64,000 nt of DNA from Siminovitchia fordii DSM 16014 = CIP 108821 (GTDB lineage: Bacteria; Bacillota; Bacilli; Bacillales; Bacillaceae_C): NCBI RefSeq assembly GCF_000374565.1, contig NZ_KB894697.1, positions 55,390-119,389 of the forward strand, written 5' to 3'. This document shows positions 1 through 64,000 of this stretch, one piece after another. The first letter of the stretch is position 1; each line of letters starts with the position of its first letter. A program made the position numbers and the translations under genes. The notes beneath the pieces are model-generated. The model worked only from the letters and a program-made list of their open reading frames with translations, had not been told where the DNA came from and did not search any database.

Positions 1-259
1 GCATACAAAAAAGCTCAAGTTCAATTCCGAGCTTTTTAAATTATTGATGACTATTCTACAACCGCTCCTGATTGATGAATAAGAACATTTACATTTAATT
101 TAGTAAACTTTATTACTGTTTAATTATAGTGAGTCAAAAAGAGAGCATAGCATTTTTATAAGCACGTTTTTCTTTCGAGCACCCGCCCAGTCTATAAAAA
201 TAGGACAGAGGAGTTACTCTCCCTTGTCCTATAAGTTTCGTTGATTTTCCTGGAAACGC

Positions 260-1450
260 TTATTTTGTGTAGTTGTCGAAGTAGCCTTGAATAAAGACAA
301 TCGGTGTCCCTTTATCTCCGCTGCCTGAAGTAAGATCGGAAAGTGAACCGATAAGGTCTGTTAGTCTTCGAGGAGTAGTTCCTTGTGCTTCCATCGCTCC
401 GACTAAGTCATCCTGTTTCTCATCAATGTATTGAGAGATGGCTTTTTTTAGTTCTTCACCTTTTAAGTCAGCAAATTGATTGTCAGCCAAGTATTTTAAT
501 TTAATTTCATTTGGTGTCCCTTCTAATCCAGCAGTATAAGCAGGGGAAACAACCGGATCTGCCAGCTCCCATATCTTTCCTACAGGGTCTTTGAATGCAC
601 CATCACCATAAACCATGACCTCAACCGTTTTACCTGTCTTTTCCTTTAGGATTTCTTGAATGTTATCAACGACAGGCTGGCAATTGCGCGGGAATAACTT
701 TACACTATCTTCAGTTGCCTTATTCGAGCCTAATAAGCCATAGTCCTCATTGAAACCACTTCCGTCAATTGATTCAGAAAGAATATTATCGAGACTATAA
801 ATTTTTTCGCCGCCATTAGCCTTTAAAATTCTTTTCGTTCTATCCCGTGAATGAATATCACAACAAAGTACACTCTTTGTATACTCTAAAATCGTCTTTG
901 GATGATTTGAAAAGATTACTTCGCATTCTACTCCATATTCTTCAACCAGAGACTTGTAATAATCGATATAATCTACGCCCGTGAAGGTATGTTTGTTGTA
1001 ACCAAAATAATCACGAAATTGCTTTTCCGTTAAGACATCTGTCCAAGGATTTATCCCTTTTTCATCAAGTGTGTCTAAATCCACTAAATGATTGCCTACT
1101 TCATCGGAAGGATAGCTTAGCATTAACACAATTTTCTTTGCTCCTTTTGCTATACCGCGAAGACAAACAGCAAAGCGGTTACGGCTAAGGATAGGGAAAA
1201 TCACACCGATTGTATCATCGCCAAATTTGGCTTGAACATCATTGGCAATATGGTCAATGGTGGCATAGTTTCCTTGCGCACGTGCCACAACCGACTCCGT
1301 AACGGTTACAATATCTTTGTCCTGAATTGTAAAGCCTTCAACTTCTGCTGCTTTTATTACGCTATCAACAACGATTTCTTCGATGCGATCTCCCTTATTG
1401 ATGATGGGACAGCGAAGTCCTCTGGCTATTGTTCCTACAACTCTTTCCAC
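260..1450 (-). CDS. Coenzyme F420-0:L-glutamate ligase-like protein
   Basis: The protein resembles the CofE/FbiB ligase family, which adds glutamates to F420-0 in archaea and actinobacteria. Visible family features are the N-terminal VGTIARGLRCPIINKGD stretch, then VTVTESVVARAQGNY, and a central VYGDGAFKDPVGKIWELADP block. Firmicutes carry related ~390-residue proteins although most are not known to make F420, so the true substrate is uncertain. The start is set at GTG 1450, because AAGGAG lies 9 bases before it; the ATG at 1501 has no comparable ribosome site. The gene is transcribed away from the LysR gene at 1622, with about 170 bp between them, so that regulator may control it (inference). 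No other F420 biosynthesis gene is in this window. Confidence 0.72.
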   Translation of the reverse strand: MERVVGTIARGLRCPIINKGDRIEEIVVDSVIKAAEVEGFTIQDKDIVTVTESVVARAQGNYATIDHIANDVQAKFGDDTIGVIFPILSRNRFAVCLRGIAKGAKKIVLMLSYPSDEVGNHLVDLDTLDEKGINPWTDVLTEKQFRDYFGYNKHTFTGVDYIDYYKSLVEEYGVECEVIFSNHPKTILEYTKSVLCCDIHSRDRTKRILKANGGEKIYSLDNILSESIDGSGFNEDYGLLGSNKATEDSVKLFPRNCQPVVDNIQEILKEKTGKTVEVMVYGDGAFKDPVGKIWELADPVVSPAYTAGLEGTPNEIKLKYLADNQFADLKGEELKKAISQYIDEKQDDLVGAMEAQGTTPRRLTDLIGSLSDLTSGSGDKGTPIVFIQGYFDNYTK

Positions 1451-1621
1451 AATAATCCGCTCCTTCTTCGTAATCCAACTATATTCGATAAAATGGTTCA
1501 CTTTTAAAAAAGGATATTATACTTATACATTAACAATCCAAACGTCCCTCCTTGTAATATACGGGTTTTGGTGATATAAGTAAAATTAATATATCTAATA
1601 CAGGGTATAAGGGTGGTTTAT

Positions 1622-2518
1622 ATGGTAAGTAAATTGGATTTATATCATCTTTTTTATACAGTTGGCAAAAATAAAAGCTTCTCCAAAGCGGCAAAAGAGC
1701 TATATATGTCACAGCCGGCAATAAGTCAATCAATTGCACAATTAGAGAAGGAATTAGCTACAAGACTTTTTAACCGGCTGTCTAAAGGTGTAACATTAAC
1801 CGATGAAGGAAATTTATTGTTTGAATACGTCAGTTCAGCACTTCAATTTATACAAGCTGGTGAAGAAAAGCTTTTAGAATTTAAAAATTTAATGATTGGT
1901 GAGTTTAAAATAGGGGTTAGCGATACTATTTCGCGGTATTTTTTACTTCCTTATTTAGAAACTTTTCATAATCGGTATCCGAATCTTAAATTCAAAATAG
2001 TCAATGGGACAACGTGGGAAATTATAGCTGCCTTAAAAGCGGGAGAAGTGAACATCGCCATCTGTAATCTTCCCATCGATGACAAGTCATTAGAAGTAAA
2101 GCCTTTACTGGAAATCCAAGATACCTTTGTATATGGTGAAAAATACCGAAAAGTATTTTCTAAGCCGATGAAACTTGAGGAATTGGTTAAGTTCCCGCTT
2201 ATTTTATTAGACAATTCCAATTCTCGGAGATATGTTGAAGAATTTTTCCTCACAAAGGGAATCAAAATCCGGCCGGAATTTGAGTTAGGTTCACATGAAC
2301 TTTTATTAGAATTTGCAAAGATTAATCTTGGCGTTGCTTGCGTTACAAAAGAATTCTCTGAACAGTTTTTGAAAAAAGGCTTGCTTCATGAAGTGATCTT
2401 AAAAGAGCCTATACCTAAAAGAAGTATCGGCATTTGTTATATAAAAAATGTTCCTTTAAATAGAGCTGCGGAAAGGTTTGTTGATATTATTGAAAAAAAC
2501 ATACGAAATTTCTTTTAG
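1622..2518 (+). CDS. LysR-family transcriptional regulator
   Basis: A typical LysR regulator of 298 residues. The N-terminal winged helix-turn-helix is clear (SFSKAAKELYMSQPAISQSIAQLEKELATRLFNR), followed by a substrate-binding type co-inducer domain from about residue 90 (FKIGVSDTISRYFLLPYLETF). The start is placed at ATG 1622, preceded by AAGGGTGG; a GTG at 1613 overlaps that site. It is divergent from the F420-0 ligase-like gene, the usual arrangement for a LysR protein and its target, but no ligand can be inferred. Confidence 0.9.
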   Translation: MVSKLDLYHLFYTVGKNKSFSKAAKELYMSQPAISQSIAQLEKELATRLFNRLSKGVTLTDEGNLLFEYVSSALQFIQAGEEKLLEFKNLMIGEFKIGVSDTISRYFLLPYLETFHNRYPNLKFKIVNGTTWEIIAALKAGEVNIAICNLPIDDKSLEVKPLLEIQDTFVYGEKYRKVFSKPMKLEELVKFPLILLDNSNSRRYVEEFFLTKGIKIRPEFELGSHELLLEFAKINLGVACVTKEFSEQFLKKGLLHEVILKEPIPKRSIGICYIKNVPLNRAAERFVDIIEKNIRNFF

Positions 2519-2986
2519 CAGTAATTGTACTATTAGTTTAGTTAAATTTAGAAGCCAAAAAAATAATATGATTCATCTTGAAAATATCTTAAAAACCACG
2601 GACTGAAAGCCGGCGAAAGAATTCTCATTTAGATGCATGACGGTGAACCGTATATTACAAGGTGTCATTTTATGGAATGTTTAGAAGAAATAGCTAGTTT
2701 TTAATGGTTGGGAATCAAATAGAAAGTATACAGCAACTCCTGCCAGCTCGTAAACTTAATCCTGAATCCGTGATATAGGTTGTTAAAACAATAGAAATAC
2801 GCTACTGCCCCATGCTCTTTGAATTTCTTTCTGATAAATGAATGCGAGAACATTAAAAACAGGATACTTCATTTGTTTTCAGCTTTTTAAAATGCTTTTG
2901 AAGGGCTATTAGGGCGGGTAAAAACCAAGAAAGCCAAGTAGGCTAACTTATGATGAAACAGCCATTCCGGCGTTCTAAATATCTTT
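2519..2986. other. Intergenic region with degenerate sequence
   Basis: No intact gene is visible. A short stretch at 2598-2705 reads on the + strand as HGLKAGERILI, an in-frame TAG, then MHDGEPYITRCHFMECLEEIASF, which looks like a decayed small coding sequence, but I cannot name the family. Part of it (2621-2662) resembles the 42-bp repeat family found at 8986, 10637 and 14711. Confidence 0.35.
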
Positions 2987-3033
2987 AAAAAAGCTATTCA
3001 AGCTGCGTTTGCAGCCATGAATAGCTATTTTTT
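2987..3033. terminator. Long two-part terminator hairpin
   Basis: AAAAAAGCTATTCA pairs with TGAATAGCTATTTTTT, and the interior GCTGC-GTTT-GCAGC forms an apical stem. A-tract before and T-tract after make it a bidirectional intrinsic terminator. Confidence 0.8.
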
Positions 3034-3079
3034 GGCTATAGATGAATAGCTATTTATAATAAAGCGGACTGAATCAAAT

Positions 3080-3175
3080 AGAATCCTTCCGGAGATGTGA
3101 CAATGGTGAGACGCCGCAGCAAGATTGTCTCGCCTATCACACGCTCACAAGCGAAGTGTATTCGCCTGCTGATAA
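3080..3175 (+). other. Structured stretch just upstream of repeat copy 1
   Basis: GGTGAGAC (near 3107) can pair with GTCTCGCC (8 pairs, one G-U) and AGCGAA pairs with TTCGCC further on. It adjoins the repeat copy at 3195 but has no counterpart at the second copy, so it may be the remainder of a longer element. Nothing codes here. Confidence 0.35.
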
Positions 3176-3194
3176 ATTAGCTGCAAATAGAGCC

Positions 3195-3390
3195 TTTTAA
3201 CTTCATTCAGCAGAAATCTCCCACTTCTGTAAGTGGTGAGATGAATGCATATTGGTATTCCATACAGTGGGGGTTCAAACCCTGGCTGAATAAAGTCAAA
3301 GCCTCCGGCGGATGCCACAGATTTTCAGGGGAAATTTATCGAGCGGAGCTCGATAAAATCCGGGCGCAAATACGCCAAGGCGCATTTGAT
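3195..3390 (+). repeat. ~195-bp structured direct repeat, copy 1
   Basis: By hand alignment this stretch matches 8710-8904 with about 15 differences (roughly 92% identity). It contains CCACTT-CTGT-AAGTGG, a GGG-TTCAAA-CCC type hairpin, and TTTATCGAG-CGGAG-CTCGATAAA. A reading frame starting at ATG 3241 is shared by both copies, but of the 12 codons that differ about 9 change the amino acid, so protein coding is unlikely and an RNA or mobile-element end is more plausible. It ends 7 bp before the histidine kinase stop codon. Confidence 0.75.
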
Positions 3391-3397
3391 GAGAAGG

Positions 3398-4786
3398 TTA
3401 TTCATTCAACCGAATCTCCACAGTTGTCCCAATGCCAACCTTGCTTGTTAAGCTTACTTTCCCGCCATGTGCCTCGATAATATCTCTTGAAATGGCCATG
3501 CCGAGACCTGTGCCGCGAATGCTGCCGGTATTTGTACCCCGATAGTAGCGTTCGAAGATTTGTTCCAGGTCATCTGCTGGTATGCCTTTTCCGTTATCTT
3601 CAATCGTTAGGCTGTCTGTATTGATGCGAATCGTTACGGCAATGTTTTCGTCATTATGGATAAGCGCATTGTATACGAAATTTAAAATCGCGCGTTTCAT
3701 GAGATGACGGTCGATATTCCACTTTAAATTCGGTGAATCACTAATGAAGGATATCTCGTATTGCCCAAATTGCGGATCATTTAATAAATCAATGACAATT
3801 TCGCGCACAAAGCTTTCCAGTCGTGTTTCCTGCAGGGTGAGGGGCATTTCCTGATTGCGGAGACGCATCGTTAAATTAAAATCATCAAGCAGGTCTTTCA
3901 TATAAATCGATTGACGTTCAATGACTTCGGAATACTCTAAACGTTCCAATTGCGATACATCTTGATCACGAAGCAATTCTGCATATCCTCGTATGGAAGC
4001 GAGCGGTGTTTTTAAATCATGAGAGACATTGCTGATCCATTCTTCACGCATCTTTTCCAGTTTTAGACGTTCTTCTTCATGTGCCTGCAGTGTTTGTGAT
4101 ACATCATTTAAATTTGAAAAAACAGGCTTGTAAATACCGGGTTTTTTCGTTTCTTGTACGGTAAAATTCCGTTTTTTGAGCTGCGAAATCCGGTCAATGA
4201 TATTGGAGACAGGTTTTGTTAGAACGGTACTAAATAATAAACCAACGAGCATCGCAATGAATAAATCGACGATTACAATTGCCAACAAAAACTTGGTCGC
4301 ATAGGAAAAAACAGTTTTAGGATCCATCATGAATACGAAGCGTTCTTCTTTCGAATGAGGGACACCAATCAAATAGCTGTACGATTTAAATTCTCCAATG
4401 AAATAAGTATTTAATTCATCGTCCATATATTTATATTTGTGGATGAGTTCAATTGGGCTATAGTGTGTTGAAAGATTTTCGGGTGCAAGATAAGAAGATT
4501 GAACCTGTCCGTTCTGATCTAAAATCTGTATCCATCCCCCGAATACCCGTAGTGCTTCAATGCCTTCTTTGGAAACAACAGGCTCTCCATTTTCAAGCGA
4601 TATATATTTGTTAAATCCGCGTGTAAAGGTTTCGCCTGAGTTCTCGGTCACTTCATCGATTCCGTGTTTCTGCTGATAAAAAAGCATTCCCATTAAAATA
4701 AATGTATTAAGGAAAATAACGATAAAGACAATGCTTAGCACCGAAATCAAGTAGCGGATTGTTAATTTCCATTTCACCTCAATCAC
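3398..4786 (-). CDS. Sensor histidine kinase with extracytoplasmic domain and HAMP-like linker
   Basis: A 462-residue membrane kinase: TM1 about 12-35, an extracellular domain about 36-160, TM2 about 163-188, a HAMP-like linker, then the H-box SNVSHDLKTPLASIRGYAELL (phospho-acceptor His256), N-box around Asn373, DNGKGIP (Asp397) and GTGLGMAIS. It abuts the response regulator gene, whose TAG is immediately followed by its GTG; a GTG at 4777 with AGGTGA before it is an alternative start. The pair lies divergent to a Bce-type transporter. Bce-type systems usually have kinases with almost no outer loop, so this larger sensory kinase is unusual for the context. Likely role: sensing a peptide antibiotic or envelope stress (inference). 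Confidence 0.9.
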   Translation of the reverse strand: MIEVKWKLTIRYLISVLSIVFIVIFLNTFILMGMLFYQQKHGIDEVTENSGETFTRGFNKYISLENGEPVVSKEGIEALRVFGGWIQILDQNGQVQSSYLAPENLSTHYSPIELIHKYKYMDDELNTYFIGEFKSYSYLIGVPHSKEERFVFMMDPKTVFSYATKFLLAIVIVDLFIAMLVGLLFSTVLTKPVSNIIDRISQLKKRNFTVQETKKPGIYKPVFSNLNDVSQTLQAHEEERLKLEKMREEWISNVSHDLKTPLASIRGYAELLRDQDVSQLERLEYSEVIERQSIYMKDLLDDFNLTMRLRNQEMPLTLQETRLESFVREIVIDLLNDPQFGQYEISFISDSPNLKWNIDRHLMKRAILNFVYNALIHNDENIAVTIRINTDSLTIEDNGKGIPADDLEQIFERYYRGTNTGSIRGTGLGMAISRDIIEAHGGKVSLTSKVGIGTTVEIRLNE

Positions 4787-5506
4787 CTATTCCACGATAA
4801 ATCTATAGCCAAGCCCCTTGACTGTTGTGATGAAGGCTGGCTTTGAGGGGTTCTCTTCAATTTTTTCACGGAGCCTTCTAATATGAACCATCAATGTATT
4901 GTCTGCCCCATAAAAATCCTCTCCCCAAACTCTTTCAAACAGTGTTTCTTTACTGATGATCCGGTTTGGATTGTGCAAAAAGCACGCCAATAAGCCGACC
5001 TCTTTTGCCGTTAGTTCAAGAAGCTCGCCATTTTTCATTACTTCCGTTTCGTCATGATTGATAGTAAACGGACCGACTGTCATCGCTTTGTTCGCATTTG
5101 TCTGCCCAGACATTTCCATTGTATATACGCCTGCGCGCCTAAGCTGAGCCTTTACACGAAAAGCCACCTCTTTTGGACTGAATGGTTTTGTTATATAATC
5201 GTCGCCGCCAATCGCCAGTCCCAAAATTTTATCGATTTCATCTGATTTAGCAGATAAAAATAACACAGGAATTCGTGAAACCTCGCGGATTTTATTGCAT
5301 AAATCATAGCCCTCGCCATCTGGCAGCATGATATCTAATATGGCGATATCCGGGTTGAACGAATTAAATTTCTCCCAGCCCTCTTGAACAGAACCCGCCA
5401 TTTCCACCTCTGAAAATCCTTCCTTCGCAAGCGCCGTTTTTATTAAATGACATAAGTCGCTCTCATCATCCACGATCAAAATACGCGGCTTTTCCAATAC
5501 TGGCAC
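4787..5506 (-). CDS. OmpR/PhoB-family response regulator
   Basis: A 239-residue regulator with a receiver domain (acidic pair in ILIVDDESD, phospho-acceptor Asp58 in AILDIMLPD, Lys107 in DYITKPFSP) and a C-terminal winged helix (ELTAKEVGLLACFLHNPNRIISKETLFERVWG, VHIRRLREKIE, GLGYRF). It probably activates the divergent ABC operon at 5664, whose promoter carries an 8-bp direct repeat with 22-bp spacing. Start GTG 5506 follows GGAAGG closely; a TTG three codons in is possible. Confidence 0.92.
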   Translation of the reverse strand: MPVLEKPRILIVDDESDLCHLIKTALAKEGFSEVEMAGSVQEGWEKFNSFNPDIAILDIMLPDGEGYDLCNKIREVSRIPVLFLSAKSDEIDKILGLAIGGDDYITKPFSPKEVAFRVKAQLRRAGVYTMEMSGQTNANKAMTVGPFTINHDETEVMKNGELLELTAKEVGLLACFLHNPNRIISKETLFERVWGEDFYGADNTLMVHIRRLREKIEENPSKPAFITTVKGLGYRFIVE

Positions 5507-5592
5507 GTCCTTCCTTTAAAAAATAGAGCCTGTCTATCTTTTTACAGTATAGCAATTTGAGCTAATGAAGCTATTTTAGCATTTAAGGATTT

Positions 5593-5636
5593 TGTAAGGT
5601 AGCCGTGAATTTAGTGTAAGGTTTGCCCGGTATAGT
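5593..5636 (+). promoter_or_regulatory. Direct-repeat operator and -10 of the ABC transporter operon
   Basis: TGTAAGGT occurs at 5593-5600 and again at 5615-5622, a 22-bp period (two helical turns) typical of OmpR-type dimers. The second copy is next to where a -35 would be for the -10 TATAGT at 5631-5636, and no good -35 is present, as expected for an activated promoter. Binding by the neighbouring response regulator is inferred. Confidence 0.55.
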
Positions 5637-5663
5637 TAAGACATAAGAAAGAGGTGCATATGG

Positions 5664-6431
5664 ATGGAACCATTATTAGTAGTGCGAAGTGTAGAAAAAA
5701 TTTACGGAAATAGTGCAAATACCTTTAAGGCGCTTGAAAATATATCATTTGAGATTGACCATGGAGAATTTGTAGGTGTCATGGGGCCTTCAGGAGCAGG
5801 TAAATCAACATTGCTTAATGTGCTTGCAACAATCGATTCACCGACAAATGGAGATATTTTAATCAGTAATGACAATATTGCCAAGATGAAGGAAGAGGCG
5901 CTTGCAGATTTTCGCCGGGATCACCTTGGATTTATATTCCAGGATTATAACCTGCTGGATTCATTAACTGTACGTGAAAATATTCTTCTTCCGCTAGCAA
6001 TTGCAAAGAAACCGGCTGCTGAAATTCAAGAGCGTGTAGACACAATTGCCCATACATTCGGCATTTCAAATTTACTCGACAAATACCCATACCAGATCTC
6101 TGGCGGTCAAAAGCAGCGTACAGCTGCGAGCCGTGCGCTCGTCTCTGATCCAAAGCTTATTTTTGCTGATGAACCTACAGGAGCCTTGGATTCGAAATCA
6201 GCCACTGACTTGCTGGAGAGTCTAAGCAAATTGAATGTTGAGCATGAAACAACAATTATGATGGTGACGCATGATGCATACGCTGCAAGCTTCTGCCGGC
6301 GAATTTTATTTATAAAGGATGGCCAATTGTCGAAGGAAATATTCCGTGGAACAAACACGCGCAAGGAATTTTTCCAAATGATATTAGATGAACTGGCACA
6401 AATAGGCGGTGACGTACATGACGTTATTTGA
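5664..6431 (+). CDS. Bce/Yxd-type ABC transporter ATP-binding protein
   Basis: A 255-residue ATPase of the MacB/BceA group: Walker A GPSGAGKST, Q-loop FQDYNLLD, signature SGGQKQR, Walker B LIFADEPTGALD and the switch His in MMVTHD. It energises the permease encoded next, with which it overlaps by 14 bp. In this family the transporter both removes peptide antibiotics from their cell-wall targets and signals to the partner kinase. Ribosome site AGAGGTG precedes ATG 5664. The operon order (regulator/kinase divergent, ATPase, permease, YxeA) matches B. subtilis yxdJK-yxdLM-yxeA. Confidence 0.93.
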   Translation: MEPLLVVRSVEKIYGNSANTFKALENISFEIDHGEFVGVMGPSGAGKSTLLNVLATIDSPTNGDILISNDNIAKMKEEALADFRRDHLGFIFQDYNLLDSLTVRENILLPLAIAKKPAAEIQERVDTIAHTFGISNLLDKYPYQISGGQKQRTAASRALVSDPKLIFADEPTGALDSKSATDLLESLSKLNVEHETTIMMVTHDAYAASFCRRILFIKDGQLSKEIFRGTNTRKEFFQMILDELAQIGGDVHDVI

Positions 6432-8253
6432 TTTAGCTCTGAAGAATATTCGCCGCAACATGAAAAGCTATTCACTTTATATCGGTTCGACCATTTTTTC
6501 AATTGTTATTTACTTCACTTTCGTGACTTTGAAATATAGTGAGGACATTGATGCATTAGCAGAAACATCAAAAAAGATCAGCGGCATCATGAGCGCTTCC
6601 TCCTTCGTATTAATGATATTTGTGGCGATTTTCATTGCTTATTCCAATTCTTTCTTTATGAAAAAAAGGAAAAAGGAAGTCGCACTTTATTCGCTTCTAG
6701 GTGTGCGCAAACGTTCGATCGGCTTTATGCTGTTTTTTGAAAACATGGTCATCGGGCTACTTTCACTAGTAGTTGGTGTTGCGCTTGGCTTTTTATTGTC
6801 GCGTGCATTGCTGACTATTTTAGTGAAATTGATGGGGCTGGATATCGCGATAGGATTCGCATTTTCAATGGATGCGGTTATCAATACATTGATTGTATTT
6901 TTCATCATTTTCTTATTTACCTCAATGCAAGGATACCGTGTTATTTATCGATTTAAGCTAATCGATTTATTTCATGCTGAGAAAAAAGGAGAGGAATTGC
7001 CAAAGGCACGCATCATTTCAGCTATATTAGGTGTGGTCACTTTGGCAGCGGCTTACTGGCTGGCATTGCAGGATTTAACGACTTCATCCATTTGGCGCAT
7101 GCTCGGTGCGGCGATGCCAATCGTCATTATTGCCTTAACAGTCATTGGCTCTGCACTCATATTTAATAGCGTGCTTGTCTATGTGTTATCAGTCATGAAA
7201 AAAAATAAGCGCTGGGCTTGGAAAGGCCTTAACTTAATGACTTCCTCGCAACTGCTGTATCGCATTAGGGGCAATACGAAAACTTTAACGATCATTGCCA
7301 CTTTGAGTGCGACAACCATTACAGCAGGCGGATCCGTATTTGGGCTTTACTATAATGCAGATAAAAATGTACAAGCCTATACACCATATACATTTATGTG
7401 GGAAGGAGCTCCGCAGGAAATTGATCCAAATATAGTAGAGCACGCTGAAACTGTCCATAGCAAGACGGTTCGGATTGAACAAGGCACGAATGAAATGGAA
7501 TATGCAGTCATTAATCAATCAACATTTGAAAAACTGGCGAGAAACCTGGATTGGTCAAATATACATGTAGCAAAAGAAGGGGAAGTGTTGTTGATTGATG
7601 CATTTTATGATGAACGCTGGTCGCCAAAAGTAGACTCAGTCATGATTGATGGCGCGGAATACGCGGTGGTGAAATTATATGACAAAGCTGTATTCAATAC
7701 ATTCACGGTTGGTGCAAATGCCCTCGTTGTCACAGATCAGCTGTACAGTGAAATCACTGCAGATGAAAAAACATACCAAGCTGTACAAGTAAAGGATTAT
7801 AAGAACCAATTGGCCTTATCAAAGGAATTAGCAGCTAAAACTGAAAATTTCTCGAGTGCAACAGAAGACTATAAGGCTTCAATTGAAGCATCAGGTGCAA
7901 TGTTATTCGTCGGCAGCTTTTTAGGACTCGTTTTTCTCGTAGCAACCGGCAGCATCATTTTCTTTAAAATGATGACAGAAGCAGAAGAAGATAAAGGCAA
8001 ATACGCCGTGCTATATAAAATTGGCGTATCAACACGAGAAATGAAGCGGACAATCCGCAGTCAAGTAGGGATGATATTTGCGGCGCCGCTAGGATTGGGC
8101 CTTCTTCACGGAGCGGTGGCATTAACAGCCTTCTCCAATTTATTGATGATGAATTTGCTCATGCCGGTGCTTATATGGATGCTTGCTTATACTTTAATTT
8201 ACACCATTTATTATTTCATCACAGTACGAAGCTTTAACAAAACAGTTCATTAA
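6418..8253 (+). CDS. Bce/Yxd-type ABC transporter permease (FtsX-like)
   Basis: A 611-residue membrane protein beginning MTLFDLALKNIRRN, the usual start of BceB/YxdM permeases. There are about ten membrane segments, with FtsX-like domains near residues 50-160 and 500-610, and a large extracellular domain (about residues 310-490) between them, which in this family binds the peptide-antibiotic or lipid target. ATG 6418 is preferred to GTG 6409 because of the family N terminus and the AGGCGGTGA site. It is translationally coupled to the ATPase gene. Confidence 0.9.
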   Translation: MTLFDLALKNIRRNMKSYSLYIGSTIFSIVIYFTFVTLKYSEDIDALAETSKKISGIMSASSFVLMIFVAIFIAYSNSFFMKKRKKEVALYSLLGVRKRSIGFMLFFENMVIGLLSLVVGVALGFLLSRALLTILVKLMGLDIAIGFAFSMDAVINTLIVFFIIFLFTSMQGYRVIYRFKLIDLFHAEKKGEELPKARIISAILGVVTLAAAYWLALQDLTTSSIWRMLGAAMPIVIIALTVIGSALIFNSVLVYVLSVMKKNKRWAWKGLNLMTSSQLLYRIRGNTKTLTIIATLSATTITAGGSVFGLYYNADKNVQAYTPYTFMWEGAPQEIDPNIVEHAETVHSKTVRIEQGTNEMEYAVINQSTFEKLARNLDWSNIHVAKEGEVLLIDAFYDERWSPKVDSVMIDGAEYAVVKLYDKAVFNTFTVGANALVVTDQLYSEITADEKTYQAVQVKDYKNQLALSKELAAKTENFSSATEDYKASIEASGAMLFVGSFLGLVFLVATGSIIFFKMMTEAEEDKGKYAVLYKIGVSTREMKRTIRSQVGMIFAAPLGLGLLHGAVALTAFSNLLMMNLLMPVLIWMLAYTLIYTIYYFITVRSFNKTVH

Positions 8254-8275
8254 GATATGACATGGAGGGTTAAAT

Positions 8276-8629
8276 ATGAAAAAAGCTTTAGGAATACTAG
8301 GCGTGTTATTAGTGGGTGCCATTGTTATTATTGCAACAGTGGATTTTAACAGATTTGGGAAAGATAAAGCGTATGTGCAAATTACGGACGCAGCTTCAGT
8401 GGAAGAAACAAAAATAGATTCTGGCGAAATTATGAAGCGGTACTGGTATAAGCTGCCTGCATATAAAGAAAATGGCGATAGGATAGAAGTTGAATTTTCT
8501 GGAGCAAAAGAACTTCGCAAAGATGCATATTTAATGCTGTATATAAAGGACGGAAATGAAGTTACTTCTTATGATGAAGTGCAGCTAAATGATATCCCGC
8601 AAAAAGCAAAAGAGAAGTTAGAAGGATAA
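8276..8629 (+). CDS. yxeA: YxeA-family (DUF1093) exported protein
   Basis: A 117-residue protein with an N-terminal membrane anchor or signal (residues about 4-22), then the YxeA-type sequence KAYVQITD, MKRYWYKLPAYKENGDRIEVEFSG and KELRKDAYLMLYIK. In B. subtilis yxeA sits after the yxdLM transporter genes, the same place as here; its exact role is not established. GGAGGG lies 6 bases before the ATG. A terminator follows, closing the operon. Confidence 0.88.
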   Translation: MKKALGILGVLLVGAIVIIATVDFNRFGKDKAYVQITDAASVEETKIDSGEIMKRYWYKLPAYKENGDRIEVEFSGAKELRKDAYLMLYIKDGNEVTSYDEVQLNDIPQKAKEKLEG

Positions 8630-8634
8630 GCGAA

Positions 8635-8672
8635 AAGCCCCTGAGCAGCCATTCGTGCGCAAAGGGGCTTAT
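8635..8672 (+). terminator. Terminator after yxeA
   Basis: AAGCCCCT pairs with AGGGGCTT across a loop of about 19 bases; the T-run is weak (TTATAT). Confidence 0.6.
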
Positions 8673-8709
8673 ATGCTATCGGAAAGCTAAATAAAAGAAA
8701 TTTATAAAG

Positions 8710-8904
8710 TTTTAACTTCATTTAGCAGAAATCTCCACTTCTGTAAGTGGTGAGATGAATGCATATTGGTATTCCATTCAGTGGGGGTTCAAACCCCGGC
8801 CGACTAAAGTTAAAGCCTCCGGCAGATACCACAGATTTTCTGAGGAAATTTATCGAGCGGAGTTCGATAAAATCTGTGCGCAAATACGCCAAGGCGAATT
8901 TGAT
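8710..8904 (+). repeat. ~195-bp structured direct repeat, copy 2
   Basis: Same orientation as copy 1 (3195-3390). Here the outer stem is intact: CACAGAT pairs with ATCTGTG around the inner stem TTTATCGAG/TTCGATAAA, where a C in copy 1 has become T and keeps pairing as G-U. GGGG-TTCAAA-CCCC is also perfect in this copy. The two copies bracket the complete two-component/ABC/YxeA module. Confidence 0.75.
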
Positions 8905-8921
8905 TTTGAGAGCAAGTAAAA

Positions 8922-8967
8922 GAACGCCCGCCTTACGTCATATGAAAGAAGTATAGGCGTTTTTTTA
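8922..8967 (+). terminator. Intrinsic terminator just after repeat copy 2
   Basis: AACGCC pairs with GGCGTT, followed by a run of seven T. Confidence 0.65.
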
Positions 8968-8985
8968 TCTATTTATAACGCAGGG

Positions 8986-9073
8986 ACCTCATGTAGATAT
9001 ATCACGGAGAGCCGTTTCACAAATAGATTAAAGTACGCAAAGGGCACCTATCAAATATTTTTTTGAGGGTGCC
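8986..9073 (+). repeat. 42-bp repeat family, copy A, with following hairpin
   Basis: 8986-9025 is a diverged copy of the motif TTAGATACATCACGGAGAAC that recurs at 10637 and 14711. It is followed by GGCACC (9043) pairing with GGTGCC (9068) and a T-rich run. See the corresponding finding. Confidence 0.5.
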
Positions 9074-9175
9074 ATTCTTATTTTTTTATTTCTAAATGTT
9101 TGAAAGCTCCATTGTATTATTATACATTAAAAGCTATAATTATAATAATTCATTGTACGTATAGGAGAGAGTTCT

Positions 9176-10516
9176 ATGGAAAGAAAAAATATTATTATTA
9201 TAGGTGCGGCAGGAAGAGATTTTCACAATTTTAATACGTATTATCGCGATAATGAGGCATATAAAGTTGTTGCTTTTACAGCGACACAAATTCCGGATAT
9301 CGATGGAAGGAAGTATCCAAGTGAATTAGCGGGTGAACTTTACCCAAATGGTATTCCCATTTATTCACAAGATCAATTACCAGAGTTGATTAAAGAATTA
9401 CAGGTGGATGAATGTGTTTTTGCGTATAGTGATATTAGTTACGAGGATGTTATGCGCGTAGGTGCGATCGTAAATGCAGCGGGTGCTAATTTCACATTGC
9501 TAGGTTCAAGCAGCACGATGTTAAAAAGTAATAAGCCGGTCATTTCGGTTTGCGCTGTGCGAACTGGAACCGGAAAAAGTCAAACGTCGCGAAAAATTAT
9601 TGAAACGCTGTTGGAGCATGATTTAAAAGTCATTGCAGTGAGACACCCGATGCCGTACGGCGATTTAAATGCACAACGTGTTCAGCGCTTTGCGACAGTA
9701 GAGGACTTAAAGAAACACAATTGTACCATCGAAGAAATGGAAGAATATGAACCACATGTGGCACGAGGAAATGTTGTGTATGCTGGCGTTGATTATGCAG
9801 ATATTTTGGCAGCAGCTGAAAATGATCCAGATGGCTGTGACGTTATTTTATGGGATGGGGGAAATAATGACTTCTCTTTCTTTGAGCCTGATTTAGCTGT
9901 TACTGTCTTGGACCCGCATCGCCCAGGTCATGAGCTGAAATACTATCCTGGCGAAGTGTGTTTAAGAACAACCGACGTGGCCATCATTAACAAAGTGGAT
10001 AGTGCATCAGACGAAGCCATTCAAACCGTAGAAAATAATATTAAATTTGCAAGTCCAAATAGCACGATTATTAAAGCTGAATCAAAGATTACCGTCGATC
10101 ATCCGGAGAGTATTATTGGAAAACGCGTGTTAGTCGTTGAAGATGGTCCGACGTTGACACATGGAGAAATGAAACTAGGTGCAGGTACAGTCGCAGCTGC
10201 ACGTTTGGGAGCGAAGGAAATCATTGACCCGCGCCCATTTGCTGTAGGTACATTAACCGAAACGTTTAATAAATACAAACATATTGAAAACGTCCTTCCA
10301 GCGATGGGATACGGCGAACAGCAATTAAAAGATCTTGAAGAAACGATTAATAAGGCTGACTGTGATGCAGTCATCATTGGGACACCAATCGATTTGACTC
10401 GCGTTATTTCAATTAATAAACCATGTACACGTGTACATTATGATTTAGATGAAATTAGTAGTCCGAATTTAAAAGATATCTTAAAAGGTTTTATCCAAGA
10501 ACATAAACTTGTATGA
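9176..10516 (+). CDS. Cyclic 2,3-diphosphoglycerate synthase-like P-loop GTPase
   Basis: A 446-residue protein of the COG2403 group, related to archaeal cyclic 2,3-diphosphoglycerate synthetase. An N-terminal Rossmann-like domain (NIIIIGAAGRDFHNFN) is followed by a P-loop around residue 130 (RTGTGKSQTSR), LWDGGNNDFSF, and NKVDS as a likely nucleotide-specificity motif. Cyclic 2,3-diphosphoglycerate is a thermoprotectant in methanogens; bacterial homologues have no established product, so the function here is open. AGGAGAG precedes the ATG. Single-gene unit with an A+T-rich promoter region (a TATAAT-like box near 9147). Confidence 0.75.
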   Translation: MERKNIIIIGAAGRDFHNFNTYYRDNEAYKVVAFTATQIPDIDGRKYPSELAGELYPNGIPIYSQDQLPELIKELQVDECVFAYSDISYEDVMRVGAIVNAAGANFTLLGSSSTMLKSNKPVISVCAVRTGTGKSQTSRKIIETLLEHDLKVIAVRHPMPYGDLNAQRVQRFATVEDLKKHNCTIEEMEEYEPHVARGNVVYAGVDYADILAAAENDPDGCDVILWDGGNNDFSFFEPDLAVTVLDPHRPGHELKYYPGEVCLRTTDVAIINKVDSASDEAIQTVENNIKFASPNSTIIKAESKITVDHPESIIGKRVLVVEDGPTLTHGEMKLGAGTVAAARLGAKEIIDPRPFAVGTLTETFNKYKHIENVLPAMGYGEQQLKDLEETINKADCDAVIIGTPIDLTRVISINKPCTRVHYDLDEISSPNLKDILKGFIQEHKLV

Positions 10517-10636
10517 TAAACATCCTGTGACTATCAAATATTCTAAAAAGGCTAGCGATCACATCATTGCTAGTCTTTTTAGATGTGAGCAAAAAAGAAA
10601 GCAAATATTGAAAAAGCCAATTCGACTCGGTTTCGT

Positions 10637-10736
10637 AACCTTATTTAGATATGTCATGGAGAACCTTACCACAAGTAAGCACAAAGTTATTTTTAGTAGA
10701 AGCGTCAAAGAACAACTCAATGTCCTTGACGCTTCT
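10637..10736 (+). repeat. 42-bp repeat family, copy B, with following hairpin
   Basis: 10637-10678 differs from copy C (14711-14752) at about four positions. A perfect 11-bp stem follows, AGAAGCGTCAA (10698) with TTGACGCTTCT (10726). The hairpin sequence differs from that after copy C although its distance is similar. Short reading frames across this stretch are not credible genes. Confidence 0.6.
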
Positions 10737-11030
10737 TTCCTCAGTGGAGTTACCTGCATATTGTGTGAGTAAGGTCCATTTGCTTTTCTGGTTCAACATG
10801 AAGGAGAACAAAATGGCACTAATCAAAAACAGCTTTGTATACCGTTGGGATAAGTACATATAAGAACCATTTTATAAATAATGAACATAAAAATAGTGAT
10901 ATAGCCATCCCTATTAGAATATTCAACGTATGAAACGTAAGAAAATCGTCCCAAACGTATGAACATCCACAAAAAAATACTAGAGAATATTAACAGTTAC
11001 CGAAAACATAGACTTAAAACGAATCAAACC

Positions 11031-11059
11031 AAAAAGTCCTCATTATAGAGGATTTTTTT
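11031..11059 (+). terminator. Small intrinsic terminator
   Basis: TCCTC-ATTATA-GAGGA with A-rich left and T-rich right flanks. The 10.5-11.2 kb interval has no convincing gene; this hairpin may end a short untranslated transcript. Confidence 0.55.
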
Positions 11060-11220
11060 GTGACTATTATTAAGTTCATATAAGTTAAGATTAAGTCGAC
11101 CCTGAATCATTTGGGATTGACAATAATAAAAAAATTTAATACTCATCGAGTAAAATATTTAAATATCTTTGTAACGAAATGAAATTCTAGGAGTTATATA
11201 AGTGAAAGGGGTGAAAAGAG

Positions 11221-11715
11221 ATGGACTTTGAGGAAATCTATCGAGAATACTTTAAGGAAGTTTATTTGTTTATCAAATCATTAAGTCACGATGAGAGTAT
11301 TGCCGAAGACATTACGCAAGAAGCATTTTTTAAGGCGTTAAAAGCAATTGAGAAATTCGATGGCTCTAAAGATATTCGAGCGTGGCTTTTTACAATAGCA
11401 AAAAATACATATTTCTCTCACTACAAAAAAAATAAACGAGAAATAGATTTAGATGTAGTAGAAGAATCAAGTATGGGAGTGCAAATTGTAAATCATTTGA
11501 TGAATGAGGAACATGCCTTCATAGTTCATCAGTTCCTTCACTCGATGAATGAGCCATATAAGGAGGTCTTTTCACTACGTACGTTTGGTGAATTATCATT
11601 TGAGAAAATAGGGCGTCTTTTTGGAAAAAGTGCAGGATGGGCAAGGGTGACCTATTACAGAGCGAGGAAACAAATTATCGAGTATATGGAGGAGATGAAT
11701 GATGAAAGAGATTAA
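11221..11715 (+). CDS. ECF-family RNA polymerase sigma factor
   Basis: A 164-residue sigma-70 family member with region 2 (YREYFKEVYLFIKSLSHDESIAEDITQEAFFKALKAIEKF, RAWLFTIAKNTYFSHYKK) and region 4 (MNEPYKEVFSLRTFGELSFEKIGRLFGKSAGWARVTYYRARKQI). It overlaps the next gene, a zinc-finger anti-sigma factor, by 14 bp, so the two are translationally coupled. TGTAAC at 11170-11175 resembles the -35 of ECF promoters and may reflect autoregulation, but no matching -10 is clear. Confidence 0.93.
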   Translation: MDFEEIYREYFKEVYLFIKSLSHDESIAEDITQEAFFKALKAIEKFDGSKDIRAWLFTIAKNTYFSHYKKNKREIDLDVVEESSMGVQIVNHLMNEEHAFIVHQFLHSMNEPYKEVFSLRTFGELSFEKIGRLFGKSAGWARVTYYRARKQIIEYMEEMNDERD

Positions 11716-12361
11716 ATGCACAATTATTCAAGATGTATTACCTCTTTATATTGATGAGGTAGTTAGTCAAGATACAAAAGAAATGGTAGACCAGCATTTA
11801 CAGTATTGTGAAAAATGCCAAAAGGAATACGAAACAATGAAAAGTAAACTGTATATTCCAGCAGAAAATAAAGCCCCTATGATTAAAAAGATTAATAAAA
11901 AATGGCGTAAGAAAAAAGTGACAATTTCAATTGTTTCCGTTTTTGCTACGGCTATCATTTTACTTGGGGCGTTTGCATATGTTTTATATTATGAAAAGGT
12001 TATTCCATATTCGAAAAACCTAATTAAAATTGAAATGCAAAATGATAATCAATTGGTTTCTCATTATTACGGTAAAAGTTATGCAAGTGTTAATGAGACG
12101 CATCCTACGCCACTTGAAATTGATGGAGAGAAAAAGAATGTGAGTTTTATTTATTATACAAAAACTATTGCCGATTCACCTTCAAGAAACCTTATTAATA
12201 ATGAAAAAAGGCAAAATGAAGAAGAATATATCTTTCCACTTGCCGAAAGTGAAAAAATTGATGCTGTATATTATGTAGATTTTGATGTAGAAAAAATTAC
12301 TGCTGGAAAAGATTCTTGGGATTCAATTTTAAAACGTGCTGTATTAATTTGGGAGAAATAA
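11702..12361 (+). CDS. Anti-sigma factor with zf-HC2 domain
   Basis: A 219-residue single-pass membrane protein. The cytoplasmic N terminus carries the zinc-binding anti-sigma domain (Cys6, then HLQYCEKC giving HxxxCxxC near residues 32-39); a TM helix lies at about 75-98 and the rest is extracellular. It should hold the upstream ECF sigma inactive until the outer domain senses stress. ATG 11702 is chosen because GGAGGAG ends 7 bases before it; ATG 11699 is also possible. Confidence 0.88.
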   Translation: MKEIKCTIIQDVLPLYIDEVVSQDTKEMVDQHLQYCEKCQKEYETMKSKLYIPAENKAPMIKKINKKWRKKKVTISIVSVFATAIILLGAFAYVLYYEKVIPYSKNLIKIEMQNDNQLVSHYYGKSYASVNETHPTPLEIDGEKKNVSFIYYTKTIADSPSRNLINNEKRQNEEEYIFPLAESEKIDAVYYVDFDVEKITAGKDSWDSILKRAVLIWEK

Positions 12362-12409
12362 CAATTATCTTTTGTATGCAACAAACGGATAGCTTTAATT
12401 TAAGAACAG

Positions 12410-12433
12410 GACTGTCAATAGACGGTCTTTTTT
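12410..12433 (+). terminator. Terminator of the sigma/anti-sigma operon
   Basis: GACTGTC-AATA-GACGGTC (7 pairs, one G-U) followed by six T. Confidence 0.8.
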
Positions 12434-12506
12434 GTATTTAAGTATTGAATCTTTATGACCTTGATAGAGTTAATAAAGAGCTCACTACAATGAATTTCAT
12501 TTTTTC

Positions 12507-12552
12507 GTTCAATCAGGATTTTCTTCATTTGATAAGAAAATCCTGATTGAAC
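12507..12552. repeat. Perfect 19-bp inverted repeat, 8-base loop
   Basis: GTTCAATCAGGATTTTCTT (12507-12525) is the exact reverse complement of 12534-12552. There is no T-run on either strand after the stem, so it is not a classical terminator, although it lies at the convergent end of two transcripts. Confidence 0.7.
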
Positions 12553-12598
12553 AAATACAAAAAATGGCTGAATTCCTCCACTTGTACTTTTGCTTATT

Positions 12599-13063
12599 TT
12601 AATATTCTCCTTTTATTACAAAAAACGAGCCCCGAATGGTTCCAGCTAGTTTGGACTTTTGCCTGGCAAACTTAAACTTCCCTTCCAGCTCTTGTGGTAT
12701 CTCCATACCCTCAGAAAGCTTAAAACCAACGGCCCGCTTTTTAGGATCATCAACCGTATACATCACGTTAACCCCAAGACCATCCTCATAAAAGACGTAG
12801 GCCATTTTGATATTCTCCACTTGAAAACGCGAAGTTTCTAAAGGTTTGGCCACAAACTCAATATCACGTTCTTCTTTTAATATTCGGTTCACATATTCAA
12901 GGGTCTCCCGGCTTTCGCTAGCTGGTACAACCGTAAATTCATGCTTGTATTTGTTCATAAAGTAACGTGCTTCATTAGCACGTAAACCAGCAAGCGCTTC
13001 TGCTACAGGTGAAGACTCCAAACCAACCGTAGATACATTTTTAAAATCTACAATAGAGGACAT
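12599..13063 (-). CDS. Conserved hypothetical protein, partner of the GyrI-like protein
   Basis: A 154-residue soluble protein with no signal or membrane segment and no family I can name. AAAGGTGG lies 7 bases before its ATG. It is 20 bp downstream of the GyrI-like gene at 13084 and surely shares its transcript. The divergent HTH/WYL regulator at 13678 probably controls both. A role tied to ligand binding or detoxification is only suggested by the neighbour. Confidence 0.7.
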   Translation of the reverse strand: MSSIVDFKNVSTVGLESSPVAEALAGLRANEARYFMNKYKHEFTVVPASESRETLEYVNRILKEERDIEFVAKPLETSRFQVENIKMAYVFYEDGLGVNVMYTVDDPKKRAVGFKLSEGMEIPQELEGKFKFARQKSKLAGTIRGSFFVIKGEY

Positions 13064-13083
13064 TCCTATTCCACCTTTTTCCT

Positions 13084-13569
13084 TTAATTTCTAACAACTG
13101 GAATCCACATTTCACCATTTAATAGACCGTTTCGCTGCCCCATCACAACTGCTGTATTTGGCCCGCCAACATAGGAAATATTATTTGCTTCTGGTAAAGC
13201 TTGACCAAAAGCAATGCCAGTAACTGTATTACTCAATTCATCAACCGTCTTACCTTCCCCTTTAACAACTAGGTATTCTCCCTTAGGAAATTGGATCACT
13301 CGAGATTCTCCTAGTTCTGGTACCGTAGCCTCAGTCATAACACCAACATAATGCATCATCTTGTTATTCACTGCTTCATTTACGATAAAAATGTAATCGT
13401 TTGTGGCTATGGCTTTTAAAGTTTCGAGTATCCCATCTTGGTTAACGGACTGCCAAAAATCTGCCTTTTCCCTGTTTATCCCTACAAAGTCTGTATAATC
13501 GCTCTTAAGTTCGATACCAACACCAAAAACGGTAAAACTGTCTTTTTCTTCTAAAGTATAATCTGCCAT
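13084..13569 (-). CDS. GyrI-like/AraC effector-binding domain protein
   Basis: A 161-residue protein that looks like a stand-alone effector-binding (GyrI-like, BmrR/Rob C-terminal) domain: a start FTVFGVGIELKSDY, an ESRVIQFPKGEYLVVKGEG strand typical of these folds, and a C-terminal NGLLNGEMWIPVV. Such proteins bind small, often toxic, ligands. ATG 13569 has GAGGAGG 9 bases upstream; TTG 13575 is too close to it. First gene of a two-gene unit divergent from the regulator. Confidence 0.75.
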   Translation of the reverse strand: MADYTLEEKDSFTVFGVGIELKSDYTDFVGINREKADFWQSVNQDGILETLKAIATNDYIFIVNEAVNNKMMHYVGVMTEATVPELGESRVIQFPKGEYLVVKGEGKTVDELSNTVTGIAFGQALPEANNISYVGGPNTAVVMGQRNGLLNGEMWIPVVRN

Positions 13570-13625
13570 ATTCAAAATCCTCCTCTTTTAATTTATCAAA
13601 TGATTTGTTTTTCCACTTGATGAGT

Positions 13626-13677
13626 CTATAATAGCGTTAAATCATGTCAAAAAATGATACTGTTTTTGGAGGTCCCG
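13626..13677 (+). promoter_or_regulatory. Promoter of the HTH/WYL regulator
   Basis: TATAAT at about 13628-13633 is a consensus -10, and ATCATGTCAAAAAATGAT downstream is an inverted repeat that could be an operator in this 108-bp divergent promoter region. Confidence 0.5.
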
Positions 13678-14640
13678 ATGAAAAAAGTTGAACGGATTAA
13701 TATCATCATGCGGTATATCAACAACCGTGCCCACTTTACAATTTCTGAAATCATGCGAGAATTTAACATTTCTCGTTCAACAGCTATTAGAGATATCAGA
13801 GAAATTGAGGCCATGGGGATGCCACTCGTTTCTGAAGTTGGAAGGGACGGGGGTTATTTTGTCATGAACAACTCTGTTCTGCCTACTGTTCGCTTTACCG
13901 ATAATGAGATTAAAGCTCTCTTTATTGCCTTTATGGCTACAAAAAATAAACAACTTCCTTATCTAAAGAGTCGTCAGTCTTTAGCTGAAAAATTACTGGG
14001 GCTCATTTCAGAAAACCAGCAAGATGACCTTGTCCTTTTAAATCAAACCCTGTTGTTTGAAGGGACCAATCCTAATAACCCCGATCTGCTTGATTTGTCA
14101 GACCTCCCTCATCCTATGTTGGAAAAACTTATTCAAACCCTCCTTTTGGATAGCTATTTATTGATTACCATCGAAGAAGAGAGGGCTATAAAGTCTTACT
14201 CTATTTATCTCTTGCACCTTTATCATGAAAAAAGCCTATGGCTAATTGAAGGTTTTGACTTAAAGGAAGAAAAGAGGCGGATTGTTCCTGTCGACAATCT
14301 CACCGATGTAAAACCATATCCTACGAAAAAAAGAATTAGTAAGAAAAAAATTTTAGAAAAACTAAGTAAGCAGGAAGAAGTAATCAATCTTGTCCTTGAA
14401 TTAGGTCCAAAGGCGATTGTCCAGTTCAAAAAATACCATCCGTTAAAGGTTTCAATTTCTTATACGAATCCTTATCAAACCACAGCCATTCTAAAGACTT
14501 TTATCAATGTTAAAAATGCAGAAGAATTAACCGAGATTACAAATTGGCTACTTTTTCTAGGTGAGGATATCAAGGTCAGAGAAATGCCAGAAGAAGTCCT
14601 AGAAGGGTTACAAGAGAGATTATCCTTATACTGTCCATAA
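13678..14640 (+). CDS. YafY-type HTH/WYL-domain transcriptional regulator
   Basis: A 320-residue regulator with an N-terminal HTH (HFTISEIMREFNISRSTAIRDIREIEAMGMPLVSE) followed by RDGGYF, and a WYL-like middle domain (YLLHLYHEKSLWLIEGFDLKEEKRRIVPVDNLTDV). ATG 13678 follows GGAGG by 5 bases; an upstream ATG at 13654 lies before the ribosome site. Its natural targets are the divergent GyrI-like genes and itself. Confidence 0.85.
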   Translation: MKKVERINIIMRYINNRAHFTISEIMREFNISRSTAIRDIREIEAMGMPLVSEVGRDGGYFVMNNSVLPTVRFTDNEIKALFIAFMATKNKQLPYLKSRQSLAEKLLGLISENQQDDLVLLNQTLLFEGTNPNNPDLLDLSDLPHPMLEKLIQTLLLDSYLLITIEEERAIKSYSIYLLHLYHEKSLWLIEGFDLKEEKRRIVPVDNLTDVKPYPTKKRISKKKILEKLSKQEEVINLVLELGPKAIVQFKKYHPLKVSISYTNPYQTTAILKTFINVKNAEELTEITNWLLFLGEDIKVREMPEEVLEGLQERLSLYCP

Positions 14641-14710
14641 ACAGTGCCGGTTAAAACGTAAGTAATCTTGAGCTTGGTTAGCTGCCAGCTCTCTTTTAGT
14701 AAAAAGGTTA

Positions 14711-14808
14711 AACCTTATTTAGATACATCACGGAGAACCATACCACAAGTAAATGGGTTTTCTGTGAATGCCACGAAACTGATTTCTTATAAAGGGATCA
14801 GTTTTTTT
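14711..14808 (+). repeat. 42-bp repeat family, copy C, with following terminator
   Basis: 14711-14752 nearly matches copy B. An AAACTGAT/ATCAGTTT hairpin with seven T follows at 14776-14808. It lies between the WYL regulator and the GlnK-like gene. Confidence 0.6.
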
Positions 14809-14896
14809 ACTGTGGTCTGCAAGTCATGCAATAATATAAGTTGTATTCTCATGCTAGAAGAAACCGCGTTTATCTTTCTAACATAAGGTGATTTCC

Positions 14897-16168
14897 ATGT
14901 TCTCTAATAACAAATTTACCATTAGAAATACTGATAGAATAGCCCTTGTACTGACCGCACTTTTAACAGCGGTTATTAGTGAAATTAAAGTAATTCCCTT
15001 CGGCGGGGAGGTTTTCCGTTTTGGATTGGGAAGTATTACATTTTTTCTGCTTATACTGATTTGGCACCCAGCATCACTTATACGAACGGGTTTTGTTACG
15101 GGGATAGTCGTCATATGTTTTCGCATAGTAGAGGATATCTTTCTATATGACGTTCTTGACTGGACAAGCTTAAAAAGTCACTTGCCCGCTTTTTTATATT
15201 ATTTTGTATTTGCACTGGGCTTACATGTTATTAAAGTGAAAAGGTACAAGACATTTCCACTTATTTTAGGTGCTTGGGCTGTTTTATTTGAATTTATCGG
15301 TAATGTTGCCGAACATTTTACCCGACAATGGCTTATGGGCGATGTAGAATTAAACTTGCAGACTGTGGCCTTATTGGGAGGGGTGGCCATTATCCGCAGC
15401 TATTTTGTGGTAGGATTATATAGCTCCATTACCGTTTCGGAACAAAAGAAACGTATGCAGGAAATGCTTGAAGTCGGCTCTGAATTATATGCTGAATCTC
15501 TCTACCTCGAGAAATCAATGAATCATATAGAACAAATTACTGCTTCAAGCCACGATTTATATAGGCATTTAAAAAAGAAGGGCCTCCGTCAATTAAGCTT
15601 TCAAGCACTGCATATTGCTCAAGAAATTCATGAAGTAAAAAAAGATTCGCAGCGAGTTTTATCAGGGATTACGAAAATAACTAAGCGAAAAAGAGCTAAT
15701 ATTCTTCTACTGTCGGATGTGCTTAACCTCATTGTCTCTGCAAATCAGAAATATAGTGAATTGTTAAAGAAAAATATTGTGTTTCATGTAATTAGTTCAG
15801 TTGACTTTGAAACGGACCAGCAAATGCCGCTTCTTGCCCTATTGAATAATCTTACTTCCAATTCCGTCGAGGCTATTGCAAGTAAGGGTGAAATTAGCAT
15901 TAAAATATTCGAGGAATCAGCGTATACTTGTTTCGTTATAAAAGATTCCGGCAAAGGTGTTCCAAAAGAAGATGCATCTACAATCTTTGAAACAGGATAT
16001 ACTACAAAATATTCCGATCAAGGTGTTGCTGCGACTGGGATTGGTTTATCTCATGTAAAAGAGATTATTCATGCGCTTGAGGGGCAAATTGAATTAGAGT
16101 TCCCGGAGAAGGGTGCTATTTTTAGAATCCTTATCCCGACTAAAAATATCCGAAAGCGAGTTGAATAA
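14897..16168 (+). CDS. glnK: GlnK-like sensor histidine kinase
   Basis: A 423-residue membrane kinase with about six N-terminal TM segments (residues 15-190), a coiled linker, an H-box region ALHIAQEIHEVKKDSQRVLSGI, N-box LLNNLTSNSVEAI, DSGKGVP and ATGIGLSHVKEII. This layout and the YcbB-type partner immediately downstream match the B. subtilis GlnK/GlnL (YcbA/YcbB) glutamine-sensing system. ATG 14897 has AGGTGA 5 bases upstream; GTG 14888 overlaps it. Here the following gene is a glutamate/dicarboxylate symporter rather than GlnT, so the sensed compound may differ. Confidence 0.8.
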   Translation: MFSNNKFTIRNTDRIALVLTALLTAVISEIKVIPFGGEVFRFGLGSITFFLLILIWHPASLIRTGFVTGIVVICFRIVEDIFLYDVLDWTSLKSHLPAFLYYFVFALGLHVIKVKRYKTFPLILGAWAVLFEFIGNVAEHFTRQWLMGDVELNLQTVALLGGVAIIRSYFVVGLYSSITVSEQKKRMQEMLEVGSELYAESLYLEKSMNHIEQITASSHDLYRHLKKKGLRQLSFQALHIAQEIHEVKKDSQRVLSGITKITKRKRANILLLSDVLNLIVSANQKYSELLKKNIVFHVISSVDFETDQQMPLLALLNNLTSNSVEAIASKGEISIKIFEESAYTCFVIKDSGKGVPKEDASTIFETGYTTKYSDQGVAATGIGLSHVKEIIHALEGQIELEFPEKGAIFRILIPTKNIRKRVE

Positions 16169-16170
16169 AA

Positions 16171-17043
16171 CTGCGTTATTTTATTGTAGATGATGATAAA
16201 GCAAGTAGGGCAATGTTGAAAAACATTATAACTGAAGGTGATCTTGGCATTGTAATAGGTGAGGCGGAAAGTGGGTCCGATTGTCTATCCTCCATCCTTG
16301 CAGTGCATCCTGACATTGTCTTAATTGACTTATTAATGCCTGAACTGGACGGAATTGAAGTGATTGAACAGTTGAGAATAAAGGGATTCCAGGGACAATT
16401 TATTATGATCTCTCAAATCGTAAACAAGGAAATGGTTGGGGAAGCTTATGAAAAAGGGGTGGAATTTTTTATTCATAAGCCTATTAATCGAATAGAAGTA
16501 CGAAGTATTTTAAAAAGAATAACAGATCAAATTCAATTAAAAAATTCATTGCGTGTGATTAAGGAATCTTTGGATCATAGCGAGTCGGCAAAAACGAGAC
16601 AGCAAAGCGTAAAAGAGATCGTTTTATCGATATTAAATGATATGGGAATCATCGGAGAGTCAGGCAGTGATGATATCATATTGATGATAGAAATCTTGAT
16701 ATATGAAAGTGATGGAGTAATCCAATTGCCGCCATTAAAAAGTTTATATGAGTCCATGGCTGCTAAGACGGGTAATCATAACATGAGCGGCAAAGCAATT
16801 GAACAGCGGATTCGCAGAACCATTTTAACAGCAGTCAATAATTTGGCTGCTATGGGGGCGATTGATTATACAAATCCTGTGTTTGAATACTATGCTCCCC
16901 GTTATTTCGACTTTCAAGTAGTCAGAGATCAAATGATATCTATTCAGGAAGGCCAAAATGAGTCGAAAAAGGTCAAAGTAAATATAAAGAAATTTCTTCA
17001 AGCGCTGTATCATGACACAATAGAAAAATACAACGATAAATAA
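16171..17043 (+). CDS. glnL: GlnL (YcbB)-type response regulator
   Basis: A receiver domain (RYFIVDDDKASR, phospho-acceptor Asp in VLIDLLMPELDGIEVI, FFIHKPINRIEV) is followed by the YcbB DNA-binding domain (AIEQRIRRTILTAVNNLAAMGAIDYTNPVFEYYAPRYFDF). An ATG at 16213 would delete the acidic DDD triad, while the frame is open back only to a TGA at 16162. The best family-consistent start is CTG 16171, 2 bases after the kinase stop codon, giving LRYFIVDDD against MRFF in relatives. That is a rare start codon; translational coupling to the kinase gene would help. Confidence 0.82.
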   Translation: MRYFIVDDDKASRAMLKNIITEGDLGIVIGEAESGSDCLSSILAVHPDIVLIDLLMPELDGIEVIEQLRIKGFQGQFIMISQIVNKEMVGEAYEKGVEFFIHKPINRIEVRSILKRITDQIQLKNSLRVIKESLDHSESAKTRQQSVKEIVLSILNDMGIIGESGSDDIILMIEILIYESDGVIQLPPLKSLYESMAAKTGNHNMSGKAIEQRIRRTILTAVNNLAAMGAIDYTNPVFEYYAPRYFDFQVVRDQMISIQEGQNESKKVKVNIKKFLQALYHDTIEKYNDK

Positions 17044-17045
17044 TG

Positions 17046-17062
17046 TAGGATTTCCTAGGATT
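17046..17062 (+). promoter_or_regulatory. Tandem TAGGATT repeats upstream of the symporter gene
   Basis: TAGGATT at 17046-17052 and 17056-17062, a 10-bp period (one helical turn), 80 bp before the symporter start. A possible regulator site; GlnL binding is a guess, since B. subtilis GlnL uses a different repeat. Confidence 0.3.
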
Positions 17063-17142
17063 CGACAGGTCACTCGTAAAATAGTTACAAAGCTATCTTA
17101 TTGAAAGCGATTGCTATTTCGAGAAAGGGTGACTTTATATAG

Positions 17143-18429
17143 ATGAAGAGAAAGTTTAAATTTACTTTGGCATCTCAAATTCTTGTCGGATTAATTCTGG
17201 GTATTATTGTCGGAGCCATATTTTATGGAAATCCTGCCGTAGAAACGTACTTGCAGCCAATTGGTACTATTTTCATAAACATGATAAAAATGATCGTAGT
17301 ACCGATTATTATTTCTACTTTAATTCTAGGTGTTGCCGGAACAGGCGATCTAAAAAAATTAGGCAAACTTGGCGGGAAAACACTGATTTATTTTGAAGTT
17401 GTAACAACGATTGCGATTATCGTTGGTCTATTATCTGCCAATCTCTTCAAACCGGGCGAAGGTTTGGATATGTCGGCACTTTCCAAAGGCAATATCGATC
17501 AATATATCCAGACGACGGAAGAGGTGCAGAGTGAAGGCCATGGTATTTTGGACATTATTGTAAACATTGTTCCAAGTAATGTGATCCAATCGATGGCTGA
17601 AGGAGATATGCTTCCCATTATCTTCTTTTCCGTCTTATTTGGTTTAGGAATTGCAGCGATTGGCGAAAAAGGAAAACCTGTGCTTGCCTTCTTTGAAGGC
17701 GTAGCAGATGCTATGTTTTGGGTGACAAATTTTATTATGAAGTTTGCCCCATTCGGTGTATTTGCTTTAATTGGTGTATCGGTTTCAAAATTCGGTTTAG
17801 AATCATTAATTCCACTTGGAAAACTAATGATTCTTGTCTATGCAACGATGCTCTTTTTTATTGTTGTTGTACTTGGAGGTATTGCGAAGCTTGCTGGAAC
17901 AAGTGTTTTCCACATCATAAAGTTATTGAAAGATGAGTTGCTTCTGGCTTATTCAACTTCTAGCTCTGAAACAGTATTGCCAAAGGTGATGCAGAAAATG
18001 GAAAAGTTCGGATGTCCAAAAGATATTGTTTCTTTTGTAGTTCCGACCGGTTATTCCTTTAACTTGGATGGCTCTACATTGTATCAAGCTCTTGCAGCGC
18101 TTTTTATTGCTCAAATTTATGGGATTGATTTAAGTATTTCGGAACAAATTACGCTTGTATTGGTATTGATGGTAACATCCAAAGGAATTGCCGGGGTGCC
18201 GGGAGTTTCATTCGTAGTATTACTTGCAACTTTAGGAACGGTAGGAATTCCACTTGAAGGGCTCGCATTTATTGCAGGGATCGATAGACTTCTTGATATG
18301 GCGCGTACGGTTGTAAACGTAGTAGGCAATGCATTGGCTACAGTTGTGATGTCTAAGTGGGAAGGTCGATTCGGCAATATAAAGGAAGAGACAAACTACT
18401 CATCTATTAAGGAACTTGCGGAAAATTAA
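17143..18429 (+). CDS. Dicarboxylate/amino acid:cation symporter (DAACS family)
   Basis: A 428-residue membrane carrier of the GltP/GltT/DctA family that brings in glutamate, aspartate or C4-dicarboxylates with protons or sodium. Diagnostic motifs are all present: the serine-rich STSSSETVLPKVM, GYSFNLDGSTLYQ, TSKGIAGVPGVSFVVL, and DRLLDMARTVVNVVGNALA. It follows the GlnK/GlnL genes by about 100 bp and is probably their regulatory target. Substrate choice between glutamate and dicarboxylates cannot be settled by eye. Confidence 0.93.
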   Translation: MKRKFKFTLASQILVGLILGIIVGAIFYGNPAVETYLQPIGTIFINMIKMIVVPIIISTLILGVAGTGDLKKLGKLGGKTLIYFEVVTTIAIIVGLLSANLFKPGEGLDMSALSKGNIDQYIQTTEEVQSEGHGILDIIVNIVPSNVIQSMAEGDMLPIIFFSVLFGLGIAAIGEKGKPVLAFFEGVADAMFWVTNFIMKFAPFGVFALIGVSVSKFGLESLIPLGKLMILVYATMLFFIVVVLGGIAKLAGTSVFHIIKLLKDELLLAYSTSSSETVLPKVMQKMEKFGCPKDIVSFVVPTGYSFNLDGSTLYQALAALFIAQIYGIDLSISEQITLVLVLMVTSKGIAGVPGVSFVVLLATLGTVGIPLEGLAFIAGIDRLLDMARTVVNVVGNALATVVMSKWEGRFGNIKEETNYSSIKELAEN

Positions 18430-18474
18430 AATAGTGATAGAAAAAAGGGCTCATTTTTCAGATACCCCCAAACT

Positions 18475-18512
18475 AAAGCCTCAACCTTTGTATGCAGCTT
18501 GGTTGAGGCTTT
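18475..18512. terminator. Hairpin after the symporter gene
   Basis: AAAGCCTCAACC pairs perfectly with GGTTGAGGCTTT (12 bp). Only a short T-run. Confidence 0.7.
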
Positions 18513-18528
18513 GGTTAGAATGAAAGAA

Positions 18529-18577
18529 GTGCCAGGCTCCTGAATATATATGGCTTCAGGAACCTGGCACCGTTTTT
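18529..18577 (+). terminator. Second, long terminator hairpin
   Basis: GTGCCAGGCTCCTGAA pairs with TTCAGGAACCTGGCAC with one mismatch and is followed by GTTTTTC. It separates the symporter from the convergent BCCT gene. Confidence 0.75.
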
Positions 18578-18648
18578 CTTTTCTGTGAGGCAAATGGCAG
18601 TGACAGACTTTATTGAAAGCACTTTTTCCTCAAGAAGGAAATGGTACA

Positions 18649-20142
18649 TTATCTTTTTTGTATCAAGCGGGATTCCGACCTTATTCCCTTCATAAAGGAT
18701 ATGCCCATTAAAATAATGACAATGGCAAAAGGGAGCGCTGCAATGATGAGCATATTTTGTAAACCTTGTGTTCCGCCAAAGTAAACGACGACAGCTGCTA
18801 TCGTTGATTGAATGAGCCCCCATATGATTTTGATGGAGTTTCCGGGATTTAGCAGGCCGTTTGTACTCAGCATGCCAAGTACGAAAGTGGCGGAATCCGC
18901 GGAAGTGACAAAGAAAATAACGATAACGAAGATAGTCAAGATAGACAAGAATTTGCCGAGTGGATACTCAGCCAGCACTCCAAACGTTGACGTCTCCAGT
19001 GTAAAATCGGAAATGGCTGAAATGCCAAGCTGCTCCACTTGCAATGCGGAAACGCCGAATACCGCAAAAAAGATGAAGCAGACAAGTGATGGCAGCAACA
19101 AAACGCCAAACAGGAATTCCTTCACTGTCCGTCCCTTTGAAATCCTAGCAATAAAAATCCCAACGAAAGGAGCCCAAGAGATCCACCATGCCCAATAGAA
19201 AATCGTCCAGCTGTTGATCCAACCTCGGTTCTTTTCATCGAGAGGAGCCAGTCTGAGACTCATTTCAAAGAAATCCGAAATATAGGTACCCAGCGTATTG
19301 GTAAACATATTAAGGATATACATGGATGGTCCCACAGTAAACAGGAGAATAAGCAGGAATACGGCTAATCCCATATTGAGATTACTCAAGTACTTGATTC
19401 CTTTCCCAATTCCAGACCAAGCTGACCAGATAAACAGGACCGTTGCAACTGCGAGCACAATCAGTTGGATAGTAAAACTATTCGGCATCCCAAACAAAAA
19501 GGACAGCCCGCCTGTAATCTGTGCAGATCCGAAGCCGAGCGTAGCAGCAACACCTACGATCGTCGCAAACACAGCCAGCACATCAATCCACTTGCCAAGT
19601 GGTCCTCTCATGAGTTTCTCTCCGAACAAAGGCGTCAAAGTTGCGCTAATAAGGCCAGGGGCCCCACGGTTGAATTTGAAGTAGGCCAGAACCAATCCGA
19701 CAATCCCGTAGACTGCCCAAGCGTGTATACCCCAGTGGAAAAAAGAGTATTTCAGGGAATCTTTTATAGCTTCATTAGTCCCTTCTTCACTTAAAGGACT
19801 GCTGATAAATGCGTGAGATATCGGTTCAGCGGTCGTCCAAAAGACCAATCCCATCCCCATGCCTGCGCTGAAGAGCATCGCAAACCATGAAGATCGGCTG
19901 AACTCAGGCTCGTCATCCTTCTTTCCCAGTTTCATATTACCGTAGCGGGAAAACGCCAAGAAAACACAAAAAAGAAGAATGGCGATAACAAGCAGTAAAT
20001 AAAACCAGCCAAAATCCATGTAAATTCGATTAGTCAGAGCGGTTGTAAATGAATTTAGGTTTTCTGGAGCAACCGCTCCCCAAATCACAACTATTAATGA
20101 AATAGCTATGGAATACCAGAATACCTGTGTTGCTTTTTTCAT
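18649..20142 (-). CDS. BCCT-family betaine/choline/carnitine transporter
   Basis: A 497-residue, 12-TM carrier of the OpuD/BetP family importing glycine betaine or related osmolytes. Hallmarks: SAGMGMGLVFWTTAEPI, FHWGIHAWAVY, the tryptophan-rich WSAWSGIGKGIKYLSNLN, and WAWWISWAPFVGIFIARISKGRT. It lacks the long cytoplasmic tail of osmoregulated BetP. Start ATG 20142 follows AAAGAGGTG. It stands alone between opposite-strand neighbours. Confidence 0.93.
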   Translation of the reverse strand: MKKATQVFWYSIAISLIVVIWGAVAPENLNSFTTALTNRIYMDFGWFYLLLVIAILLFCVFLAFSRYGNMKLGKKDDEPEFSRSSWFAMLFSAGMGMGLVFWTTAEPISHAFISSPLSEEGTNEAIKDSLKYSFFHWGIHAWAVYGIVGLVLAYFKFNRGAPGLISATLTPLFGEKLMRGPLGKWIDVLAVFATIVGVAATLGFGSAQITGGLSFLFGMPNSFTIQLIVLAVATVLFIWSAWSGIGKGIKYLSNLNMGLAVFLLILLFTVGPSMYILNMFTNTLGTYISDFFEMSLRLAPLDEKNRGWINSWTIFYWAWWISWAPFVGIFIARISKGRTVKEFLFGVLLLPSLVCFIFFAVFGVSALQVEQLGISAISDFTLETSTFGVLAEYPLGKFLSILTIFVIVIFFVTSADSATFVLGMLSTNGLLNPGNSIKIIWGLIQSTIAAVVVYFGGTQGLQNMLIIAALPFAIVIILMGISFMKGIRSESRLIQKR

Positions 20143-20484
20143 GCGTCACCTCTTTAAAAATAATACTGTTAAATTTTTTCAACCTATTCATCGTAACATA
20201 AATCTGGTTGGTGCTTCCATGAACGTCAAAAATCATTACGTAATTGGGTAAAGGGAAACAATAAAAAGGAGGTAAGCCGGATAGGACAAAAAAGCTCTGG
20301 GCATGTCTTTTAAGAGGTCTTATCCAACGGAAATGCAGTTATAACGATATTCAGATCGTACACACATTACCCGCCAATTGATTACCTCACATTGAAACGA
20401 TGACGATATCAGCCACTTAACAGAAAATCCCCTCAAATCGAGATACACATCATTTTTTCCCAATAAAATAGGCGCTTGCCGCTC
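20143..20484. other. Intergenic region upstream of BCCT gene and TetR operon
   Basis: About 340 bp with the divergent BCCT promoter; no further structure identified apart from the operators that follow. Confidence 0.4.
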
Positions 20485-20533
20485 TTGACCACACTGGTCT
20501 ATCTTTGGTAAATTAAAAGCGACCAGTGTGGTC
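20485..20533 (+). promoter_or_regulatory. Promoter and twin operators of the TetR-ABC operon
   Basis: GACCACACTGGTC (20487-20499) and its exact reverse complement GACCAGTGTGGTC (20521-20533) are palindromic around GACCA/TGGTC. The first overlaps the -35 TTGACC (20485-20490); a -10 TAAATT lies at 20509-20514, and the second site sits at the expected transcription start. Centre spacing is 34 bp, about three turns. This is a textbook arrangement for repression by the TetR protein encoded next. Confidence 0.8.
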
Positions 20534-20579
20534 TAATTGGTTAAAAAGAATTATATATTTTACAAAGGGGGAATTGGAC

Positions 20580-21218
20580 ATGAATCAATCATTTCATAAC
20601 CTCAATTCAGATAAACAAAAAAGAATTATCAATGCAGCGTGCAAGGAATTTGCAGAGAATGGTTTTGAAAAAGCATCCACAAATCAAATTGTAAAAAATG
20701 CAAGAATTGGGAAGGGGATGCTCTTTTACTATTTCAAAAATAAAGAAGAGCTTTACCATTATTTAATTGATTACTGTTTGAACCATACCATCGAGGAATA
20801 TCTTCAAAAAATTGGTACGAGTGAACCTGATTTCATTGAGAGGCTTAAGCAGGCAGCACGACTTAAAACTGAATATCATCTAAACAATCCTGATATGGTC
20901 AAATTTTTGGCAACTTTATTCCTGAAAGATGAAAATGAAATGCCAGAGAGATTCAGAAAACGTTATAAGGAAATTATGATACTGGCTAATTCAAAGTTGT
21001 ACGACAATATTGATATAACATTATTCCGAAATGATATTGATACAGAAAAGGCCTTCAAACTGATTCGATGGTCAATAGAAGGATACCAGCAAGAATTAAT
21101 CAATCAACTTAAAAATCAAAATCTCACTACTTTAAATGTGGATCCATATTGGGATGAGTTTTATGAATATTTGGATGTGCTGAAAACAAGTTTTTACAAA
21201 GAGGAGGGGAAAAAATGA
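20580..21218 (+). CDS. TetR/AcrR-family transcriptional repressor
   Basis: A 212-residue TetR-type protein: HTH in the first 50 residues (KRIINAACKEFAENGFEKASTNQIVKNARIGKGMLFYYFKNKEELYHY) and a variable ligand domain. The start is ATG 20580, with AAAGGGGGAA upstream; a GTG at 20526 would lie inside the second operator. The stop overlaps the ATPase start (ATGA), so the repressor and exporter are one operon, presumably autorepressed through the twin operators. Confidence 0.92.
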   Translation: MNQSFHNLNSDKQKRIINAACKEFAENGFEKASTNQIVKNARIGKGMLFYYFKNKEELYHYLIDYCLNHTIEEYLQKIGTSEPDFIERLKQAARLKTEYHLNNPDMVKFLATLFLKDENEMPERFRKRYKEIMILANSKLYDNIDITLFRNDIDTEKAFKLIRWSIEGYQQELINQLKNQNLTTLNVDPYWDEFYEYLDVLKTSFYKEEGKK

Positions 21219-22129
21219 GTGTTGTAACCGTTACTGATTTAACGAAAAAATTTGGCAGATTTACGGCGTTAGATGGAGTGAATTTGGAAGTGAATGAAGG
21301 AGAAATCTTTGGTTTTATCGGTCCCAACGGTGCAGGGAAGTCGACAACGATCCGTGTGCTGCTTGGTATTTTAAAGGCAACCAAAGGAGAAGCCAAAATC
21401 TTTGGCAAGGATGCATGGTCAGATGCAGTGGACATTCATAAGCGGATCGCCTATGTACCGGGAGACGTTAATTTATGGCCTAACCTCACTGGTGGGGAAG
21501 TCATTGATTTATTCGTTAAGTTGCGCGGCGGCAATCATAGCAGCAGACGTGAGGAATTGATAAAGCGGTTTAACTTGGATCCATCCAAAAAATGCCGGAC
21601 CTATTCTAAAGGAAACCGGCAGAAAGTGGCCCTTATTGTTGCATTTTCTTCAGATGCGGATCTGTATATACTGGATGAACCAACTTCTGGTCTCGATCCA
21701 TTAATGGAACAGGTATTTCAACAGTGTGTCATGGAAGCAAAGCAGGCAGGAAAAAGTGTACTGCTGTCCAGCCATATTTTATCCGAAGTGGAGAGGTTAT
21801 GTGACCGAGTCGGGATTATTCGTCAAGGTAAAATAATTGAAACGGGTTCTTTAAGCGGGTTGCGTCATTTGACCCGTACAAATTTGCTTGTAGAAACGAA
21901 GGAACCAATAACCGCCATCCATGAATTAAAAGGTGTCCATGAGATAGAAAACAAAGATGGAGCACTGTCTTTCCAAGTAGATACAGAGGAATTGGATGCT
22001 GTCATTAAACATATAAGTCAATTTGGAATTGTTAAATTGGAGAGTGCACCGCCAACATTGGAAGATTTATTTATGCGTCATTATGAGGGGAAAGAGGAAA
22101 CAGAGATAGGAGCAGGAGGGAGTTCCTAA
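21215..22129 (+). CDS. ABC exporter ATP-binding protein (ABC-2 type)
   Basis: A 304-residue ATPase: Walker A GPNGAGKST, signature region YSKGNRQKVALI (a variant of the usual SGGQ), Walker B LYILDEPTSGLDP, and SSHILSE. The C-terminal 80 residues are an accessory domain seen in drug exporters. Partner of the permease that starts at its stop codon (TAATG). Probably exports an antibiotic or other toxic compound sensed by the TetR protein. Confidence 0.92.
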   Translation: MSVVTVTDLTKKFGRFTALDGVNLEVNEGEIFGFIGPNGAGKSTTIRVLLGILKATKGEAKIFGKDAWSDAVDIHKRIAYVPGDVNLWPNLTGGEVIDLFVKLRGGNHSSRREELIKRFNLDPSKKCRTYSKGNRQKVALIVAFSSDADLYILDEPTSGLDPLMEQVFQQCVMEAKQAGKSVLLSSHILSEVERLCDRVGIIRQGKIIETGSLSGLRHLTRTNLLVETKEPITAIHELKGVHEIENKDGALSFQVDTEELDAVIKHISQFGIVKLESAPPTLEDLFMRHYEGKEETEIGAGGSS

Positions 22130-23730
22130 TGGCTGATACGATTTTCAAACGAACTGGCAGCCTTTTAAAATTCATGATTAGACGCGACAGGATTCGTATT
22201 CCATTATGGTTAGTTGGAATCTGTTTCTTTACATTTGTTGTACCCTTAGCCTTTGACGGACTGTATGGTTCACAGCAAGAAAGGGATGTTATGGCAGAAA
22301 CAATGGAAAATCCTGCGATGACAGCAATGGTGGGGCCAGCTGATTTGAGCAACTATACGCTTGGTGTCATGACAGCCCACCAGATGTTACTTTTAACAGC
22401 TGTTGTTGTTGGGTTAATGAGCATTTTACTAGTGACACGCCATACACGTGGTGATGAGGAAAGCGGCCGAATTGAAATGATCCGGTCATTACCAGTGGGA
22501 CGGTTATCGAATTTGAATGCAGCGTTAATAGTTTACACGATAACAAATGTAATGCTGGCTCTCTTCATAGGTCTCGGATTGTACGCATTAAAAATAGAAA
22601 GCATGGGCCTGGAAGGCTCTTTACTGTATGGCGTTACATTAGGGGCAACTGGCATTTTCTTTGCAGGTGTCACAGCATGTTTTGCACAGCTTTCAGATAG
22701 CTCTCGGGGGACCATAGGCTTATCAATAGCTTTTTTGCTTATTGCTTACCTTGTACGCGGGGTTGGAGATGTTGGTAACGGAGCGTTGAGTTGGATATCT
22801 CCACTCGGATGGGTGACCAAAACTCAAATTTATGGTGAAAATAATTGGTGGCCGATTCTATTAATGATCGGGATATCTATAATTCTATTTATGATTGCAA
22901 ACTATTTAAATTCAATTCGGGATTTAGAGGCTGGTTTTTTTCCATCTAAACCCGGCAGAAAGTTTGCTTCAGCTTTTTTACAAGGTCCAATGGGTCTTGG
23001 GTTCAGACTGCAGCGTGCAGGAACTATAGCATGGGCAATTGGAATGGTTGTAATCGGTGCATCATATGGGTCCGTATTGGGGGATCTGGAATCCTTTTTT
23101 GAAGGTAACGAATTGATGGTGCAAATGCTTGCTGCCGAAGACGGGTTTTCTTATACTGACCAGTTTTTGTCGATGATAGTGATGGTCATGGCAATCATCG
23201 CTTTGATCCCGCCTTTGATGTCGATGAATAAACTGTACGGGGAGGAGAAAAAGGGCCGAATTGAGCATTTGTTGGGAAGAGCCGTTTCACGTACCAGACT
23301 GATGGCCAGTTTTTTACTTCTTTCTGTTGTCAACGGATTTGTGATGCTTTCGCTTGCTGCAATAGGGTTGTGGACAGCAGGTACATCCGTAATGGAAGGC
23401 GGCTTAGAATTCAGAACCATTTATGGAGCAGCTTTAGCATACTACCCGGCCATTATTGTAATGATAAGTGTGGCGGCTCTATTGATTGCATACTTTCCCA
23501 AGCTGACCAGCCTAATTTGGCTGTATGTAATCTATTCCTTTTTTGTTCTTTATTTGGGATCATTATTCCAATTATCAGATTGGGCCAATCGGATTACGCC
23601 ACTTGGACATATTCCTAAGCTGCCAGTTGAGGAAATAGCATGGATGCCGTTGGCCATATTGATAATCATAGCAGTTGCGGTCACAATCATCGGTTTTATT
23701 GGATATAATAAAAGGGATATTGAGACCTAA
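22129..23730 (+). CDS. ABC exporter permease (ABC-2 type, polyketide-antibiotic exporter-like)
   Basis: A 533-residue protein with about twelve TM segments, arranged as two ABC-2 halves. It has GDEESGRIEMIRSLPVGR near residue 106 and EEKKGRIEHLLGRAVSRTR near 375, the paired motif of tetronasin-type exporters. The one-base overlap with the ATPase gene indicates coupled translation. Substrate unknown. Confidence 0.85.
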   Translation: MADTIFKRTGSLLKFMIRRDRIRIPLWLVGICFFTFVVPLAFDGLYGSQQERDVMAETMENPAMTAMVGPADLSNYTLGVMTAHQMLLLTAVVVGLMSILLVTRHTRGDEESGRIEMIRSLPVGRLSNLNAALIVYTITNVMLALFIGLGLYALKIESMGLEGSLLYGVTLGATGIFFAGVTACFAQLSDSSRGTIGLSIAFLLIAYLVRGVGDVGNGALSWISPLGWVTKTQIYGENNWWPILLMIGISIILFMIANYLNSIRDLEAGFFPSKPGRKFASAFLQGPMGLGFRLQRAGTIAWAIGMVVIGASYGSVLGDLESFFEGNELMVQMLAAEDGFSYTDQFLSMIVMVMAIIALIPPLMSMNKLYGEEKKGRIEHLLGRAVSRTRLMASFLLLSVVNGFVMLSLAAIGLWTAGTSVMEGGLEFRTIYGAALAYYPAIIVMISVAALLIAYFPKLTSLIWLYVIYSFFVLYLGSLFQLSDWANRITPLGHIPKLPVEEIAWMPLAILIIIAVAVTIIGFIGYNKRDIET

Positions 23731-23740
23731 GATTTATTAT

Positions 23741-23780
23741 AGACCTTAAGTTCAATCATAGTTGAACAAGAGGTCTTTTC
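23741..23780 (+). terminator. Terminator of the TetR-ABC operon
   Basis: AGACCT and GTTCAA pair with TTGAAC and AGGTCT, with short internal loops, then TTTTC. The next 440 bp up to mqo hold no visible gene. Confidence 0.75.
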
Positions 23781-24220
23781 TTATCGAGGATCAACAAAAA
23801 ATGATGATACCAAGGCGCTTTGTCATTACCATTACCTTCTTCCAACGATTCATTGCCAGTACAAAGATCCTTATGATCATCAATAGTAAACCAAAATGAT
23901 GTATTAGAATGCCGGGATTTTAAGCAGACAGGATCGGTTGTTCACTTGTAAGGGTCAACCAATCCCTTTTTTGCAGGAAACGGACCAAGGCTTTGTTTTA
24001 TGTGGGTCTCAATGTCTCCTATGGGCAAACTTCCCTCTTTTTTATTAGCTTTAAATAGGATATAATTATTATAGAATAGTAGTGATTTTAACCGATAAAT
24101 CATTTTAGTAGACAAAGGTATGGGGTATAATTAAGTATAGAAAAGGTGTGTTCCTATGGAGGCGCCTTGTTTTTTGTGACAACTACTCTTTTTGCAAATA
24201 TAGGGATAAGGAAGGTTGTA

Positions 24221-25735
24221 ATGGGCAAGATACATGAAAAAACAGACGTTATCTTAATTGGCGCCGGAACCATGAGTGCGACTTTGGGATCTCTGCTAAA
24301 AGAATTAGCACCAGATTGGGAAATAAAAGTGTTTGAGAAACTCGGAAAAGCTGGAGAAGAAAGCTCCAACGAATGGAACAATGCAGGTACGGGCCATTCG
24401 GCGCTTTGCGAGCTTAACTACACACCCCAGAGGCCAGACGGATCCGTAGACATTAGTAAAGCGATAAAGGTGAATGAACAATTCCAGCTGTCAAGACAGT
24501 TTTGGTCTTATCTTGTTAAGAGCGATCTGATCAGCAATCCGCATGATTTCATCATGCCGATCCCTCATATGAGTTTAGTAGAGGGGGAAGAGAACGTTAC
24601 GTTTTTGAAAAAACGTTTTGAGGCGTTGTCAAGCAACCCTTTGTTCCAAGGAATGGAATTTTCCGATGATCCCGAAAAGCTGAAGGAATGGATTCCGCTT
24701 ATCATGGAAGGTCGCTCTTCGAACGAACCCATAGCGGCCACAAAAATCGACTCAGGTACGGATGTCAACTTCGGTGCTTTAACACGTATGATGTTTGATC
24801 ACTTAAAGACTAAAAACGTCGAAATCAATTATAAGCACAGTGTTGAAGATATCAAGCGCACAAGTGACGGCTTGTGGGGAGTGAAAGTCCACAATATCGA
24901 AAACAATATATGCGAATACCATGCTGCAAAGTTCGTTTTTATCGGCGGTGGGGGCGGAAGTCTGCCTTTGCTCCAAAAAACTGGTATCCCTGAGTCCAAG
25001 CATATTGGGGGCTTCCCGGTAAGTGGGCTATTCTTGGTGTGCAACAATCCGGAAATAGCGGAAAAACACCATGCAAAAGTATATGGGAAAGCGAAGGTCG
25101 GGGCTCCTCCAATGTCGGTTCCACATCTAGATACAAGGTATATCGACAACAAGAAAACTTTACTGTTTGGACCGTTCGCCGGCTTTTCACCAAAGTTCTT
25201 AAAAACAGGTTCAAACCTTGATCTGATTGGTTCCGTAAAGCCGAATAATGTCCTTACAATGTTGGCTGCAGGCGTAAAAGAGATGGCATTGACCAAATAC
25301 CTGATCCAGCAGGTCATGTTATCAAACGAAAAACGCATGGAAGAATTGCGTGAGTTTATCCCAAGCGCCAAAAGCGAGGATTGGGAGGTCGTAACAGCCG
25401 GTCAGCGCGTGCAAGTTATCAAAGATACAGAGGCCGGTAAAGGAACACTTCAATTTGGTACGGAAGTCGTCAGTGCATCTGATGGATCGATTGCTGCACT
25501 GCTTGGTGCTTCTCCTGGTGCTTCTACTGCAGTTCACGTTATGTTGGAAGTATTGGAAAAATGCTTCCCGCAGCATATAAAAGAGTGGGAGCCTAAGATA
25601 AAAGAAATGATACCTTCTTATGGAGTGTCATTAGTGGAAAACCCAGAGCTTTTCCAAGAGATTCTTACTTCTACATCAGAAACGCTTGGACTGAACGAGA
25701 ACTTACCGTTGCATAAGAGTCAGAGCGTATCATAA
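24221..25735 (+). CDS. mqo: Malate:quinone oxidoreductase
   Basis: A 504-residue FAD enzyme that oxidises malate to oxaloacetate and passes electrons to the quinone pool at the membrane face. Features: dinucleotide fold [62 protein letters not shown], and the C-terminal [17 protein letters not shown], all characteristic of Mqo. The start is ATG 24221 with AAGGAAGG 5 bases upstream; an ATG at 24158 and a start at 24146 would add an odd hydrophobic leader. Monocistronic, ended by a strong terminator. Confidence 0.95.
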
Positions 25736-25748
25736 ATACATGTAAAAA

Positions 25749-25795
25749 AAGGACGGCTCTTGTACTTCCTGCTTAGGAATACAAGAGCCGTCCTT
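25749..25795. terminator. Bidirectional terminator between mqo and L,D-transpeptidase
   Basis: AAGGACGGCTCTTGTA pairs perfectly with TACAAGAGCCGTCCTT, with an extra TTCCT-GCTT-AGGAA apical stem; A-run on the left and T-rich on the right. Confidence 0.9.
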
Positions 25796-25798
25796 CCT

Positions 25799-27232
25799 TT
25801 AATAGACCACAACCGGATCGTATGTGTTGAGATTATCATAAACGGTTTTCATAACGTCGGGAGGTGTGTTGACGCAGCCTGCCGAACCTTGTTTTAGATA
25901 CGCATTTCCAGCCCAATTTTTCCGCCAATCGGCATCGTGGAAGCCTTGCCCGTCATTTGTGAATGGAACCCAGTATTTTACATCCACGGAGTAGTTGGGA
26001 TTGCCTACTGCACTTCCTCTAAGTGTATATGGAGAGGCTTTATAAAGAACGTACCAAACTCCGGGTGATGTTCCTTCATTGGTGCTCATTTTCCCCGTCA
26101 CTACATGCGTTGTAACAACCAATTTTCCGTTTTTATAGATCCAAATTCTCTGGTCTGCAATGGATACTTCAGCATACGTGTCGCCAATGCCGTTGTTCGC
26201 TGTTGTTTCATACCCAATGCCTTCATTATTCCAGCCAAGTCCGTAGATATTGGAAGCAGAGGTCGATTTCTTTCCTTTTTCAAAAGCTTTCTGAAGCATC
26301 TCCGTTTCTTTCTCAGCATTTATTGCCCAGCCATAGCCCCCTGCTTTTACCGTAATAACCTTTCCTGAATGAGTCTTGAATTTGAAATCTTTATTTAAGG
26401 TGGATTGGGCATTATTGATTTCTTCCACTTTTTTTTGAATGTCACTGTCAATGATAGATATTTTCCCGTCATTTGAGATGGAAGCTTTTTTTATCAATTC
26501 ATTCGCTTTTAAGGTGTACACTTTGTCCTGTACCTTATAATCGATAGTTCGCTGTATAAAACCCTGCAGCCTTTTCTCATTTTCTTTTATAATCGGGCTG
26601 TCCGATTTAATTGGCTGTATGAAAACAGGTTCCAAATGGATATCACTCGTGTAGATTTGTTTGTCATAATCTTTTAACAGAGCGTTAATATCATACTGTT
26701 CTCCATCTTTACTTTCCGATATGACAATTTTGCCCTGATCCCATTTCACCTGAGCATCTTGGGGTGCTTGCAAATTCTTATTCAAGGCTACAAGTTTATC
26801 TTCTGTTAGCTTTTTCATTGTTTGGCTTCGGAATTGATCGGTTTTTTCAGGTGCGAGTGAATAATCTTTTGACTTTGTAGAAGGAAAGAACGTCCACTGT
26901 TTTTTCAATAGTTTTTTAACTTCAGGCAAATCCTGATCCGTAAATGCCATCTGTGTGTCTTTTTCATCTAAAATCAGTTCTTTTCCAATATAGACCCTGT
27001 TTTTTAGTTTAGATGTTTTTAATTTATTCATTACCTGATCAGAAGTCATTCCACCGACTTTGATGCCGTTAATTGTAATGTTCGGATTGAAGCGGGTTGC
27101 CTGATAATAGCTCAATCCTGCAAAAATTAAAGCGATAATGATGATGGTTCCAATGACAATGAAATTGCGCTTTCCGGGTTTTTTTGATCGATTGCCCCTC
27201 TCTACATCAATTGGTTCATTTACCGCACTCAT
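25799..27232 (-). CDS. Membrane-anchored L,D-transpeptidase (YkuD) with peptidoglycan-binding-like domains
   Basis: A 477-residue protein: cytoplasmic N terminus, one TM helix (about 22-44), two repeated VanW/PG-binding type regions (INGIKVGGMTSDQVMNKL and later TVKAGGYGWAINAEKE), and a C-terminal YkuD catalytic domain (IADQRIWIYKNGKLVVTTHVVTG ... GFHDADWR ... GSAGCVNTP with the nucleophilic Cys). It makes 3-3 or lipoprotein-type crosslinks in the wall in this family. The Cys motif is SAGCVN rather than the common SHGCIN. ATG 27232 has GGAGGG 7 bases upstream; ATG 27238 is too close. Confidence 0.9.
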   Translation of the reverse strand: MSAVNEPIDVERGNRSKKPGKRNFIVIGTIIIIALIFAGLSYYQATRFNPNITINGIKVGGMTSDQVMNKLKTSKLKNRVYIGKELILDEKDTQMAFTDQDLPEVKKLLKKQWTFFPSTKSKDYSLAPEKTDQFRSQTMKKLTEDKLVALNKNLQAPQDAQVKWDQGKIVISESKDGEQYDINALLKDYDKQIYTSDIHLEPVFIQPIKSDSPIIKENEKRLQGFIQRTIDYKVQDKVYTLKANELIKKASISNDGKISIIDSDIQKKVEEINNAQSTLNKDFKFKTHSGKVITVKAGGYGWAINAEKETEMLQKAFEKGKKSTSASNIYGLGWNNEGIGYETTANNGIGDTYAEVSIADQRIWIYKNGKLVVTTHVVTGKMSTNEGTSPGVWYVLYKASPYTLRGSAVGNPNYSVDVKYWVPFTNDGQGFHDADWRKNWAGNAYLKQGSAGCVNTPPDVMKTVYDNLNTYDPVVVY

Positions 27233-27241
27233 AAACATTCC

Positions 27242-27599
27242 CTCCGTTACTGGGTGATCAGTAATTGGTTATATTACAAATCTATTACAATTATACTACA
27301 ATATGTTTAATGAGGAATTTGTCATATTTTGTAACGTGTGAAATATTATAAAACTTTTAATCAGTTTGTTCTTTTAAATCTCTTGTTTTTCTCATTCAAC
27401 CTTTAGTTACGTAGTAGGTGATCGGAATTTAATTCAGGAACGAACTTTTTCCAGGAAGTATAAGGAACAGGGATCTGCAAAAGCCGCAGGAAAGCAAAAT
27501 ATTAGCTGTCGTGTTTGGAAGCATGGTGAATACCAGGACAGACTTGAGTAAAGGAAATAGACAGATCTTTATAAGAGAATTTAGAAATATACGTTTAAA
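27242..27599. other. Intergenic region, no gene seen
   Basis: About 360 bp carrying the promoter of the L,D-transpeptidase gene and the leader of the next gene. No hairpin or repeat stood out. Confidence 0.3.
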
Positions 27600-28544
27600 A
27601 TGGTATTGGATCTAATGGAAAAGATACTTTATATGCTTATGTTGAAAGGAGAACAATATGAACAATCTTGGAAAGTATCACAAATGCCGCCGACAGTTGA
27701 AAAATTAAAAAAATTAGAGATGGATCTTGAAAAAGAAGGGTATTCTTTAGATAGGGATTTAGGCTTTATCTTACAGTCCGATTTCTTTGCATATGATGCT
27801 ACTCCTTATGATGTCATTACGTTTGCAAGTGCCGGTTGCGATGGAATACATTTCGGCTTGCTAACTGACTTTGGAACAGTATCTGATTTAGAGATTGCTT
27901 TTGTTGTATGCATAAGTCCAATGGATTTTGGTTCACAAATAAAGATTGTTGCGAGGAATTTAAGGGAGTTTATCAGCCTAATTTGTACATTGAAAGATGC
28001 AGCAAGTGTTTCTAACTTTAATTGTTTTAACGAAGAGGAAGAATATCTGCGTCTGCTCAAAGAACTAAAACAAGAGGAAAGTGAAAATGAGGAATATGCA
28101 GAAAGGGCTAACTATGTAGTGGAAAAGATAAAAGCCACTCTTGACTGCGAAATCATTGAGGATATCTATCAGTATGTAGAAAGAAAAGTAATACCAGAAA
28201 GAGAGCAACAAATAATTTTACCAACCCTTGATGGTATAGGAATAATAGCCATGGAAAACGTCAATAGCAAGCACACTATTTACAAACTTGAAGAGGATAT
28301 AAACATTAATCTGAGTGAAGTGAAATCCTTTTTTAATCATGAATCTACAGAAAGCAAACTGGCTTTCATACGGGATGCCCAATTTACTTTCTTGATATCA
28401 AATGGGATAGAGCTAAAAGAATTAGTCATGAATGAAATGACTAAATTAGGATTAAATGATGAAGTAGATAGATTAAGGAATATAGATCAGATTGATACCC
28501 TTGAAAGTGAAAGTTTTTCTACGAGTGCTTTTTTGGAATTATAA
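27600..28544 (+). CDS. Conserved hypothetical protein (SUKH/SMI1-like region possible)
   Basis: A soluble acidic protein of up to 314 residues. The centre (YDATPYDVITFASAGCDGIHFGLLTDFG ... VCISPMDFGSQIKIVARNLREFISLICTL) looks like a SMI1/KNR4-type fold used by bacterial immunity and sensor proteins, but I cannot assign a family firmly. The best ribosome site, AAAGGAG, points at ATG 27658, which is in another frame and stops after 17 codons. A frameshift near the N terminus, natural or from sequencing, is therefore possible. Confidence 0.6.
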   Translation: MVLDLMEKILYMLMLKGEQYEQSWKVSQMPPTVEKLKKLEMDLEKEGYSLDRDLGFILQSDFFAYDATPYDVITFASAGCDGIHFGLLTDFGTVSDLEIAFVVCISPMDFGSQIKIVARNLREFISLICTLKDAASVSNFNCFNEEEEYLRLLKELKQEESENEEYAERANYVVEKIKATLDCEIIEDIYQYVERKVIPEREQQIILPTLDGIGIIAMENVNSKHTIYKLEEDININLSEVKSFFNHESTESKLAFIRDAQFTFLISNGIELKELVMNEMTKLGLNDEVDRLRNIDQIDTLESESFSTSAFLEL

Positions 28545-28750
28545 ATGTATTCTTTTCCGACATACGTGAACTTCGCCATAAGTGATGGCAAAAAATCGGT
28601 GGATTATGTCATTGTCCCTTTTTCCTGGATTTTTATATTCTTCGCGATGTTCCAAAATGAATCAATGTTATTTGGGGAAGGAAACTTGGAAAGAACTGCA
28701 AACCAGCCTTATGCAACCTCTGATAAGAATTGAGCGGAAAGGTTGAAAAA

Positions 28751-28795
28751 ATCAGCTATAACCATTCTATGAGTTAAGGTTATAGCTGATTTTAT
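28751..28795. terminator. Bidirectional terminator
   Basis: ATCAGCTATAACC pairs perfectly with GGTTATAGCTGAT, followed by TTTTAT; A-run on the other side. Confidence 0.85.
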
Positions 28796-28822
28796 ATGTC
28801 ATAATAAAAACATTATCCGCCA

Positions 28823-29362
28823 TTATTTAAAAGCAGGAATTTTTTTCAATACGATACAGACCGGAATGGCGACAGCGATACCGATGACACTTTGCAAGAT
28901 ATCTCCGGGAATGGAGGTCAATGGTACAATCCAATTGCCATATATGATGCTTTCCCAAAGATAGTAGCCGGCGATCATAGGAGGTACGGAAAGGATAATT
29001 CCTATTAGGTTGTATACAATGTTGTTTCCTTTTCGACCTTTGGACCAGGCGATTTTCCCAACGATATAGCCCTGTAAGGCGCGTGTTAAAAAAGTGATGG
29101 GCGCCCACAATGCCCAACCTGATACCAGGTCAAACAATCCCATGCCGACAGCCCCGGCGAACGCTCCCTTTTTAGGACCAAATACAATGGCTGAAATGAA
29201 GAGCATGGCCGAGCCGAGGTGAACCAGGCCACCATTTATCGAAATAGGCAGTTTAATATTTAAAAGCATGGTGGCCACGAAGACGAGTGCCGTTAGCATG
29301 GCCGTCAGAATAAGATCAAATGTTTTAGTTTTGGAGCTGGAGTAGCTTGCAGTTCTTTCCAT
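28823..29362 (-). CDS. ECF transporter S component (vitamin uptake)
   Basis: A 179-residue protein with about five or six TM segments, in the ECF substrate-binding family. Typical marks are the N-terminal LILTAMLTALVFVATMLLNIKLP, GGLVHLGSAMLFISAIVFGPKKGAFAGAVGMGLFDLVSGWALWAP, and LTRALQGYIVGKIA. It would work with a shared EcfA1A2T module encoded elsewhere; the vitamin is unknown. A perfect 7-bp hairpin lies in the leader at 29385-29405. Confidence 0.85.
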   Translation of the reverse strand: MERTASYSSSKTKTFDLILTAMLTALVFVATMLLNIKLPISINGGLVHLGSAMLFISAIVFGPKKGAFAGAVGMGLFDLVSGWALWAPITFLTRALQGYIVGKIAWSKGRKGNNIVYNLIGIILSVPPMIAGYYLWESIIYGNWIVPLTSIPGDILQSVIGIAVAIPVCIVLKKIPAFK

Positions 29363-29384
29363 CTTGCAGACCTTCTTTCTTGAT

Positions 29385-29405
29385 AGACAACGCTCCTGGT
29401 TGTCT
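29385..29405 (-). promoter_or_regulatory. Leader hairpin of the ECF S component gene
   Basis: AGACAAC and GTTGTCT flank a 7-base loop, 23 bases upstream of the start codon. It could be part of a leader regulator, but no known riboswitch consensus was recognised. Confidence 0.35.
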
Positions 29406-29645
29406 GTTTCTTTGGATTTATTGATACTTTAGCAAATGAGTGGTCTCTTTAAAAGTGTCACTTTCTTAAAAATTAAAGGGGTCAGAATTGAGGTTAGTCA
29501 TGGAAGGACTACCAGGAACAAAATAAAGGCCTTGTTTTTCATTTTAACCAGAATAATCACAGTAAAATATTGTCATGTATGTTTCTCTGGAAAAAACTAA
29601 GAATCTTTACTAACATGTTAGGAAATCGTAAGAGGAGTGATTTAT

Positions 29646-30671
29646 GTGACGATTCTCAATCAGCAAATCATTCTAGCTGAAAGGCCTAAGGGAATGCCGG
29701 ACACCCGTACTTTTAAAATCGTAGAAAAAAATGTAGAAGAGCTGGAAAAAGGCCAAGTATTAATTAAAACCCTATTGGTTTCTGTTGACCCATACATGAG
29801 AGGCAGGATGCAGGATGAGGAATCTTACATTGAGCCTTATGAAGTCGGCCAAGTAATTGAAGGCGGAGCCATCGGAGAAGTCATTGAGTCCAAATCAGAC
29901 CAATTCAAACAAGGCGATGTGGTGATCGGCATGTTCGGCTGGCAGAAATATTATGCTGCCAATGAAAAGGAAATACGTAAGATTGATCCGTCACTTGCTC
30001 CGATATCAACACATTTAGGAATATTGGGATTGACCGGGTTGACGGCATACTTTGGTTTGCTCGACATTGGCAAGCCTAAAAAAGGTGAAACGGTGGTCAT
30101 CTCTGGAGCAGCAGGGGCTGTCGGATCCTCCGTTGGACAAATAGCAAAAATCAAAGGCGCACGGGTTGTGGGGATTGCAGGTTCCGATGAAAAAATCAGT
30201 TATTTGAAAAAGGAATTGGGTTTTGACGAAGGAATCAACTATCGAACGGTAAAAGATATGGCAAGTGAAATCAGACTCAAGTGTCCGGATGGTGTGGACG
30301 TATATTTTGATAATGTTGGAGGAGAAATCTCTGATGCTGTTTTAACCCAGTTAAATCGATTTGCACGGATCCCGGTTTGCGGAGCCATTTCTTCCTACAA
30401 TCTGGAAGAAGCGGATATCGGGCCGCGGGTACAGGGAACGCTTATTAAGAAAAGTGCATTGATGCAAGGGTTTACGGCAGGAAATTATTCAGATCGTTTC
30501 CCTGAGGGAGCGAAGCAGCTCGCCCAATGGCTGCAAGAGGGGAAACTTAAATATCGTGAAACCATTAAGGCAGGTTTTGAAAATATTCCGAGTGCCTTCT
30601 TGGATTTGTTCAAAGGAAATAATATTGGCAAGCTACTCGTAAAAGTTTCTGAGCGCCAATATGAAGATTAA
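29646..30671 (+). CDS. NADP-dependent zinc-independent MDR oxidoreductase (YfmJ/CurA-like)
   Basis: A 341-residue medium-chain reductase that reduces double bonds of enones or alkenals with NADPH in this family. Seen: SVDPYMRGRM near the N terminus, GGAIGEVIESKSDQFKQGDVV, the cofactor motif GAAGAVGSSVGQIAKIKGARVVGIAGS, YFDNVGG and PVCGAISSYN. No structural-zinc cysteines. GTG 29646 has AAGAGGAG 8 bases upstream; GTG 29637 lies within that site. Confidence 0.9.
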   Translation: MTILNQQIILAERPKGMPDTRTFKIVEKNVEELEKGQVLIKTLLVSVDPYMRGRMQDEESYIEPYEVGQVIEGGAIGEVIESKSDQFKQGDVVIGMFGWQKYYAANEKEIRKIDPSLAPISTHLGILGLTGLTAYFGLLDIGKPKKGETVVISGAAGAVGSSVGQIAKIKGARVVGIAGSDEKISYLKKELGFDEGINYRTVKDMASEIRLKCPDGVDVYFDNVGGEISDAVLTQLNRFARIPVCGAISSYNLEEADIGPRVQGTLIKKSALMQGFTAGNYSDRFPEGAKQLAQWLQEGKLKYRETIKAGFENIPSAFLDLFKGNNIGKLLVKVSERQYED

Positions 30672-30709
30672 GACCACATTCAAGATACTCCGCTGATAAA
30701 TAAGGAAAA

Positions 30710-30746
30710 AAAATCACTATCCAGCCTAGGCAGGATAGTGATTTTC
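30710..30746. terminator. Bidirectional terminator
   Basis: AAAATCACTATCC pairs perfectly with GGATAGTGATTTT; A-run before it. Confidence 0.85.
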
Positions 30747-30853
30747 TAAAATGATTTATATCAAATAAGCAAACGTACCTTGGTGTATGATGGTAGGTTG
30801 ATTTTTTGTGTTGAGGGATTTCTTGACAATAGGTACGCAGCTTATGTGATCGT

Positions 30854-32383
30854 TTAATTTCGGACGAGATAATCAAAAGCACCTAAGGCAGCAGTCGCTC
30901 CCGATCCCATTGAAATGATGATTTGCTTATAGGCGCTGTCAGTACAGTCGCCTGCTGCAAACACACCGGGAATGTTAGTGGCGCCTTTTTTGTCTACTAC
31001 AATTTCACCCATTCTTGTGCGTTCAACTGTATCGTCCAGCCAATCGGTATTTGGTACAAGCCCAATTTGTACAAAGACACCTTGCAATTCTACATGGTGT
31101 TCTTCTCCAGACTCACGGTCGACGTAGGTGATGCCATTGACTTTATCTGTGCCGGTAATTTCCTTAGTTTGTGCGTTTTTGATCACTTTTACATTTGGAA
31201 GGCTGTGCAGGCGGTCCTGCAAGACAGAGTCAGCTTTTAACTCCGGAGCAAATTCAAGGACCGTTACATGCTTCACAATTCCAGCCAGATCAATGGCCGC
31301 TTCAATACCGGAATTACCTCCGCCAATGACGGCTACGTGTTTTCCTTCAAACAATGGTCCGTCACAGTGAGGGCAGTAGGCGACCCCTTTGTTCTTGAAT
31401 TCAGCTTCGCCAGGGACGCCGACATTGCGCCAGCGGGCACCTGTAGAAAGGATCACTGTTTTGCTCTTAAGAACAGCCCCGTTTTCCAATTCAACTTCAA
31501 TGAGATCCTTCTTCTCCAAACCTTTCGCACGCTGTGAACTCATAATATCCACATTGTACTGTTTCACGTGTTCTTCAAGGCTTGCTGCAAGCTTGGGACC
31601 TTCTGTATGCTTCACACTGATAAAGTTCTCAATGCCTAGGGTATCCATAATCTGGCCGCCAAAGCGTTCAGCTACAACGCCTGTCCGAATGCCTTTCCGA
31701 GCGGCATAGACCGCTGCACTCGCTCCGGCGGGACCGCCCCCAACCACTAAGACATCAAATGGGTCTTTGGCGGAGAGCTCGGCGGGATCCACTGTACTGC
31801 CCAACTTTGCAAGGATCTCTTCGAGTGACATACGGCCGCTGCCGAAGGCTTCACCATTCAAGAGAACGGTTGGCACAGCCATGACGCCTTTGCTTTCCAC
31901 TTCATCTTTAAAAGCCGCCCCGTCAATCATCGTGTGGGTGATGCCGGGATTGAGAACGCTCATCACGTTAAGTGCTTGGACAACATCAGGACAGTTGTTG
32001 CAGCTGAGGCTCACGTATGTTTCAAAGTGATAGTCGCCTTGCAGGCTCTTCACCTGGTCGATGATCTTCTGCTCAACTTTTGGAGCACGCCCGCTCACTT
32101 GAAGTAAAGCCAAAACAAAGGAGGTAAATTCGTGACCGAGAGGGATACCGGCAAATGTGATCCCGGTATCTTCTCCCATACGATTGACACTGAAGCTTGG
32201 TGTTCTTTCCAATGTTGCTTTCTCTACTTTTATTTTGGATGACATGGCTGTCAGTTCATCCATCAAAGCCAGCATGTCCTTTGAAAAATCATCGGTTCCT
32301 ACACTGACTTTTAACAGTACATCGTTTTCCATCAGTTGTAGATATTGTCTGAGTTGTTCCTTAATATCAGCATCCAGTATCAT
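30854..32383 (-). CDS. ahpF: Alkyl hydroperoxide reductase subunit F
   Basis: A 509-residue NADH:peroxiredoxin reductase that recharges AhpC. The N-terminal double thioredoxin-like domain carries the redox pair in SLSCNNCPD (near residue 130); the FAD fold is [21 protein letters not shown], followed by the second redox pair [11 protein letters not shown], the NADH fold [18 protein letters not shown] and the closing [10 protein letters not shown]. Full length for the family. It lies 12 bp after ahpC and shares its promoter. Confidence 0.97.
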
Positions 32384-32395
32384 TTATAGCACTCC

Positions 32396-32959
32396 TTAAA
32401 TTTTACCTACAAGATCAAGGCTTGGCTTAAGAGTTTCGGAGCCTTCTTTCCATTTTGCAGGGCAAACTTCGCCAGGATTGTTGCGAACATATTGTGCGGC
32501 TTTAATTTTGTCAATGAGGACACTTGCATCACGGCCAATGCCATCTGCATTGATTTCAACCGCTTGGACGACACCGTCCGGGTCGATGATAAACGTACCG
32601 CGGTCTGCACGGCCTTCCTCTTCAACAAATACATCAAACATGCGGGAAAGCTTGTGTGCAGGGTCACCGATCATTGTATAAGTAATTTTACCGATAGCTT
32701 CGGATGTATCGTGCCATGCTTTATGTGTAAAATGAGAATCTCTTGATACTGAGAAAACTTCTACCCCAAGGTCCTGAAGAGCAGGATATTGGTCTTGCAG
32801 GTCTTCAAGTTCGGTCGGGCAGACGAAAGTGAAGTCCGCAGGATAGAAACAAACGACACTCCAGTGACCTTTGAAATCTTCATCGGTAACATCGATGAAC
32901 TCGCCGTTTCTGTATGCTTGTGCTGTGAATGGTTCTACTTCTTTTCCAATGAGAGACAT
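32396..32959 (-). CDS. ahpC: Alkyl hydroperoxide reductase subunit C (peroxiredoxin)
   Basis: A 187-residue typical 2-Cys peroxiredoxin. Peroxidatic Cys47 is in [17 protein letters not shown] and the resolving Cys near 166 in GEVCPAKW. It reduces peroxides and is recycled by AhpF, encoded immediately after it. First gene of the operon, with an AGGAGG site before ATG 32959 and a PerR-like box about 75 bp upstream. Confidence 0.97.
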
Positions 32960-33032
32960 AACTAAAATTCCTCCTAAATACTTTTATAGATAGCTTACTT
33001 CTTAGGCACCACTATCTATATAAATTGTTAAT

Positions 33033-33047
33033 TTATAATTGTTATTA
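33033..33047 (-). promoter_or_regulatory. PerR-like box upstream of ahpCF
   Basis: TTATAATTGTTATTA matches the PerR consensus TTATAATNATTATAA at 12 of 14 fixed positions and lies in the promoter region of ahpC. Peroxide-dependent derepression is known for ahpCF in Bacillus. Confidence 0.7.
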
Positions 33048-33060
33048 TATAGGATGAGTT

Positions 33061-33415
33061 ATCAATGTCAAGAGATAAATTAAAATTATTTTAAATAGAT
33101 TATGATTGTTCCCAGTTTTGTAAGGGTATCCATATTAGTTGATATACATGGATTCATATAAGTAAAGGGTATAATTAAAAACAGAATAAAGAGATATATT
33201 AATGAGATTATTCCTACTCAATTGATAATTGAGCCTAATGACTGTCTGAACCAAATATACTCTTTTAGTTAAAACTAGTCAGCGATTCATTTTCATTCTA
33301 TATGAATCTGTTGTTATCAGAAGACTTGGAATTTCAAGTTATATATTGTGTTATTATGAACTTATAAAACTGAGTTAACTATTTAAGTAGGGGGCCCAAG
33401 GGGGAGCAGGCGGGG
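33061..33415. other. Intergenic A+T-rich region
   Basis: No gene or clear structure seen; it precedes the decayed CBS-domain gene. Confidence 0.3.
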
Positions 33416-33780
33416 ATGAAATTTAAAGACATGGGTATCTAAAACGTGCATATTGATATCGACGATTCTTTGGATAAAGTAATGAATTTATTCTTCGGCA
33501 GCAACCGGCTCTGGCTTCCGGTAACAACGGGTAGCGAACTTCTGAGCATTTTATCTTTGGAAAAGTGTCTAAAATAGATGGACATTTTACTGAGGAAGTC
33601 GACAGGGATATTAAAACGGCAGATATTGATGATGAAATTATGCAATATATTAATGCTGAACAGCCCATCATACCGTTGCACAGAAAAAATGAATTTGTCG
33701 GTTTTGTTGATATGCACTATGTACAGAGTTACTTTCAGACTTTTGAATCCTATAAACAGAAACCCCAGACTTATACATAA
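33416..33780 (+). pseudogene. Decayed CBS-domain protein (regulator N terminus?)
   Basis: ATG 33416 opens MKFKDMGI and then hits an in-frame TAA at 33440; the frame continues NVHIDIDDSLDKVMNLFFGSNRLWLPVTT. A frameshift near 33545 then leads into HFIFGKVSKIDGHFTEEVDRD ... EQPIIPLHRKNEFVGFVDMHYVQSYF. This is the layout of a tandem CBS pair as found at the start of some sigma-54-dependent activators, but the central domains are missing. At least two lesions make it non-functional. Confidence 0.55.
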
Positions 33781-34087
33781 TATCCGATTTACCATTGATT
33801 TCAAACTGTACAAAAAAAGCCAGTGCGACAATTGCAAAAAATGTAATTGCTTTCAACAAACCTACCAAATAACTCCTGCAGTCTATCTGAACCGAATCAA
33901 GTTCATGTAAGTCATGAACTCCCTCCATGTCTATTTCCTGATTTACGCTTGGACTGTTCAATATGACATTCTCTTTTACATGAGCTTCCGCTTTCAAAAA
34001 TCTCATCTCCTTCATTGTACCGTCTGGCAACTTCAGTGAAGAACGTTCCCATTCCTTATATGGGAGCATCCTTCTAAACAACAACAC
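33668..34087 (-). pseudogene. Probable fragment of a membrane transporter
   Basis: The frame includes SYLVGLLKAITFFAIVALAFFVQFEINGKSDIM, which resembles the first TM segment of YjiH-like nucleoside-gate proteins, but the remainder of such a protein is absent and the end runs antisense into the CBS pseudogene. No good ribosome site. Identity is tentative. Confidence 0.3.
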
Positions 34088-34142
34088 GTCCTGCTCGGTC
34101 CGCTTCTAAGGAGAGTTTTTTATTCTGCCTCGAGGACTTGCA

Positions 34143-34375
34143 TTAAGATCGGGTCACCTTCCCTCCGTTGACTGGTGCCATATCTTGTGAACAGGTTGAA
34201 CAAGCGACTATCAGTTCATCCAATGCTTTCAAACGGATATAATCAACAGGATTGGATAATGGTTCTTCAATGATGTAATCACCTTCCGCATTCAGTACAT
34301 TGTTCATAAACCAGTTGATGGGGTCAGGGACGGGGCGATTTCCCAATCTATATTTGGCCAGTGCCCTTTAGAAAA
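34143..34375 (-). pseudogene. C-terminal fragment of a DUF1989 (urea carboxylase-associated) protein
   Basis: The minus strand reads ALAKYRLGNRPVPDPINWFMN ... EEPLSNPVDYIRLKALDELIVACSTCSQDMAPVNGG, the recognisable end of DUF1989 proteins, which normally exceed 190 residues. The N-terminal part and start are missing. Together with the two neighbours it marks a degraded nitrogen-metabolism cluster. Confidence 0.6.
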
Positions 34376-34405
34376 ACACTATCATAGCGGTTTTTATTAA
34401 TTAAA

Positions 34406-34436
34406 AGGCAAAAATGCCTTGGATGCATTTTTGCCT
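34406..34436. terminator. Terminator-like hairpin
   Basis: AGGCAAAAATGC pairs perfectly with GCATTTTTGCCT around a 7-base loop. Confidence 0.6.
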
Positions 34437-34504
34437 GGTCATATTGATAAAATTTTAACACCTGCTAATATTGTAAATAGTGAAATGACTGGCAGAGAAA
34501 GGTG

Positions 34505-35665
34505 ATGGATATCGTGGTAAACGAAGAAAGAGCTATCAAGTTTCTACAGGATCTTATCCAAATAGAGAGTGTCAACCCTCCGGGAAATGAACTTGGGGTA
34601 GCCGAAGCTATAGCTGGACATGTTAAAAATCCAGGGTTATCTTGTGAAATTAAACCTTTTTCCGAAAATAGAGCAAATATGATTGTTCGTTTAGAGGGAA
34701 AAGATTCAAGTCGGCCTCCGCTCATTTTCAACGGTCATCTTGATACAGTGCCAATTGGAGACAATTTATGGGAACATCCTCCTTTTTCCGGAAATATGGT
34801 GGACGGAAAAATATATGGACGGGGCGCTTGCGATATGAAAGGTGGCGTTGCTGCACTGATAGAAGCCATGATCTGTTTAAAGGAAGCAGGGGAAGAACTT
34901 GAACACGATGTAATTTTTATCGGAACCGCCGGAGAAGAAGTTGATTGCGTTGGTGCCAAAATGATGGTTGAGGAAGACATACTTAAAAAAGCAGGGGCAA
35001 TGGTAATTGCGGAGCCTAGTAATGGAAGGGTTTTCACAGCTCATAAAGGTGTATTGTGGCTTGAAATAAAACTTTTTGGAAAAACGGCCCACGCTTCCAT
35101 GCCTGACCAGGGAATAAATGCGATTATCCATATGAGTGAATTGATTGAGAGACTGAAGAAGTTTACTTTTTATGCTGAAGAGCATGGGTTGTTAGGAAAA
35201 CCATCACTTACTGTAAGTACGATAGAAGGTGGTGTAAAAACAAACGTAGTTCCCGACCAGTGTAGAATAACATTGGATATACGGACAGTTCCGGGGATGA
35301 AGCATGAAAAAATCATCCATCAAATCAGCGAATTACTGGAGGAACTCAAAGCTGAAATTAAAAACTTCCAACCTGAATTAAATGTTCTGAATAATTTGCC
35401 GGCACTTGAAAATATGAAAAACGATTCCTTTGTTCGCCTGTGCCTGGAAGTGAATCAGGAATTATATAACATGAAGCCGGAAGAAAAAGGCGCCAATTAT
35501 TATACGGATGCCTCCATTTTCTTCCCGCAGCTAAAACTTCCAACAGTTATATACGGTCCGGGCAACGAGAAGCTTGCCCATCAACCAAATGAATATGTTG
35601 AAGTAAAAAAATACATTCAAGCTATAGAGTACTATGTGGAACTTGCTAGAAGATATAGCTCTTAG
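34505..35665 (+). CDS. M20-family metallopeptidase/deacylase (ArgE/DapE-like)
   Basis: A 386-residue zinc hydrolase of the ArgE/DapE/ACY1 group, which removes acyl groups from amino acids. Metal and catalytic motifs are visible: NGHLDTVP (metal His, catalytic Asp), GRGACDMKGG (bridging Asp), GTAGEEVDCVGA (general-base Glu, metal Glu), and GPGNEKLAHQPNEYV (C-terminal metal His). The dimerisation lid has GKTAHASMPDQGINAI. Starts at GTG 34502, ATG 34505 or GTG 34514 are all possible; the last has the best spacing from AAGGTG. Substrate unknown. Confidence 0.88.
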   Translation: MDIVVNEERAIKFLQDLIQIESVNPPGNELGVAEAIAGHVKNPGLSCEIKPFSENRANMIVRLEGKDSSRPPLIFNGHLDTVPIGDNLWEHPPFSGNMVDGKIYGRGACDMKGGVAALIEAMICLKEAGEELEHDVIFIGTAGEEVDCVGAKMMVEEDILKKAGAMVIAEPSNGRVFTAHKGVLWLEIKLFGKTAHASMPDQGINAIIHMSELIERLKKFTFYAEEHGLLGKPSLTVSTIEGGVKTNVVPDQCRITLDIRTVPGMKHEKIIHQISELLEELKAEIKNFQPELNVLNNLPALENMKNDSFVRLCLEVNQELYNMKPEEKGANYYTDASIFFPQLKLPTVIYGPGNEKLAHQPNEYVEVKKYIQAIEYYVELARRYSS

Positions 35666-35703
35666 GGGTAAAATAAATATTGTGTTGAAATTCTAAACGT
35701 CGA

Positions 35704-35739
35704 AAGCAGGCTGAAATTATGTGATGTGGCCTGTTTTTT
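35704..35739 (+). terminator. Terminator after the M20 gene
   Basis: CAGGC pairs with GCCTG across a 17-base loop, followed by six T. Confidence 0.6.
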
Positions 35740-35913
35740 GTTGTGAAAAAACCAGATATATAGATGTAATCTTAAATATTACTCTCCAAAGTGGAATATT
35801 AATCAAGTTAGTTTTTAAACTTGTTGTTATAATAAGGGGTGTCCCAGCTAAGAAAGTAAATTGTCAATTAGACAAGAAGCTGGCAGCAGATTACCAAGGA
35901 GTTGCACATTCAA

Positions 35914-37089
35914 ATGAACCAAAAAGATATAGCCAACATTCGGAAACAATTCAAACTTGATAATGATTTATTACAGATCACCGATATTTTTAATGTTTAC
36001 ATAAGAAAAGAAAGCAGTGACATTTATCATCAAGAGAGCCAGCCTTTTTCCATGCTGGAGCGGGAGCAGCAGGAGCTGTTCATGAATAATTTCAAAAAGG
36101 TACTGACAGGTCAATTGGACGTGAAGTTATTTGAAGTGAAATTTCAGGATCAGGCGGAAGATCATACCCGGCATATTCTTCATGATGGTCTTCAAGCTGA
36201 TGATGTGGAAGATTGGAAGGAACAGATGCTTCTTATCGTTGAAAAAATGTTTAAGGATGTTCAGTATGAAAAGGACATGGTCGTCACTTTCATTCGCGGC
36301 GAATATTTTAAACCGACAAAAAGAAGCAGTGAGGAAGCGGAAGTGAGTGACCGGGATGAGGTGTATACAAACTCTTTTATCCTCTGCAGCATCAATCAAA
36401 CGGAGCAGCCGAAAAGAACATTGGTGTTTGATTATATTGAAAAGGAATTTAAGTCAAGCGTTGTGGTCGACTCCATTATCAATCTGGCATCTCCAAAAGC
36501 AGGATTTTTATTTCCAAGCTTCACAGACAATTCGGCTGATATAAACCGCGTACTATACTCGGCGGGAAAAGCGAATAAACCTGATGAGCACTTTATCGAG
36601 GATGTGTTGAACGGAGAAGAGATCATGACTGCCCAGGAAGACAAAGCTGTATTTGAATTTGTCGTAAATGAAGTGGTAGGTGGTCAGGTGGATACTCATA
36701 CGCTTTCCAATGTATATGAAGAAATAAACCGGATGATGGATGAAGACGAAGAGGAGGAGGAAGTCACTCCTACATTGGATTATAAAGACGTGGAACGTGT
36801 TTTAAAGGTGAGCGGAGTGGAAGACGTCAATGCGGATAAAGTTGAAATGGCCTTTCAGAAAGTTGTTGATGACGAAAAGTACGAGCTTAAGGCTAGCAGC
36901 ATTGTCCCAAAATATACATCGAAATCTATCAAAATCGAAACCAAGGTCGCAAATATTTCGATCAGCCCGAAAGACCTGAAATATGTGAGACAAGTCAACT
37001 TCAACGGCAAGCGCTGCTTAATGATTGAGGTTGATGAAGACACCATGATCGAAGGTTTTAAATTGATCCCGGAGGCATCGTTGGGATAA
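35914..37089 (+). CDS. DUF4317-family protein
   Basis: A 391-residue cytoplasmic protein of a Firmicutes family with no known function. It begins MNQKDIANIRKQFKLDNDLLQITDIFNVYI, the conserved start of the family, which sets ATG 35914; the TTG at 35902 touches the AAGGAG site. The sequence is rich in acidic residues (MDEDEEEEEV near residue 285). Its last 33 codons recur almost unchanged at 39069-39167, the border of the inserted segment that follows. Confidence 0.85.
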   Translation: MNQKDIANIRKQFKLDNDLLQITDIFNVYIRKESSDIYHQESQPFSMLEREQQELFMNNFKKVLTGQLDVKLFEVKFQDQAEDHTRHILHDGLQADDVEDWKEQMLLIVEKMFKDVQYEKDMVVTFIRGEYFKPTKRSSEEAEVSDRDEVYTNSFILCSINQTEQPKRTLVFDYIEKEFKSSVVVDSIINLASPKAGFLFPSFTDNSADINRVLYSAGKANKPDEHFIEDVLNGEEIMTAQEDKAVFEFVVNEVVGGQVDTHTLSNVYEEINRMMDEDEEEEEVTPTLDYKDVERVLKVSGVEDVNADKVEMAFQKVVDDEKYELKASSIVPKYTSKSIKIETKVANISISPKDLKYVRQVNFNGKRCLMIEVDEDTMIEGFKLIPEASLG

Positions 37090-37099
37090 AGGCCATGAA
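36991..37099 (+). repeat. Direct repeat, left copy (3' end of the DUF4317 gene)
   Basis: From CAAGTCAACTTCAACGGC to just past the stop codon, this matches 39069-39177 with about two differences; the offset is exactly 2,078 bp. It looks like the attL/attR-type duplication created when an element integrates at the 3' end of a gene. Confidence 0.8.
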
Positions 37100-37547
37100 A
37101 AACAGGGTGGTAATAATGGTTTTTAAGAACAAAAAGGGAAGGATATAAAATCAACATAACTAATTTTTAAGGGGTTTTCCCTCTCTTTCTAGAAATCCAT
37201 TATAACTGTATATTGCATTATAACCATATAAAAATTTGCAACTTGACATGGGGTCTCATTCGGCATAATTTACGGGGGCATAGAGCCAGATATTTAAAGG
37301 GACTAGCTCAGCCGTGAATGGCTATTATGCCCTCTTCCCCATGTCAAATAGTAGATTATTATCTTGTGTACTTTTTCTTAGCAATTTTATGCATTCCAGA
37401 TTGCAAAGTTATGTATTTTTAATTTGCAAAACACAATAACCATGACAAAAGTGAGGAAAAAGGTCCAATTGTTGAATAACATGACTGACGTTTTTATAAC
37501 AGCATTGTTTTTTCAAATGTCTTTATTTCCAATTAACACTAAGACAT
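37100..37547. other. Left part of the inserted islet, no protein gene
   Basis: Besides the foldable element nothing coding is seen; base composition is more A+T-rich than the DUF4317 gene. Confidence 0.4.
37243..37347 (+). ncRNA. Candidate structured RNA or DNA secondary-structure element
   Basis: Three nested perfect stems: TTGACATGGGG/CCCCATGTCAA (37243-37253 with 37337-37347), GGGCATA/TATGCCC (37276-37282 with 37326-37332) and AGCCA/TGGCT (37284-37288 with 37319-37323). The 22-base bulge on the left includes CATTCGGC (37257-37264), which is complementary to GCC..GAATG in the apical part (37311-37320), giving an alternative pairing that competes with the third stem. No known RNA family was recognised. 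Strand is arbitrary since the stems exist on both. Confidence 0.5.
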
Positions 37548-37578
37548 AAAAAAACCTATCATTCAAGTGGAATGATAG
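37548..37578 (-). terminator. Terminator of the islet operon (minus strand)
   Basis: CTATCATTC/GAATGATAG perfect 9-bp stem; on the minus strand it is followed by a run of seven T. Confidence 0.85.
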
Positions 37579-37645
37579 AAAAAGTCTTTAATTTGATAAG
37601 TCGTAAAATATTGTACACAATATACGGAAGGTCCATTAAAAAATT

Positions 37646-37834
37646 CTACATTTTTTCATAAATCGCAACTGCTATAGTTGTTAACCCCACAATGATAGCG
37701 AATGGCATAGACATTGCTGAATGAAACTCAGGGATATATCCTTTTTGATATACTATTATTAAACATATGATCGAACTAACCAAAATACTAATCAATAACC
37801 ATCTAACCCAATTAAACTGCATTTTATTATTCAT
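37646..37834 (-). CDS. Small two-TM membrane protein of the islet
   Basis: A 62-residue protein with two hydrophobic segments (about 10-29 and 38-58). It lies 11 bp after the secreted-protein gene and shares its transcript and terminator. Size and topology recall immunity or accessory proteins, but there is no sequence match I recognise. Its role with the secreted partner is inferred from gene order only. Confidence 0.6.
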   Translation of the reverse strand: MNNKMQFNWVRWLLISILVSSIICLIIVYQKGYIPEFHSAMSMPFAIIVGLTTIAVAIYEKM

Positions 37835-37845
37835 GTACAGGTTGC

Positions 37846-38535
37846 CTACTTTCTATCAACTGAATAATATTTAATAGCTGGTTTACCTACCTCGCCATAA
37901 TAAGTTTTTTTCCATAGTACTCCGTCCCAATTCGATCTGTGCTCACGAATAATTTTAACCTTATGAGTGTGTCTGCCCTTTTTATAATAAAAATCTCTAC
38001 TAGAATAACCCTTACCTGGTCCAGATAAAGTTACCTTTACTGTTACTTTTTTGGAACCGCTTGAAGTAAGTCCAAATGATTTGTTCACAGAAGGTTTGGA
38101 AGCACTTGGAATTCCACTGCTGTATGTAGCTGAGATGGTTGCTGAAACTTCTGTAGTCTTTTCATACGTCATCCCTCTTGCTACACTTCTAATAAAATAA
38201 GGGTTAGACAAATAAGACCAGTGTTTTACTATTCCTTGGTCATACACATACCATCTATCGTATTCATAATAAGCACGTTGGGGAGTAATTGAGCCATTGC
38301 TACTAGGTGCTTGATTCACAGAATCATAATAACCTAATAAGACTTCCTGGCTTCCGTTTCTATCTATTTTCACTGGCTCATCATATTCAATATAGTTATA
38401 CCCTTCAAGAGCATCACCTGTAAGAGTTTCAATTTCCGCAATTGGGAATTCACCGGATCCTTCAACCTCTTCCGCTTGAGCGTTTGGAATACATAAAAAC
38501 ATAATAACGAATAATGCTGTAATAAGCTTTTTCAT
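37846..38535 (-). CDS. Secreted hypothetical protein of the islet
   Basis: A 229-residue exported protein: signal peptide MKKLITALFVIMFLCIPNAQA with probable cleavage after AQA, then a mature domain rich in Ser, Tyr and Lys (SATISATYSSGIPSASKPSVNKSFGLTSSGSKKVTVKVTLSG), ending in a basic, aromatic tail. No cysteines in the mature part. The alternating pattern suggests a beta-rich fold. It is first of a two-gene operon inside the 2-kb segment bounded by the DUF4317 repeat. A bacteriocin-like or surface role is possible but unproven. Confidence 0.7.
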   Translation of the reverse strand: MKKLITALFVIMFLCIPNAQAEEVEGSGEFPIAEIETLTGDALEGYNYIEYDEPVKIDRNGSQEVLLGYYDSVNQAPSSNGSITPQRAYYEYDRWYVYDQGIVKHWSYLSNPYFIRSVARGMTYEKTTEVSATISATYSSGIPSASKPSVNKSFGLTSSGSKKVTVKVTLSGPGKGYSSRDFYYKKGRHTHKVKIIREHRSNWDGVLWKKTYYGEVGKPAIKYYSVDRK

Positions 38536-39036
38536 TATTTTACCCCCCTACTCAAATTGAATTGGTCAAACGTCTTTCTCACTGTTTGGCTGTCGAAAAA
38601 ATGTTAACAATTTACAGAATTTCCACTCGATTTAGAATCCAACTCCTCATACAATTTATTAATACTGTTTTTCTCGGAGATTTACTTTATAAGGTTAGTT
38701 CCAAAGGGACGATCTTTAAAAATCTCACCCTTTGAACCGTAAAATATTACAATCTCAATAACCTCTCTATATGGTACTAAGAATTGCCGAACGCCTTTTT
38801 TAGTGAGAACCTATATAATTATTAATTATGACTTCCAATATTTCGGAATTTTTAATATTGTACAATTTTATTTGTTTGTACACAAGCCTAAACTAGAATT
38901 TCTATATAATCACAACGAACTATTTTTTTTATTATATGCTCCCATCCGATTTTTATTTAACTAAAGTTTCGGATATGATAAATAAACTTCAATATTTGGC
39001 ATTACAGGGATAGTGCACAAGCTACACCAAACATTT
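38536..39036. other. Right part of the inserted islet
   Basis: About 500 bp of A+T-rich sequence with the promoter region of the secreted-protein gene; no integrase, transposase or other gene found. Confidence 0.4.
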
Positions 39037-39177
39037 CTACCAGTCTCAAAGACTTAGAGTACGTCATCCAAGTCAACTTCAACGGCAAGCGCTGCTTAAT
39101 GATTGAGGTTGATGAAGACACCATGATCGAAGGCTTTAAATTGATCCCGGAGGCATCGTTGGGATAAAGGCAATGAA
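39037..39177 (+). pseudogene. Truncated second 3' end of a DUF4317 gene (right repeat copy)
   Basis: Reads ISTSLKDLEYVIQVNFNGKR ... to the same final EASLG and stop. From 39069 it is nearly identical to 36991-37099, but upstream (39037-39068) it stays similar in protein while differing in DNA, as an allele from another strain would. That is the expected scar when an element brings its own gene end. Confidence 0.8.
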
Positions 39178-39356
39178 GATTAAGCGAAATTCATAAATAA
39201 TGTGGAACAGCTGAACCAATTGGGATTAATGTTGAAAGCTTTACTATCAAGATCAGCATAGAATCTATCAGTTAAACCCGAAAAATGGATAGTCAGTCAT
39301 TTTTAACGGAATCTGTTTACAACCATTGTTAAGTATGGAATAGAGTATATAAAAAT
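39178..39356. other. Spacer between islet and next operon
   Basis: No feature seen before the terminator at 39357. Confidence 0.3.
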
Positions 39357-39383
39357 AGGGAATCCCGCTGGCAGGGGTTCCCT
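39357..39383 (-). terminator. Terminator of the ECF sigma/TPR operon
   Basis: AGGGAATCCC pairs with GGGGTTCCCT; on the minus strand TATTTTTA follows. Confidence 0.75.
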
Positions 39384-41580
39384 AATTCACATCCTTCACC
39401 GCCTCGATAAATTTCTTCATCGCTGGTTTATCAGTTGTTTTCATCCAAATGGACAGGTCTTTATCTCTGTTTTTAAAATATAAATCGAGTGTTTCTTTTA
39501 GTTCCTGACGATAGAGGGGATCTGTTTCACTTTCCTCTTCAAGTGCTTGAACCATGTAAAACCAATCCCTATTTTCGTCGGCAAAAGGCCGTTCCGGATA
39601 CTCCTTTGCCATGGCCATGGCATGTTCGAATGTCTTTCCTTCATATAATTCCACCGCCAGCCAGCTTCCAATAAAACGATGGCTTTTATCCCGGTTCATT
39701 ACTTGTTTAAAACGTTCGCTTGCTTCCTTTAATTTTCCTTGCTTCATTAGTGCACTGGCGTAAATGGCTTGATCGTAGTCATCAAGGCGGCCATCAACCG
39801 CTGCAGCATACTTATCAAACCATTTGTTGAAGGAATCCCATTTCTGTTTCTCATAATAATATTCAACAAGCCTGAATATGGCTTGTGGAGAGTTTGCTTT
39901 TTCGGCATATGCTTGTAAATAAGGAATACCTTTTTCATTCTCGGTTGCATGCTTGTCGGATGATTCAGCACCCATCAGCCGAACAATCATACGTAAACTA
40001 TGAATGTCATTCGGATTCTTTTCATAATTAGATTGATAGGCTGCCAGTGCTTTTTTTAATTTTTTATCAAGCAATAGTCGGTCTGCTTTCGTCATGTTTC
40101 GTTCCTTTAAATAAAAGAAAGGTATTTTTCCAACCGTATCTTCATTCAGCCGGTAACCGTCACTGCGTGAAATCAGCTCACCATCATCGCTATAGGCCTC
40201 AACAGACCAATAAAACCGGTTATTCGTATTTGTAAATGCCAACAGTGATTCTGGGCTTACCGTAGACAGATCATCACCAGGGAATATTACTCCAAGCGGA
40301 TGATTATATACCTCTTCCACCGGCACTTTGATTTGATTGTCTGCAATGTATGATTTAAATCCCGTACTGACCGAGCCGGAATCAATATCTGCTCCCAAGC
40401 TTAGCTGGTAATAGTCTGCGCCCTCCACCTTTTCCCAGGAAAAGAGAATCTGTTTATCAGTTATTTTTTGTTGATTGACTGGAGAGTTGAGTTTGATCAA
40501 TTTTTGCAAGGTGATGTTATAAGTGATTGTTTTCTTTTCTCCAACATCAAGCCATTCATCCATATCAACCGGCCATGTCCAGCCGTCAATTTGATCAAAG
40601 CTTAATCCTAAAGCGACTTGATAGCTTCCTGGCAATACCCCTGAAATTTCGAAATATCCATCCGCGTCTGTTGTGACTTGATATGCTTCCTCCGGTCCAA
40701 CACTTCTGGAGACTTTTTCTTCTGACCGTAAAAAGACCCCTGCATTCGCTACGGGCGTACCATCACTGTAAACAATTCTTCCTTTGACCGTATTATTTAT
40801 ATGGCTTTGTTGTGTTAAGGCAGTTTGTATATTTTTTTTCATAGATAAAAGTTCTTCATAACCAGCGGGTGTTTCATCTGCCATCATTTCTTCATACTTC
40901 GTTAATGCTTTGTTAACTTCCTTGTAAGCATCCAGTACATGACCTTGGCGGAGTTTGATTTTCGCTTTCTGCTGGGCTATTTTTGCTTGGACATATTCAT
41001 TTTCCGGGTCATTGCTACTCATTTCTTGTAAAAGTTGCTTGGCTGCCGAATAATCGGACTGTTCAATAAAGATTTCCGATTGTTCTAATTGAAACTCCTG
41101 ACCTGTCCATGAATCGTTACCAGCTGTGCGTTTGCTGGCTTTTTGCAGGATGTCCTGTGCTTTGTCAACTTGGCCAATAGTCTTATAATGAACCGCAAGC
41201 TGTTTTGCCGCAAAAGCAAAATACTCATCTATCGGGCCTTTTTTTACATACATGTTCAAATATGGAAGCATTTCATCCCAAGTAAAAGTTATGGCATGAT
41301 CAGGATGGCTGAATTGGGAAAACGCTGGCCCGACGTATACATCAAATTGGTTGGCCGTGTAATCGTTCAGAATATAGTCCTGGATGATTCTCCATTTTTG
41401 CGAGTCCAAAATCGTTTTGCTGTCAAGGGATTCCAACAGCTTTGTCTTGGCTGCAGGATTGGTATTCCCCGCTTGCTTTTTCGCTATATATAGTTGAATT
41501 TGAGGGCTTATGAAAAAAACTATCAATAGGATACTAATTAAAATAAAGACAATATGCTTCACTTTCATTTTAATCTTCAT
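39382..41580 (-). CDS. Membrane-anchored TPR protein with carboxypeptidase regulatory-like domain
   Basis: A 732-residue extracytoplasmic protein with one N-terminal TM anchor (residues about 8-25). Residues 100-260 are TPR-like helical repeats (FAAKQLAVHYKTIGQVDKAQDILQKA). About 265-360 is a CnaB/carboxypeptidase-regulatory fold (VKGRIVYSDGTPVANAGVFLRS, TTDADGYFEISGVLPGSYQVAL), then a fibronectin-like segment, then more TPRs (LKKALAAYQSNYEKNPNDIHSLRM). Such proteins scaffold or sense cell-wall structures. It overlaps the 110-residue gene by 11 bp and is the last gene of an ECF sigma operon, so it is likely the effector or sensor of that pathway. Confidence 0.8.
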   Translation of the reverse strand: MKIKMKVKHIVFILISILLIVFFISPQIQLYIAKKQAGNTNPAAKTKLLESLDSKTILDSQKWRIIQDYILNDYTANQFDVYVGPAFSQFSHPDHAITFTWDEMLPYLNMYVKKGPIDEYFAFAAKQLAVHYKTIGQVDKAQDILQKASKRTAGNDSWTGQEFQLEQSEIFIEQSDYSAAKQLLQEMSSNDPENEYVQAKIAQQKAKIKLRQGHVLDAYKEVNKALTKYEEMMADETPAGYEELLSMKKNIQTALTQQSHINNTVKGRIVYSDGTPVANAGVFLRSEEKVSRSVGPEEAYQVTTDADGYFEISGVLPGSYQVALGLSFDQIDGWTWPVDMDEWLDVGEKKTITYNITLQKLIKLNSPVNQQKITDKQILFSWEKVEGADYYQLSLGADIDSGSVSTGFKSYIADNQIKVPVEEVYNHPLGVIFPGDDLSTVSPESLLAFTNTNNRFYWSVEAYSDDGELISRSDGYRLNEDTVGKIPFFYLKERNMTKADRLLLDKKLKKALAAYQSNYEKNPNDIHSLRMIVRLMGAESSDKHATENEKGIPYLQAYAEKANSPQAIFRLVEYYYEKQKWDSFNKWFDKYAAAVDGRLDDYDQAIYASALMKQGKLKEASERFKQVMNRDKSHRFIGSWLAVELYEGKTFEHAMAMAKEYPERPFADENRDWFYMVQALEEESETDPLYRQELKETLDLYFKNRDKDLSIWMKTTDKPAMKKFIEAVKDVN

Positions 41581-41902
41581 ACCGCATCACCGTCTTTTCC
41601 AAGTCTTCTTTCCAATATACATAGTCCTCTATCTCAATAAGTTCGCCGGCTTTCTTTTCCGTGGAATCTGGAATGCTATCATAGTTGTTGATATATTTAA
41701 CTCCGAGAGATAAACATATCAACATGCAAATCCCAGTCAATGGAAGAAGGGGGAGTTCTATTTCTTTATTCCAAATCAACCGGGCTTTTTGCTTGAATGT
41801 GATTGGACGGAGAGAGTCCATGACTTCCTGCTGTTTGGAAAACGTAATATGATTCATCTCGTTATCTAGCTGTTTTTTTAGGGCTTTCCGCTGGCTTTTC
41901 AA
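41570..41902 (-). CDS. Single-TM protein, probable anti-sigma factor without zinc motif
   Basis: A 110-residue protein with a cytoplasmic N terminus of about 48 residues, one TM segment (LLPLTGICMLICLSLGVKYI) and a short acidic outer tail. TTG 41902 follows AAAAGGAGAGG with ideal spacing, which supports this start even though it overlaps the sigma gene by 41 bp. Position between an ECF sigma and a membrane protein suggests an anti-sigma factor, but the HxxxCxxC motif is absent. Confidence 0.7.
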   Translation of the reverse strand: MKSQRKALKKQLDNEMNHITFSKQQEVMDSLRPITFKQKARLIWNKEIELPLLPLTGICMLICLSLGVKYINNYDSIPDSTEKKAGELIEIEDYVYWKEDLEKTVMRYED

Positions 41903-42443
41903 TGGAAACCTCTCCTTTTGTTAATAGATTTTTCAATAGGAGCCGACCACGTTTGAGTCTTGATTTTACTGTGTTTTCATTCGTTTTGGTTTGTGATGCA
42001 ATTTCTGAGATCTTCAATTCATTAAAATAATACAATGTAATCGCTTCGCGGTATTTATAGTCCAATTGTTGAATGGCTGTACTTATATTATGATTTAAGG
42101 CCATATCAAAGATCGCTTCTTCGGGGCTTTGAACGGTTTCGTCACCTTTGATACGGTCCACCATGTCAAAATGAAATGATATATTTTTCCAATGCCATTT
42201 CCGCATTCGGGAGCGGCATTGATTAAGGACAATGGTGGTAAGCCAGCTCTTTATTTTTTCGGGATTCTCCAGCTGATGAATTTTTTCAAAAGCGGTAATA
42301 AAAGTATCTTGAACAGCTTCTTCGGCTGTTTGATAATCTTTAACAAGTAAATAAGCGGTGCGCAATAAGTAGTCCCCGTATTGATGCATTACCTGCATTA
42401 AGGCGTGTTCATCTTTTTCTTTGAGTTTATCGATATAATCCAA
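41862..42443 (-). CDS. ECF-family RNA polymerase sigma factor
   Basis: A 193-residue sigma factor: region 2 (YGDYLLRTAYLLVKDYQTAEEAVQDTFITAFEKIHQLENPEKIKSWLTTIVLNQCRSRMRKW) and region 4 (LDYKYREAITLYYFNELKISEIASQTKTNENTVKSRLKRGRLLLKNLL). TTG 42443 has AAGGGGG 9 bases upstream. First gene of a three-gene overlapping operon with the single-TM protein and the TPR protein. Confidence 0.92.
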   Translation of the reverse strand: MDYIDKLKEKDEHALMQVMHQYGDYLLRTAYLLVKDYQTAEEAVQDTFITAFEKIHQLENPEKIKSWLTTIVLNQCRSRMRKWHWKNISFHFDMVDRIKGDETVQSPEEAIFDMALNHNISTAIQQLDYKYREAITLYYFNELKISEIASQTKTNENTVKSRLKRGRLLLKNLLTKGEVSIEKPAESPKKTAR

Positions 42444-42856
42444 AACGGCCGGCCCCCTTTCTGAACGGGTATAATATATAGATGCAATGGGTGGTGAAAT
42501 AGTTGCAAAAAGTGAAAAACTGTCTCAGTTATAACTATACAGGGATGTACCATATGACGAGACATTTTGTTATCCGTATATATTGCAACAATTCATGTCA
42601 TTTAGGTTATACTGTTTGACATACAGTCAGAAGGAAGAATGTAATTGTTCCCGAGTGTAATGAAGGTGAAAAATCGGTAGGGGACGGGACGGAATACACA
42701 AGTTGGCTTTTAGAGGGTGTTCAAAAAAACATGAAATGATAAGCGGAATCTCTTCGGTGACTGGTTTAAACTTGAAAACTTTTGGAACATGGCATTTTAA
42801 ATGAAATCTATTGTTGCGTCCTTTACATCCTTGTGTTAGGATGATTATTGTACATA
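42444..42856. other. Intergenic region between ECF operon and yhgD
   Basis: About 410 bp with the divergent promoters. On the minus strand a TGCAAC-type motif lies about 60 bp before the sigma gene, possibly an ECF -35. No gene seen. Confidence 0.35.
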
Positions 42857-42879
42857 TGACCAAAACGTTCAAATGGTCA
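42857..42879 (+). promoter_or_regulatory. YhgD operator 1 (upstream of yhgD)
   Basis: A 23-bp palindrome with arms TGACCA and TGGTCA, 34 bp before the yhgD start. Same length and TGAC...GTCA ends as the two sites before yhgE. Confidence 0.65.
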
Positions 42880-42913
42880 TTTTATAGAATGCCCGGAATG
42901 AAGGTGAAAATAA

Positions 42914-43489
42914 ATGGCCATTGACCGGAAACAGCAAATTATACAGGCTGCAACAAATTCTTTTTCCTTATTCGGCTACAAAGCTACAACAATGGATCAA
43001 ATAGCTAAATTAGCCAACGTTGGCAAGGGGACGATTTACACATTTTACAAAAATAAAGAAGAGTTATTTCATGAAATCATCTCTTCCTTAATTCATGAAA
43101 TGAAAGTATCTGTAGAAAGAACCGTAAGTGAAGATTCATCTTTTTACGAGAAGGTGGATAGCGCGCTTTTTACGTTATTGGAATTCCGGACAGAACATCA
43201 ACTGATGATCAAACTCATCCAGGAAGAAAAAGATATGGGGACTCCTGCAGTTAAAGAAGTGATCCAAAAGATAGAAAATACGATTGTCCAGTACGTGGGA
43301 AAAATCGTCCAAAAAGCGGTAGAAAAAAAAGAAATTAAACCATGCAATCCCGAGATTACTGCTTTTGTTATCTTAAAACTTTATATTGCCCTCATATTTG
43401 ATTGGGAGAAAGTCCATAAGCCGCTGGAGAAAGACGAAATATCAAAACTGTTTAAATTGTATTTGTTAAATGGGTTATCCATAAGATAA
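42914..43489 (+). CDS. yhgD: TetR-family regulator YhgD
   Basis: A 191-residue TetR protein: HTH IIQAATNSFSLFGYKATTMDQIAKLANVGKGTIYTFYKNKEELFHEI, then a helical ligand domain. The gene next to it is a YhgE/Pip homologue, as in B. subtilis, which supports the name. AAGGTGA lies 7 bases before the ATG. It probably represses both itself and yhgE through the 23-bp TGAC...GTCA sites. Confidence 0.85.
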   Translation: MAIDRKQQIIQAATNSFSLFGYKATTMDQIAKLANVGKGTIYTFYKNKEELFHEIISSLIHEMKVSVERTVSEDSSFYEKVDSALFTLLEFRTEHQLMIKLIQEEKDMGTPAVKEVIQKIENTIVQYVGKIVQKAVEKKEIKPCNPEITAFVILKLYIALIFDWEKVHKPLEKDEISKLFKLYLLNGLSIR

Positions 43490-43510
43490 TCCTTATTTTT
43501 AGCTCATATT

Positions 43511-43575
43511 TGACTAAATGAACAAAACGGTCAAAAATTTTTTGGTGGTAAATGACCAAATGAATATTTTAGTCA
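43511..43575 (+). promoter_or_regulatory. YhgD operators 2 and 3 (upstream of yhgE)
   Basis: Two 23-bp sites, 43511-43533 and 43553-43575, each starting TGACYAAATGAA and ending GTCA; start-to-start distance is 42 bp (four turns). They share the pattern of operator 1. An ATG at 43518 lies inside operator 2, so it is not the yhgE start. Confidence 0.65.
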
Positions 43576-43595
43576 ATAATTTGGAAGGGAGAGAC

Positions 43596-46064
43596 ATGTT
43601 TATGGAGAAATCGAATTTTTTAGCGGAATGGAAACAAATCTTTACGAATAAAAAGGTACTTATTCCGATTATTGCTGTTGTGTTTGTTCCATTATTATAT
43701 GCAGGGATGTTCCTGTGGGCTTTCTGGGATCCGTATGACTACTTAAAGGATTTGCCTGTTGCTGTGGTAAATGAAGATGCTGGGGCTGACTACGATGGGG
43801 AGAAATTGGAATTAGGAAAGGAATTGACCGATAAGCTAAAGGATAATGATGAATTTGAATTTCATTTCGTTCCTAAAAAAGATGGTTACCGGGATCTAGA
43901 AAATAGAAAATATTATATGTTGATTGAAATACCGAAGGATTTTTCGGAAAATGCAACTACCCTAATGAATGAAAAGCCGAAGAAATTAGAACTGAAATAT
44001 GTACCGAATGAGGCTTATAACTTCCTTTCCTCCCAAATTGGGGAAACAGCAGCGAAGGAAATCAGGGCTGAAGTAGCCAAGGCTGTCACGTCTACATACG
44101 CCGAAACAATGTTTGATAAGGTTGGAGAAGTTGCTAAAGGTCTTGAAAAAGCCAGTGATGGCAGCGGGAAATTGGATGATGGGGCAAAAGACCTTGCAGA
44201 TGGCTCCAAAGAGCTTAAAGATAATTTAGGAGTTTTAGCATCAAGTTCTATTGAATTTGAAAATGGAGTGACAAAAGCACGTTCCGGAACTGATGAGCTG
44301 GCCAATGGTTCACAAAATTTGGCCAGTGGAATGGATCAATTAACAGATGCCAGCGATAAGCTTACCAGTGCATCCAAAGACGTTGAGAAAGGCTCTAAGG
44401 CTTTAAATGGCGGTATTTCGAAGGTTCAAAACGGTCTGCAAGAAGTAGATGGGAAAATCCCGGATTTAGTAGCAGGGACAGGTCAGGTTCAGGATGGATT
44501 GAAACAGCTTCAAACACAATTGCCTAAACAGATGGCCGATACCATTAGTACAAAGATTGAGGCAAGCGGGCAGGAAATGAACCAAGGATTGGATCAATTA
44601 AATAAGGGGATTACTGGCAAGCTGGAAAATGACTTGGCAAATGGACTGTCGGGGCAGCTTTCAGCAGGTATAGCAAAGGGAGTCGCCAATAATATTGAAA
44701 ACATGCAAAATGAACAGATGAATAAATTGTCTCAAGCTTTGTTGGAAAATGGGATTCCTCAAGAAGCGGTTCAAGGAATCATTTCTCAAGTAAATGCTTC
44801 CTCCCCTTCAAAAGAACAAATTGAGCAATCAATGGTGAATCAACTTCAGCCGCAGGTAGAAGCAGGCGTTAAGCAAGGAATGAGTCAAGCCACTGCCGGT
44901 ATCGATGGTGCATTCAACTTATATAAGAGTGAAGTAAATAAAAAGCTCGGCACTTCTACTGCCGGCTTGGACGAAGAGATCCAAAAAGCTGTTGATCCGG
45001 TATTTAATCAATTGACAAATGGCCTCGGATCCATTCAATCCGGCCAGGCTGCACTTCAGGAAGGTGTCCATCAGCTATCAAATGGGGCAAAAGAGCTCAG
45101 CGATGGATCTTCCAAGTTAAGCAGCGGCCAACAAGAGTATGTTAAAAACATGGAAGCATTCAAACAAAAAATGAAAGAAGCAAATTCAGGGACTCACCAA
45201 TTATCAGATGGTGCCAATGAGTTGAGCAATGGAATGGGGCAGCTGGCAGACGGCTCATCCAAAATCAAAGACGGTTCGCAAAAACTGGCTGATGGTTCCG
45301 AAAAGCTTTCAGACGGAACAACTGAACTGAAGGATGGAACTGCAGAGTTACATGAGAAGTTGAGTGATGCTGCAGATGAAGCAGGCTCAGTTAAGGCCAA
45401 TGATGATACGTACGATATGATGGGAAGCCCCGTCAAAGTGGAAAAGGAAGAAGTGAACCCGGTTCCTAACTACGGTACAGGTTTTGCACCATATTTTATT
45501 TCATTGGGATTATTTGTAGGTGCTTTATTGATGACCATTGTCTTTAACTTAAAGGAGCCTGCTGTAAAACCACGCAATGGCATTACCTGGTTCCTTGGGA
45601 AATTCGGGGTTGTAGCTATCACGGGAGTAATCCAGGCGTTATTGGTAGATGCTGTCTTACTATTCGGATTGGGAATTGAAGTGAGGAGCGTTCCACTGTT
45701 CATTTTTGTATCAATCATTACAAGTATAACTTTTATGGCAATGATACAACTGCTTGTCACAACATTGGGAGATCCGGGCCGTTTCATAGCGATTGTCATT
45801 CTTATTATGCAACTGACAACAAGTGCAGGTACATTCCCGCTGGAGTTAATTCCAAAGATGATCCAGCCATTTAATGACTTATTGCCAATGACTTATACTG
45901 TTCAGGCATTTAAAGCGGTCATTTCCAGCGGAGATTACTCATTCATGTGGCATAACATCGGAATTCTGGCACTATATACACTTGGCTGTGCCGCGTTGAC
46001 AATCACATACTTTATTATCAAAAATAAAAAATCTAATCAGCAGCAGGGAGAAACTGCAGCATAA
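43596..46064 (+). CDS. yhgE: YhgE/Pip-family membrane protein
   Basis: An 822-residue membrane protein of the YhgE/Pip family (phage-infection protein in lactococci). One TM near the N terminus (about 20-42), an extracellular region to about 640 with many LSDGANELSNG-type heptad-like repeats that form long helices, then six C-terminal TM segments (about 650-815) of the ABC-2 type. It is related to ESX/type VII EsaA-like and export proteins but its function in Bacillus is unknown. ATG 43596 or 43602 follow GGAAGGGAG. Confidence 0.88.
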   Translation: MFMEKSNFLAEWKQIFTNKKVLIPIIAVVFVPLLYAGMFLWAFWDPYDYLKDLPVAVVNEDAGADYDGEKLELGKELTDKLKDNDEFEFHFVPKKDGYRDLENRKYYMLIEIPKDFSENATTLMNEKPKKLELKYVPNEAYNFLSSQIGETAAKEIRAEVAKAVTSTYAETMFDKVGEVAKGLEKASDGSGKLDDGAKDLADGSKELKDNLGVLASSSIEFENGVTKARSGTDELANGSQNLASGMDQLTDASDKLTSASKDVEKGSKALNGGISKVQNGLQEVDGKIPDLVAGTGQVQDGLKQLQTQLPKQMADTISTKIEASGQEMNQGLDQLNKGITGKLENDLANGLSGQLSAGIAKGVANNIENMQNEQMNKLSQALLENGIPQEAVQGIISQVNASSPSKEQIEQSMVNQLQPQVEAGVKQGMSQATAGIDGAFNLYKSEVNKKLGTSTAGLDEEIQKAVDPVFNQLTNGLGSIQSGQAALQEGVHQLSNGAKELSDGSSKLSSGQQEYVKNMEAFKQKMKEANSGTHQLSDGANELSNGMGQLADGSSKIKDGSQKLADGSEKLSDGTTELKDGTAELHEKLSDAADEAGSVKANDDTYDMMGSPVKVEKEEVNPVPNYGTGFAPYFISLGLFVGALLMTIVFNLKEPAVKPRNGITWFLGKFGVVAITGVIQALLVDAVLLFGLGIEVRSVPLFIFVSIITSITFMAMIQLLVTTLGDPGRFIAIVILIMQLTTSAGTFPLELIPKMIQPFNDLLPMTYTVQAFKAVISSGDYSFMWHNIGILALYTLGCAALTITYFIIKNKKSNQQQGETAA

Positions 46065-46068
46065 GATC

Positions 46069-46108
46069 AAAGCCAGGTATATGAGATGGTTCATATACCT
46101 GGCTTTTT
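46069..46108. terminator. Terminator after yhgE
   Basis: AAAGCCAGGTATATGA pairs perfectly with TCATATACCTGGCTTT, followed by TT. Confidence 0.9.
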
Positions 46109-46230
46109 AGTTGTTATCTCCCAAAAAGAGAACAATAGGTTTAGCGAGGTAAGAAACCAAATCAACAGTTGATGCTTCAAAGGAATGCTTGAATTTTTCA
46201 AATTAACTTGTTATAATTATTCACAATAAA

Positions 46231-46257
46231 TGAAATGGCATTTTAAATAATGAAACA
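46231..46257 (+). promoter_or_regulatory. Possible IclR-type operator before the aminotransferase gene
   Basis: TGAAATGGCATTTTA (46231-46245) fits TGAAA-N5-TTTYA, the pattern of the palindrome at 51639, and a TGAAACA half-site follows at 46251. It lies 33 bp before the start codon. Confidence 0.4.
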
Positions 46258-46277
46258 AGAAATGGGGGGTCTTTGCT

Positions 46278-47597
46278 TTGAGTTTTATTGAATTAAAAAC
46301 AGCCATTCCTGGCCCAAAATCGTTGGACCTGTTAAAGCAACGTCAAGATGCTGTCCCAAATGGTATCTCTACAAACATACCGATAGGAGTCTTAAGTGCT
46401 TCTGGAGCTTTAATACGAGATGTTGACGGGAACCGTTTGATAGATTTAGCCGGAGGGATCGGCACAATAAACGTTGGACACTCGCCATCTGATATTGTCG
46501 AAGCCTTGAAAGAGCAGTTAGATCACTTTATTCATCCTGTTTTTCCTGTCACTATGTACGAAACTTACATTAAGCTGGCCGAAAAGCTAAATGATCTCGT
46601 TCCAGGGAAGTTTCCTAAAAAAACTATATTCTTTAACAGTGGTGCCGAGGGAGTTGAAAACGCAATCAAAATCGCTCGGCGGCATACAGGACGACCTGGT
46701 GTTATTTCATTTGAAAGGGGTTTTCATGGAAGAACCTTTATGACCATGTCACTGACAGGCAAAGTTAAAGACTTTAAACAAGGCTTTGGCCCAATGGCTA
46801 CGGATGTATACAGGGTCCCGTACCCTTACAGTTACCGTGATGAGCAAACCGATGAAGAACTGCTTAATCATTTCCAACGGTTATTCCAGGTGAGCGTAGA
46901 TCCACAGGACATTGCAGCTATTATCATGGAGCCTGTCCAAGGAGAAGGCGGACTTGTTGTTCCATCCTCTGAATTTGTTAAGGGAGTAAGGGAACTATGC
47001 AATGATCATGGGATTGTTTTGATAGCTGACGAGGTTCAAACAGGCTTCGCGCGTACAGGGAAATTGTTTGCTATGGAGCATTTTGGTGTTGAAGCGGATA
47101 TTACGGTAATGTCAAAATCAATCGCAGCCGGAATTCCTTTAGCAGCAGTGACTGGGAAGACTGACATAATGGATTCCCCTAAACTGAAAGAATTGGGGAC
47201 AACTTTGGGTGGAAGTCCACTGGGATGTGTAGCAGCCCTTAAAGTGTTGGAAATCATAGAAAAAGAGAATCTGGCCAACAGAGCGGAACGGATTGGCAGG
47301 CAGATCAAAAATCGATTGGAACATTCGTCGCCGTTCATTGGGGAAATAAGGGGACTCGGTGCCATGATAGGGATTGAAATGGTTAAAGATCAAGAGACCA
47401 TGGCGCCATATCCTGAAATAGTGAAACAAATGGTGAAGAAATGTTACGAAAACGGTGTGATCATTCTTACATCTGGTGCTTATGGAAACGTGATTCGGCT
47501 GTTGCCTCCGCTCGTCATCACTGATGAACAGCTGTCAGAAGCTTTGGATGTATTGGAGAATGTATTGTCTGAATTGGAAAACAAAACGACTGTTTGA
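46278..47597 (+). CDS. Class-III aminotransferase (4-aminobutyrate aminotransferase-like)
   Basis: A 439-residue PLP enzyme. PLP-binding features: NSGAEGVENAIKIAR, FHGRT, Asp251 in IADEVQTGFARTG, and the Schiff-base Lys280 in MSKSIAAGIPL. Closest in pattern to GabT, which moves the amino group of GABA or another omega-amino acid to 2-oxoglutarate. TTG 46278 has GGGGGG 7 bases upstream. It lies 45 bp before the ThDP-enzyme gene, so the two likely act in sequence on one substrate. The natural amine is not certain. Confidence 0.9.
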   Translation: MSFIELKTAIPGPKSLDLLKQRQDAVPNGISTNIPIGVLSASGALIRDVDGNRLIDLAGGIGTINVGHSPSDIVEALKEQLDHFIHPVFPVTMYETYIKLAEKLNDLVPGKFPKKTIFFNSGAEGVENAIKIARRHTGRPGVISFERGFHGRTFMTMSLTGKVKDFKQGFGPMATDVYRVPYPYSYRDEQTDEELLNHFQRLFQVSVDPQDIAAIIMEPVQGEGGLVVPSSEFVKGVRELCNDHGIVLIADEVQTGFARTGKLFAMEHFGVEADITVMSKSIAAGIPLAAVTGKTDIMDSPKLKELGTTLGGSPLGCVAALKVLEIIEKENLANRAERIGRQIKNRLEHSSPFIGEIRGLGAMIGIEMVKDQETMAPYPEIVKQMVKKCYENGVIILTSGAYGNVIRLLPPLVITDEQLSEALDVLENVLSELENKTTV

Positions 47598-47642
47598 ATT
47601 GTTAAGCTAAGCATGCGCTGAAGAAAGGGAGAGATTTTTATC

Positions 47643-49301
47643 ATGGGTAAAAGAATGACTGTGGCTGATGCCATCGTAAAATGTATGGAGTTGGAGGGAG
47701 TATCGAAAGCGTTTTGCGTACCCGGAGAAAGTTATTTGCCGTTAATGGACAGCATCTACGACTCTGAAGAGATTGATTTAATATCCGCTCGCCATGAGGG
47801 TGGGGCAGCTTTTATGGCTGAGGCATTTGGTAAAGCGACAAGGAAACCTGCTGTAGCAATGGCTACCAGGGGTGTAGGTGGGGCAAATTTGGCTATAGGA
47901 ATACACACAGCCTACCAGGACTCAACGCCGATGGTTGTCTTTTTGGGGCAGGTTCACAGCAAATTTCGTGGGAGAGAAGGATTTCAGGAAGTGGAGCTAG
48001 ACCAATTCTTCAGCCATATCGCGAAGTGGACAGTTGAGTTAAGGGATGCCGAGCGTACACCTGAATTAATACAACGGGCTTTTAGGATAGCGCAAACGGG
48101 TCGTCCGGGACCGGTCATCGTATCGCTTCCAGAGGATGTATTAGTGGAAGAAGCGGAAATGAATTTTGGCTCCCCAGTGATTATTCCTGCTCCGTGTCCG
48201 GCATTAGAAGAGATCAATCAGGTGAAAGAATTGTTAGCGTCAGCTCAATATCCTGTCATTTTGGCAGGGGGAGGAGTTATTGCTTCACATGCAGAACAAC
48301 TTTTAGTTCAATTTGCGGAGAAATATGACATTCCGGTAGTGGCATCTTTTCGGCGCCATGATGCGTTTCCAAATAACCATAGACTGTACACGGGCCATGC
48401 AGGATTAGGCACGTTTCCTTCGGTCTTAAATACACTGCGGGAAGCGGATCTGGTTTTAGCCATTGGAACGCGTCTTTCCGAAGTGACGACACAGGATTAC
48501 AGTATTATTTCTGACCGGCAGAAACTCATTCACATTGATATTGACTACAATACGATTGGCAAGGTATATAACCCTGATATCGGAATCGTATCTGATGCAA
48601 AGACAGCCCTGAAAGAACTTTTAACTGTAGATATGGACAGACAATGGACGGAATGGAGCACGAAGAGAAGGGCTGATTATGTACAAGACTTGATGGTTGA
48701 TACGAATGAAGATGAGCAATGGATTAATATCAAACAGGTTATTCAAACGATGCAAGAAAACCTTCAGGAAGATGCCATTATAACAAATGATGCTGGAAAT
48801 TTTGCTGGCTGGCTACACAGCTTTTACTCATTTAACCAACCCAAAACGTATATTGGGCCGACCTCAGGTGCAATGGGTTATGGTCTTCCTGCAGCCATCG
48901 GTGCCAAAATGGCCCATCCGCAAAAAACTGTTGTTTCGTTATCTGGTGATGGAGGGTTCATGATGACGGTTCAGGAGCTGGAGACAGCCTCAAGGTATGG
49001 AGTTCCTGTCATTGCACTGGTCTTTAATAACAGCTTGTATGGAACAATCAGGATGCATCAGGAAATTCACTATCCAGAAAGAGTGATTGGTACTGAGCTG
49101 AATCATGTAGATTTTGCAAAAATGGGGGAATCCCTCGGGGTAAAAGCAGTAAAAGTAAGAACGAATAAAGAGTTTGATCAAGTGTTTAAGGAGGCTTTAT
49201 CCTCTGAAAAGCCTATGGTTATTGAAATTGCTACCAATCCGGAAAAAATATCAATTAGCGAAACAATTAGCTCTATTAGAGAAAAAAGCACCAGCGTTTA
49301 A
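47643..49301 (+). CDS. ThDP-dependent acetolactate-synthase-like enzyme
   Basis: A 552-residue enzyme of the acetolactate synthase/2-oxo-acid decarboxylase family: catalytic Glu52 in SARHEGGAAFMAEAFG, and the ThDP-Mg motif GDGGFMMTVQELETASRYGVPVIALVFNNSLYG. The Pyr, central and PP domains are full length. No small regulatory subunit gene accompanies it, and it follows an aminotransferase, so a catabolic role on a 2-oxo acid is more likely than branched-chain amino-acid synthesis. GGGAGAG precedes ATG 47643. Confidence 0.88.
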   Translation: MGKRMTVADAIVKCMELEGVSKAFCVPGESYLPLMDSIYDSEEIDLISARHEGGAAFMAEAFGKATRKPAVAMATRGVGGANLAIGIHTAYQDSTPMVVFLGQVHSKFRGREGFQEVELDQFFSHIAKWTVELRDAERTPELIQRAFRIAQTGRPGPVIVSLPEDVLVEEAEMNFGSPVIIPAPCPALEEINQVKELLASAQYPVILAGGGVIASHAEQLLVQFAEKYDIPVVASFRRHDAFPNNHRLYTGHAGLGTFPSVLNTLREADLVLAIGTRLSEVTTQDYSIISDRQKLIHIDIDYNTIGKVYNPDIGIVSDAKTALKELLTVDMDRQWTEWSTKRRADYVQDLMVDTNEDEQWINIKQVIQTMQENLQEDAIITNDAGNFAGWLHSFYSFNQPKTYIGPTSGAMGYGLPAAIGAKMAHPQKTVVSLSGDGGFMMTVQELETASRYGVPVIALVFNNSLYGTIRMHQEIHYPERVIGTELNHVDFAKMGESLGVKAVKVRTNKEFDQVFKEALSSEKPMVIEIATNPEKISISETISSIREKSTSV

Positions 49302-49392
49302 TGGCAAATGACCAAATTATATTAAGATATTTATGTATAGAGGCCATGCTGGTTTCTCTTGCTAAATCCTTACCTATTTTGGAATATGTGAA

Positions 49393-49420
49393 AAACTCCC
49401 TCAACTGTTTGAGGGAGTTT
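49393..49420. terminator. Terminator after the ThDP-enzyme gene
   Basis: AAACTCCCTCAA pairs perfectly with TTGAGGGAGTTT. Confidence 0.85.
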
Positions 49421-49826
49421 CTCTTTAAAATGGTCTATAATATCTTTGATACTGTATTTATTATAGAAATTTTATAAAATAAGTTCTTCTTGAGGGAGAA
49501 TAGCTTTATAGATTAACGGTTGTTCAATTTTAATGTTAGCCGTCTCAGATGTGGGCATAGGTGAGTTGTATCGTATCGCTGGAAGGCAAATGTCAGTAGA
49601 TTTATCCCAGCCTTTTTACCATTTTCTTATCTTGCTGTATAAACTGGGACATTTCTCTAATTTTTGCAACTAACTAGAATAACCACTATATTAAGACATA
49701 TGTAGTAAAAAATTGATTCAAAATCAAAACTATAAATTAGTGTTATGAAAAATGAAAAAAGCAGTTATTTAAATGCTCATGAACTGCTAAATTTATAATC
49801 CTATAATATAGGGGGTTGGAATTGAG
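49421..49826. other. Intergenic region before the IclR gene
   Basis: No gene seen. AGCAGTT (49760) and AACTGCT (49782) can form a 7-bp hairpin in the leader of the IclR gene. Confidence 0.35.
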
Positions 49827-50585
49827 ATGAACCAAAGTGTTGTTAAAGCATTAAAATTGTTGGATTTTTTTACAGAAGATGAACCGGAATTGTCACTCAA
49901 AGAAATTGCTAATAGATCTAATTTGCCAAAGCCAACTGCTTATCGTCTTCTTTCTGCTTTGGAAAATCAAAACTTCTTGTACAAAATAAAAGAATCTAAC
50001 CATGATAGCCGTTATCGATTAGGTTTAAAATTACTTGAATTGGGCCAGTTAGTTTCCGATCAATTGGAGTTGAGAGAAATTGCCCGCCCGCTAATGGAAG
50101 AATTGGCTAAAGAAATAAACGAAGCTGTCCACTTAGTTATTATCAATAATAATCAGGCTACATATATAGAAAAAGTAGAAAGTTCCCGTGCACTTAGACT
50201 ATATACGAGAATAGGAAAAACTTCCCCTCTATATATAGGTTCAGGCCCGAAGTTGTTATTAGCTTACTTACCGAGGGAAAGACAAGAGAGCATTCTTTCA
50301 AGCCTTGACTTTCCGATAGGAAATACGAAATCTATTAATAGGGAACAACTGTTGCAGGAACTGGAGTGTATTCGTGCAAAAGGCTACTCTTATAGCGAAG
50401 GCGAGCAGGACGCAGATACCATTGGAATATCGTATCCCATTTACGATCATACGAATGAAGTAGTTGCAGCTTTAACTGTAAGTGGGTTAGCAAGATACTT
50501 TGAAGGAGATAATAAAAAAATTATCATAGAAAACACAGCACAAGTGGCAAAAGAGATTTCTAATAAAATGGGCTATCAAGTTTAA
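49827..50585 (+). CDS. IclR-family transcriptional regulator
   Basis: A 252-residue IclR protein: N-terminal winged helix (VVKALKLLDFFTEDEPELSLKEIANRSNLPKPTAYRLLSALENQNFL) and the C-terminal effector domain (LYTRIGKTSPLYIGSGPKLLLAYLPRERQ, RAKGYSYSEGEQDADTIGISYPIYDH). Such proteins control uptake and breakdown of small organic acids. It sits beside the EctC/SSS/amidase genes, whose divergent promoter holds a TGAAACA-A-TGTTTCA palindrome, and the aminotransferase pair behind a similar site; all are plausible targets. Confidence 0.93.
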   Translation: MNQSVVKALKLLDFFTEDEPELSLKEIANRSNLPKPTAYRLLSALENQNFLYKIKESNHDSRYRLGLKLLELGQLVSDQLELREIARPLMEELAKEINEAVHLVIINNNQATYIEKVESSRALRLYTRIGKTSPLYIGSGPKLLLAYLPRERQESILSSLDFPIGNTKSINREQLLQELECIRAKGYSYSEGEQDADTIGISYPIYDHTNEVVAALTVSGLARYFEGDNKKIIIENTAQVAKEISNKMGYQV

Positions 50586-51140
50586 TATAATAATATGCCC
50601 GGAGGAAAATAGGCCATCCGCAGAAAGCAGCATCTTCGAAATGGGGCGGTTAATGGATCCTTTCGGAATAGGTTCTGCAAAAAGTCGTTGTCTAAGTATA
50701 ATTGCAGGAAACATTTAGGAACGGCTACCCGGAAATTAATAACAACCCAGATAGCATCAAACTAATGAATCCGCTGAAAGATCCGAACTCTCCGAAGCCT
50801 TCCTCTATAGCGTTTATCAATGCTGCGTATGTTCATGTTTTCCCAGTTACCAGTGAGATATCATCCATTCCACCTAGATTAAGAGCCCCGTTCCTGGTAA
50901 TCTACTTCGGGACAATTCCTTTCGGTCAACAGTCTAAATATGCATTATAACAAAGGCGTGGTCTCTTTACGCCGATTCATCAAGTCCTTTAAATTCTTAA
51001 AACGATAATGAATTGAAAACATCAGGCAAATACCTTGTGTAAAGGTATATGCCTGTGTATGTTGAAAAGATGAAAAAATGGAAAAATTTTGATGTCTTCC
51101 CTCTCAAGTTGCTCCTTGAAGAGCTGTTTTGCTGGCGTTT
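50586..51140. other. Degenerate region between IclR and EctC genes
   Basis: No intact gene. On the minus strand, 50720-50950 reads TRNGALNLGGMDDISLVTGKT ... TYAALINAIEEGFGEFGSFSGFISLMLSGLLLISG with several stops, the look of a decayed membrane protein of unknown family. AGGCA.ATACCTT/AAGGTATATGCCT (51025-51053) is a hairpin. Confidence 0.35.
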
Positions 51141-51545
51141 TTATTCAGCGATTGCAGGATATGTCCCTTCCTCATCGTGGATTTCTTCCCCAGTTAACGG
51201 AGGATTAAATGTACAAACCAGACGCATATCGGAGCTTGTGGCTCTTAAATAATGTTTGTCATGTTTATCTAACGCATAGAGGATGCCTGGATAGATTTTG
51301 TAAATTTCCCCAGTCTTATTACCATCTTTATCAGCTATTTCGACTTCACCTTCCCCTTCAATACAATAACAAGCTTCAAAATGATTTTTATACCATATGT
51401 AGGTTTCTGTTCCCTTCTTAATGATTGTTTCTGTCATGGAAAATCCCATACCATCTTTATGAAGTAATAACCTTCTACTGCTCCAATTCTCTCCGGAAAC
51501 ATCATATTTACTATTTATGATTTCTTTAATATTTCTGACTATCAT
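51141..51545 (-). CDS. ectC: L-ectoine synthase, orphan
   Basis: A 134-residue cupin, full length for EctC, which cyclises N-gamma-acetyl-diaminobutyrate to ectoine. Metal ligands of characterised EctC enzymes line up with Glu57 (HFEACYCIEGEGEVEI), Tyr85 (IYKIYPGILY) and the His of ALDKHDKHYL; FNPPLTGEEIHDEEGTYP is the family C terminus. No ectA, ectB or ectD is in the window, so it is an orphan copy. It is divergent from an SSS transporter and an amidase, with an IclR gene nearby, which suggests it acts with imported precursors or in recycling. Confidence 0.88.
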   Translation of the reverse strand: MIVRNIKEIINSKYDVSGENWSSRRLLLHKDGMGFSMTETIIKKGTETYIWYKNHFEACYCIEGEGEVEIADKDGNKTGEIYKIYPGILYALDKHDKHYLRATSSDMRLVCTFNPPLTGEEIHDEEGTYPAIAE

Positions 51546-51638
51546 ATCTCTATACCTCCAGTTGGAATTTTAATAATATTTACTATAGACAAATAGTACT
51601 ACAGTATTCTATAATATTCAATAAGTTATTTGAAAAAA

Positions 51639-51665
51639 TGAAACAATGTTTCATTTAATGAAACA
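51639..51665. promoter_or_regulatory. IclR-type palindromic operator between ectC and the SSS gene
   Basis: TGAAACAATGTTTCA (51639-51653) is a perfect palindrome around one base, the size and form of IclR-family sites, and a further TGAAACA half-site lies at 51659. It overlaps the promoter region of the divergent pair. Confidence 0.65.
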
Positions 51666-51676
51666 GGGGAGGCCTA

Positions 51677-53143
51677 ATGGAAAATATTATCGCAGTAGAA
51701 CTCATACTCTATTTTGTACTTGTTTTTGGAGTGGGATATTATTTTAGCCGTAGAAAGATGACCCATTCTGATTTTTTACTTGGAGGAAAGCAGTTGCCTG
51801 GATGGGCACTTGCCTTTTCGGAAAGGGCAACTGGTGAATCTTCCTGGTTATTGTTAGGGTTTACAGGTTTTGTATTTGTGAATGGCTTGTCATCAATTTG
51901 GGTCATAAGCGGTATGGGCCTTGGTATTATTGTATCTTGGCTATTTCTGGCGAAGAAATTTATGGAAGAAAGAGATAAGTATGATGTTTTGACACTTCCT
52001 GATTATTTGGCAACCCGATTTCCATCCCACGGAAAGTTAATCCGTTATTTTGTGACTATTTTGATTTTAGTGTTTTTCACTTTCTATCTTGGGGCTCAAA
52101 TAGCCGGGGCGGGGAAAACCCTGTTGACCACTTTTAATTTAAATCCAATTATCGGGCTTCTTTTATGTACGGCAGCAGTCATTGTACTTGCCTTTCTTGG
52201 AGGCTTTGTGTCTGTCGTTTGGACAGATATGATTCAGAGTATGATGATGTTGCTTACTCTTACCATACTTCCGATTTTAGCTTTTATTCAGATTTATACC
52301 AATGATATTTCTCTGACGGCAGCCTTGGATAATGCAGGAAACGGTGTGAATTCTTGGACTGGCGGCTTAACAGGCTTTGCTTTTGGCGCTTTGTTTTTCA
52401 ATAACTTCACATGGTTTTTCGGATACTTGGGAGGGCAGCCGCAACTCAGTTCCCGTTTCATGGCATTAAAAAATCCAAAAGAAGTAAAAGTAGCGAGTAT
52501 AACGGGTATTGTATGGATGGTTTTGGCGTTTTTGGGAGCTTTTTTGATAGGTATCACGGCTATAGCCCTCTATAATTCTGGTGAATTTACAGATGTTGAA
52601 ACGATCCTGCCAACGATGATTTTAGATTTGACACCACCATGGATTAGCGGTATTTTACTGGCGGGTATTCTAGCAGCGATTATTACTACTGCTGACTCTC
52701 AAATCATGGTCGTCACTAGTTCGGTTACAGAAGATATCATGAATAAAAGTTTAAAGATGAAATTAAGCGATAAAAAGTGGATTTTTGTCTCAAGAATAGT
52801 CATCATCGCTTCGGGTATGTTAGGCTTAATTATCGCTTTAATGTCTAAATCACTTGTTTACGCTGTTGTAAGTTGGGCATGGACCGGAGTAGGGGCTACT
52901 CTTTCACCAGCGATATTGCTCACTTTCTTCTGGAAACGGTATTCTGGTGTCGGGGCGCTGGCAACAGTAGCTTCAGGGCTCATCTGCACACTTATATGGA
53001 TCAATTCACCACTTGAGGAAATATTAAGTTCCCGTTTTACAACATTTTTTATCGCATCCTTGTTTGGAATCGTTTTCAGTTTGATCTATCCCGATAAAGC
53101 GGAAAAATCTATTCACCATGAAAAACAGGTTATTGAATCTTAA
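51677..53143 (+). CDS. Sodium:solute symporter (SSS family, PutP-like)
   Basis: A 488-residue, about 13-TM carrier. SSS features include YFSRRKMTHSDFLLGGKQLPGWALAFSERATGESSWLLLGFTGFVF, LTLPDYLATRFPS, GGFVSVVWTDMIQSMMML, and AAIITTADSQIMVVTSSVTEDI with the Na+-site Ser/Thr pairs. PutP carries proline; relatives carry other osmolytes. GGGGAGG lies 4 bases before the ATG. Its operon partner, 27 bp downstream, is an amidase, so the substrate may be an amide or cyclic amino compound. An ectoine-like solute is a guess from the divergent ectC. Confidence 0.9.
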   Translation: MENIIAVELILYFVLVFGVGYYFSRRKMTHSDFLLGGKQLPGWALAFSERATGESSWLLLGFTGFVFVNGLSSIWVISGMGLGIIVSWLFLAKKFMEERDKYDVLTLPDYLATRFPSHGKLIRYFVTILILVFFTFYLGAQIAGAGKTLLTTFNLNPIIGLLLCTAAVIVLAFLGGFVSVVWTDMIQSMMMLLTLTILPILAFIQIYTNDISLTAALDNAGNGVNSWTGGLTGFAFGALFFNNFTWFFGYLGGQPQLSSRFMALKNPKEVKVASITGIVWMVLAFLGAFLIGITAIALYNSGEFTDVETILPTMILDLTPPWISGILLAGILAAIITTADSQIMVVTSSVTEDIMNKSLKMKLSDKKWIFVSRIVIIASGMLGLIIALMSKSLVYAVVSWAWTGVGATLSPAILLTFFWKRYSGVGALATVASGLICTLIWINSPLEEILSSRFTTFFIASLFGIVFSLIYPDKAEKSIHHEKQVIES

Positions 53144-53169
53144 TTTTTCAAAACTAAGGAGAAAGTAAA

Positions 53170-54558
53170 TTGTTAAACTTTGATATTACCACTCTCCATA
53201 ATGAGTATAAAAATAGAACTATTTCTCCGGTCGAAGTACTGGAATGGCTATATGCCAGAATTGATCGTTTTTCCGGTTTAAATGCTTATGTAACCGTTTG
53301 TAAAGAGGAAGCTTTGCAACAGGCTAAGAAAGCGGAAGAGCTGTTTAAAAAAGAAACTGATCATAATATTTTACTGGGGATTCCAATCGGGCTTAAGGAC
53401 CTCATTCATACAAAAGGGATTAGAACAACAATGGGTTCTGGTGCGTATAAGGATTTTATTCCGACAGAAGACGCAGAAGTTGTGAAAAAAATAAAAGCAA
53501 CAGGATCAGTGCTTGTCGGAAAGCAGAATACACATGAACTTGCTTACGGTACAACGGGGGATGATTCTTTTTTTGGGCCGATGAAAAATCCCTATAATAC
53601 TAATAAAATTGCAGGGGGCTCCAGTGGCGGTTCGGCCTCTGCAACAGCGGCAAACTTATGCTGGGCATCTTTAGGGACTGATACGAGCGGATCGGTTCGA
53701 ATTCCATCTGCTTTATGTGGTGTTGTGGGAATGAAGCCTACACAAGGAAAAATAAACAATTCCGGTATTCAGCCTCTTAGTTGGTCAATGGATACTGTTG
53801 GTCCCATTACAAGAACTGTTTTGGATAATGCAATCATTTTTGATGCAATTAGTGGTTTATTAGGCTCCTCCCAATCCGTTTCCAGAAAATTAAAAGAATA
53901 TCCGCTGCGAAGTTTAAATGATAAAAAGTTAGGGATACCAACTTCATACTTTTATGAGAATGTGGACGTAGAGGTCAAAAGAAAGGTGATGGATGCAATA
54001 AAAGTATTCGAAAGCCTTGGAGCCACAATTCTAGAGGTAGACCTCGATATTCCGGAAATGGATCAAGCAATGGAGATTAGCAGTGCAATAGACCGGGCCG
54101 AAGCGTATCTTATTCATCAATCAATCGCCAATGATTATAACAATCTGTTAGGAAATGAAACCCGACGCCGTATTTTACATGGAGCGGAATATCGTGCCTA
54201 TGAGTATATCCTTGCCAAGCAATTAAAAAGTAAATTAACTGCAAAGTATAAACAAGCGTTTGACACTGTTGACGCTATTATTACGCCAACAGTTCCAATT
54301 CTTTCTACTGATGTTGGAGCGGATACAGTCATCATTGATGGAAGTACTCAAAGTGTGCGTTCAGCACTTATGCGTTTTACTTTTTTTGCAAATTATATCG
54401 GTATACCAGGAATGACGATGCCTTGTGGAAAAGCGGAGAATGGACTGCCAATCGGTGTTCAATTATTGGGTCATTGGGACCATGAAGAGGTACTTTATTT
54501 AATTGCATATGAATTAGAAACGGCTCTTCATTTATCCAAGGAACTTTCAATTGTTTAG
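53170..54558 (+). CDS. Amidase-signature-family hydrolase
   Basis: A 462-residue amidase. The catalytic triad is visible: Lys76 in GIPIGLKDLIHTKG, cis-Ser151 in AGGSSGGSASATAA, and nucleophile Ser175 in LGTDTSGSVRIPSALCG. It cleaves amide bonds of small molecules; it is not GatA by context, since gatB/gatC are absent. Start TTG 53170 follows AAGGAG. It follows the SSS transporter in the same operon, so it probably acts on the compound that transporter brings in. Confidence 0.9.
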   Translation: MLNFDITTLHNEYKNRTISPVEVLEWLYARIDRFSGLNAYVTVCKEEALQQAKKAEELFKKETDHNILLGIPIGLKDLIHTKGIRTTMGSGAYKDFIPTEDAEVVKKIKATGSVLVGKQNTHELAYGTTGDDSFFGPMKNPYNTNKIAGGSSGGSASATAANLCWASLGTDTSGSVRIPSALCGVVGMKPTQGKINNSGIQPLSWSMDTVGPITRTVLDNAIIFDAISGLLGSSQSVSRKLKEYPLRSLNDKKLGIPTSYFYENVDVEVKRKVMDAIKVFESLGATILEVDLDIPEMDQAMEISSAIDRAEAYLIHQSIANDYNNLLGNETRRRILHGAEYRAYEYILAKQLKSKLTAKYKQAFDTVDAIITPTVPILSTDVGADTVIIDGSTQSVRSALMRFTFFANYIGIPGMTMPCGKAENGLPIGVQLLGHWDHEEVLYLIAYELETALHLSKELSIV

Positions 54559-54604
54559 ACAAGAATAGCTGCGGCCTTACAGGTATCGTTTAACCTCAGC
54601 ACGA

Positions 54605-54641
54605 AAAAGACTGACAAGCACTTTACTTGTCAGTCTTTTAT
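54605..54641. terminator. Bidirectional terminator
   Basis: AAAGACTGACAAG pairs perfectly with CTTGTCAGTCTTT; it overlaps the stop of the convergent HAD gene. Confidence 0.9.
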
Positions 54642-55421
54642 TTCCTCCAAAACCTCATAAAGATCGGTCAATTGGCTGATTTCATAGGAGGGTTCTACCT
54701 CGTTCCGCTCTTTTTGCTCTCTGTTGATCCAGACAGATTTGATTCCGGCACGATTGGCTCCCAGGATATCAGTATTTAAGTTGTCACCGACCATGACTGC
54801 CTCCTCTTTTTGTAGAGACATTAATGACAAGGCATGCTCAAATATTCCTCTATCAGGCTTTCCTTTTCCGTAACCGCCAGAGATGACGATATGGTCAAAG
54901 TATGGGGCCAGCTCCGGAGTGATGGCCAGCTTTGTATTTTGCAAGTCTGGTGATCCATTTGTAATGAGCACTAGGCGATAATCTTTTTTTAATGTATCCA
55001 ATACCTGGAATGTGTCGTCATAAACAAAAGGAACCTTTCGGCGGTTCTTCGGGAAGAGTTCGCCCAGTTCGGCGCCAAACGCCAGGTCATCTATGCCCAA
55101 CTGCTTTAATCCCAATGTCCATGCATTTTTGCGATATTCCGGAACAATGTTGCTCAGTTTCCGAAAATCCTCTGTTTCATCCTTGAACTCTCCCCACAAT
55201 CCTTCAAAAGGGTTAATCCCAATCATTTGGGTAAATGGAAAAGTTTCATAGGAAGAATAGAGCTCCCTGGCATTCTCGCGTACCGCTTCTTCCAACCGGT
55301 CCGGGTCTATTCCGAATCTTTCTTCAGCAAATTTGCATGTCGCGGCAAAAGCCTCTTTTACACTTTTTTGATCCCATAAAAGTGTATCGTCTAAGTCGAA
55401 AAAAATTGCCTTAATCATCAT
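54630..55421 (-). CDS. HAD-superfamily phosphatase (YsaA/YjjG-like)
   Basis: A 263-residue HAD hydrolase with the four motifs: [11 protein letters not shown] (nucleophile Asp), [23 protein letters not shown] (Lys) and [14 protein letters not shown]. The helical cap lies between the first two. ATYDTL-type spacing and the [16 protein letters not shown] segment recall B. subtilis YsaA, a phosphatase with phosphoserine or nucleotide activity in relatives. ATG 55421 has AAGTGGGG upstream; GTG 55430 is also in frame. Confidence 0.88.
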
Positions 55422-55907
55422 ATTCCCCACTTTGATTTATTCATTGGTTACTAGTCTTATTCTAACCATAGAACGGTATAAATTCTAGCCTTTGCTATTC
55501 AGTCGTTATTCTTCATCTTTCATTTCATATTATATAATTTAAAATTATTTTTTTGATAATTTTATTAGATAAGTAACTGTTTATGGCGTGTTTTGTGTCA
55601 TCTTTTATGATTCGCTCTTGGCGTGATTTTTGCATATATAAAATAAAGATTCATAAGAATGTAACCGTTTTCCAATAAAATATTGTGATGAAGTCATTGT
55701 CTGTCCAGCATAAAAATAAAATGATTAGAAAGGAGAACGCGAGGTGAATGGGTTTAAATATTTGAAAGTATTCATTTAAAATAAAACAATAATGTATGCC
55801 CATTATGATGACGTTGCAGTAAACATAGCAGGAGGTGAAAACTATACCACCCAGCATAAATCAAACTTATTGTATTGGATCCGTTTGGTTGCGTGGTTTT
55901 TTATACG
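55422..55907. other. Intergenic region with a possible short leader ORF
   Basis: An AAAGGAG site at about 55728 precedes GTG 55743, which starts a 12-codon frame MNGFKYLKVFI; GCGAGG is immediately before it. A second strong AGGAGGTGA at 55830 has no ATG, GTG or TTG at the right distance, only ATA. Both may be remnants of genes disrupted upstream of the racemase relative. Confidence 0.35.
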
Positions 55908-56576
55908 ATGGATAATGCAAAAATAGGAATATTAATGTTGGATACACAGTTCCATAGACCAGTAGGGGATGTTGGGAATAAAGATACTTTTGCGTATCCT
56001 GTCGAATATAAAAAAGTGAATGGAGCGAGTATATCCCGGGTTGTAAGAGAAGGCGATGCTGCATTGATCAAGCCATTTGTACAGGCGGCAAAGGAACTTG
56101 AGGATAGAGGGATCAAAGCCATTACTACGAGTTGTGGATTTTTGGCTTTGTATCAAAAAGAAATCCAACAACAGTTGGGTGTTCCTTTTTTTTCCTCCAG
56201 TTTATTGCAGATACCGCTGGCGGGCATCATCGCTGGTGAGCCCATCGGTGTGGTGACAGCATCGAAATCAAGCTTGACAGAATCCCATTTAAAAGGAGTG
56301 GATGCTCATCAGCATCATGTCATTATTAAGGGGATGGACGAGATGCCGGCATTTTCCGGCGCTATCATAAAGGAAGAACTCGAGTTGGATGAAACGGCTA
56401 TTGCGGAAGAAATGAAACAAGTGACTGCCGAACTTGTTACCGAGCATCCAGAATTAAAAGCGATTGTTTTGGAATGTACAAATATGCCGCCATATAAAGA
56501 AGCGATTAGAAATATAACTAATTTACCAATATTTGATATTACTACATTGATAAATTATATACAGCTGACTATATAG
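55908..56576 (+). CDS. Aspartate/glutamate racemase-family protein
   Basis: A 222-residue protein of the Asp/Glu/hydantoin racemase superfamily. The two Cys-centred active-site motifs are visible, AITTSCGFLALYQ and VLECTNMPPYKEAI, plus GVVTASKSSL. ATG 55908 is the first family-like start (MDNAKIGILMLDTQFHRP), yet it lacks a good ribosome site, and the frame is open upstream to 55860. It precedes a DctM-like permease by 120 bp; the pair may handle a D-amino or dicarboxylic acid. Confidence 0.8.
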   Translation: MDNAKIGILMLDTQFHRPVGDVGNKDTFAYPVEYKKVNGASISRVVREGDAALIKPFVQAAKELEDRGIKAITTSCGFLALYQKEIQQQLGVPFFSSSLLQIPLAGIIAGEPIGVVTASKSSLTESHLKGVDAHQHHVIIKGMDEMPAFSGAIIKEELELDETAIAEEMKQVTAELVTEHPELKAIVLECTNMPPYKEAIRNITNLPIFDITTLINYIQLTI

Positions 56577-56695
56577 TCTATCTATAAATGTTCCAAATGT
56601 GTGAGGTGCACTCCAATAGAGTAAATTTGCAATTTTTAGAACGATTGTATTACAAAAAGAACTGGGATCGTTCCTATTAAAAAGGGGATAGTCAT

Positions 56696-58048
56696 ATGCT
56701 TGAGATCGTAATACCGCTCTTATTGTTATTTATTATTGCTTTGGGAAAGCAAATACCGAAAATCGGCGGAAATATAAAAATAGCCCTGCTTGTAGCGGCA
56801 GTTTCATCAGCAATTATATCAGGGCTAGGGCCGACTGAAACATTGCTGGCGTTTGTAGACGGAGTTGACAGGCTGTCTTGGGTAATCATGCTGTCTATAT
56901 TTGGATCGTTGTACGCCGAGTCCCAAGTAAAACTCGGTGCAATGGATACGACATTAAATAGTCTCCGGGCTATATTTGGGAACTCGCCAAAAGGATTGAT
57001 TGCAGCTATCTTCATTACGTTAATTATTGCTGGCTCCCTCCTCGGTGATGCTATTGCAGCTGCAACAGTTATCGGGTTCTTGGTTATTAATTCCTTACAT
57101 GAGTTAAAAGTGAAGCCGGAACAGATCGGGATGATCATTTTGGTTGGTGCATCCATAGGATCCATCATGCCGCCTATCACCCAAGGAGTTTTTCTTTCTT
57201 CATCTTTAGTCGGCATTGACCCAAGCCCCGTCATAAACATTGCTTATATAACCGTAGGGATCGGTGGAGTGTTGGCCATTTTAGAATCATTCAGGTTTGT
57301 CCGTGGGAAAAAGATGCCGGACCATTTAAAGGAGAAACAATCTGTTTTTGGCATTTTAAAAGAAAAATGGACAACGTTAGTGCCGCTCGCTGTTCTGGTT
57401 GCTATCGTCATTGCAAATACACTGTTTGAGTACAATATTTTTGAAAAATGGTTTTTCTTTGCAGCTATCCTGGAACCATTGAAAGAAATACCGATTTTAC
57501 AAGGGGTAACCTTTCAAGTTGTGTCAGCGATCATTATTGCCATTATCGTAAGTTTTTTGTTCCCGTCTGTCTGGAAAGAGTCAAAAGGAATCTTCAAAGG
57601 CGGATTGTCAAAAGTGAGCCAAACTGTACAAATCCAACTTTGTGCCGGAATTATGGTAGGTGTGTTTTACGCTTCTGGGCTAATTGAAAAGGTTGCCCAG
57701 ATGACCGAAGGCCTGGCTGCATCTATGGTTAAAGTGGGAGGAGCCTTATCCATTGTTGTTGTTGGAATGTTGACAGGATCCCAGACGACTGCCCAATCGG
57801 TCAACGTTACGTTTCTGGCTCCGATTTTGAAAAACATGGACGTTGATCCAACATTAATAGCGCTAGGTGCCTCTCATATTGCTGCCGCCGGACAAAACAT
57901 GCCTCCGGTCGGATTAACCGCATTCGTTGTTTGCGGGTTGATCGGCGGAATTTTAAACAAAGAGGTGGACCCGATCAAAGTAATGGGCCTTGCCCTGCCT
58001 AACTCTTTTTACTTTTTGATTGTCGGGTTAATTGCGTGGTTTATTTGA
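56696..58048 (+). CDS. TRAP-type large permease subunit (DctM-like)
   Basis: A 450-residue integral membrane protein with about 11-12 TM segments. DctM-like marks are GSLLGDAIAAATVIGFLVI, GASIGSIMPPITQGVFLSSSLVGIDP and AGQNMPPVGLTAFVVCGLIGG. TRAP systems also need a small permease (DctQ) and a binding protein (DctP); neither gene is nearby, so it may be a single-component relative or use partners elsewhere. A good AAAGGGG precedes ATG 56696. Confidence 0.75.
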   Translation: MLEIVIPLLLLFIIALGKQIPKIGGNIKIALLVAAVSSAIISGLGPTETLLAFVDGVDRLSWVIMLSIFGSLYAESQVKLGAMDTTLNSLRAIFGNSPKGLIAAIFITLIIAGSLLGDAIAAATVIGFLVINSLHELKVKPEQIGMIILVGASIGSIMPPITQGVFLSSSLVGIDPSPVINIAYITVGIGGVLAILESFRFVRGKKMPDHLKEKQSVFGILKEKWTTLVPLAVLVAIVIANTLFEYNIFEKWFFFAAILEPLKEIPILQGVTFQVVSAIIIAIIVSFLFPSVWKESKGIFKGGLSKVSQTVQIQLCAGIMVGVFYASGLIEKVAQMTEGLAASMVKVGGALSIVVVGMLTGSQTTAQSVNVTFLAPILKNMDVDPTLIALGASHIAAAGQNMPPVGLTAFVVCGLIGGILNKEVDPIKVMGLALPNSFYFLIVGLIAWFI

Positions 58049-58188
58049 TGGTGTGTGAGGCTTAAGTGAATATACTACGACTAATCATAGATCGGAATAT
58101 ATGATAGGCTTGAACTGCTGAATAGAGGATAACGTTTCTTTATTCAGCATTCCTGAATGCAAATAGAATAGGCCTCTATCATCCGAAT

Positions 58189-58227
58189 AGTAGCACATAC
58201 CATGGATGTGTATGTGCTACTATTTTC
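58189..58227. terminator. Bidirectional terminator
   Basis: AGTAGCACATAC pairs perfectly with GTATGTGCTACT, followed by ATTTT. An additional GCTGAATA/TTATTCAGC hairpin lies at about 58118-58148. Confidence 0.85.
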
Positions 58228-58242
58228 AGTACTGACTATATT

Positions 58243-59364
58243 TTAGGCCTTAATGGAGAGATTCCAATATTCTGATTGAATATCCTTGACCTTGTCAACG
58301 AATTCTTTTTGAATGTCATATAACTCCTCGACTGGCAGATCTTTAAAACCTTCAACAAATGGATCCTCGACATCCGTTCGGTGTCCGGACATCTCTTCAA
58401 CAATAGCAAGGGAGCAGAATGGAACATATGGAGCACTATACCCTCCCTCGTGACAGGCAACGAGTTTTCCATCACAATATTTTTCAGCTATATTCATCAT
58501 GAAGCGGGCCATTTTCCTAAACCCTTCCATATTTATCATCATCCTCGCAAGCGGATCGAACATTCCCGGGTCCTGGCCAGCAGAAATTAATATTAATTCG
58601 GGCTTAAATTGTTCGGTTATCGGGCCTACGATTTCTTCCAAAGCATACATATATCCGGCATTGCCCGTCCCGGCAGGAAGAGGGATGTTCACATTCATGC
58701 CGACACCTTCCCCTCTTCCAGTATCCTCAGCTTTGCCGCGACCAGCGGGATACAAACGCTCTTGATGGAGGGAGATAAACAAAACATTAGGATCATCATA
58801 AAAAGCGGACTCTGTCCCGTTTCCATGATGCACATCCCAGTCCAGGATCATCACTTTTTTCAGTCCAAGCACATTTCGGGCATATTTCGCTGCAATGGCG
58901 ATATTGTTGAACAGACAGAAGCCCATTCCTAATTCCGCTTCAGCATGATGACCTGGAGGTCTTGTTAACGCATAGGCATTATCAACCTTTCCCTCGACTA
59001 CTGATTCAACCGCCGTAATAGCTCCTCCCGCGGAAAGTAGAGCGATTTCATAGGAACCCTTCCCTACTAATGCCAGCTCACCTGCATCCCCGAAACCGAT
59101 CGCACTTAATTCTTTTACTTTATTAATGTATGATTCACTATGGTAGAATTTGACCTCTTCAAGGGTAGCGGAACGAGGAGAGATTTGTGTTAATTTTTGC
59201 ATTAAACCGCTGCGCTCAAGAAGATTTTTAAACCTTCTTTTCGTCGCTGGATTTTCAGAATGGATGTCCGTTTCGATGTAACCTCCTGGCGGCATAAACA
59301 ACGCACCATTTCCGGTATCATGCCAAAAATAGCTTTCATCACTAATAAAGCCTGTTTTCTTCAA
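58243..59364 (-). CDS. Histone-deacetylase-family amidohydrolase (acetylpolyamine amidohydrolase-like)
   Basis: A 373-residue zinc deacetylase. Motifs: RPPGHHAEAELGMGFCLFNN (His pair), VMILDWDVHHGNGTESAFYDD (zinc Asp and His), ISLHQERLYPAGRG, and ACHEGGYS (transition-state Tyr). Bacterial members remove acetyl from polyamines or other amines. TTG 59364 has GGAGGGG 6 bases upstream and gives the family start MKKTGFISDESYFWHD; the TTG at 59379 lies within that site. Its substrate may be an N-acetyl amino compound handled by neighbours (inference). Confidence 0.9.
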   Translation of the reverse strand: MKKTGFISDESYFWHDTGNGALFMPPGGYIETDIHSENPATKRRFKNLLERSGLMQKLTQISPRSATLEEVKFYHSESYINKVKELSAIGFGDAGELALVGKGSYEIALLSAGGAITAVESVVEGKVDNAYALTRPPGHHAEAELGMGFCLFNNIAIAAKYARNVLGLKKVMILDWDVHHGNGTESAFYDDPNVLFISLHQERLYPAGRGKAEDTGRGEGVGMNVNIPLPAGTGNAGYMYALEEIVGPITEQFKPELILISAGQDPGMFDPLARMMINMEGFRKMARFMMNIAEKYCDGKLVACHEGGYSAPYVPFCSLAIVEEMSGHRTDVEDPFVEGFKDLPVEELYDIQKEFVDKVKDIQSEYWNLSIKA

Positions 59365-59506
59365 TAGTATCCCCTCCAAATCTTTTGATTACTATTAAAG
59401 TACAGTAATGGAATGAAAACTATTACCCATTAGTACCATTTTTTGAAATGTTTACAACATTCATATAAAATGAGGTAAAATTGGTGATCCATGAGGAGGA
59501 ATAGCA

Positions 59507-60217
59507 ATGAATGCAGTTCTATCGTCATTGGAGTTTGAGCAAATGTTCCATTTTTCAGCTCAAATTGCCCGTCCAATAGGGAATATTCGGGCAAATATTC
59601 AAGAACATCTTGCTAACTATTTTGGATATGATGAAACTATATTTTGGTTTGCAGATGATAATGGAAATTTAAGAGACCCTATCAATTATCGGCTCAGTGA
59701 TCAAGTTCTTTTCGAGTATTTAGATGAATACCATCATCATGATTTTTTACATCCTCGAAAAAATGTGGATTTGTTTCGAAGGAAAAAAGCGATTCGTTTA
59801 GCCGATATTGTGAATGATGCACAATTCAAGGAGTCTCCTTTTTACAGCTTTATGGAAGCATACGGGTATTTTGATGAAATGGTGGTCGCGCTGATTTACG
59901 AAGATTCTTTTGTAGGAGTTCTTGGAATCGCCCAAAAAAAAGAAAGACATCCATTTACTGAAAAGGATCGTATCAGATTTCAATACCTGTCAGATATCAT
60001 GGCATCTTGCCTGATGCACCAGCTAAAAGGTGAAGAAGTATATCCCTTGTTATCAAAAAGGGAAGCACAAGTCGCCAAACTTGTTAAAGATGGGTGTACG
60101 AATAAAGAAGTGGCTGATGAATTATACATATCGACGAATACTGTTAAGAGACATTTGCAAAATATCTATCAAAAATACCAGGTTAAAAATAGAACTCAAC
60201 TAGTAAAAATGCTGTGA
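59507..60217 (+). CDS. LuxR-type transcriptional regulator with N-terminal sensory domain
   Basis: A 236-residue regulator: GAF-like N-terminal domain (about 1-165) and a C-terminal LuxR HTH (LLSKREAQVAKLVKDGCTNKEVADELYISTNTVKRHLQNIYQKYQVKNRTQLVKML). No receiver Asp pocket. AGGAGGA lies 6 bases before the ATG. It is divergent from the deacetylase gene and upstream of the dehydrogenase operon; it could control either. Confidence 0.88.
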   Translation: MNAVLSSLEFEQMFHFSAQIARPIGNIRANIQEHLANYFGYDETIFWFADDNGNLRDPINYRLSDQVLFEYLDEYHHHDFLHPRKNVDLFRRKKAIRLADIVNDAQFKESPFYSFMEAYGYFDEMVVALIYEDSFVGVLGIAQKKERHPFTEKDRIRFQYLSDIMASCLMHQLKGEEVYPLLSKREAQVAKLVKDGCTNKEVADELYISTNTVKRHLQNIYQKYQVKNRTQLVKML

Positions 60218-60637
60218 TTACGATCAGCTCCTTGCTATTAATAGATCAAGAACTCAAAAGTTGGAGTCCATTCTGAATAAGGGTGGTATTTTTTATCGTG
60301 ACGGAGTGGTTACTGAGGGGCGAATGATAAGTATGCTAATTTCATATCATTATACAGTTATAGGAGACCCTTCTGTTCTCTAGTTTAGTTGGAGAATAGA
60401 GGGTTTTTATTTTTTTGAAATCATGTTGTTTATAATATTTATAAGAAGAGCCTGTAAAAATTATATTTTTTATAAGTATTGTTTTCAACTATACGATTCC
60501 GGCTCTCCAAATATGGAAAGAAAGTATTTTCTTTTAAGGAGTCTGCAAACTTTTACACCCCAACTTGGCGGATGAAATCACTTGGTATGACTTTTGCATT
60601 AATTACAATCAAAATCAAATTTTGAAGGAGGTAGTCC
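60218..60637. other. Leader of the dehydrogenase operon, with a terminator
   Basis: ACCCTTCTGTTCTC can pair with GAGAATAGAGGGT (60367-60405), followed by TTTTTATTTTTTT, ending the LuxR transcript. No gene seen; the promoter for the next operon lies downstream of it. Confidence 0.6.
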
Positions 60638-61843
60638 GTGAGTTATAAGGTAATTGTTGCGGGCGGTGGTCTGATTGGGACTTCCACAGCTTACTACCTT
60701 GCAAAATCAGGGGCGGATGTGACCCTTGTTGAATCAAAAGACATTGCAGCCGGCACATCAGGCGCTTGTGACCGGGCCATCATGCTCCAATCGAAAAAAC
60801 CGGGGCCAACTTTAGACCTCGCCATTCAAAGTGCCAACCTTTATCAGGATCTTGAAGAAGAATTGGAAGCCGACCTTGAATATAGGAAAGGCGGCGGAAT
60901 GATTATCATTGAAACAATGGAAGAAATGAAGGCAATGGAGGATATGGTAGAGCGTCAGCAAAAAGCCGGAATAGACGTGAAGCTGATATCCGGTGAAGAA
61001 GCCCGGGAACGTCAGCCTGGATTATCAAAGGAGTTACTTGGTTCAACTTGGTGGGAGCATGACGCAGAAGTCAATCCACTAAATGTCTCTTTTGCCATGG
61101 CAAGAGCAGCCCAAAGATTCGGTGCAAAAATTAAACTGCAGTCCCAAGTGACAGGGTTCATTACAGAAAATAATTGTGTATTGGGTGTCGATATTGCAGG
61201 AGAAAAGCTATACGCTGATGCTGTTGTAGTGGCAATGGGAGTATGGACACCTTTGCTGCTGAAACAAATAGGAGTAGACGTTCCCATTATTCCAAGACGG
61301 GGGCAGATACTAGTGTCCGAAAGGCTTGAACCATTTCTTGATTGTAATATTCTTAGTGCTTCTTATATCGCAAACAAATTAAAAAGAAACCATAATCATG
61401 AATCTGCCGATTCTTTAGGAGTTGGTTTGGCTATAGGGCAAACGCATAGCGGGACTTTGTTAATTGGGGGTTCCCGCCAGTTTGTCGGATATAATACAGA
61501 AACGTCACCAGAGATTACACGGAAAATAGGTGAAGCAGCGGTACGCGCTTTACCTCAGCTTACAAATGTACGGGTTATCAGGACATTTTCCGGACTTCGC
61601 CCTTATACACCGGATGGCATGCCTATTCTGGGTCCAATCGAAGGCATGGAAGGGATTTATATAGCCGCCGGACATGAAGGTGACGGTGTTGCACTTGCTC
61701 CGATTTCAGGAAAAATAATGGCGAAGGTTGCATGTGGAGTGGATCCCGGCATTGATATTAGTCCGTTCTCATTCAGCCGTTTCAACCAGCATATCTCTGG
61801 TGCAGAGGGAGTGAATATAAATTGTCCAGTTCCTTCCGAATAA
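60638..61843 (+). CDS. FAD-dependent oxidoreductase, DadA/HcnC/OoxB-like beta subunit
   Basis: A 401-residue flavoprotein of the D-amino-acid/glycine oxidase fold: VIVAGGGLIGTSTAYYLAKSGADVTLVE at the start, then PIIPRRGQILVSE, and RTFSGLRPYTPDGMPILGP ... GIYIAAGHEGDGVALAP near the end. Together with the next three genes it forms a heteromeric dehydrogenase of the type seen in opine oxidase, hydrogen cyanide synthase and D-hydroxyproline dehydrogenase. GTG 60638 follows AAGGAGG by 6 bases. Which imino or amino acid it oxidises is not known. Confidence 0.85.
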   Translation: MSYKVIVAGGGLIGTSTAYYLAKSGADVTLVESKDIAAGTSGACDRAIMLQSKKPGPTLDLAIQSANLYQDLEEELEADLEYRKGGGMIIIETMEEMKAMEDMVERQQKAGIDVKLISGEEARERQPGLSKELLGSTWWEHDAEVNPLNVSFAMARAAQRFGAKIKLQSQVTGFITENNCVLGVDIAGEKLYADAVVVAMGVWTPLLLKQIGVDVPIIPRRGQILVSERLEPFLDCNILSASYIANKLKRNHNHESADSLGVGLAIGQTHSGTLLIGGSRQFVGYNTETSPEITRKIGEAAVRALPQLTNVRVIRTFSGLRPYTPDGMPILGPIEGMEGIYIAAGHEGDGVALAPISGKIMAKVACGVDPGIDISPFSFSRFNQHISGAEGVNINCPVPSE

Positions 61844-62145
61844 ACACGTTGGAAGAAAGACCAAAAAAAATAGAGTTCTATTTTAATAATGAAAAATTAA
61901 TCGGGTATGAAAATGAACCTATTGCAGCTTCATTACTTGCCAATGGAATTAGAACCATTCGAACATGTGAAATTACCGGTGAAGGCCGCGGAATATTTTG
62001 TGGAATTGGCCACTGCTATGAATGCCGGGCAGATGTGGACGGTATCCCCAATGTCCGCACTTGTTTAACTCCAAACAGACAGGGAACGAAGGTGTTTTCA
62101 CCAAGTGGTTCTCAATCAAGGGAGATATCAGAAGATGAAAGTTGA
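61822..62145 (+). CDS. [2Fe-2S]-binding gamma subunit (HcnA-like)
   Basis: A 107-residue ferredoxin-like subunit. Cluster cysteines are in TCEITGEGRGIFCGIGHCYECRADVDG and VRTCLTPN. It carries electrons between the flavoprotein subunits. TTG 61822 follows GAGGGAG by 10 bases and overlaps the previous gene by 22 bp, so translation is coupled. Confidence 0.85.
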   Translation: MSSSFRINTLEERPKKIEFYFNNEKLIGYENEPIAASLLANGIRTIRTCEITGEGRGIFCGIGHCYECRADVDGIPNVRTCLTPNRQGTKVFSPSGSQSREISEDES

Positions 62146-63346
62146 TATTGCCATCATCGGGTCCGGGCCTTCGGGGCTTACCGCTGCTATAGAATTGGCC
62201 CAAAACGGATTATCCGTTGCTATCATTGATGAGTATTACCGTCCAGGCGGCAGATTGCTCGGACAGCACTATGAAGATCCCAAGGGTCCACCTGATGAGC
62301 GGATTTGGGATGGAAGGAAAGTTGCTGAACAACTGACGGAAAAGGCCCGGAGTCTAGGTGTTCATATTTTAATTGGTGTGACAGCGTGGTCTGTCAGAGG
62401 AAAATGGCAAATTGAAATAACTGGAGCAGAGGTAAGCACAATTACCTCAAAAGTGTTGTTAATGGCGACCGGTTCAATCGAAAAGGCATTGCCGATCCCC
62501 GGCTGGACCTTGCCGGGAGTAATGAGCATAGGTGCTGCCCAGACGTTTACTAACTTGCATCATGTAGCGGTTGGAAAAAGGGTAATGATTATAGGGATAG
62601 ACCCACTTTCATTATCAGTCATGATGGAAATGAAAAATGCTGGTATCGATGTAGCCGGTATGGCCTTGCCGCCGCTGTCACCTGTAACCGGGCGAAGCCA
62701 TTCCCCAAGACAAGTCCTTGGCCGACTTAAGGATGTGGTTGACTTGGCCCCCAGTCCTTTCTTGCGCATGGCAGGGAGGCTTGCTTTAGGCAGGTTCCCG
62801 AATCTTACAGCCCAGGCGTTACGGTTTAATTTCCTTAAAGTGAATGGTGTTTCCATTGATTTGCGTAAGTCCGTGACGAAAATTGAAGGGGAAAAACAAG
62901 TTGAAGCTGTTACTCTTCAATCTGTATCTGTCGATGGACTGCCAATCGGGAAAGTGGAACAGATTGAAGTGGATGCAGTCTGTTTATCAGCCGGCCTATA
63001 TCCAATGGTTGATCTTGTCCAGGTTGCAGGATGTCCGCTCATTGATATTCCGGAATTGGGAGGGATGGTTCCACTGCATGGACCGGATATGTCTACATCT
63101 AAAGAAGGACTATATGTAGCGGGAAATATAACCGGCATTGAAGGGGCCAAAGTTGCAATGGCACAAGGAAAGCTTGCAGCAGCATCTATTCTGAAAGTCC
63201 TTGGAAAGAATAGCTCAATAACTGTAAACGAAGCAATGATGGAAGTGAAGAAAGCACGGGAAATGTCTCCGCTTCGTTTCCTTCCCAAGATTGAGGAAGG
63301 GCGTTTGAAGATGGAAGAGATATGGAAGAAAGAAGGCATCATATGA
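62135..63346 (+). CDS. NAD(P)/FAD-dependent oxidoreductase, HcnB/OoxA-like alpha subunit
   Basis: A 403-residue flavoprotein: VDIAIIGSGPSGLTAAIELAQNGLSVAIIDE, then RPGGRLLGQHYEDP, LLMATGSIEKALPIPGWTLPGVMS and KEGLYVAGNITGIEGAKVAMAQGKLAAASIL. Related alpha subunits are longer because they end in a BFD-like [2Fe-2S] domain; here that domain is a separate gene starting at the stop codon. ATG 62135 follows AAGGGAG by 10 bases and overlaps the gamma gene by 11 bp. Confidence 0.85.
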   Translation: MKVDIAIIGSGPSGLTAAIELAQNGLSVAIIDEYYRPGGRLLGQHYEDPKGPPDERIWDGRKVAEQLTEKARSLGVHILIGVTAWSVRGKWQIEITGAEVSTITSKVLLMATGSIEKALPIPGWTLPGVMSIGAAQTFTNLHHVAVGKRVMIIGIDPLSLSVMMEMKNAGIDVAGMALPPLSPVTGRSHSPRQVLGRLKDVVDLAPSPFLRMAGRLALGRFPNLTAQALRFNFLKVNGVSIDLRKSVTKIEGEKQVEAVTLQSVSVDGLPIGKVEQIEVDAVCLSAGLYPMVDLVQVAGCPLIDIPELGGMVPLHGPDMSTSKEGLYVAGNITGIEGAKVAMAQGKLAAASILKVLGKNSSITVNEAMMEVKKAREMSPLRFLPKIEEGRLKMEEIWKKEGII

Positions 63347-63621
63347 GCGATTTAATTATTTGCAGGTGTGAAGGTGTCTATTTATCTGAGATTCTGGAAG
63401 CAAGGGACAATGGGGCAGACAGTATTCCCGGTATCAAAAAAAGGGTCAGGGTCGGTATGGGTTATTGTCAAGGCAGGGTTTGCCAGCCAATCGTCCGTGA
63501 CATTTTGGAATCAAAAATGGACCAACGAACAAAACCGCCTCTCCAAAGGGCACAAACGCCTGTCCGTCCTGTTCTAATAAGTGACATTATTGGAAATAGA
63601 GAGAGCGATCATAATAAATAA
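63343..63621 (+). CDS. BFD-like [2Fe-2S]-binding protein
   Basis: A 92-residue protein with the four-cysteine bacterioferritin-associated ferredoxin pattern: ICRCEGVYLSEIL, then VGMGYCQGRVCQPIV. In HcnB/OoxA-type enzymes this domain is fused to the alpha subunit C terminus; here it is separated by an ATGA overlap (63343-63346). It should be part of the same complex. The C-terminal tail after residue 60 is low in structure. Confidence 0.82.
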   Translation: MSDLIICRCEGVYLSEILEARDNGADSIPGIKKRVRVGMGYCQGRVCQPIVRDILESKMDQRTKPPLQRAQTPVRPVLISDIIGNRESDHNK

Positions 63622-63642
63622 CTTTTTATTGGAGGGAAATAA

Positions 63643-64000
63643 ATGCACTTACATGGAACCGCATCGATCAATGATGAAGGCCATCTTGAAATTGGCGGAT
63701 GCGACACAGTTGAATTGGTTGAAAAATATGGCACCCCTTTATACGTTTATGATGTGGAATTGATCAGAAACCGGGCCCGCTCTTTTAAAAAGATGTTTGA
63801 AAAGCACGGGGTCAAATCACAGGTCGCCTATGCGAGCAAAGCCTTCTCGTCCATTGCGATGCTGCAGCTTGCCAACGAGGAGGGACTTTCCCTTGATGTT
63901 GTATCAGGCGGGGAGTTGTATACGGCCATTGCTGCGAAATATCCGGTTGAAAAAATTCATTTTCATGGAAATAATAAGAGCGAAGAAGAGCTGGAAATGG
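63643..64000 (+). CDS. lysA: Diaminopimelate decarboxylase-like PLP enzyme (partial, runs off window)
   Basis: The first 119 codons of a fold-III PLP decarboxylase: LVEKYGTPLYVYDVELIRNRARSF, the PLP Lys in QVAYASKAFSSIAMLQLANEEGLSLDVVSGGELYTA, and IHFHGNNKSEEELEM. LysA removes CO2 from meso-diaminopimelate; close relatives act on ornithine or other diamino acids. GGAGGG precedes the ATG by 6 bases. It is 21 bp downstream of the dehydrogenase genes and may be co-transcribed with them, so a catabolic variant is possible. The C-terminal half lies outside. Confidence 0.85.
   Translation, partial: MHLHGTASINDEGHLEIGGCDTVELVEKYGTPLYVYDVELIRNRARSFKKMFEKHGVKSQVAYASKAFSSIAMLQLANEEGLSLDVVSGGELYTAIAAKYPVEKIHFHGNNKSEEELEM

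What the first reader, a model, noticed from the sequence alone, without database searches (positions are those of the whole stretch)
36991..39177. A 2.1-kb islet inserted at the 3' end of a DUF4317 gene
The last ~107 bp of the DUF4317 gene recur 2,078 bp downstream with only one or two differences. Just upstream of the identical core the right copy keeps the protein sequence but differs in DNA, as if it came from another strain. This is the scar left by integration at a gene end. Between the copies lie a secreted protein, a two-TM protein and a foldable element, and no integrase. It may be a non-autonomous element or a relic mobilised in trans.
Basis: partly seen in the sequence, partly recalled or inferred. 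Interest (0 to 1): 0.72.

Follow-up and report, generated by a model that had tools for sequence, protein, structure and literature searches.

The report
Gene-swap scar beside DUF4317 gene
A two-gene cassette lies between a complete bacterial gene and a 150-base stump of that same gene's end, a scar likely left when DNA from a related strain was swapped in here without any dedicated insertion enzyme.

Summary
The DUF4317 gene end (36950-37099) recurs 2,078 bp downstream (39028-39177). The last 109 bp differ at 2 sites; the first 41 bp differ at 14. Between the copies lie a secreted protein, a 2-TM protein and a foldable stretch, and no integrase-like gene. The att-site reading is only partly supported. 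A sister genome (G003) carries the same islet at the same place without a second DUF4317 end. No other short DUF4317 end fragment occurs among 121 DUF4317-bearing genomes of 299 searched. In G003 the last 640 bp of DUF4317 hold 25 of 39 differences from its near relative G002: a homologous-exchange tract running into the islet. After the window's repeat comes a decayed piece of the gene that follows DUF4317 in G004. So the repeat is most likely the stump of a displaced arrangement, left by recombination homologous at one end and illegitimate at the other, then likely re-copied over 109 bp by gene conversion. The secreted/small-membrane pair recurs in 13 of 13 loci examined. Duplicated gene ends enclose it in three, one (argD, G112) with the window's geometry. 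The secreted protein weakly resembles aerolysin-type pore formers.

The parts
35902..37089 (+). intact DUF4317 gene, likely the homologous anchor
   Evidence: Pfam PF14199 E 2.5e-109; present in 6 of 6 genus genomes
36991..37099 (+). left copy of the near-identical 109-bp gene end, including 10 bp past the stop
   Evidence: 2 differences from 39069-39177
37223..37367 (+). foldable intergenic stretch, function unknown; one match in this genome, also in G003 at the same place
   Evidence: RNA fold z -3.97; genus search; no Rfam match up to E 1
37646..37834 (-). 62-aa protein with two hydrophobic stretches, partner of the secreted protein, possible immunity protein (inferred)
   Evidence: 94.2% DNA identity to G003
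37846..38535 (-). 229-aa secreted protein (signal peptide by sequence look) with predicted long beta strands, weak aerolysin-like resemblance
   Evidence: 44 homologues; model pLDDT 72.7; fold searches; 97.5% DNA identity to G003
38546..39027 (.). right part of the islet, no listed gene of note; two pieces (38545-38635, 38841-38945) shared with G003, nothing matched in G003 after that
39028..39177 (+). DUF4317 3'-end stump: 39028-39068 diverged/decayed, 39069-39177 near-identical to the intact gene (likely gene conversion)
39203..39361 (+). decayed 3' end of the gene that directly follows DUF4317 in G004
   Evidence: 73% over 179 columns, E 1.6e-16; the G004 ORF is 28344-28862 of the oriented G004 region
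39382..41580 (-). conserved right flank, TPR-repeat protein
   Evidence: region matched in 5 of 6 genus genomes

Best explanation
The islet is likely a swapped-in gene cassette and not an integrase-made element: incoming DNA probably recombined by homology through the DUF4317 gene, its far end was probably joined illegitimately inside the resident copy, and 39028-39177 is likely the surviving stump of the displaced resident DUF4317 end. Shown: both repeat copies; the decayed neighbour-gene piece right after the stump; the islet at the same site in G003 without a stump; a run of excess differences in G003 that starts inside DUF4317 and leads into the islet; a sharp rise to 92-100% identity over the two-gene pair between species whose DUF4317 genes are 84.7% identical. 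Inferred: that the window's own event was homologous at one end only (homology-facilitated illegitimate recombination); that the stump is old and decayed; that its last 109 bp were later overwritten from the intact gene by gene conversion, since the first part of the stump is about a third different while the end differs at 2 sites; that what is selected is the secreted/2-TM pair, perhaps a killing protein with its immunity partner.
For: G003 carries the islet with no second DUF4317 end. G003 against G002: 14 differences in the 3,159 positions before 12600 and 25 in the 640 positions from there to the DUF4317 stop, P 4.3e-11 (breakpoint chosen by looking, four trial points gave 1e-5 to 4e-11). 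Window 39203-39361 matches the 3' end of the G004 ORF that starts 16 bp after the DUF4317 stop there. The stump's upstream part breaks residues that are otherwise kept in 51 rows. Differences between the copies are clustered, while relatives against the left copy show no such step (81-86% in the upstream part, 74-89% in the core). Pair identity 94.2-97.5%, against 73-86% on its left, 82% and 91% in two pieces on its right and 84.7% in DUF4317. The space downstream of DUF4317 holds different DNA among the genus genomes compared. The same displacement logic is proposed for Vibrio effector modules (PMC5361080, section 13 read).
Against: No strain of the window's own species was available, so neither the pre-event locus nor the direction of copying is seen. 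What G003 shows is ordinary homologous exchange; that the window's far junction was illegitimate is inferred. The neighbour gene has no match in G001, G002, G003 or G005 and occurs in two genomes of other genera, so it may itself be a latecomer beside DUF4317; its remnant in the window was not found at protein level. The stump's 10 bases after the stop resemble the left copy, not G004. A single crossover with a circular DNA would leave the same final order. Recurrence of the geometry in G112 could mean that the cassette has some preference for gene ends.
Confidence: 0.58

Rival explanations
1. Non-autonomous integrative element: a circle carrying the islet and a DUF4317 end fragment integrated at the gene end with a recombinase supplied in trans, leaving the two copies as attL and attR.
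For: Near-identical 109-bp cores at both ends; no integrase-like ORF inside; the same pair lies between argD and a 469-bp copy of its 3' end in G112; tyrosine-recombinase-like ORFs (by sequence look) beside the pair in L010 and, in pieces, in L107.
Against: G003 has the islet without the right copy; no other short DUF4317 end fragment among 121 positive genomes of 299; DUF4317 lies beside the pair only in the window and G003, of 13 loci, and nine of the 13 have no repeat enclosing the whole pair in the stretch held; homology reaches upstream of the core in the right copy, which a gene-end att site does not need; no relative of DUF4317 in viral contigs.
Confidence: 0.16
2. Single crossover (Campbell type) with a circular DNA that carried the islet and a partly decayed DUF4317 3' fragment; RecA alone did it.
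For: Gives the same order (full gene, cargo, 5'-truncated copy) and would put the diverged 41 bp and the near-identical 109 bp where they are; compatible with the neighbour-gene remnant on the right.
Against: Needs a circle whose gene fragment matches this host at 107 of 109 bases but is about a third different just upstream; no plasmid or phage record of the collections searched carries the secreted gene.
Confidence: 0.15
3. Ordinary tandem duplication of the DUF4317 locus whose second copy shrank to its end, with the islet arriving separately between the copies.
For: The stump is decayed and 5'-truncated; full-length second copies of DUF4317 exist in two of 299 genomes (G103, G189).
Against: The two copies are followed by different DNA; none of five genus mates has a second copy.
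Confidence: 0.1

Closest known systems
Displaced effector/immunity modules of the Vibrio cholerae type VI clusters (PMC5361080; section 13 read, further passages)
   Same: Conserved anchor, variable downstream cassette, old 3' end or old neighbour pushed behind the new cassette; homology-facilitated illegitimate recombination proposed there
   Different: Here the anchor is a DUF4317 gene of a Gram-positive, the stump is of the anchor itself, its end was likely re-copied, and the cassette is an unnamed secreted/2-TM pair
Integrative elements at 3' ends of protein genes, e.g. prophage e14 in icd (recalled, from no call)
   Same: Gene end duplicated on both sides of cargo, gene kept intact
   Different: No integrase-like ORF between the copies, a sister genome with the cargo but no second end, no recurrent use of this gene end in the genomes searched
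Aerolysin-type beta-pore-forming proteins (family grouping recalled)

Membership tests
Site-specific integrative element at a gene 3' end | Empty and filled sites differ exactly by the unit between the two cores | tested here: not met
   G003 is filled without the second core; G001, G004 and G005 hold other DNA after DUF4317. No strain of the same species was available
Site-specific integrative element at a gene 3' end | Own recombinase inside the unit | tested here: not met
   No such ORF between the copies (Pfam on the two genes); of the rows shown, whose list is cut, none lies on contig C13
Site-specific integrative element at a gene 3' end | Same target gene end used repeatedly | tested here: not met
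   Only this genome has a short DUF4317 end: 121 of 299 order genomes and 22 of 34 family genomes with a match, one genome per species
Site-specific integrative element at a gene 3' end | Excision as a circle | not testable with these tools
   Needs reads or PCR
Cassette displacement by homology-facilitated illegitimate recombination | Homologous anchor at one end | tested here: inconclusive
   Seen for the sister genome G003, where the tract starts inside DUF4317 (P 4.3e-11 at a chosen breakpoint); for the window's own event inferred
Cassette displacement by homology-facilitated illegitimate recombination | Displaced resident sequence kept behind the new cassette | tested here: met
   Stump plus decayed neighbour-gene piece
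Cassette displacement by homology-facilitated illegitimate recombination | Non-homologous far junction | tested here: inconclusive
   Homology of the stump to the gene ends at about 39028, but the parental sequences are unknown
Aerolysin-type beta-pore-forming protein | Fold | tested here: inconclusive
Toxin-immunity pair | Partner protects against the secreted protein | not testable with these tools
   Only gene linkage seen: a 58-77-aa ORF downstream in 13 of 13 loci, with two hydrophobic stretches in 12 and one in L103

The most novel reading that the evidence does not exclude
The secreted/2-TM pair is a small killing-and-immunity cassette with no recombinase of its own that repeatedly lodges behind genes reading toward it and leaves behind a second copy of that gene's end (DUF4317 here, argD in G112). 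The duplicated ends would also let the cassette be lost cleanly by ordinary recombination while restoring the gene: a self-healing way of carrying a bacterial weapon at gene ends.
Probability: 0.13. Interest if true: 0.75.

Novelty: new member of a known kind. Interest (0 to 1): 0.42.

Why it matters
It shows, in a Gram-positive chromosome, how a conserved gene can serve as the docking point for swapping small cargo, and how the stump left behind may be re-copied until it imitates an integrase att site. Such look-alikes would be called integrative elements by repeat-based scans. It also brings out an unnamed secreted/2-TM gene pair, scattered over Bacillota, with a weak pore-former resemblance, which can be tested directly.

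Tried and rejected
Rfam on 35500-40500: no match up to E 1. No tRNA or tmRNA in the window. DUF4317 and the secreted protein in viral contigs: no relatives; secreted protein in the plasmid and phage collections: no match. The 61-aa stump ORF as a protein query: no candidate. NCBIfam and Pfam for the pair and for the G004 neighbour gene: nothing above the cut-offs. PF00589 in 34 family genomes: the list of matches was cut, so it only shows that no listed match lies within 20 kb of a DUF4317 place (compared by eye). Alignment searches for more pair loci: matches in 5 of 398 (class), 1 of 398 (phylum, the window's own) and 5 of 397 genomes (order). Literature: no held paper names DUF4317; a search for 'minimal efficient processing segment' with Bacillus subtilis found none.

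Background of repeats enclosing a point: in 393,660 bases, 6.7% of positions lie between direct repeats of 100 bp or more, 80% or better and 0.3-6 kb apart. Most of this comes from a dispersed ~195-bp repeat and from the pair loci themselves. Two further pair loci out of 12 inside such repeats is therefore suggestive, not decisive. The secreted gene is broken or cut in 4 of 13 loci (L014, L015, L100, L107) and the small membrane gene in none that I could see; this fits an immunity role, but the longer gene is the larger target, so it proves nothing. A global alignment of the stump's right side with G004 did not place the neighbour remnant; the local matches did.

Confidence in the best explanation went from 0.60 to 0.58 because G003 shows plain homologous exchange and the illegitimate end is inferred only; the share of the element reading went from 0.15 to 0.16.
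Full report
What is there. The end of the DUF4317 gene (36950-37099) recurs at 39028-39177. The two copies differ at 16 of 150 columns; 14 of these lie in the first 41 columns and 2 in the last 109. The hypergeometric P for that split is 1.6e-7, with the split chosen after looking; a split-free permutation test on the longest identical run (65 bp) gave 194 of 200,000. The genus relatives do not show such a step: against the left copy they are 81-86% in the upstream part and 74-89% in the core. At the two differing core sites, each copy has the commoner relatives' base once, so each seems to have one change of its own and the near-identity is recent. Homology of the right copy to the gene stops at about 39028.

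The right copy is a decayed stump. Its upstream part reads NISTSLKDLEYVIQV. Residues T, L and I at three positions occur in none of 51 rows (48 distinct places, left copy included; only those places that were laid as loci were examined); the L replaces a proline present in all 51. It is therefore less like a working allele of another strain than like a relic that has lost constraint.

What follows the stump. Window 39203-39361 matches, at 73% over 179 columns (E 1.6e-16), the 3' end of an ORF that begins 16 bp after the DUF4317 stop in G004 (172 aa as listed; I used a 155-aa form with a later start as query). G002 keeps the leader of that ORF but not its body (read). So the right copy and what follows it look like the rest of a DUF4317-neighbour arrangement. 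Against this: the neighbour has no match in G001, G002, G003 or G005 and the window remnant was not found at protein level. Homologues occur in two genomes of other genera, and a further decayed copy lies at G000:C1:28203-28438.

The islet in relatives. Five genus mates were compared. G001, G004 and G005 have other DNA after DUF4317; G002's contig ends 284 bases after the stop without islet sequence, and no secreted gene was found in G002. G003 has the foldable stretch, the 2-TM gene and the secreted gene at the same place; its contig has the same length and gene as a record of Bacillus sp. HF117_J1_D. That contig breaks in what looks like a transposase gene just upstream of the secreted gene. 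Another contig starts with sequence of the same look and then islet sequence matching up to window 38945, then a small membrane gene and the TPR gene, with no second DUF4317 end. That these two contigs adjoin is my inference.

How the cassette moved in G003. Against G002, G003 is 99-100% identical over the left flank until about position 12600 of its contig. The 3,159 positions before it hold 14 differences; the 640 positions from there to the DUF4317 stop hold 25 (P 4.3e-11; the breakpoint was chosen by looking, and four trial points gave 1e-5 to 4e-11). The imported tract thus begins inside DUF4317: homologous recombination with this gene as an anchor. The right flank is also mosaic, 86-98% against G002 up to the end of the aligned part. 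Between window and G003, identity in 60-bp steps is 63-88% from the stop to 37649 and 92-100% from 37650 to the G003 break at 38545, while the DUF4317 genes are 84.7% identical. The two-gene pair itself was thus likely exchanged recently, on top of an older shared islet.

Mechanism. The most economical account for the window is an incoming DUF4317-islet segment joined by homology on the gene side and without homology on the other, inside the resident DUF4317 end. This would leave stump and neighbour behind; both decayed, and the last 109 bp of the stump were later overwritten from the intact gene. The first part is the process proposed for Vibrio cholerae effector modules (PMC5361080, section 13 read, further passages). 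That section also says the process is rare, several orders of magnitude below regular homologous recombination. [quoted passage not shown] coli (PMC3240628, abstract start in a search listing). The gene conversion step is my inference. A consequence, also inferred: recombination between the two 109-bp copies would remove the islet and leave an intact DUF4317 gene.

Is the gene end a recurrent target? Among 299 order genomes, 121 have the gene end; the only short extra copy is the window's, and G103 and G189 have two full-length copies. Among 34 family genomes, 22 have it, and again only the window's genome has a fragment. So the DUF4317 end is not a common integration site in this sample of one genome per species.

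The pair elsewhere. I examined 13 loci: the window, L009 (=G003), L010 (=L108), L011-L015, L100 (G112), L101 (G677), L102 (G444), L103 (G124, a distant match, E 1.8e-9) and L107 (G158). A 58-77-aa ORF lies downstream of the secreted gene in 13 of 13 (in L014 beyond what looks like an insertion sequence, in L015 in an ORF run together with the end of the broken secreted gene); 12 show two hydrophobic stretches and L103 one. The secreted gene is broken or cut in four (L014, L015, L100, L107). DUF4317 is found beside the pair in the window and L009 only.

Direct repeats enclose the pair in three. These are the window; G112, where a 469-bp copy of the argD end (94.9%) lies beyond the pair in the same geometry (full gene, then the 2-TM gene and a secreted remnant reading toward it, then the stump; argD named by sequence look and operon context); and L011, where a response-regulator end is repeated but the truncated copy comes first. 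L012 has a 51-bp repeat next to, not around, the pair. The other nine have none that encloses the whole pair in the stretches held; of these, L015 has a weak 150-bp repeat (73%) with one copy inside the broken secreted gene, and L103 has a 149-bp repeat just downstream of the pair.

Verdict. The repeat is real; the att-site reading is partly supported. The best reading is cassette exchange at a conserved gene with a displaced, re-copied stump. It is a known kind of process in a new place with an unnamed gene pair.

Noticed in passing
L100 (G112) 9428-9896 and 10487-10955: A decayed secreted gene and an intact 2-TM gene lie between a full argD gene (named by sequence look) and a 469-bp, 94.9% copy of its 3' end and downstream region, the same geometry as in the window.
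   Followed up: partly
L011 4834-5518 and 9373-10110: The secreted/2-TM pair sits in front of agr-like genes (histidine kinase, AgrB-like, LytTR-like regulator, named from recall by sequence look) and the regulator's 3' end is repeated upstream of the pair.
   Followed up: partly
window 3195-3390 and 8710-8904: A ~195-bp repeat, 92% between copies, with several copies at 82-95% in the G004 and G002 stretches fetched: a dispersed repeat of this genus.
   Followed up: no
L010 4350-5468; L107 8788-9039 and 10774-11229: Tyrosine-recombinase-like ORFs (by sequence look) beside the secreted/2-TM pair: complete in L010, in two pieces around the pair in L107; only one piece matches the L010 protein, weakly (E 5e-4).
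   Followed up: partly
G003:C41 end (L021 14730-15323) and C61 start (L034 1-200): A transposase-like gene (by sequence look) seems to be inserted just upstream of the secreted gene in G003, splitting the islet over two contigs.
   Followed up: no
L018 (G001), oriented 9525-10198; window 29637-30671: An oxidoreductase gene lies left of ahpF in the window but between DUF4317 and the TPR gene in G001, at lower identity (79-80%) than its surroundings: another sign of gene shuffling at this spot.
   Followed up: no
window 37223-37367: Foldable stretch with long inverted arms (z -3.97), one match in this genome, 82% in G003, 49 bp of it also at G002:C94:5036-5084; role unknown.
   Followed up: partly
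G000:C1:28203-28438: A second decayed relative of the neighbour gene, with stops inside, elsewhere in the window's genome.
   Followed up: no
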